The notes below the pieces were generated by a model. That model saw nothing but the letters and a program-made list of their open reading frames with translations. It made no database searches and had not been told where the DNA came from. From positions 1-21,309 of IMG/VR virus record IMGVR_UViG_3300030390_000774: DNA of 21,309 bases; one strand, written 5' to 3'. This DNA is from a virus. Position 1 is the stretch's first letter. Every line of letters starts with the position of its first letter. The translations under genes were made by a program, and so were the position numbers. Positions 1-21,309 of this stretch are shown here, piece after piece.

Positions 1-1
1 A

Positions 2-1087
2 GAAATACAAGAAAACGGAGTACCAAGATTAGATTATACTAATGGAACTGCAAGTATCTTACTTGAGCCACAGAGTACTAATTTAGTACCTTATTCAGAA
101 GATTTTAGTCAGTGGAATACAGGAGGTACAACTACAGTTATAGGTGGTTATTTAGCTCCAGATGGAACTAACTCGGCTTATAAAATATCAGGAGACACAG
201 GTTTACCAAGTGTATCTAATATAGGAAATCAAACAAGAACAAGAACAATTTATGCAAGAACAGTAAGCGGAACTGGTCAAGCTCACTTATGTTCGTATTT
301 TGGTAATACTAATAATTTGTTTACTATCACAGAGCAATGGCAAAGATTTGAAGTAAACGGAACTACAACCGCAGTTGGTAATACTACTTTTTATTCAGTA
401 GATTTTAGAGGTAGCACAAATTTAACAGAGGTTATTGTTTGGGGCGCACAATTAGAAAATTTATCCTTTGCTACATCTTACATACCAACTTCAGGGCAAT
501 CAGGAGGAGTTACAAGAGCAGCAGAAACCTTAAACAATGCTGGTAATAGCGACTTAATAAATTCAACAGAGGGAGTTCTATATGTAGATTTTGCATCACT
601 TAATAATGCTGGTAATTATAGATTAATTTCTCTTTCTGACGGAACTACATCAAACAGACTTTTTATAGGTTTTAGACTTGATACTGGTTATATATATTAT
701 TTTGTTATTGTTGCTGGTAGTACACAAGCATCAAATATTACAACAATTACTGCAACTAATTTTACTAAAGTAGCTGTAAAATGGAAGGCTAACGATTTTG
801 CTTTATGGGTAGATGGCGTAGAGATATCTTCTGATACAAGTGGTATATCTTTTCCAGTTGATACGTTAAACACAATACAAATGAATGAAGGAGACGGAGC
901 AGGTTTTGAATTTTACGGAAAAACAAAATGTTTAGCAGTATTTAAAGAAGCATTATCAGATACAGAATTAGCTTGTTTAACGAGTACAAACAACAGAGAA
1001 ATATTTTTAAATTATTATTATAGAATGCAGTATGTAGGAGCAAATACAGAAGCTTTAAGCTGCGCAGAACAAACCTTTAACGTATAA
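2..1087 (+). CDS. Tail-tip/fibre protein with LamG-like domain (5' end outside window)
   Basis: The frame is open from base 2, so the start lies upstream of the window; the first in-frame TTG (317) is internal. The visible 361 residues begin with a segment ending in ILLEPQSTNLVPYSEDFSQW, a carbohydrate-binding-like module seen in many Bacteroidota phage structural proteins. A conserved linker follows (SFATSYIPTSGQSGGV, about 461-529), then a Gly/Asn/Ser/Thr-rich beta domain (EGVLYVDFASL ... FALWVDGVE ... FYGKTKCLAVFKEALSDTEL) typical of LamG/concanavalin-A-like folds. The next gene is a paralogue 2 bases downstream. By inference it is an external virion protein that binds host surface glycans. 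The fold is assigned from pattern only; the exact virion position is unknown. Confidence 0.6.
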   Translation, partial: EIQENGVPRLDYTNGTASILLEPQSTNLVPYSEDFSQWNTGGTTTVIGGYLAPDGTNSAYKISGDTGLPSVSNIGNQTRTRTIYARTVSGTGQAHLCSYFGNTNNLFTITEQWQRFEVNGTTTAVGNTTFYSVDFRGSTNLTEVIVWGAQLENLSFATSYIPTSGQSGGVTRAAETLNNAGNSDLINSTEGVLYVDFASLNNAGNYRLISLSDGTTSNRLFIGFRLDTGYIYYFVIVAGSTQASNITTITATNFTKVAVKWKANDFALWVDGVEISSDTSGISFPVDTLNTIQMNEGDGAGFEFYGKTKCLAVFKEALSDTELACLTSTNNREIFLNYYYRMQYVGANTEALSCAEQTFNV

Positions 1088-1089
1088 TT

Positions 1090-2655
1090 ATGGCAACACC
1101 AAGTTTAGCAATGATACCATCTGCATTTGCAGATTCTAAAGTATATTCAGTACTACCTAATAATGGAGATGGAGATTTCACTTTTAATAGAGATAGCTCT
1201 GCGACAAGAGTAGGGCAAAATGGACTAATACAAGAAGTAGGATTCTTTGGAAGTGAATTAGTAAATTCTTGGACTAATAATGATTTTAGTTCATTTGCAT
1301 CAAATGGCTCTAATATTACACAGATGGTTTCTTCTGGAAGTGGGAATAATTGCTTTTCTTTAGCAACATTTACAAGCGGAAAAACATATGAATTAAAATT
1401 TACATCTTCTCAAAATATAACTGCGCAGGTAAGAATTTCTCCAAACACAAGTTTAACAAGCGCACAAGTTGTTTTAACAAATCCAACATCTGGCTCAAAT
1501 TCTATTAAATTTACTGCTACTTCAAATTATTCACATATTGGTTTTTTTGCAAATAGTTCATTTACTGACACCCAAATTACTGAATTTATAGCAAGAGAAA
1601 TACAAGGCGACCAACCAAGACTAAACTACGATATATCAAATGGAGTAGTACAATCTTGCCCTTCGCTTTTGTTAGAACCTGCTTCTACCAACTTAATAAT
1701 TCAATCTAATCAATTTAACACAAGTTGGTCAACTAATGCAGTTACGTTACAAGACAATCAAAGTGGTGTTAGTGGTGGATTAAATGCTTGGAAAATGACT
1801 GAAGATACATCTACAGGTCAGCATTTTGTACAATTACCAAGTAGTTTAACAGCAGGGTCAGAGCAAACAGTTACTATATATGCAAAAGCAGATGAAAGAA
1901 ATTTTTTGATGTTAAATCAATCTGGTGTATTTAGAACTCACTATGATTTAGTTAACGGAACTGTTGTTAGTATAGGAACAGGGGTTACAGCTTCTATGGA
2001 ATCAATGCCTGATGGATGGTGGAGATGCATATATACAGCAACAATGACAAATACTTCATTGAGAGTTTGCGTAAGTAACGATGGTTCAAGTAGCACATAT
2101 ACAGGAGATGGAGTTTCTGGAATTTACATACAATATTGTCAAAATGAAACTTTATCCTTCGCTACCTCATACATTCCTACTAGTGGACAATCAGGAGGAG
2201 TTACAAGAGCTGCTGAAACTTGCTTTGGTGCTGGAACTGCTGCTACGTTTAACGATTCAGAAGGTGTTTTGTATGCAGAGTTAAGTGGAGAACTTTCTGG
2301 AACAAATAGGTATATTACATTGTCAAATTCAGCAATATCTGATAGAGTAAATATATTTTTCGATGCAAATAACGATTTAAGAGCTTTTGTAAATGGAATT
2401 TCCTCTATATCTGGTGGTGTTGCTATTCAGGGAACTAACAAATGCGCTTTCAAATATAAAAGTGGGGATATTGCTTTCTGGGTAAACGGAATAGAGGTAG
2501 GTACAAGAACAGCAACTTTATCTTTAACAGGGTTAAGTCAAGTTTCATTCAATTTAGCAACAGGGTTTAATGTCTTTTATGGAAACTGCAAAGACATAAG
2601 AGTATATAACGAAGCATTAACAGATGCACAATTACAAACATTAACAACTTTATAA
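1090..2655 (+). CDS. Tail-tip/fibre protein, carbohydrate-binding plus LamG-like domain
   Basis: 521 residues starting MATPSLAMIPSAFADSKVYS, an N-terminus I associate with structural proteins of marine Bacteroidota phages. The N-terminal region contains GDFTFNRDSSATRVGQNGL, followed by SLLLEPASTNLIIQSNQF leading into a jelly-roll-like module. The linker SFATSYIPTSGQSGGV (2152-2220) is shared with the upstream gene. The C-terminal LamG-like domain runs EGVLYAELSGEL to CKDIRVYNEALTDAQL. The start is the ATG 2 bases after the previous stop. Beta-rich, poor in Cys and charged residues, as in secreted or virion lectin-like proteins. The likely role is host-surface recognition; no enzymatic motif is visible. 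Confidence 0.65.
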   Translation: MATPSLAMIPSAFADSKVYSVLPNNGDGDFTFNRDSSATRVGQNGLIQEVGFFGSELVNSWTNNDFSSFASNGSNITQMVSSGSGNNCFSLATFTSGKTYELKFTSSQNITAQVRISPNTSLTSAQVVLTNPTSGSNSIKFTATSNYSHIGFFANSSFTDTQITEFIAREIQGDQPRLNYDISNGVVQSCPSLLLEPASTNLIIQSNQFNTSWSTNAVTLQDNQSGVSGGLNAWKMTEDTSTGQHFVQLPSSLTAGSEQTVTIYAKADERNFLMLNQSGVFRTHYDLVNGTVVSIGTGVTASMESMPDGWWRCIYTATMTNTSLRVCVSNDGSSSTYTGDGVSGIYIQYCQNETLSFATSYIPTSGQSGGVTRAAETCFGAGTAATFNDSEGVLYAELSGELSGTNRYITLSNSAISDRVNIFFDANNDLRAFVNGISSISGGVAIQGTNKCAFKYKSGDIAFWVNGIEVGTRTATLSLTGLSQVSFNLATGFNVFYGNCKDIRVYNEALTDAQLQTLTTL

Positions 2656-2656
2656 T

Positions 2657-3016
2657 ATGAAAATTTCAAAATATGAATTCAATGATGAAGCAAGTGCTTT
2701 ATCTAAAATAGCTGCTTTACCACACGCAAAAGATGAAGATGGTAACGACTATCCTACTCACAAACACACCATAGTTAAACTTGGCTTTATAGTATTAGAG
2801 CAAGGAGAGTATGATGCAGAAGGAAAAGAAACTAAAGCACCAGTATTATCCGACAAATATTCTGTTGATGTACTATGGAAAGATTTAGAAGAAACTGATG
2901 AAGATGGCAATGTAACTATTGACCACCCACACGGATGGAAATCTAAAGCTATTAGTTTATCAACTGAAGGAGTACACGGATTCTTTGGAGTTTTGTACCA
3001 AGACAATAAAATGTAA
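2657..3016 (+). CDS. Small acidic protein of the tail-fibre block, unknown function
   Basis: 119 residues, starting 1 base after the preceding stop. Rich in Asp, Glu and Lys, with a central DEDGNDYPTHKHTIVKLGFI segment and a hydrophobic C-terminal part (HGFFGVLYQDNKM). No signal peptide or membrane segment. Tight coupling to the two lectin-like genes suggests an accessory virion or tail-assembly role. I do not recognise a named family. Confidence 0.6.
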   Translation: MKISKYEFNDEASALSKIAALPHAKDEDGNDYPTHKHTIVKLGFIVLEQGEYDAEGKETKAPVLSDKYSVDVLWKDLEETDEDGNVTIDHPHGWKSKAISLSTEGVHGFFGVLYQDNKM

Positions 3017-3017
3017 T

Positions 3018-3149
3018 ATGCCAATACCAAAGCCTAAACCAGCAGAAAAGCAAAGCGACTTCATGATCCGTTGCGTTCCTATGTTAACGCCTTATCACAA
3101 AAAAGATCAAGCTATTGCTATTTGTTATGATGCTTTTAAAAAGAAATAA
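3018..3149 (+). CDS. 43-aa phage micro-protein with C-terminal AIAICYDAF motif
   Basis: The start at 3018 is chosen because it lies 1 base after the previous stop; a longer reading in the same frame (from 2919) would overlap the upstream gene by about 100 bases. The peptide MPIPKPKPAEKQSDFMIRCV ... DQAIAICYDAFKKK matches a pattern of very small phage proteins in which a Lys/Pro-rich start and DFxxRC are followed by a D(Q)xxAxCY-aromatic tail. Their function is not known to me. Two Cys residues (19 and 36) could form a metal site or disulfide. Two GATC sites fall inside it, unusual for this window. Confidence 0.6.
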   Translation: MPIPKPKPAEKQSDFMIRCVPMLTPYHKKDQAIAICYDAFKKK

Positions 3150-3428
3150 ATGACCAAGATCGGAGAAAATACAAACGTAACATTAGATTTAAAAACGATA
3201 GGGATGATAGTAGGTTTTGCTGTTTCATTATCAAGCATGTATTTTGTTTTACAAGCTGACATTGCCAAAGCAATGACTCTTCCAGCTCCAGAGGTTACCT
3301 CTACCGAGTTTCAGTATAAAGACCAGATCATACGAGAAGCTATTATTACGACTCAAGAAGATGTGCAAGAAATGAAAGAAACCTTGAAACTATTAGAAAT
3401 GAGATTATATGAAATATCTAAAAAATAA
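3150..3428 (+). CDS. Single-pass membrane protein with C-terminal coiled coil (possible lysis accessory)
   Basis: 92 residues. The ATG follows the preceding TAA with no gap. A hydrophobic segment at about residues 14-35 (LKTIGMIVGFAVSLSSMYFV) is followed by ALTLPAPEV-like Pro-rich spacing and a heptad-rich helix (about 50-92, IIREAIITTQEDVQEMKETL). One membrane segment plus a coiled coil, close to holin and endolysin genes, fits an accessory lysis protein such as an i-spanin-like or class III holin-like product, but no motif proves this. The stop overlaps the next start by 20 bases. Confidence 0.55.
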   Translation: MTKIGENTNVTLDLKTIGMIVGFAVSLSSMYFVLQADIAKAMTLPAPEVTSTEFQYKDQIIREAIITTQEDVQEMKETLKLLEMRLYEISKK

Positions 3429-3762
3429 AATATGTGTAATATTTGCCCTTTTTGTATCAACTGTAACTGTTAGTCAATCCTATAAGGATGACATTAGTGT
3501 GGTTTTATATACAGCCGAGTTTATTAAGAATGATGATTTCTCTTTAAAGCCTTTTAAAGAGCATAACATTAATACTTTTTATTTAGCAAAAAGCAAAGAC
3601 ATTCACGCAAAAGATAAGATTATCTATTTACCTACTATTTGTTTATATAACAACGGAGAGTTAATAGAAAAGATAGAAGCTGGTTTATCAATGAAACTAC
3701 CAAACAGCACAACAGAAAGAATTCAAGAACACATAGACAAACTACTACAAGACAAATTTTAA
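3409..3762 (+). CDS. Exported thioredoxin-fold-like protein without CXXC
   Basis: 117 residues. An N-terminal signal-like segment, with Lys residues then a hydrophobic run (about residues 8-22), predicts export. The rest alternates like a small thioredoxin fold: VVLYTAEF strand, then FKEHNINTFYLAK, then LPTICLYNNGELIEKIEAGL, where L-P-T resembles the cis-Pro loop and the closing hairpin. The CXXC active site is missing; the usual place reads TAEFIKND. It is therefore unlikely to be a disulfide oxidoreductase and may bind a partner instead. It overlaps the upstream membrane-protein gene by 20 bases and is followed 3 bases later by another exported protein. Confidence 0.5.
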   Translation: MKYLKNKICVIFALFVSTVTVSQSYKDDISVVLYTAEFIKNDDFSLKPFKEHNINTFYLAKSKDIHAKDKIIYLPTICLYNNGELIEKIEAGLSMKLPNSTTERIQEHIDKLLQDKF

Positions 3763-3765
3763 ACT

Positions 3766-4830
3766 ATGAAATACTTACTATTATTACTATTTACATTAAA
3801 CGCTCAAGCAGATATCTTTAAAGATGTATTTAAATACGCTACTTTATATGGTGCATATAGCCAGAGCAATTCTATCCAGGGAGATAAAACTTTTTATGTA
3901 TCTCAAGAATCAGAACTATTTGAAACTACAGTTAGAAACCCAGCTGATGAAATAAAAACATTTGGATTTAGAAAATTAGCACACTTTGGCTATGAAGATA
4001 AAGACAGGTTTTATGATGGAGAAGAACAAAACAATTCTTTAAATTCTAATATAGGAAACGTAAAAGGTTTAGAATACTTATTTGAATACCAAGATGGGAG
4101 ACAACAAGGTAGAGAGTTTAAGAATAAACAACTATTTGTAAGATATCTGGCTAAATGGTGGCTTGTAAAAGCAGAATACAACAAAAACGAATTAGTAGAT
4201 ATAGATTATAAATCTGCTGATTTGCGCTTTAGAATACCACTAGGTAAAAAACTATCCTTTTCTATTGGAGCTATGTATAGAACTTATAACAAAGCGTATG
4301 GTCATAATCCAATACAAAAGTATTTAGAAGAAAATGCTTGGTGGAATTTAAGCTATAATTATGGTCATACAGACGTTCCTTATGAGTGGACTAACGTAAT
4401 TACTGGAGAAACTGGATATAATTATTTTTGGTATAATGATGATGGAGAATTAATAAGCAACTCTGATTTAGATTATAGAAATAATATTTATGGTCAATTA
4501 GTTAATATGTACAATAAAGAACAATTAGCATTAATTGGAGATTTTGCAGATTTATCAAGTGTAATAGGTTTAGATTTCTATCACTACAGACAGAACTTCT
4601 GGATTCATGCTTATGCAAACGCTTTACCTCATCATAAACTATTAGAAGGAGATGAAAGATATTCTTACGGAAACTTTATAGGTAAAGATAATTGGCTAGA
4701 CTATTCTTTTGGTGGAGTGTTTGGTGTTAAACTTAACAAAAAGCTTGGATTATTTGCAGAAATAACTAATCAAAGGTATTGGGATAGAGAGCTAAAAACA
4801 ATTAAAGCTGGTATTAACTTTAAAATATAA
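3766..4830 (+). CDS. Exported beta-rich protein, possibly an outer-membrane beta-barrel
   Basis: 354 residues with a classical signal peptide (MKYLLLLLFTLNAQA, probable cleavage after residue 15). The mature part is rich in Tyr, Trp and Phe and in alternating strands (FVRYLAKWWLVKAEY, LSFSIGAMYRTY, WWNLSYNYG, FGGVFGVKLNKKLGLFAEIT), ending in AGINFKI with hydrophobic residues alternating to the C-terminus. This resembles outer-membrane beta-barrels, although the last residue is Ile rather than the usual Phe. It sits between a thioredoxin-like exported protein and the endolysin. A phage-encoded envelope protein could block superinfection, alter the receptor or assist lysis; this is inference. 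An exported non-barrel beta protein is the alternative. Confidence 0.5.
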   Translation: MKYLLLLLFTLNAQADIFKDVFKYATLYGAYSQSNSIQGDKTFYVSQESELFETTVRNPADEIKTFGFRKLAHFGYEDKDRFYDGEEQNNSLNSNIGNVKGLEYLFEYQDGRQQGREFKNKQLFVRYLAKWWLVKAEYNKNELVDIDYKSADLRFRIPLGKKLSFSIGAMYRTYNKAYGHNPIQKYLEENAWWNLSYNYGHTDVPYEWTNVITGETGYNYFWYNDDGELISNSDLDYRNNIYGQLVNMYNKEQLALIGDFADLSSVIGLDFYHYRQNFWIHAYANALPHHKLLEGDERYSYGNFIGKDNWLDYSFGGVFGVKLNKKLGLFAEITNQRYWDRELKTIKAGINFKI

Positions 4831-4833
4831 TAG

Positions 4834-5223
4834 ATGACAAAAAACTTTACTAAAGAAGAGTTTGATTGTAATGATGGTAGTGAAATGCCTATAAATATTT
4901 ATCATAATATGGTTAAGGTTGCTAATCAATTACAAGCTTTAAGAAACTATATAGGTAAACCAATACAAATTAATTCAGCATGGAGAAGTGAAGAGTACAA
5001 TGCATCAATAGGTGGTGTTAAAGATTCTCAGCATATAATGGGTAGAGCAGCAGATATAGTTATTAAAGGCTTAGATACAATTGCTGTACATACAACAATA
5101 GAGTTATTGATAGAAAACGGAGATATGCTACAAGGTGGTTTAGGGTTATACGACTCATTTGTGCATTATGATATACGAGGTACTAAGGCTAGGTGGGATT
5201 ATAGAAAAAAAAATAAGTTATGA
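4834..5223 (+). CDS. Endolysin, peptidase M15-type (D-Ala-D-Ala carboxypeptidase-like)
   Basis: 129 residues, a minimal peptidase_M15A domain. The zinc site is visible: SQHIMGRAAD (residues 65-74) gives His67 and Asp74 in the SxHxxGxAxD pattern, and VHYD (110-113) gives the third ligand His111. SAWRSEEYN (48-56) is the conserved strand with Arg before the metal site. Enzymes of this type cleave peptide cross-links or stems in peptidoglycan. There is no signal peptide, so release would need the holin encoded 130 bases downstream. Its stop overlaps the next ATG (ATGA). Confidence 0.88.
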   Translation: MTKNFTKEEFDCNDGSEMPINIYHNMVKVANQLQALRNYIGKPIQINSAWRSEEYNASIGGVKDSQHIMGRAADIVIKGLDTIAVHTTIELLIENGDMLQGGLGLYDSFVHYDIRGTKARWDYRKKNKL

Positions 5224-5372
5224 TATTAGGATTTAGCAACTTAATCGAAAGAGGTTTAATGATAGGGTGGGAATACTATCCAGCATTAGACGACGAAGAC
5301 CATACAGAGTTAAATATATATTTAATATTTATATGTCTACATTTAAAATGGAATGATGGCGAAGAAGTTTAA
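5220..5372 (+). CDS. 50-aa protein between endolysin and holin, unknown function
   Basis: Starts within the endolysin stop (ATGA at 5220) and ends 20 bases inside the holin gene, so it is translationally coupled on both sides. Sequence MILGFSNLIERGLMIGWEYY, then an acidic DDEDHTELN, then a hydrophobic NIYLIFICLHLKW stretch that could be amphipathic or weakly membrane-associated. I have seen the W-E-Y-P ... ELN-Y-L-hydrophobic-H-K-W arrangement in small proteins of Bacteroidota phages, without known function. A lysis accessory role is suggested only by position. Confidence 0.6.
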   Translation: MILGFSNLIERGLMIGWEYYPALDDEDHTELNIYLIFICLHLKWNDGEEV

Positions 5373-5772
5373 AGACACAAAAGTAGGACAATTTCTTATT
5401 AACAATGGTTCTGGCATAGTTGGTACGCTTGGAGATGTCTTACCTTCTAGCGGTGTTTTAGGTATCGTTAAAGGACTTATAGATAAAGATGATGTATTAC
5501 CACCAGAAAATAAAGAAAAGGCTTTAAAACTGCTTGAAATCGATTTAATTGAAATGCAAGAAGTAAGTAAAAGATGGTCATCCGATATGACATCTGATTC
5601 TTGGTTGTCTAAAAACGTTAGACCATTAACATTAATATTTTTTTCTATTGCTTATGTAATAGGTTGGTATCTTAATTACCCTTTGGAAAATATTACAGGA
5701 TTGTTATCATTAATAATTGGTGCTTATTTTGGAAGTAGAGGATTTGAAAAGTATCAAAAAATCAAGAAATAA
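5353..5772 (+). CDS. Holin of the 3TM superfamily (GTA-type holin)
   Basis: 139 residues. The central KRWSSDMTSDSWLSKNVRPL (residues 73-92) is the hallmark of the family 'holin of 3TMs, for gene-transfer release'. Two clear membrane helices follow (about 91-107 and 113-128); the Gly/Leu-rich N-terminus (about 20-42) may give a third segment. A basic tail (FEKYQKIKK) ends it. It would permeabilise the inner membrane so the adjacent M15 endolysin reaches the wall. Two adjacent ATGs (5353 and 5356) are possible starts; both lie inside the preceding small gene. It closes the left gene block. Confidence 0.85.
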   Translation: MMAKKFKDTKVGQFLINNGSGIVGTLGDVLPSSGVLGIVKGLIDKDDVLPPENKEKALKLLEIDLIEMQEVSKRWSSDMTSDSWLSKNVRPLTLIFFSIAYVIGWYLNYPLENITGLLSLIIGAYFGSRGFEKYQKIKK

Positions 5773-5892
5773 AGAAAACTCCCCAAACTCATTATTATTA
5801 CATTTATATATATCTTTTTATATATTTTTTTAAATATTAAAATTTTAAATTTATTACAATTACCTGAGTATAAAAAATAATTATTTAGTTTT
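5773..5892. other. AT-only-like intergenic stretch after the holin
   Basis: This stretch is almost entirely A and T, with runs of alternating TA and poly-T. No open frame with a plausible start is present, and no GC-anchored hairpin, so no intrinsic terminator can be called for the lysis operon. It leads into the promoter at 5893. Confidence 0.6.
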
Positions 5893-5924
5893 TTTGTTAA
5901 TTAATTTAAATTAACATATATTTG
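5893..5924 (+). promoter_or_regulatory. Bacteroidota-type promoter (TTTG-N20-TAnnTTTG)
   Basis: TTTG at 5893-5896 and TATATTTG at 5917-5924, separated by 20 bases. This is an exact match to the -33/-7 pattern known for Bacteroides and Flavobacterium primary sigma factors. The expected transcription start falls about 5-9 bases downstream of the -7 box, at or just past the ATG at 5928, so the first small ORF would be leaderless or the promoter serves mainly ninG. Confidence 0.65.
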
Positions 5925-5927
5925 AGT

Positions 5928-6077
5928 ATGAATATTTCTGTAAAAATAAGTAGGTATAAAGACCAATCTGAATTTTATGAACTGAAACTTTCTACATATA
6001 AAGATAGTATAGAAGGTAAATTTACTAAAGAAGATTTACGTTATTTAATTCAGCAAATAGATAACGAAATAATATAA
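5928..6077 (+). CDS. 49-aa protein upstream of NinG, unknown function
   Basis: ATG at 5928, stop TAA at 6075-6077, overlapping the ninG start by 1 base (TAATG). The product, MNISVKISRYKDQSEFYELK then KFTKEDLRYLIQQIDNEII, is charged and probably folds as a short beta hairpin plus helix. The start lies directly under the promoter's -7 box, leaving no leader. No family is recognised; one-base coupling to ninG supports real translation. Confidence 0.5.
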   Translation: MNISVKISRYKDQSEFYELKLSTYKDSIEGKFTKEDLRYLIQQIDNEII

Positions 6078-6469
6078 TGCCTAAAAAAGCATCAAGAAAA
6101 ACAATTGTAAAAAAACTTGATACAGTATTTAGCCAATTTATTAGAAGAAGATTTGCTATAAATGAAATTGCTGAATGTGTAACTTGTGGAAACAAAGCAC
6201 ATTATAAGAAGTTACAAGCTGGGCACTTCATGAGTAGAAAGCATTATGCAACACGTTGGGATGTTACTAATGTACAAGTGCAGTGTTACAGTTGTAATGT
6301 TATGAGATATGGAGAGCAATATAAATATGGATTGTATTTAGAGCAGGCATATGGTAAAGGCACTGCATTGGAATTACAAAGTAAAAGTAGAGAAATTACA
6401 AAATATAGTGATTTTCAATTATTGGATATGATTGACTATTACAATAAATTATTAGCTAACTTAAAATAA
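6077..6469 (+). CDS. ninG: NinG/Rap-type recombination nuclease
   Basis: 130 residues. Two zinc-finger-like pairs frame the active region: CVTC (34-37) and CYSC (70-73), with LQAGHFMSRKHYATRWD (46-62) between them carrying His50 and His56, then NVQVQC and CN at 73-74. This is the signature of lambda NinG (Rap), an HNH/treble-clef-like nuclease that acts on recombination branches. The N-terminus is basic, as expected for DNA binding. It is the last gene before a strong terminator, and its promoter is at 5893-5924. Length is shorter than lambda NinG, which has extra N-terminal sequence. Confidence 0.85.
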   Translation: MPKKASRKTIVKKLDTVFSQFIRRRFAINEIAECVTCGNKAHYKKLQAGHFMSRKHYATRWDVTNVQVQCYSCNVMRYGEQYKYGLYLEQAYGKGTALELQSKSREITKYSDFQLLDMIDYYNKLLANLK

Positions 6470-6490
6470 ATCTTGTTTTGTTTTGTTTTT

Positions 6491-6549
6491 AAGGGGTTTT
6501 ATAGATGACTTGTTTTGATTAACGAGCACTATAGAATCCCTTTTTTTTT
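6491..6549 (+). terminator. Strong intrinsic terminator after ninG
   Basis: A 12-bp stem (6493-6504 with 6529-6540, two G-U pairs) is extended by A-T pairs at its base and is followed by T9 (6541-6549). A second 6-bp inner stem (6509-6514 with 6521-6526) folds inside the loop, giving a long, nearly continuous hairpin. It separates the lysis/ninG block from the next transcription unit. Confidence 0.85.
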
Positions 6550-6574
6550 GTAAATACCTATAATTAATTTTTTT

Positions 6575-6604
6575 TTATAAACAATTTTGATTATATTTAT
6601 ATAT
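6575..6604 (+). promoter_or_regulatory. Upstream regulatory element, copy A (dyad plus TATATTTAT)
   Basis: This 30-bp element differs from copy C (17186-17215) at one position and from copy B (11470-11499) at four. The core 6577-6594 is an imperfect palindrome ATAAACAA-TT-TTGATTAT, followed by TATATTTAT (6592-6600) and an A-rich leader ending AAAACA before the ATG at 6621. All three copies stand just before the first gene of a block. It is probably a phage promoter with an overlapping operator; the role is inferred. Confidence 0.6.
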
Positions 6605-6620
6605 CTTAAACAACAAAACA

Positions 6621-6779
6621 ATGGAAAATACTTTTACTTCAGAAATTAATTCTTTAATTTTTTACTCAAAATGGTCTTTACAGGATTTATGGTTTCATTA
6701 TGCATGCCTACAAAAAGAACCTAGCAAAGAAAATAACAAAACTTTAAAAATAGTTATTAAGGCTATAAAAAATAAATAA
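6621..6779 (+). CDS. 52-aa protein, first gene of the early-type block
   Basis: First ORF after the terminator and regulatory element A, with leader AACAAAACA before its ATG. The product, MENTFTSEINSLIFYSKWSL followed by QDLWFHYACLQKEP and a basic tail, is probably helical. No family is recognised. Its position directly below a strong regulatory element suggests early expression, where phages often keep small host-takeover proteins. Confidence 0.55.
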   Translation: MENTFTSEINSLIFYSKWSLQDLWFHYACLQKEPSKENNKTLKIVIKAIKNK

Positions 6780-6780
6780 T

Positions 6781-6933
6781 ATGTATTATATAATAACAAC
6801 CCAACAAGGCGACCAAATTAAAGAGACAGACTATTTTAAAGCATTTAGATATTCTTTATTTAACAAATGTATACTAGAAAAACGTAATGGTTCTGGTGTA
6901 AGAATAGAAATTAATAACTTTAGCAATTTATAA
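6781..6933 (+). CDS. 50-aa protein, unknown function
   Basis: ATG 1 base after the preceding stop; stop at 6931-6933. The product begins MYYIITTQQGDQIKETDYFK and ends RIEINNFSNL. The pattern of strand, helix (YFKAFRYSLFNKCILEK) and strand suggests a small alpha/beta fold. No known family. Supported by perfect packing between two other small ORFs. Confidence 0.55.
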   Translation: MYYIITTQQGDQIKETDYFKAFRYSLFNKCILEKRNGSGVRIEINNFSNL

Positions 6934-6934
6934 A

Positions 6935-7069
6935 ATGAGATATAAAATAAAAGATAAACAATTAGTAATAGATTGGTTTAATAATTTTGCAGATTTTGTG
7001 CAAGAATATGACGACAATATATATGATTTAGCTTGTGAATGGGCAGATGACCAAGAATGTGAATTTTAA
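6935..7069 (+). CDS. 44-aa acidic protein, unknown function
   Basis: ATG 1 base after the previous stop, ending TAA at 7067-7069. The product MRYKIKDKQLVIDWFNNFAD then FVQEYDDNIYDLACEWADDQ is strongly acidic in its second half. Small acidic early proteins in phages often inhibit host enzymes by mimicking DNA; that is only a possibility here. Confidence 0.55.
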   Translation: MRYKIKDKQLVIDWFNNFADFVQEYDDNIYDLACEWADDQECEF

Positions 7070-7079
7070 AATAAAAAAA

Positions 7080-7289
7080 ATGAAAAACGAACCAGTACAC
7101 GAAACAGTTAAAGACTTATACACTTTTAAAAATATGCAAATTGATGCATTGCAAAAAGAGGTTGCTATAAAAGATAAAAAAATTTTTCAATTAGAAACTT
7201 TTATATTTGAGCTATGTGACAAAAATTGTCCAGAATTATATAAGCAAATTGTAATAAAAGAATTATTAAATGACACTACTAGAGATTAA
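7080..7289 (+). CDS. 69-aa coiled-coil protein
   Basis: Start chosen at 7080 (ATG after an A-rich run, 10 bases past the preceding stop) rather than an earlier in-frame start at 7035 that would sit inside the previous gene. Residues about 15-45 (MQIDALQKEVAIKDKKIFQL) show heptad spacing and predict a coiled coil; two Cys follow (LCDKNCPEL). It overlaps the next gene by 20 bases. Function unknown. Confidence 0.55.
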   Translation: MKNEPVHETVKDLYTFKNMQIDALQKEVAIKDKKIFQLETFIFELCDKNCPELYKQIVIKELLNDTTRD

Positions 7290-7497
7290 CTTTCATACTA
7301 ACTATGAGATACTTGCTAACTTATTGTTAGAGTTTAATAAAACTAAACCTAAAGAAACTGATAAATATATGAAAGCATTAAGTGAAATGTATTTTTATAT
7401 TAATTCAATGCACATAGAAAATAGAGAATTAAGATTAACTAACAGTAATATCAAACAAGAAATAAGAAAACATTTGTTAAATGAAAAAAATAGTTAA
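7270..7497 (+). CDS. 75-aa helical protein, unknown function
   Basis: ATG at 7270 within the end of the preceding gene; it overlaps the next gene by 17 bases. The product is largely helical, with leucine- and charge-rich segments (NYEILANLLLEFNKTKPKET and MHIENRELRLTNSNIKQEIR), the last suitable for a coiled coil. It may pair with the coiled-coil protein just upstream. No family is recognised. Confidence 0.55.
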   Translation: MTLLEINFHTNYEILANLLLEFNKTKPKETDKYMKALSEMYFYINSMHIENRELRLTNSNIKQEIRKHLLNEKNS

Positions 7498-7690
7498 AAA
7501 AGTAAAAGGCATATTTAATCCTTTAAAAACATATACAATAGATGGTAATATTTATTACCCTTCTCATTATTTTAACGGAAAAAAATTGCATAAATTTATA
7601 AAAGAATCTAAAATTGTGATTGATAACCAATCCTATTATGTAGAAAAATACAGAAAAATGAAACGATTAAAAACAAAAACAAATGAATAG
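7481..7690 (+). CDS. 69-aa basic protein, unknown function
   Basis: Very Lys-rich at both ends (MKKIVKKVKGIF; KYRKMKRLKTKTNE) with two beta-like repeats in the middle: TYTIDGNIYYPSHYFNGKKL and KIVIDNQSYYVEKYRK. The charge suggests nucleic-acid binding. Overlaps both neighbours (17 and 8 bases), so it is tightly coupled to the recombination-like gene downstream. Confidence 0.55.
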   Translation: MKKIVKKVKGIFNPLKTYTIDGNIYYPSHYFNGKKLHKFIKESKIVIDNQSYYVEKYRKMKRLKTKTNE

Positions 7691-8099
7691 AGAAAAACTA
7701 TTAGACTTGTACAAAAAGTACGAACTAACAAAGGATGATGTATATAAGCATCAACATTATGTAATTATAACAAGGCAAGGTATCGAAAAAATACAAGCCA
7801 GTGAAAACATTATAATAAATTATGATGTTATTAAATGTGAAACAAACTTTGCAGTATTTAAAGCAAACGCTAGAATAGGCGCGCAAGGTTCTACAGCAAA
7901 AATAGAAACTTTTGGCTCTGCATTAAAGGGTGGTTCATTTAAAGATGGGAATTGTAACACTTGGTATGTAGCAGAAATGGCTGAAAAAAGAGCTTTATCC
8001 AGAGCAGTACTTAAATTAACAGGGTTTTACGAACTTGGAGTATTTGGCGAGGATGAATCAGAAGATTTTAAAAAAAAAATAAAAACAATTAAACAATAA
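7683..8099 (+). CDS. Recombination-associated protein, possible single-strand annealing-like
   Basis: 138 residues. The C-terminal half has TWYVAEMAEKRALSRAVLKL (93-112) followed by an acidic EDESEDF. This 'AEKRALSRAVLKL' helix and the acidic end occur in phage proteins found beside SSB genes, and resemble the helix seen in annealing-type recombinases, although no specific family (RecT, Erf, Sak) can be fixed. The SSB-like gene starts 23 bases downstream, which supports a role in handling single-stranded DNA. The exact biochemical function remains open. Confidence 0.5.
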   Translation: MNREKLLDLYKKYELTKDDVYKHQHYVIITRQGIEKIQASENIIINYDVIKCETNFAVFKANARIGAQGSTAKIETFGSALKGGSFKDGNCNTWYVAEMAEKRALSRAVLKLTGFYELGVFGEDESEDFKKKIKTIKQ

Positions 8100-8122
8100 T
8101 TATTAATTTTAAAACAAAAACT

Positions 8123-8422
8123 ATGAGTGCACTATTAAATGTAAATATCAATGTTGAAAATTTACCAAAAGAAAAATTTGTAAAAGGAAAAAAGGGAGTT
8201 TATTATAATTTTATAATTAGCGTAAATGATGACACTAACCAATTTGGACAAAACGTAACTGCTTATGATTCACAAACACAAGAAGAAAGAGAGGCTAAAA
8301 AACCTAAAAACTATTTAGGTAATGGTAGAGTAATTTGGACTGATGGAAGTTGTGTTAAAGCAGAACAGCAAGAAAATAAAGAACCACAAACAACAGAAAG
8401 CAATACAGATTTACCTTTTTAA
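8123..8422 (+). CDS. Single-stranded DNA-binding-like protein with DLPF tail
   Basis: 99 residues. The N-terminal two thirds look like a small OB-type beta fold (ALLNVNINVENL, VYYNFIISVNDDTNQFGQNV, NYLGNGRVIWTDG). A low-complexity polar linker (EQQENKEPQTTESN) then ends in TDLPF, matching the acidic-hydrophobic C-terminal tip by which SSB proteins recruit partner enzymes. Shorter than bacterial SSB (about 170 residues), as usual for phage versions. Followed immediately by a terminator. The OB assignment rests on the tail, size and context. Confidence 0.6.
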   Translation: MSALLNVNINVENLPKEKFVKGKKGVYYNFIISVNDDTNQFGQNVTAYDSQTQEEREAKKPKNYLGNGRVIWTDGSCVKAEQQENKEPQTTESNTDLPF

Positions 8423-8427
8423 TATAT

Positions 8428-8451
8428 GGGGGTTAATTACCCCCTTTTTTT
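8428..8451 (+). terminator. Intrinsic terminator directly abutting the next start codon
   Basis: GGGGGT (8428-8433) pairs with ACCCCC (8439-8444) around a 5-base loop, followed by T7 (8445-8451). The next ATG begins at 8452, with no space for a ribosome-binding region outside the U tract, so this hairpin may act as an attenuator or processing site inside a longer transcript. Confidence 0.85.
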
Positions 8452-9294
8452 ATGACAGATGAAACAAGATTATATATGCAACTCCTTGAGGAAGAGTGCA
8501 TTATTAACACAACAGATATAGTTGAATATCCTCCAGTAGCAATTTCAATGGGTGAGACAACCATAACATCTTTAAAAGGAACAAAAACATTACCAATTCC
8601 AATAGGAACTTATGGTAATTTTAGTTTTGTCCAAGCTCCACCTAAAACAATGAAAACATTTTTTATAAGTTTATTAGCCTCTGTTTATTTAGGAGGGTCT
8701 AATAAGTTTGGTGGAGATTTAAAAGGGCATAGAGATAATAAATGTCTAATACACTTTGACACAGAACAAGGTAAGTTTCATGCACAAAGGGTTTTTCGTA
8801 GAGTAGTAGACATGAATGGTGGTAATGATGTAGGTTGTTATCATACATTTGGATTACGTACAGTAGGTTTTAAACACAGGATAGAATTTATAGAATACTA
8901 CTTAAAAGAAAAAATAGAAAAAGATAAAGTTGGGTTGGTTGTTATTGATGGCATTGCAGATTTAGTGTCAGATGTAAATGATTTAGAGCAAAGTAATAAT
9001 GTTGTACAAAAAATAATGGAATGGTCACAAAAATTTTCATGCCATATTATAACCGTAATACATAGCAACTTTGGTTCAGACAAGCCAACAGGACATTTAG
9101 GTAGTTTATTAGAGAAGAAAACAGAAACACAAATACAATTAGAAACAAACACAGTAAACAAAGATTGGATAACAGTTAAATGTAAAAGAAGTAGAGGTTA
9201 TGCCTTTGATACATTTAGTTTTAAAGTAAATAATGTTGGATTACCAGAAATAATTGGTAATTTATACAATCCACTAGATGGTGTAAGTTTTTAA
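8452..9294 (+). CDS. RepA-like RecA-fold ATPase (replicative helicase/loader type)
   Basis: 280 residues. A Walker A-like loop is at 62-69 (APPKTMKT), where Met replaces the usual Gly before Lys; Walker B is GLVVIDGIADL (161-171, Asp166); a sensor-like VIHSN follows at 202-206. The fold order and the 'KxxKT' loop resemble AAA_25/RepA-type ATPases of Bacteroidota phages and mobile elements, where K-S-R-K-T variants occur. Likely role: DNA unwinding, helicase loading or recombination. ATG at 8452 touches the terminator T-tract; Met9 (8476) is an alternative start. Next gene begins 1 base after the stop. Confidence 0.65.
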   Translation: MTDETRLYMQLLEEECIINTTDIVEYPPVAISMGETTITSLKGTKTLPIPIGTYGNFSFVQAPPKTMKTFFISLLASVYLGGSNKFGGDLKGHRDNKCLIHFDTEQGKFHAQRVFRRVVDMNGGNDVGCYHTFGLRTVGFKHRIEFIEYYLKEKIEKDKVGLVVIDGIADLVSDVNDLEQSNNVVQKIMEWSQKFSCHIITVIHSNFGSDKPTGHLGSLLEKKTETQIQLETNTVNKDWITVKCKRSRGYAFDTFSFKVNNVGLPEIIGNLYNPLDGVSF

Positions 9295-9295
9295 T

Positions 9296-9868
9296 ATGGA
9301 AAATTGGTTAAATAAAGTTGCTGAAAAGCACACGTATTGGATAAAGTTAGCACAAAAATTAGGTGCTGGAGATTATTCAGAAGATATTGTACAAGAGATG
9401 TATCTTAAAATTAATAAATATGCAAATGCAAAAAAAACCATAATTAATGGTAAGGTTAATAGTAGATATATTTATTTAGTTATCTATTCTATTTTTATAG
9501 AATTTATGAGACAAAAAAGTAAAATAAATAAAATACAAATAGAAGAGTTTTACAAGGATAATAATTTTAGCGAAATATTAGATGAAGATATAGATAAATT
9601 AACCATAAAGGATGAGATGGATAAAGAACAAGCATATGCTAAATTGTGTGATAAAATGGATATGGAATTAAAAAACTGGCATTTTTATGATGTAGGTATT
9701 TTTGAGATATATCGTGATACTCATTTAAGTATAAGAGGTATGGCTAAAGACACAAAAATAAGTTTTGTAAATATATTTCATACTTTAAAAAAAGGTAAAA
9801 ATATTATGAGAGATAAATTTGGAGAAGATTATGAGGATTATAAAAATGAAGATTATGATTTAATATGA
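9296..9868 (+). CDS. Phage RNA polymerase sigma-like factor
   Basis: 190 residues with a sigma-70 family outline. WIKLAQKLGAGDYSEDIVQE (15-34) resembles region 2.1/2.2, followed by a long basic helix RYIYLVIYSIFIEFMRQKS (58-75) in the place of region 2.3/2.4. A C-terminal helix-turn-helix-like region 4 spans about 132-172 (IFEIYRDTHLSIRGMAKDTK). The tail is acidic. Sigma-like proteins of this size are known in Bacteroidota phages. It could direct RNA polymerase to phage promoters such as the repeated elements at 6575, 11470 and 17186; that link is a hypothesis. It overlaps the next gene by 4 bases. Confidence 0.6.
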   Translation: MENWLNKVAEKHTYWIKLAQKLGAGDYSEDIVQEMYLKINKYANAKKTIINGKVNSRYIYLVIYSIFIEFMRQKSKINKIQIEEFYKDNNFSEILDEDIDKLTIKDEMDKEQAYAKLCDKMDMELKNWHFYDVGIFEIYRDTHLSIRGMAKDTKISFVNIFHTLKKGKNIMRDKFGEDYEDYKNEDYDLI

Positions 9869-10257
9869 AAAGTTTAATAAGAAATAGTAACCAAACTAAA
9901 CAAGGGATTGATTTTACTGGAATACAAAATGGTAAAATACATCCGACAGATATAGATGCGGTATTGGAATTTAACAATGAAGCATTAATATTAATAGAGG
10001 TAAAGAAAATTAAAAATGATTTACCAACTGGTCAAAGATTAGTTTTAGAAAGAATATGTAATAGTTGGCATACTCATAAAAGTATAGTTTTATTTGTAAC
10101 ACATAATTTTACGGACGAAACTAAGGACATACCGTTATATGATTGTAATGTGGAAAAATATTTTTTTGCTGGAAAATGGCATGTTGTATCTTCTACCTTA
10201 AAAAGTACTTTAAATAAAATAGGTGAAAACTGGAATATTAATAAATTAAAAATATGA
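9865..10257 (+). CDS. PD-(D/E)XK nuclease-like protein
   Basis: 130 residues. The segment GKIHPTDIDAVLEFNNEALI then LIEVKK places Asp29/Asp31, and Glu45-x-Lys47, in the order of the PD-(D/E)XK catalytic core, with GQR (56-58) on the next helix. Small proteins with the 'PTDIDAxxEF...EVK' pattern are found in many phage replication blocks as Holliday-junction resolvase- or exonuclease-like nucleases. It starts inside the stop of the sigma-like gene (ATGA) and overlaps the next gene by 4 bases. The exact DNA substrate is not evident. Confidence 0.7.
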   Translation: MKSLIRNSNQTKQGIDFTGIQNGKIHPTDIDAVLEFNNEALILIEVKKIKNDLPTGQRLVLERICNSWHTHKSIVLFVTHNFTDETKDIPLYDCNVEKYFFAGKWHVVSSTLKSTLNKIGENWNINKLKI

Positions 10258-10616
10258 AAAAAAAAGTGGAAGGTCTTGGTGACCAAATAGAAAAATTTAC
10301 AAAAGCAACAGGAATAAAAAAACTTGTAAAATGGATGTTTGGAGAGGATTGTGGTTGTGATGAAAGACAAGAAAAATTAAATAAACTTTTTCCTAAACGC
10401 AGAAAAAAACCAGAATGTTTAAACGAAAGTGAATACAATTATTTAAAATATTGGTTTGATAAAAAATCAAGTTCTGTAACACCAGGCGAACAAAAAGATT
10501 TATTAAAAATATACAACAGAGTTTTTCATGATAATAAACAAATGACATCTTGTGGCAGTTGTATACGTTCTATAACTAATGAATTAAAATCTTTATACAA
10601 TGCATATGGAAATTAG
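10254..10616 (+). CDS. Cys-rich conserved phage protein with CGC and CGSC motifs
   Basis: 120 residues. GLGDQIEKFTKATGIKKLVK (7-26) leads to EDCGCDERQEKLNKLFP (31-47), and a second Cys pair CGSC is at 100-103, with Cys55 between. Five Cys residues in paired positions suggest zinc binding, perhaps bringing the two ends together. The 'GEDCGCDERxxKLNKLF' pattern recurs in Bacteroidota phage hypothetical proteins. It is packed between a nuclease and a phosphoesterase gene, so a role in nucleic-acid processing is plausible but unproven. Confidence 0.6.
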   Translation: MKKKVEGLGDQIEKFTKATGIKKLVKWMFGEDCGCDERQEKLNKLFPKRRKKPECLNESEYNYLKYWFDKKSSSVTPGEQKDLLKIYNRVFHDNKQMTSCGSCIRSITNELKSLYNAYGN

Positions 10617-11316
10617 ACCAAGACTTAACGGGAATAAAAAAACAGCATTTGAAAATATAACTAAAAAAGAAACGAGAGTTTTAGCAATTGGGGATTTGCA
10701 CGAGCCATTTTGTTTAGATGGTTATTTAAAACATTGTCAAGAAACATATGCAAAGTATAATTGTAATAGAGTTGTTTTTATTGGAGATGTAATTGACAAT
10801 CATTATAGCAGTTACCACGAGTCAGATGCAGATGGTATGGGTGGTGGTCAAGAGTTGGAACTTGCAATAAATAAAATAGCTAAATGGTATGAAGCATTTC
10901 CTAAAGCACACGTTACAATAGGAAACCATGATAGGCTAATTATGAGAAAGGCACAAACAAGTGCAGTACCTAAGAAATGGATTAAAGCATATAAAGAAGT
11001 TTTAGAAACTCCTAATTGGAATTTTGTAGATAGAGTTGTTATTGATGGAGTGCAATACATACATGGAGAAGCTGGGACTGCACGTATGAAATGTAGAGCT
11101 GATATGCAATCTACAATACAAGGTCACTTACATACACAATGTTACACAGAGTGGTACGTAGGGCAAAACTTTAAAGTGTTTGGAACACAAATAGGTTGTG
11201 GTATTGATGCCTCTGCTTATGCAATGGCTTACGCTAAGAGAGGGAAAAAACCTAATATAGCATGTGCTGTGGTATTAGGAGGGCATACAGTTATTAATGA
11301 ATTAATGAATTTATGA
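10600..11316 (+). CDS. Calcineurin-like metallophosphoesterase
   Basis: 238 residues with all expected metal motifs in order: GDLHEPF (31-37), GDVIDN (62-67), GNHD (108-111), an HGEA loop (155-158) and GHLHT (175-179). These enzymes use a two-metal centre to cut phosphoester bonds in nucleic acids, nucleotides or proteins. In phage replication clusters they may act as a nuclease or nucleotide phosphatase. ATG at 10600 and 10606 are both possible; each overlaps the upstream gene. The stop overlaps the next ATG (ATGA). Confidence 0.85.
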   Translation: MHMEIRPRLNGNKKTAFENITKKETRVLAIGDLHEPFCLDGYLKHCQETYAKYNCNRVVFIGDVIDNHYSSYHESDADGMGGGQELELAINKIAKWYEAFPKAHVTIGNHDRLIMRKAQTSAVPKKWIKAYKEVLETPNWNFVDRVVIDGVQYIHGEAGTARMKCRADMQSTIQGHLHTQCYTEWYVGQNFKVFGTQIGCGIDASAYAMAYAKRGKKPNIACAVVLGGHTVINELMNL

Positions 11317-11462
11317 AACGCAAAGAATTTACAACTAAGGAAAGATTTAAAATATTAGAAAAAACTGTAGCAACTTTATATGTAGCAATACAAAAACTAT
11401 CCACAAGGCTTGATGGAGTAGATGATTTTTTAACCAAAGCCACAAAAGATTATAAAGAATAA
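11313..11462 (+). CDS. 49-aa helical protein, unknown function
   Basis: Starts in the ATGA overlap with the phosphoesterase stop and ends TAA at 11460-11462. The sequence, MKRKEFTTKERFKILEKTVA followed by TLYVAIQKLSTRLDGVDDFL, is probably one long amphipathic helix, able to form a coiled coil. It is the last gene of this unit; no hairpin terminator follows, only an A/T stretch leading into element B. Confidence 0.55.
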   Translation: MKRKEFTTKERFKILEKTVATLYVAIQKLSTRLDGVDDFLTKATKDYKE

Positions 11463-11469
11463 TTTTTTT

Positions 11470-11499
11470 TTATAAACAAAATTGTTTATATTTATTTAT
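11470..11499 (+). promoter_or_regulatory. Upstream regulatory element, copy B (perfect dyad)
   Basis: The core 11472-11489 is a perfect 8-bp inverted repeat, ATAAACAA-AA-TTGTTTAT, overlapping TATATTTAT (11487-11495). The leader ends AAAACA before the ATG at 11515. The element matches copy A at 26 of 30 positions. The perfect symmetry suggests a dimeric regulator. Confidence 0.6.
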
Positions 11500-11514
11500 T
11501 ATAAAAATAAAACA

Positions 11515-11643
11515 ATGAAAAATAAAGAAAATTTAAATCCATTACAAGAAAATTATTTAGAATATGTTAAATTATTACAATCATTAAACTGTCCAACAGA
11601 TTTATTTGATGATTTATATAAAGAAAATTTTAACTCTAAATAA
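11515..11643 (+). CDS. 42-aa protein, unknown function
   Basis: First ORF below regulatory element B, with an AAAACA leader like the other two units. The product MKNKENLNPLQENYLEYVKL then LQSLNCPTDLFDDLYKENFN looks helical and acidic. Stop at 11641-11643; the next ATG is 7 bases on. No family is recognised. Support comes from the leader and spacing. Confidence 0.5.
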   Translation: MKNKENLNPLQENYLEYVKLLQSLNCPTDLFDDLYKENFNSK

Positions 11644-11650
11644 TAAAACA

Positions 11651-11869
11651 ATGAAAAAAGAAGTAACAGTAGAATATGATGACATAGTATTGGTTGTTGT
11701 AGGAGAATTTAACAAAGGACAAAATGGTAGTTATGAGTATCCAAGCTTTAGTAGTTATTTTGATTGTTATCAAGTGCTATGTGGAGGACAAGACATTATA
11801 GATATATTAGGTCAAGATGTTATTGAAAATTTAGAGGAACAAGCTAACGATATAATAGAAGATTTATGA
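11651..11869 (+). CDS. 72-aa acidic protein, unknown function
   Basis: Start at 11651, preceded by AATAAAACA, chosen over an in-frame start at 11606 lying within the previous gene. The product starts MKKEVTVEYDDIVLVVVGEF, a beta hairpin, and ends in an acidic helix (DVIENLEEQANDIIEDL). It resembles small phage proteins with a V-E-Y-D beta start, of unknown role. The stop overlaps the exonuclease ATG by 4 bases. Confidence 0.6.
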   Translation: MKKEVTVEYDDIVLVVVGEFNKGQNGSYEYPSFSSYFDCYQVLCGGQDIIDILGQDVIENLEEQANDIIEDL

Positions 11870-12549
11870 TAGTTTTATTTGATGCAGACAGTTTGGTTTA
11901 TTCTTCTTGTTGTAATGTAGAGACTATAGAAGAAGCTATTGGAAAATTTGATGAAATATTTATGTCCATTGCTAATACACTAGAAGATAATTATGAAGTG
12001 AAGGAATATATATTATTTAATAATAGTCGTGGTAATTTTAGAAAAGTATTAGATAAAAAATACAAAGCTAATAGAAATAATTTAGACTTACCTCCATTAT
12101 TAAATGAGATGCACGAATTGGTTACTGTTTTATATGACAGCAAAAAGGCATATGGAATGGAAACGGATGATATTGTAGCAAAGTATTGGTATAAATTATC
12201 AAATGAATTTGGTAGAGATAATGTAATAATAGTTTCTATTGACAAAGACTATAAGCAATTTCCAGCTTTAATATATAATTATCATTACAAACATAAATGT
12301 ATATATGATATTAGTAAAGGTCAAGCATTATATAACTTCTATGAACAAATGATAGTAGGAGATAGTGCAGACAATGTAAACTACTGTAAAGGTTATGGTA
12401 AGGCATATGCTAAGAAATTATTTAAAGAATGTAAAACACATTACCAATTCACTAAAAACACATACGAACTATTTAGAAAAATATACAAACAAAAAGCAAA
12501 ATTAAAATATATACAATGTTATAACTTGCTTAAATTAAGAACAGAATGA
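11866..12549 (+). CDS. FEN/T7 gp6-like 5'-3' exonuclease
   Basis: 227 residues with FEN-family landmarks: the N-terminal metal-binding DAD (6-8); GNFR and YKANR (56-70), the basic DNA-phosphate-binding segment; METDD (98-102); SIDKDY (124-129); and GDSADN (165-170) followed by GYGKAYAKKL (176-185), the helix-three-turn-helix DNA-binding loop. Such phage enzymes remove RNA primers and 5' flaps during replication or produce recombinogenic ends. Length fits the phage-type enzyme without a polymerase domain. It overlaps the next small gene by 4 bases. Confidence 0.85.
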   Translation: MIVLFDADSLVYSSCCNVETIEEAIGKFDEIFMSIANTLEDNYEVKEYILFNNSRGNFRKVLDKKYKANRNNLDLPPLLNEMHELVTVLYDSKKAYGMETDDIVAKYWYKLSNEFGRDNVIIVSIDKDYKQFPALIYNYHYKHKCIYDISKGQALYNFYEQMIVGDSADNVNYCKGYGKAYAKKLFKECKTHYQFTKNTYELFRKIYKQKAKLKYIQCYNLLKLRTE

Positions 12550-12689
12550 GACAATTTAAACCATTAAAAAAAAACAAACCAAACAACAAAGAAAAAGCTA
12601 TTAAAAAAAAGCAAACAGAAAGATTTATAGAAGAAAAAAGAATACCTAAAGCAAAAAGGAATGGGGTTTTAATAAAAGACAAAACATAA
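12546..12689 (+). CDS. 47-aa strongly basic protein
   Basis: ATGA overlap with the exonuclease stop. Nearly half of the residues are Lys, Arg or Asn (MRQFKPLKKNKPNNKEKAIK then KKQTERFIEEKRIPKAKRNG), so it is likely unstructured and able to bind nucleic acids. No family is recognised. A low-complexity Lys run can arise in AT-rich DNA by chance, but gap-free packing on both sides supports a gene. Confidence 0.5.
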   Translation: MRQFKPLKKNKPNNKEKAIKKKQTERFIEEKRIPKAKRNGVLIKDKT

Positions 12690-12690
12690 C

Positions 12691-12948
12691 TTGAGTAAAG
12701 GATTAAAAAATAAAATTATAAGAGAGTATCACGATTTAACACTATATGAATTTCAAAACGGATTGTCTATAGATGACATAGAATTTATGCTATATGAATA
12801 CCAAGACAAAGAATTGTATTTGGAATGTGCTGGTATATATAAAGCAATGGAATGGATAAAGTTTAGTGTATTAACCAATGTTATAAAAATAATAGATAAA
12901 AATAAAACTCAAATAAAAATAAAGAATTATGATAATGGAAACTATTAA
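12691..12948 (+). CDS. 85-aa protein with TTG start, unknown function
   Basis: The start is TTG at 12691, 1 base after the previous stop; the reading TTG-AGT-AAA parallels other starts here (ATG-AGT-AAA) and no ATG is present before residue 33. The product has an acidic helical middle (FQNGLSIDDIEFMLYEYQDK) and an Ile/Lys-rich end. It overlaps the DnaA-like gene by 20 bases. Function unknown. Confidence 0.5.
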   Translation: MSKGLKNKIIREYHDLTLYEFQNGLSIDDIEFMLYEYQDKELYLECAGIYKAMEWIKFSVLTNVIKIIDKNKTQIKIKNYDNGNY

Positions 12949-13249
12949 ATGTGTAATAGAGCAAGAAACCAAACTATGTTTAACAGTAAGGTCAAGAAAG
13001 AGAGAATATCTTTTTGCAAGAGCTTTATATTATAAGTTATGTAAGGAACAAACAAATAACTCATTAGAAAAAATTGGAGCATCTTTAGGGTTTAGTCACG
13101 CTAATGTAATGCATAGTATAAATAAAATATATCCAGAGATAAAAGAATATGATACTGACTCGTATTATGCATATTTAAAATGTAAAAAGCTAACCAAAAA
13201 GTTAAAGCAACAACAATTTGATTTGTTGAATGAAGCAATTAACAATTAA
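12929..13249 (+). CDS. DnaA domain IV-like DNA-binding protein
   Basis: 106 residues. RSRKREYLFARALYYKLCKE (21-40) then SLEKIGASLGFSHANVMHSI (45-64) matches the C-terminal DNA-binding domain of bacterial DnaA, whose helices recognise the DnaA box (the SH/DHxTVxH region is here FSHANVMHSI). The AAA+ and DnaB-interaction domains of DnaA are absent, so it cannot act as a full initiator alone. It may mark a phage origin, recruit or block host DnaA, or act as a regulator. The second ATG (12935) is an alternative start. Confidence 0.7.
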   Translation: MIMETIKCVIEQETKLCLTVRSRKREYLFARALYYKLCKEQTNNSLEKIGASLGFSHANVMHSINKIYPEIKEYDTDSYYAYLKCKKLTKKLKQQQFDLLNEAINN

Positions 13250-13266
13250 CAAATAATTAATATAAC

Positions 13267-13282
13267 TGTTTATTAAAAAAGA
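13267..13282 (+). repeat. 16-bp repeat before the ParB-like gene
   Basis: TGTTTATTAAAAAAGA lies 1 base before the ATG at 13284 and recurs exactly at 18170-18185, before the tail-chaperone gene. The A-run may be the ribosome-contact region used by Bacteroidota, which lack strong Shine-Dalgarno sites. It follows a 34-base gap without terminator. Confidence 0.5.
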
Positions 13283-13283
13283 T

Positions 13284-13892
13284 ATGAGAAAAAAGGTATC
13301 CATAAAAGAAGTAAGACCAAACAAAGCAAATCCTAGAATAATAAAGGATAATAAATTCCGTAAATTAGTAAAGAGTATAAAAGAATTTCCAGAAATGTTG
13401 GAGAAAAGACCTATTGTTGTTGATGATAACAATATTGTTTTAGGTGGCAATATGAGATTAAAGGCTTCTCTTGATGCTGGTTTAAAAGAAGTGTGGATAG
13501 ATACAGCAGAAGGATGGACAGAAGAACAAAAAAATGAGTTTATAATAAAAGACAATGTAAACTTTGGCGAATGGGAATGGGATATGTTGAGCAACGAATG
13601 GAACTCTGCTGAGCTAGAGGACTGGGGTTTAGATGTTTGGCAAAATGCAGATGATGTAATTGCCATGGTAAATAAAGGAGACGAGTATTCTGAATGGGTA
13701 GGGATGCCAGAATTTGAATCCAAGGAAGAACCATATAAAGTTATTATTAATTTCTTAAATGAAAAGGATAGAGATAAATATGTAGAAGAACATAAGTTAA
13801 AATTTTTAGCACAAAAAGAAGGCGGAAGGACATGGAGTGCAAATTATCCATTTAAAGAAAGACAAGACCTAAACGCTTTGTCTTATGAATAA
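13284..13892 (+). CDS. ParB/sulfiredoxin-like domain protein
   Basis: 202 residues. The N-terminal ParB-like domain is visible: PNKANPRIIKDNKFRKLVKS (12-31), then RPIVVDDNN (42-50) and the nucleotide-binding type motif LGGNMRLKASLDAG (53-66), followed by EQKNEFIIKDN (81-91). Proteins of this family in phages may be nucleases or CTP/ATP-binding switch proteins and commonly accompany DNA methylases or other modification enzymes. The C-terminal part (about 150-200, KVIINFLNEKDRDKYVEEHK) looks like a separate small alpha/beta domain. It overlaps the glycosyltransferase gene by 8 bases, suggesting coupled function. Confidence 0.75.
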   Translation: MRKKVSIKEVRPNKANPRIIKDNKFRKLVKSIKEFPEMLEKRPIVVDDNNIVLGGNMRLKASLDAGLKEVWIDTAEGWTEEQKNEFIIKDNVNFGEWEWDMLSNEWNSAELEDWGLDVWQNADDVIAMVNKGDEYSEWVGMPEFESKEEPYKVIINFLNEKDRDKYVEEHKLKFLAQKEGGRTWSANYPFKERQDLNALSYE

Positions 13893-14772
13893 ATATCCAG
13901 TATATATAATATCTAAAGGAAGGTGGGAAAATCCACTAACAGCAAAGTTTTTTAAAAAGGATGGTACTGATTTTAAAATAGTAGTTGAGCCACAAGAATA
14001 TGAAAAGTATTGTGAATCAATTGGTAAAAAATATGTACTTGCTCTACCTTTTTCTAATTTAGGTGTAGGTTCTTATCCAGCTAGGAATTTTTGTTGGGAA
14101 AATAGTATTGAAAACGGACACGATAGACATTGGGTTTTTGATGATAACATATCTAGAATAAGAAGAGTATTAAAAGGTAAAAAAATACCATGTAACTCAA
14201 ACAAAGCTTTAAGTATTTTAGAAGAATTTACAGACAGATATACTAACATAGGAATAACAGGCTTTAATTATTCAACATTTGTTGTGCCTGGTGGCTCGGA
14301 CAAAAAACCATTTTATTTAAACACGCATTCATATAGTGCAATGCTTATGAAAAATGATATGCCTTATAGGTGGAGGTTAAAATATAATGAAGATGTGGAC
14401 TTATGTTTGCAAGTATTAAGTAAGGGATATTGTGTTGTGTCATTTAACGCTTTTACTATAGACAAAACTAGCACAGTTGCTAAAATGAAAGGTGGTAATC
14501 AAGATGAGTTATATAAAGGAAACGCATATGAAAAGAAAGTACTAAAGGCAAGGAGTTTAGAAGAAATATGGCCACAATATTGCAAAACCATAATACGATT
14601 TAATAGACCTCATCATTATGTGGATTGGACTGGACATTTTAAACATGGTTTAATTAGAAGAAAAGATATTGATTGGAATAAAATAAAAGAAAGAAAACAT
14701 AATTTAAAATTAACACAAGTAAAGGAAATAAAAGACGAATCACTTAAAAACTTTTATAAAGATAATAAATGA
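13885..14772 (+). CDS. Glycosyltransferase of the TET-associated (TAGT) type, probable DNA glucosyl/glycosyltransferase
   Basis: 295 residues. The order of motifs fits the GT-A-like TET-associated glycosyltransferase family: YIISKGRW (7-14), IVVEPQEY (32-39), LPFSNLGVGSYPARN (54-68), RHWVFDDNI (81-89) with the Asp pair expected to bind the metal-nucleotide sugar, and NEDVDLCLQVL (168-178) for catalysis. Comparative genomics has linked this family to sugar addition on hydroxymethylated bases in phage DNA. Here it overlaps a ParB-like gene and an epimerase gene, and lies just before terminase. No TET/JBP dioxygenase or base-hydroxymethylating enzyme is visible in the window, so the acceptor is unknown. 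Confidence 0.7.
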   Translation: MNKYPVYIISKGRWENPLTAKFFKKDGTDFKIVVEPQEYEKYCESIGKKYVLALPFSNLGVGSYPARNFCWENSIENGHDRHWVFDDNISRIRRVLKGKKIPCNSNKALSILEEFTDRYTNIGITGFNYSTFVVPGGSDKKPFYLNTHSYSAMLMKNDMPYRWRLKYNEDVDLCLQVLSKGYCVVSFNAFTIDKTSTVAKMKGGNQDELYKGNAYEKKVLKARSLEEIWPQYCKTIIRFNRPHHYVDWTGHFKHGLIRRKDIDWNKIKERKHNLKLTQVKEIKDESLKNFYKDNK

Positions 14773-15626
14773 AAAAAATAGTAATCACTGGGGGTGCTGG
14801 GTTTATAGGTACTAATTTAATAAACAACTTAATAAATAATAATATAGTAGAAGCAAAAAACATATTTGTTATAGATAATTTTTATACAGGAGAGAAAAGG
14901 AATATGGTTGCAAATGTTTGTTATATACAAGGTAATACTTGGGATATAGATAAGTTATTATATGAAGAAAGATATATTGACACGTTATTTCATTTTGGTG
15001 AATACTCTAGAATAAGCACATCGTTTGATGATATTGATTATGTAATGAAAACAAATCTTTATGGAACAAGTAAGGTAATAGAATATTGCAATAAAAAAGA
15101 TATAAAGTTAATTTATTCTGCATCATCTTCTAAATTTGGAGATAAAGAAAACTTAAGTCCTTATGCTTGGACTAAATCAAAGGCAGTAGAATTAATAAAG
15201 AATTATAATAAATGGTATGGCTTGTCTTATGAAATATGCTATTTCTTTAATGTGTATGGCAAATACCAAATAACAACAGGAAATTATGCTACTGTAATAG
15301 GTATATTTGAAAATCAGATATTAAAAAGAGAAACATTATCTGTCGTAAAACCAGGTGTGCAATCAAGATGCTTTACACACGTGGATGATGTCGTTAGTGG
15401 TGTTGTTAAGGCAGTTCAATATAATAGTAATCACGAATGGTATTTTCAAAACCCAAAAGCATATAGCATAATACAAGTAGCTAATATGTTTAATCAAGAT
15501 TGGAGATTTGTAGATGAAAGAAAAGGAGAAAGATTTTGTTCGCCTACTATTGAAAATGATACCAAAGAATTATTAGGCTGGGAAGCAAAAAAAGAATTAA
15601 AAGATTATATAAATACAGTGAAATAA
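14769..15626 (+). CDS. NAD-dependent nucleotide-sugar epimerase/dehydratase (extended SDR)
   Basis: 285 residues. The Rossmann start ITGGAGFIG (6-14) binds NAD(P). SASSSKFGD (117-125) and YAWTKS (132-137) provide the Ser/Thr and the Tyr132/Lys136 of the SDR catalytic set. Length matches UDP-glucose 4-epimerase-like enzymes, slightly short. The likely product is an altered nucleotide sugar. Its start overlaps the glycosyltransferase stop (ATGA), so the two probably act in sequence: this enzyme makes the donor, the transferase uses it. Sugar specificity cannot be read from the sequence. Confidence 0.82.
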   Translation: MKKIVITGGAGFIGTNLINNLINNNIVEAKNIFVIDNFYTGEKRNMVANVCYIQGNTWDIDKLLYEERYIDTLFHFGEYSRISTSFDDIDYVMKTNLYGTSKVIEYCNKKDIKLIYSASSSKFGDKENLSPYAWTKSKAVELIKNYNKWYGLSYEICYFFNVYGKYQITTGNYATVIGIFENQILKRETLSVVKPGVQSRCFTHVDDVVSGVVKAVQYNSNHEWYFQNPKAYSIIQVANMFNQDWRFVDERKGERFCSPTIENDTKELLGWEAKKELKDYINTVK

Positions 15627-15628
15627 CA

Positions 15629-15970
15629 ATGAGCAAACTAGACAATTTAAAGCCTTTTAAAAAAGGAGAGAGCGGTAACCCTAATGGAAGACCTAAAGGT
15701 AGCTTAAATCGAAGCACAGTAGCTAAAAAATGGCTATCTACTAATCAAGAGTATAAGAACCCACTAACAAGTGAGAGTGAAAATCTTTCACAAGAAGATA
15801 TAATGACCCTTGCTTTAATTAACAAAGCACGTAAAGGAGATGTAGGAGCTTATAAAGCATTAATGGATAGTGGTTATGGTAACCCCAAAGATTCATTAGA
15901 CTTAACAACATCGGAAAATATTAATATTGACTTTAAAGAAATAATTGAAGGACTTAAACATAGGACATAA
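15629..15970 (+). CDS. Terminase small subunit-like protein
   Basis: 113 residues. FKKGESGNPNGRPKGSLNR (10-28) is the DUF5681-type N-terminal motif found in small terminase subunits and related phage proteins; a helical middle (EDIMTLALINKARKGDVGAY) follows. The small subunit recognises the phage DNA and regulates the large subunit. It lies immediately upstream of, and overlaps by 26 bases, the large terminase gene, which supports the assignment. Starts ATG after AATAACA. Confidence 0.78.
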   Translation: MSKLDNLKPFKKGESGNPNGRPKGSLNRSTVAKKWLSTNQEYKNPLTSESENLSQEDIMTLALINKARKGDVGAYKALMDSGYGNPKDSLDLTTSENINIDFKEIIEGLKHRT

Positions 15971-17156
15971 GTTTCTACCTTTTAATAAAGTAGATTCAAG
16001 ATATTTTATATACACAGGTGGAAGAGGTTCAGGAAAATCTTATGCTGTTGCTGGTGCTTTAGTATATTTAATCTTAACACCAAACCAAACTATTCTTTTT
16101 ACAAGATATACATTACGTTCTGCATCAATATCTATTATACCAGAGTTTAAAGAAAAGCTGGAAAAAATGGAAATCATGCATTTGTTTAAGATAACTAAAG
16201 ATGAAATAATAAACATCTCTAATGGTTCTAAAATACTATTCAGGGGAATTAAAACCTCATCAGGAGACCAAACAGCTAATCTTAAATCATTACAAGGGAT
16301 AACTACTTGGGTTATGGATGAGGCAGAAGAGTTAGTTGATGAAAATATATTTGATAAGATAGATTTATCTGTAAGGGATAAGCTTACTGACAATAGAGTT
16401 ATATTAATATTAAATCCAGCTACAAAAGAACATTGGATATACCAAAGGTTTTTTCAAAACAGAGGAGTTAAAGAAGGTATTTGTACAACTAAAAATGATG
16501 TTACTTATATGCATTCTACTTATAAAGATAATTTAGAGTTCTTATCTGATAGTTATATATCACAAGTAGAGCAAATGAAAATAAATAGACCTTCTAAATA
16601 TAAACATCAAATATTAGGAGGTTGGCTAGAAAAAGCTGAAGGTGTTATTTTTAACAACTGGACAATAGGAGAGTTTAAAGAAATAAGCAAGTCTGTATTT
16701 GGACAAGATTATGGATTTAGTAATGACCCTACAACACTATTAGAGACAAGTATAGATAAGAACAATAGAAAGATATATATTAAATTACATTTTTGCCAAC
16801 CTGGTCTTACAACGTCTGAAATTAATGTATTAAATATAAAATTTGCAAAAGATAATCTAATTATTGGAGATAGTGCAGAGCCAAGACTTATAAATGAGTT
16901 AGCAAGAACCTGTAATATGTTGCCAGCTATTAAAGGTCAAGGTAGTGTAGTATTTGGAATATCCTTATTACAAGATTATGATTTAATTATTGACCCAAAT
17001 AGTATTGAATTAATTAAAGAGTTAAATAATTACTCTTGGTTAGAAAAGAAATCACAAACACCAATAGATAAATACAATCATTGCATAGATGCTATACGTT
17101 ATGCTGTATCTTATCAGTTAGAGAATCCAACACGAGGAGATTACTTTATATATTAA
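15945..17156 (+). CDS. Terminase large subunit
   Basis: 403 residues. ATPase: Walker A GGRGSGKS (25-32), Walker B TTWVMDEAEEL (120-130, Asp125/Glu126). Nuclease: Asp255 in GQDYGFSNDP, Asp309 in IIGDSAEP and Asp382 in HCIDAIRYA give the RNase H-like acidic triad. It is the motor that cuts and packages DNA into the prohead, of the Terminase_3/PBSX-like type. The start is TTG at 15945, inside terS, since no ATG precedes Walker A in this frame. The C-terminus is short compared with many large subunits (about 420-550 residues). Confidence 0.92.
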   Translation: MKDLNIGHKFLPFNKVDSRYFIYTGGRGSGKSYAVAGALVYLILTPNQTILFTRYTLRSASISIIPEFKEKLEKMEIMHLFKITKDEIINISNGSKILFRGIKTSSGDQTANLKSLQGITTWVMDEAEELVDENIFDKIDLSVRDKLTDNRVILILNPATKEHWIYQRFFQNRGVKEGICTTKNDVTYMHSTYKDNLEFLSDSYISQVEQMKINRPSKYKHQILGGWLEKAEGVIFNNWTIGEFKEISKSVFGQDYGFSNDPTTLLETSIDKNNRKIYIKLHFCQPGLTTSEINVLNIKFAKDNLIIGDSAEPRLINELARTCNMLPAIKGQGSVVFGISLLQDYDLIIDPNSIELIKELNNYSWLEKKSQTPIDKYNHCIDAIRYAVSYQLENPTRGDYFIY

Positions 17157-17185
17157 TTACAAAACTTTTATCATTTTATTTTGAG

Positions 17186-17215
17186 TTATAAACATTTTTG
17201 ATTATATTTATATAT
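17186..17215 (+). promoter_or_regulatory. Upstream regulatory element, copy C
   Basis: 29 of 30 bases match copy A (6575-6604). The core 17188-17205 is ATAAACAT-TT-TTGATTAT, followed by TATATTTAT (17203-17211) and an A-rich leader ending AAAACA before the ATG at 17240. It lies in the 83-base gap after terL, in which no hairpin terminator is seen. Confidence 0.6.
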
Positions 17216-17239
17216 TATTAATTACTAAAAAACAAAACA

Positions 17240-17590
17240 ATGATAGAATTTAATAAATATGATTTTATAAGTGATTTAAAAGATTCAATGGGTGAATTTA
17301 TAGAAGATTCAGAATTTGAGGATGAGGAAGACATAACAGATGATATGCAACAATTTATACACGAACAAATAGAAAATCAAATAATTTACTATTATGATTG
17401 TTGGCGAATATGTATGAAAGAAGGTTGTACAGATTTTTTTATGGAACAAACAGGTACAACAGCAAAAAATATTACAGAACTTGCTTACTGGACTTTATGG
17501 GATATAGTACAAGAAAGTATTAATTATCATTTAGAAGCTAAAGAATTACAAGAAAAATTAAAAGAACCAGAAACATTCAAACATTTTTAA
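17240..17590 (+). CDS. 116-aa very acidic protein, unknown function
   Basis: First gene below element C, with the AAAACA leader. The N-terminal third is dense in Asp and Glu (SMGEFIEDSEFEDEEDITDD), and the rest is helical with aromatic residues (IIYYYDCWRICMKEGCTDFF). A strongly negative surface, in a unit controlled like the other early-type blocks, would suit a host-factor or DNA-mimic inhibitor, but this is conjecture. No family is recognised. Confidence 0.6.
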   Translation: MIEFNKYDFISDLKDSMGEFIEDSEFEDEEDITDDMQQFIHEQIENQIIYYYDCWRICMKEGCTDFFMEQTGTTAKNITELAYWTLWDIVQESINYHLEAKELQEKLKEPETFKHF

Positions 17591-17592
17591 CT

Positions 17593-17817
17593 ATGAGTAT
17601 ATTTATAAACACTACAACAACTTTGTGGGCAGACCACGGAATAGTAAACATTGAAGCAACTACGCTAAACCCAAAAGAAGGCTATGTGCATTTAGAAATA
17701 GATGCAAGGGAATTGTTAAAAGATATTCCATCACTATATGAGTTATGTGTACAAGCCATAGAAAAAGAAGATAAACATATCAAAGAAAAATATAAACAAT
17801 TCAAAAAAAAATTATGA
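17593..17817 (+). CDS. 74-aa protein, unknown function
   Basis: ATG 2 bases after the previous stop. The N-terminal half is beta-rich (IFINTTTTLWADHGIVNIEA) and the C-terminal half is a charged helix (LYELCVQAIEKEDKHIKEKY) ending in Lys. The stop overlaps the next ATG (ATGA). No known family. Confidence 0.55.
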   Translation: MSIFINTTTTLWADHGIVNIEATTLNPKEGYVHLEIDARELLKDIPSLYELCVQAIEKEDKHIKEKYKQFKKKL

Positions 17818-17906
17818 AAACAAATAAAAAGTACGAAGGCATAATGATTTCATCAATGGTAGCTTGGTTAGGGATAATATTTATCCTAGCTTTGCTTAAT
17901 GCATAA
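17814..17906 (+). CDS. 30-aa single-membrane-segment micro-protein
   Basis: Starts in the ATGA overlap and ends inside the start of the next gene (8-base overlap). A short basic head MKTNKKYEG is followed by one membrane helix (MISSMVAWLGIIFILALLNA). Membrane micro-proteins of this type occur in phages near lysis or exclusion functions; the role is unknown. Both overlaps support translation. Confidence 0.5.
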   Translation: MKTNKKYEGIMISSMVAWLGIIFILALLNA

Positions 17907-18114
17907 AAAAATACAGACAGCTATCAGTTGGTGTTTAAAAAAAAAAATAAAAATATATGTAAAACCTATAAGTAAAGGATATAAATCAAAAGTTAAAATA
18001 CATATTAATATATCTGGTAAAGAACAAATAGGAAAAGAAACATATTACCAAGACATTAAATTGTCAGAAAAAATACAAGAATTATACTTACATATGTATA
18101 ATACTTATAAATAA
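17899..18114 (+). CDS. 71-aa basic protein, unknown function
   Basis: ATG at 17899 lies in the end of the membrane micro-protein gene. Lys-rich strands in the middle (KKIKIYVKPISKGYKSKVKI) and a helix at the end (LSEKIQELYLHMYNTYK). Last gene before a hairpin terminator, so it closes the unit started by element C. No family is recognised. Confidence 0.55.
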   Translation: MHKKIQTAISWCLKKKIKIYVKPISKGYKSKVKIHINISGKEQIGKETYYQDIKLSEKIQELYLHMYNTYK

Positions 18115-18133
18115 TTATTTGTTGATTAGTTAG

Positions 18134-18170
18134 AAAAGGGAGTTGCTTTATACAAAGTAGCTCCTTTTTT
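18134..18170 (+). terminator. Intrinsic terminator before the tail genes
   Basis: A stem of about 12 bp, GGGAGTTGCTTT (18138-18149) with AAAGTAGCTCCT (18154-18165) including G-U pairs, around loop ATAC, followed by T6 (18165-18170), A-run on the 5' side. The tail-chaperone ATG is only 19 bases past the T-tract, leaving no room for a separate promoter downstream of it. Confidence 0.85.
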
Positions 18171-18185
18171 GTTTATTAAAAAAGA
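18170..18185 (+). repeat. 16-bp repeat before the tail assembly chaperone gene
   Basis: Exact copy of the sequence at 13267-13282. Here it starts at the end of the terminator T-tract and ends 4 bases before the ATG at 18190. Likely a shared translation leader, or part of a shared control site. Confidence 0.5.
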
Positions 18186-18189
18186 CTTT

Positions 18190-18846
18190 ATGCAAATTGA
18201 GGTAACAATACCGAGTACATTAAGAGATGTAAGATTAAAAGATTATCAAGATTATTTAAAAATTGAAGAACCTAATAATGATGATTTATTAAAATGTATT
18301 TTAAATATTAATCAAGACAAACTAGGTAAAGTAAAATCTAAAGATGTAGATTATTTAGTTACACATATCACAAAATTGTTTGAAACAAAACAAGACATAA
18401 TACCTACATTTAAAATGTATGGTGTTGAGTATGGTTTTATACCTAATTTAGATGAAATAACCTATGGAGAAAATAAAGATATAACTTCTTATATTAGAGA
18501 TTGGGAAACAATGAATAAGGCAATGGCTGTGCTTTATAGACCAATAAAACAAAAACAAGGACACAAGTATTTAATAGAAGAATATGAGGGTAGCCACAAA
18601 TATAGTGAGCTAATGAAAGATGCTCCTTTAGATGTAGTAATGGGTGCAATGGTTTTTTTTTACAATTTAACGAGCGTATTGCTGAAATATATGCCGAATT
18701 ATTTGGAGGAGGAAGCAATGAAGGAACAGATGCAAGGAGCAATTTCTCTAGAAAGTGGAGTGGCTATTCGGAAATATATTGCCTTAGTCAAGGAGATGTT
18801 ACAAGATTTAAAAAAGTTGCAAAACTTCCCTTACATCAATGTTTAA
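18190..18846 (+). CDS. Tail assembly chaperone-like protein, frame 0 (G-type)
   Basis: 218 residues. Start set at ATG 18190; an in-frame TTG at 18169 lies inside the terminator T-tract and is unlikely. MQIEVTIPSTLRDVRLKDYQ opens a domain continuing to GVEYGFIPNLDEITYGE and DWETMNKAMAVLYRPI, then YLIEEYEGSHKYSE and LDVVMGAMVFFYNL. I recognise this as a conserved Bacteroidota phage tail-region protein; position before neck and tail genes and the overlapping second frame fit tail assembly chaperones, which bind the tape-measure protein. A U9 run at codons 155-158 permits -1 slippage. Confidence 0.6.
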   Translation: MQIEVTIPSTLRDVRLKDYQDYLKIEEPNNDDLLKCILNINQDKLGKVKSKDVDYLVTHITKLFETKQDIIPTFKMYGVEYGFIPNLDEITYGENKDITSYIRDWETMNKAMAVLYRPIKQKQGHKYLIEEYEGSHKYSELMKDAPLDVVMGAMVFFYNLTSVLLKYMPNYLEEEAMKEQMQGAISLESGVAIRKYIALVKEMLQDLKKLQNFPYINV

Positions 18847-18914
18847 TGTATTTGGCATTTGAAAAGGAAAAAGCAGAACTAGAATCATTAATAATAAAAA
18901 ATAAAATTAAATAA
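18190..18914 (+). CDS. Predicted -1 frameshift product of the tail chaperone (GT-type, about 241 aa)
   Basis: Ribosomes slipping back one base at T9 (18653-18661) would join residues 1-157 of the frame-0 protein to 84 residues read in the -1 frame from 18660 to the stop at 18912-18914. The -1 frame is open from 18609, has no ATG before 18846, and encodes protein-like sequence: FNERIAEIYAELF, then NFSRKWSGYSEIYCLSQGDV and FKKVAKLPLHQCLMYLAFEK. The FS-K-W-x-x-Y-x-x-IY and YLxFEKEK patterns recur after similar genes in related phages. This mirrors the G/GT arrangement of long-tailed phages. No stem-loop downstream was established. Confidence 0.55.
18653..18661 (+). other. U9 slippery run (candidate -1 ribosomal frameshift site)
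   Basis: Nine consecutive T in phase GTT-TTT-TTT-TAC in frame 0. Tandem Phe codons in this run allow both tRNAs to re-pair after a one-base backward slip. It is located about two thirds into the chaperone gene, where the -1 frame is open. Confidence 0.55.
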
Positions 18915-18915
18915 T

Positions 18916-19380
18916 ATGCAAGGCTTTTATAACCTATCAGATAAAATTAGAGAAACCCTACAATTAGACCAATATGTTAACACTGTAACCTACGGAGATA
19001 TATTTGATGTAGACTTAAACAAACAAACTATATTTCCCTTATCACACTTTATGGTAACTAATGCAGTATTACAAGAGAGTGTTTGGAATTTTAGTATATC
19101 TCTATTATGTATGGATATAGTAGAAGAAAACAAAAACTTTGCAGAAGGAATACCACAAGAGTTTAGGGGAAACAACAATGAGCAAGATGTATTTAACACA
19201 CAACTTGCAGTAGGTAATAGACTAATTGAATTATTAAGAAGAGGGTCATTATATGTAGAGCTTTATCAATTGCAAGGAGATGCAACCTTTGAGCCATTTA
19301 CGGACAGATTTGAAAACAAATTAGCTGGTTGGACAATTTCATTTAATGTAGAAATACCTAACGGAATGACAATATGTTAA
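18916..19380 (+). CDS. Tail/neck structural protein, conserved in Bacteroidota phages
   Basis: 154 residues, ATG 1 base after the -1 frame stop, which itself supports the real end of the upstream coding at 18914. Sequence MQGFYNLSDKIRETLQLDQY, then VNTVTYGDIFDVDLNKQTIF, PLSHFMVTNA, NNNEQDVFNTQLAVGNRLIE and DRFENKLAGWTISF. I recognise the pattern from tail-module proteins of flavobacterial phages; size and place would fit a tail-completion or tail-terminator protein. It overlaps the next gene by 7 bases. Confidence 0.6.
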   Translation: MQGFYNLSDKIRETLQLDQYVNTVTYGDIFDVDLNKQTIFPLSHFMVTNAVLQESVWNFSISLLCMDIVEENKNFAEGIPQEFRGNNNEQDVFNTQLAVGNRLIELLRRGSLYVELYQLQGDATFEPFTDRFENKLAGWTISFNVEIPNGMTIC

Positions 19381-19904
19381 ATAAGATAAAGGCTGAATTA
19401 CAAGCATTTGGTAAATATGTAGTACAACAATCAAGGTCTAACCTTACAAAGCAAAAAAGAAATGTAAGTAAAAACCTTTATAATAGTCTTAAATATAATT
19501 TACAAGAAAAGGATAATAGTTTTTTTTTAAGTTTTATTATGGATGAGTACGGAACATTTTTAGATAGAGGTGTAAGAGGTGCAGACCCTAGTTTAGTAAA
19601 AAACGGAAAACAAAAAGGTGCTGATAGTCCTTATAGTTATAAAACTAAAAAACCACCAATGCAACCATTAGCAGATTGGGCAAAAAAAAGGAACATAAGA
19701 TTAAGAGATGAAAAAGGTAGATTTAAAAAAGGTAATTATAGAACAATAGGATTTATACTACAACGAAGCATATTTGCACAAGGTATAAAACCCAGTCTTT
19801 TTTTTACCAAACCTTTTGATGTTGCTTTTAAAAGATATAAAAAAGGTATTAAAAAAAGTTTTATGCAAGATATAATAGATTTAATAAAAAACAACAATGA
19901 GTAA
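19374..19904 (+). CDS. HK97 gp10-like neck/tail-completion protein
   Basis: 176 residues. The basic N-terminal helix and the conserved loop DEYGTFLDRGVRG (57-69), then a Lys/Gly-rich segment and C-terminal FFTKPFDVAFKRYKKGIKKS, match the layout of HK97-gp10-like proteins, in which Y-(A)-x-x-(V/L)-(E/D)-x-G is the signature. They sit at the head-tail joint. The neighbouring chaperone and tail genes agree. Overlaps both flanking genes by 7-8 bases. Confidence 0.6.
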   Translation: MLNKIKAELQAFGKYVVQQSRSNLTKQKRNVSKNLYNSLKYNLQEKDNSFFLSFIMDEYGTFLDRGVRGADPSLVKNGKQKGADSPYSYKTKKPPMQPLADWAKKRNIRLRDEKGRFKKGNYRTIGFILQRSIFAQGIKPSLFFTKPFDVAFKRYKKGIKKSFMQDIIDLIKNNNE

Positions 19905-21039
19905 AATAAACGTAAGAAGTCCTTACTTCGTAAACTACAAAAATAATAATTTAACAAGCGCAACGCTTGAAATAAGAATATACGAAGGTGGTGCAGAAAC
20001 ATCTTGGCAAGGGAATCCACAATATACATTAACCACTACAGCTATAAATGAGTCAATAAGTTTTGAAATAGCAGAATTAATAAAGGACTATATACCAGCA
20101 GCATTTAATGGAACATATCCAAACTCATCATCTACAGCAGATGATAATACTACTGTTTATGTAGATTATAGAATAACAGAATTTATTACAGGAGTGCCAA
20201 CATTATTAAATCCAGTTTTCGGTATAAGAGCTTTTTATGGTTATGGTTTTTTTGAAGATGGAGCAAACCCTCAACTATTACAAGGCTATTTACAATCAAA
20301 CACAACTATATTAAAATCAGATGATGATGCCTTAAGGATTCCAATAGATAACGAAAACACAACCTCTGTTGCTTTCCTTAACAAAGGAGAGCAGATATAT
20401 GTTTTCACACCTACTTCTGGATTAAAAATACAAGACCAAATACAATATGTTAGCACAGCTTCTGCTGATGTAGATAATTATAGAGAAAGAGTAATAGCAT
20501 CTGGAGGTACGTTTGAAGATAACCCTTGCATACAAGAGTTTTTAAGAAACGAAACTATATATCCAGTTGATGAGGTTATTATAAACGCTGTAGAGGGCGT
20601 TACAGTATTGAACATAGAAAACATTGAAGAATGTAAATACACTCCTTACAAGTTAACCTTTATAAATAAGTTTGGAGCTTATCAAGATATATGGTTTTTT
20701 AAGAATTCACAACTATCCATAAGAACAAATGAAGATAAATATAAATCCAACATTTTAAACAATGGAAGTTATAATACATATAACCCACAAATAAAATTAC
20801 TTAATAAAAATGGTAACCAAAGATTAAAACTTAATAGTGGTTTTTACCCAGAGTCTAACAACAAAGTCTTTGAACAATTATTTTTAAGTGAAAAGGTATG
20901 GATTGAATACGAGCAAAAAACATTAGGGATAACAATAGAATCTAAATCATTTAATTATAAAACAAGTGTTACAGATGGGGTTATAAATTACACTATAGAT
21001 ATTCAATTTGCATTTGATACAATTAACAATATAAGATAA
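19897..21039 (+). CDS. Tail structural protein (possible tail tube or baseplate component)
   Basis: 380 residues. MSKINVRSPYFVNYKNNNLT opens a beta-rich protein with repeated hydrophobic strands, a NPVFGIRAFYGYGFFEDGAN segment near residue 110, and LTFINKFGAYQDIWFFKNSQ (about 252-271). The 'FINKFGAYQDIWFFK' pattern is one I associate with tail-module proteins of Bacteroidota phages. No enzymatic motif. It lies between the neck-like protein and another tail gene that runs off the window. Specific tail position is not certain. Confidence 0.55.
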   Translation: MSKINVRSPYFVNYKNNNLTSATLEIRIYEGGAETSWQGNPQYTLTTTAINESISFEIAELIKDYIPAAFNGTYPNSSSTADDNTTVYVDYRITEFITGVPTLLNPVFGIRAFYGYGFFEDGANPQLLQGYLQSNTTILKSDDDALRIPIDNENTTSVAFLNKGEQIYVFTPTSGLKIQDQIQYVSTASADVDNYRERVIASGGTFEDNPCIQEFLRNETIYPVDEVIINAVEGVTVLNIENIEECKYTPYKLTFINKFGAYQDIWFFKNSQLSIRTNEDKYKSNILNNGSYNTYNPQIKLLNKNGNQRLKLNSGFYPESNNKVFEQLFLSEKVWIEYEQKTLGITIESKSFNYKTSVTDGVINYTIDIQFAFDTINNIR

Positions 21040-21309
21040 ATGAATTTAGAATTATATATAAATAATGTGAGAGTTGATTTATTTAAAGATGAAGCTATTA
21101 CATTAACCGATTCACAACAAAATATAAAAGATATAAGCCTAGTATTTGCGCCTTTTAGTCAGCAATTTAATTTACCAGCTTCGTCTACTGTAAATAAATT
21201 ATTTAAACATTATTATAACAATGATATAATTAATGGATATGATGCAAGATTTAGAGTTGATGCTATTATTAAATTAGATGGAGCTGATTATAAAACAGGT
21301 CAAATTAGA
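21040..21309 (+). CDS. Tail protein, 3' end outside window
   Basis: ATG at 21040 directly follows the preceding TAA, and the frame is open to the last base (90 codons). It starts MNLELYINNVRVDLFKDEAI, then LTDSQQNIKDISLVFAPFSQ and QFNLPASSTVNKLFKHYYNN, a pattern (DSQQNIKDI...F..F.Q.F..PAS..N...FKH.YN) typical of a large tail protein in flavobacterial phages. Likely a tail-tip or baseplate structural protein. Only the N-terminus is seen. Confidence 0.6.
   Translation, partial: MNLELYINNVRVDLFKDEAITLTDSQQNIKDISLVFAPFSQQFNLPASSTVNKLFKHYYNNDIINGYDARFRVDAIIKLDGADYKTGQIR

Follow-up and report, generated by a model that had tools for sequence, protein, structure and literature searches.

A near-constant partner domain of a phage TAGT glycosyltransferase branch, carried by a ParB-like protein in a marine phage

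Gene content of the locus

The window, that is the whole stretch of 21,309 bp analysed here, corresponds to an entire IMG/VR record, which is classed as linear and probably represents a fragment of a marine phage genome. Synteny with phage P12024S suggested that about 15 kb, mostly structural genes, are absent from the record. A compact gene cluster was delineated as follows:

13284..13892, + strand: ParB-like protein, 202 aa (ORF, PHROG ParB profiles, predicted fold)
13692..13889, + strand: W domain, residues 137-202 of the ParB-like protein, EWVGMPEF...WSANYPFKERQDLNALSYE (profiles, patterns)
13885..14772, + strand: TAGT glycosyltransferase (PF20691), 295 aa, GT-A fold (Pfam, PHROG, AlphaFold model)
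14769..15626, + strand: extended-SDR nucleotide-sugar enzyme, 285 aa, 4-epimerase-like, an optional part (Pfam, motifs)
15629..15970, + strand: TerS-like protein (DUF5681), a neighbour outside the core (Pfam)
15945..17156, + strand: TerL, a neighbour outside the core (Pfam Terminase_3)

The ParB-like and TAGT genes overlap by 8 bp and the TAGT and SDR genes by 4 bp, while a 2-bp gap separates the SDR from the TerS-like gene. A sequence-only reading of this DNA had proposed the order ParB-like, TAGT, SDR epimerase, TerS, TerL with these same junctions, and the ORF coordinates bear it out; the overlapping cluster stands as well, although it comprises five genes with TerL instead of four. Pfam E-values were 7.5e-34 for the SDR (Epimerase, PF01370), 1.2e-40 for TerL (Terminase_3) and 3e-14 for the TerS-like protein (DUF5681). 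Since the order recurred in dozens of contigs and the 8-bp overlap at the 3' end of ParB was found again in 45 distinct ParB genes, the arrangement is not a product of chance.

The glycosyltransferase belongs to the TAGT family, which was reportedly named by Iyer et al. in 2013. It matched the Pfam TAGT profile PF20691 with E = 1.1e-44 and 153 bits (cut-off 27.5), aligned to all 205 profile positions, also matched PHROG 842, and contained the motifs SKGRW (residue 10), VEPQEY (34) and FDDN (85). An AlphaFold model built with 28 relatives as input (pLDDT 91.6) exhibited a GT-A/GT2-like fold that aligned with GT-A enzymes such as GalNAc-T2 (Z ~14, ~190-220 residues); its fold neighbours included protein O-GalNAc transferases, TarP and RmlT. 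D86-D87 was invariant across 28 sequences, and D86-D87-N88, D170, D172 and G203-G204-N205 were conserved, indicating that the acidic nucleotide-sugar/metal motif is intact. Among viral models, themselves predicted structures, the closest were phage TAGTs, including an annotated beta-glucosyl-HMC-alpha-glucosyltransferase (TM ~0.65); a PDB sequence search with the TAGT profile revealed no credible relative. The earlier assignment as a TAGT, for which a PF20691 profile and structure comparison had been proposed, was thus confirmed by a full-length profile match, a confident GT-A model and the proximity of fold and sequence to phage TAGTs, and the profile match ruled out an ordinary LPS or protein glycosyltransferase family. 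The TAGT of phage P12024L shared 31% identity with that of the window over 60% of the length. The T6 TAGT was very remote (branch length ~9) and was missed by our local TAGT profile. In the unrooted TAGT tree, the positions of T6, P12024L and the group of Lactobacillus phage c5 are unsure because of long branches.

The ParB-like protein consists of a predicted ParB CTPase fold (residues 1-~115), a disordered linker and the C-terminal W domain. PHROG ParB profiles matched at 1e-20; Pfam ParB_N stayed under its cut-off (20.7 vs 26.3 bits). Over 90 residues the model superposed on Myxococcus xanthus ParB (7bnr) at 1.6 A, with Z 13.2. The protein retains R58, the arginine of the motif that contacts the nucleotide; at least 90% of 53 homologues share this residue, and it is missing from some divergent ParB homologues. 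The Pfam scan showed neither an HTH nor a C-terminal dimerisation domain, the C-terminal half being taken up by linker and W, and no ParA-family match was found among the ORFs scanned from this incomplete genome (8 in one scan, 10 in another). A second ParB type, with a different C-terminal domain (PQYEPTG...ALVIIDxDxAI) and partnered by another TAGT branch, was encountered in the Lactobacillus phages c5 and phi jlb1, Haloarcula virus HHTV-2, Nocardia phage NTR1, one Porphyromonas phage and one Salmonella phage. The archaeal-virus paper that covers HHTV-2 gives no information on TAGT or ParB.

The SDR retains its NAD motif (GGAGFIG), the Ser motif (SSS) and YxxxK (YAWTK), and scored below every NCBIfam equivalog cut-off. 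Its best PDB matches were UDP-glucuronate decarboxylases (UXS, UDP-xylose synthase). The Glu of the UXS TSE motif is catalytic, and the aligned site is a Ser in the window, so this assignment was rejected. With the NAD, Ser and YxxxK motifs kept and the UXS glutamate missing, a 4-epimerase appears likelier than a decarboxylase. The gene that the sequence-only reading placed in the cassette as an epimerase is confirmed by PF01370, but it is optional: an SDR occurred in 23 of 36 ParB-type sets from TAGT-seeded viral contigs and in 27 of 61 ParB-seeded sets, which amounts to roughly one half to two thirds of the viral loci with a ParB. None of 38 bacterial-genome loci had one. The window SDR shares a GEYSRV/I motif with that of phage Kuja, which adjoins a UDP-glucose dehydrogenase; Kuja carries two W-TAGTs. 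Relatives have a single, exchangeable slot gene, located between ParB and TAGT or 3' of TAGT, which can encode a second TAGT, a GT32 (PF04488), a GT32-like protein of ~310 aa (weak match), a sulfotransferase (PF13469) or an FkbM methyltransferase (PF05050/TIGR01444).

The W domain as partner of the TAGT

W is a unit of ~65 residues with the pattern W-x-G/N-MPEF, a hydrophobic strand, a helix (I-x-x-x-F-x-x-E-x-D-x-x-x-F) and (KTKSI)W-x-P. A profile built exclusively from ParB tails recovered W in other contigs at the N-terminal side of TAGT, with E-values of 1e-5 to 1e-2; the iterated W profile gave zero matches against shuffled ORFs. We assembled four separately seeded collections covering more than 200 related sites, the loci inside each collection being mutually related. 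With W as seed, TAGT lay downstream in 79 of 80 loci (from at least 562 confirmed relatives); with ParB as seed it did so in 78 of 80, and the remaining two contigs stop short of the expected site. Conversely, TAGT seeds retrieved W in 35 of 38 bacterial-genome contigs, including one single-chain ParB-W-TAGT (L234), and in 50 of 60 distinct TAGT sets from viral contigs. Six of the ten W-less viral sets start at a contig end, and three of the W-less sets (L059-L061) encode a ParB with a divergent W-like tail. Every W detected in 574 kb of related contigs lay within 1.2 kb of a TAGT, and 236 kb of control phage sequence yielded none. The patterns used were built from TAGT-adjacent W, and a divergent W elsewhere could escape them.

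The domain occurs as the tail of ParB in many phages, as a stand-alone gene (about 70-125 aa) beside TAGT, as a fusion to TAGT, and within the ParB-W-TAGT chain. The TAGT fusion was seen in the cultured phages Aeh1, POP12 and Kuja, with lower-scoring copies in phages 65 and PTm1, and in three bacterial contigs (L230, L244, L258) W is preceded by N-terminal regions without a clear ParB match. Pfam, PHROG and NCBIfam scans of stand-alone and TAGT-fused copies revealed no family match. A tblastn search of phages with the 67-aa W returned nothing, probably because the query is too short and divergent. As the ParB model was poor over W (pLDDT 41-87), we claim no fold for it. Judged from these sequence comparisons, W, rather than TET, the epimerase or the terminase, is the near-constant partner of this TAGT branch. 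The ParB-like gene matters mainly as a carrier of W, which many relatives possess without ParB.

Gene neighbourhoods and acceptor-making enzymes

The ParB form repeatedly adjoins the terminase, while W-TAGT pairs of the stand-alone kind mostly have replication and recombination genes (helicase, primase, exonuclease, NinG) as neighbours. The coupling to packaging proposed in the sequence-only reading is therefore suggested for the ParB form and does not hold generally. Relatives with a 71-79% identical TAGT may have a TerL of only ~30% identity, and family clustering of 24 genomes (P12024S, P12024L and 22 contigs, one of them the window) placed TAGT and ParB as the top two families in spread, above TerL. 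Streptococcus, Staphylococcus and Bacteroides phages have ParB and methylase genes in the slot next to the terminase, where Lactobacillus, Porphyromonas and Nocardia phages have ParB-TAGT. Portal and head-morphogenesis genes flank the TAGT of Vibrio phage 1.076.O. The nearest cultured phages at the DNA level were Nonlabens phages P12024S and P12024L (35.7 kb, marine hosts). In P12024L, the adjacent genes gp26-28 encode a TET (PF12851), a TAGT and an N6/N4-type DNA methylase, with the TAGT in the middle; P12024S has other genes at this position.

ORF scans supported the earlier statement that the window lacks TET/JBP and thymidylate synthase (TS)-like genes, and showed no hydroxymethylase gene either. 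Because the record is probably a fragment, the missing TET says little by itself. TET/JBP (PF12851) was found neither among the window ORFs scanned nor, above the cut-off, in any of 75 related contigs of 5-88 kb, whereas the P12024L TET was detected as a positive control; a weak TET-like match in one contig (G043) scored 20 bits, under the cut-off. Likewise, TS-family dCMP hydroxymethylases or hydroxylases (PF00303) were missing from the window ORFs scanned and from all 75 contigs, while control genomes matched. Neither TET nor TS exceeded the cut-off in six cultured ParB-TAGT phages (c5, HHTV-2, jlb1, NTR1, Porphyromonas 005b and Salmonella SPF_0923), a search for 2OG-FeII_Oxy_3 in relatives was negative, and inspection by eye of the families present in at least 4 of the 24 genomes revealed no prominent hydroxylase-like family. 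TS-family genes (synthase or hydroxymethylase) were present in the larger phages with a fused W-TAGT (Aeh1, 65, PTm1, Kuja, POP12) and in henriette. By these profile searches, the acceptor-making step is missing in every checked relative of the W-TAGT type under about 90 kb.

Interpretation and comparison with known systems

We favour, with moderate confidence, the explanation that the locus encodes a phage DNA-glycosylation module in which W couples the TAGT to DNA, here by way of a ParB clamp, and we infer, as did the sequence-only reading, a sugar-modified base in the DNA of this phage. The two-part core would consist of the GT-A TAGT and the small W, which recruits or positions it; the near-constant W-TAGT linkage, the lack of W away from a TAGT and the single-chain ParB-W-TAGT speak in its favour. 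ParB-fold relatives are NTP-dependent DNA clamps. The ParB fold may accordingly load onto phage DNA, its W tail may bind the TAGT, and the TAGT would move a sugar onto a base of this DNA, the donor being a nucleotide sugar that the neighbouring SDR has probably 4-epimerised. Glycosylation would take place late, near packaging, and could shield the DNA from host nucleases; a coupling to packaging is suggested for the ParB form only. DNA as the target is favoured by TAGT family membership, the fold match to phage TAGTs and the TET-TAGT-methylase arrangement of P12024L, by the ParB carriers and the ParB plus methylase genes that other phages have at this site beside the terminase, and by the replication and recombination neighbourhoods of stand-alone pairs. 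On the other hand, the lack of TET/JBP and TS in 75 contigs and six cultured phages leaves the acceptor hydroxyl unexplained, the TAGT characterised from T6 is a very distant relative, the slot enzymes (sulfotransferase, FkbM, GT32) typically serve ordinary glycans, and the TAGT of Vibrio phage 1.076.O lies between portal and head-morphogenesis genes. The sub-threshold ParB_N score, the lack of a visible HTH and the absence of the arginine from some divergent homologues also weigh against the favoured explanation.

Possibly, though we would put this forward tentatively, an enzyme encoded beyond the ends of the fragment, be it TET, a hydroxymethylase or a hydroxylase not recognised as such, activates the base beforehand, with W as an accessory; this two-step hypermodification is a sub-case of DNA glycosylation, so that our confidence in the two overlaps. 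The ~15 kb missing from the window and the TS-family genes of Aeh1, 65, PTm1, Kuja, POP12 and henriette are in agreement with it, but the 75 contigs and six cultured ParB-TAGT phages yielded no TET or TS over cut-off, the 22 clustered contigs showed no other prominent hydroxylase-like family, and 2OG-FeII_Oxy_3 was likewise missing from relatives. It appears distinctly unlikely that W-TAGT glycosylates a native DNA base or site directly, without a preceding hydroxylation step, after the enzyme has been brought there by ParB or another carrier, and that the exchangeable gene elaborates the sugar; if so, there would be a class of phage DNA glycans independent of TET or hydroxymethylase. A serious rival, even if a fairly unlikely one, is glycosylation of virion proteins, in which TAGT-W would decorate a capsid, portal or tail protein, GT32, sulfotransferase and FkbM would extend the glycan, and the ParB-like protein would be a scaffold or an unrelated carrier. 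The ordinary-glycan tailoring enzymes, the position next to terminase or head genes that the window and Vibrio phage 1.076.O show, the lack of acceptor-base enzymes in relatives and the protein O-GalNAc transferases among the fold neighbours all agree with such a target. However, stand-alone pairs reside mostly among replication and recombination genes, ParB carries W at a large share of loci, ParB plus methylase genes occupy the same terminase-side slot in other phages, and the P12024L TAGT adjoins TET and a methylase. We regard it as highly improbable that the TAGT acts on a host surface polysaccharide, for instance in superinfection exclusion or receptor masking, with the ParB and terminase adjacency being an incidental late-gene arrangement: GT2-like folds often act on polysaccharides or teichoic acids (TarP, RmlT) and SDR epimerases are typical of surface-sugar pathways, but the near-constant linkage to W, including the ParB fusion, and neighbourhoods of DNA metabolism and packaging rather than lysogenic-conversion regions argue against it.

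Should DNA be the target, as we prefer, the acceptor chemistry would be new or hidden, and the slot would imply that DNA glycans are more diverse, with sulfated or methylated forms perhaps among them. Cultured viruses with a related ParB-TAGT pair (Lactobacillus c5, phi jlb1 and Haloarcula HHTV-2) make the question directly testable.

Among known systems, the T6 beta-glucosyl-HMC-alpha-glucosyltransferase and P12024L gp27 share the family profile (PF20691), the GT-A fold and the DD and GGN motifs with the window TAGT. In the window branch no TET, dCMP hydroxymethylase or alpha/beta-GT partner was seen and the near-constant W is present instead, whereas P12024L encodes a TET without a detectable W and the T6 sequence is very remote. 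The T-even arabinosyl and glucosyl cytosine systems (T4, T6, RB69) offer an analogy in that a phage-encoded glycosyltransferase and sugar-nucleotide enzymes put sugar on DNA; in these systems a thymidylate-synthase homologue produces the acceptor nucleotide beforehand, and no such enzyme was found in the window ORFs scanned or the 75 related contigs. Phage pairs and fusions of ParB-like proteins and DNA methylases (PHROG 498; PMC12704722) likewise combine a ParB fold with a DNA-modifying enzyme beside the terminase, except that a glycosyltransferase takes the place of the methyltransferase in the window. The same ParB survey (PMC12704722) lists phage ParB fusions to methyltransferases, and the word 'glycosyltransferase' is absent from its main text. 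The TAGT passages of PMC13216743 report solitary TAGTs of unknown function in 288 of 753 phage genomes with a glycosyltransferase, which, like the window, have a TAGT without a recognisable alpha- or beta-glucosyltransferase; these passages do not describe the W partner, ParB carriers or the tailoring slot. A search of literature other than the founding TAGT paper returned no paper that names the pair of ParB and TAGT or the W domain. While TAGTs, including solitary ones, are already known, new here is the W partner domain with its fused, split and ParB-carried forms, which gives solitary TAGTs a defined two-component module in viruses of several bacterial phyla.

Sugar-related genes in and around the module

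L188, L189, L196, L217 (related contigs or genomes): sulfotransferase-family gene between ParB and TAGT
L133 3760-5855 (Vibrio phage Kuja): relative of the window SDR, together with a UDP-glucose dehydrogenase

The presence of a sulfotransferase-family gene within the module could mean that the sugar is sulfated. In the phages collection, the SDR of Kuja was the closest phage relative of the window SDR, and its occurrence together with a UDP-glucose dehydrogenase hints at a donor derived from uronic acid. Kuja also encodes two TAGTs with the partner domain W.

Additional reading frames

Window 13202-13723, minus strand: long antisense ORF overlapping the ParB gene
L318-L322 and L314 (related contigs or genomes): 168-aa ORF between a stand-alone W and TAGT

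The antisense ORF stays open in 10 related genomes, probably as a side effect of codon usage in the ParB gene. The 168-aa ORF contains an NPPY motif, typical of methylases; Pfam gave no match for it.

Comparison with cultured phages

L124 16409-18671 (Nonlabens phage P12024L, cultured, marine): cassette of TET/JBP, TAGT and N6/N4-type methylase
L219 1-3878 (Lactobacillus phage c5): ParB, TAGT, two small genes and TerL, starting immediately after the cos site

The P12024L cassette looks exchangeable, since P12024S, a sibling from the same host, carries different genes at this site. None of the genes downstream of TerL in the window (17157-21309) was recognised as encoding a portal or capsid protein. 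The portal of P12024S is likewise distant from TerL, and a layout in which the portal does not adjoin TerL thus looks normal for the group. The ParB of c5, a laboratory-tractable phage, belongs to the second type.
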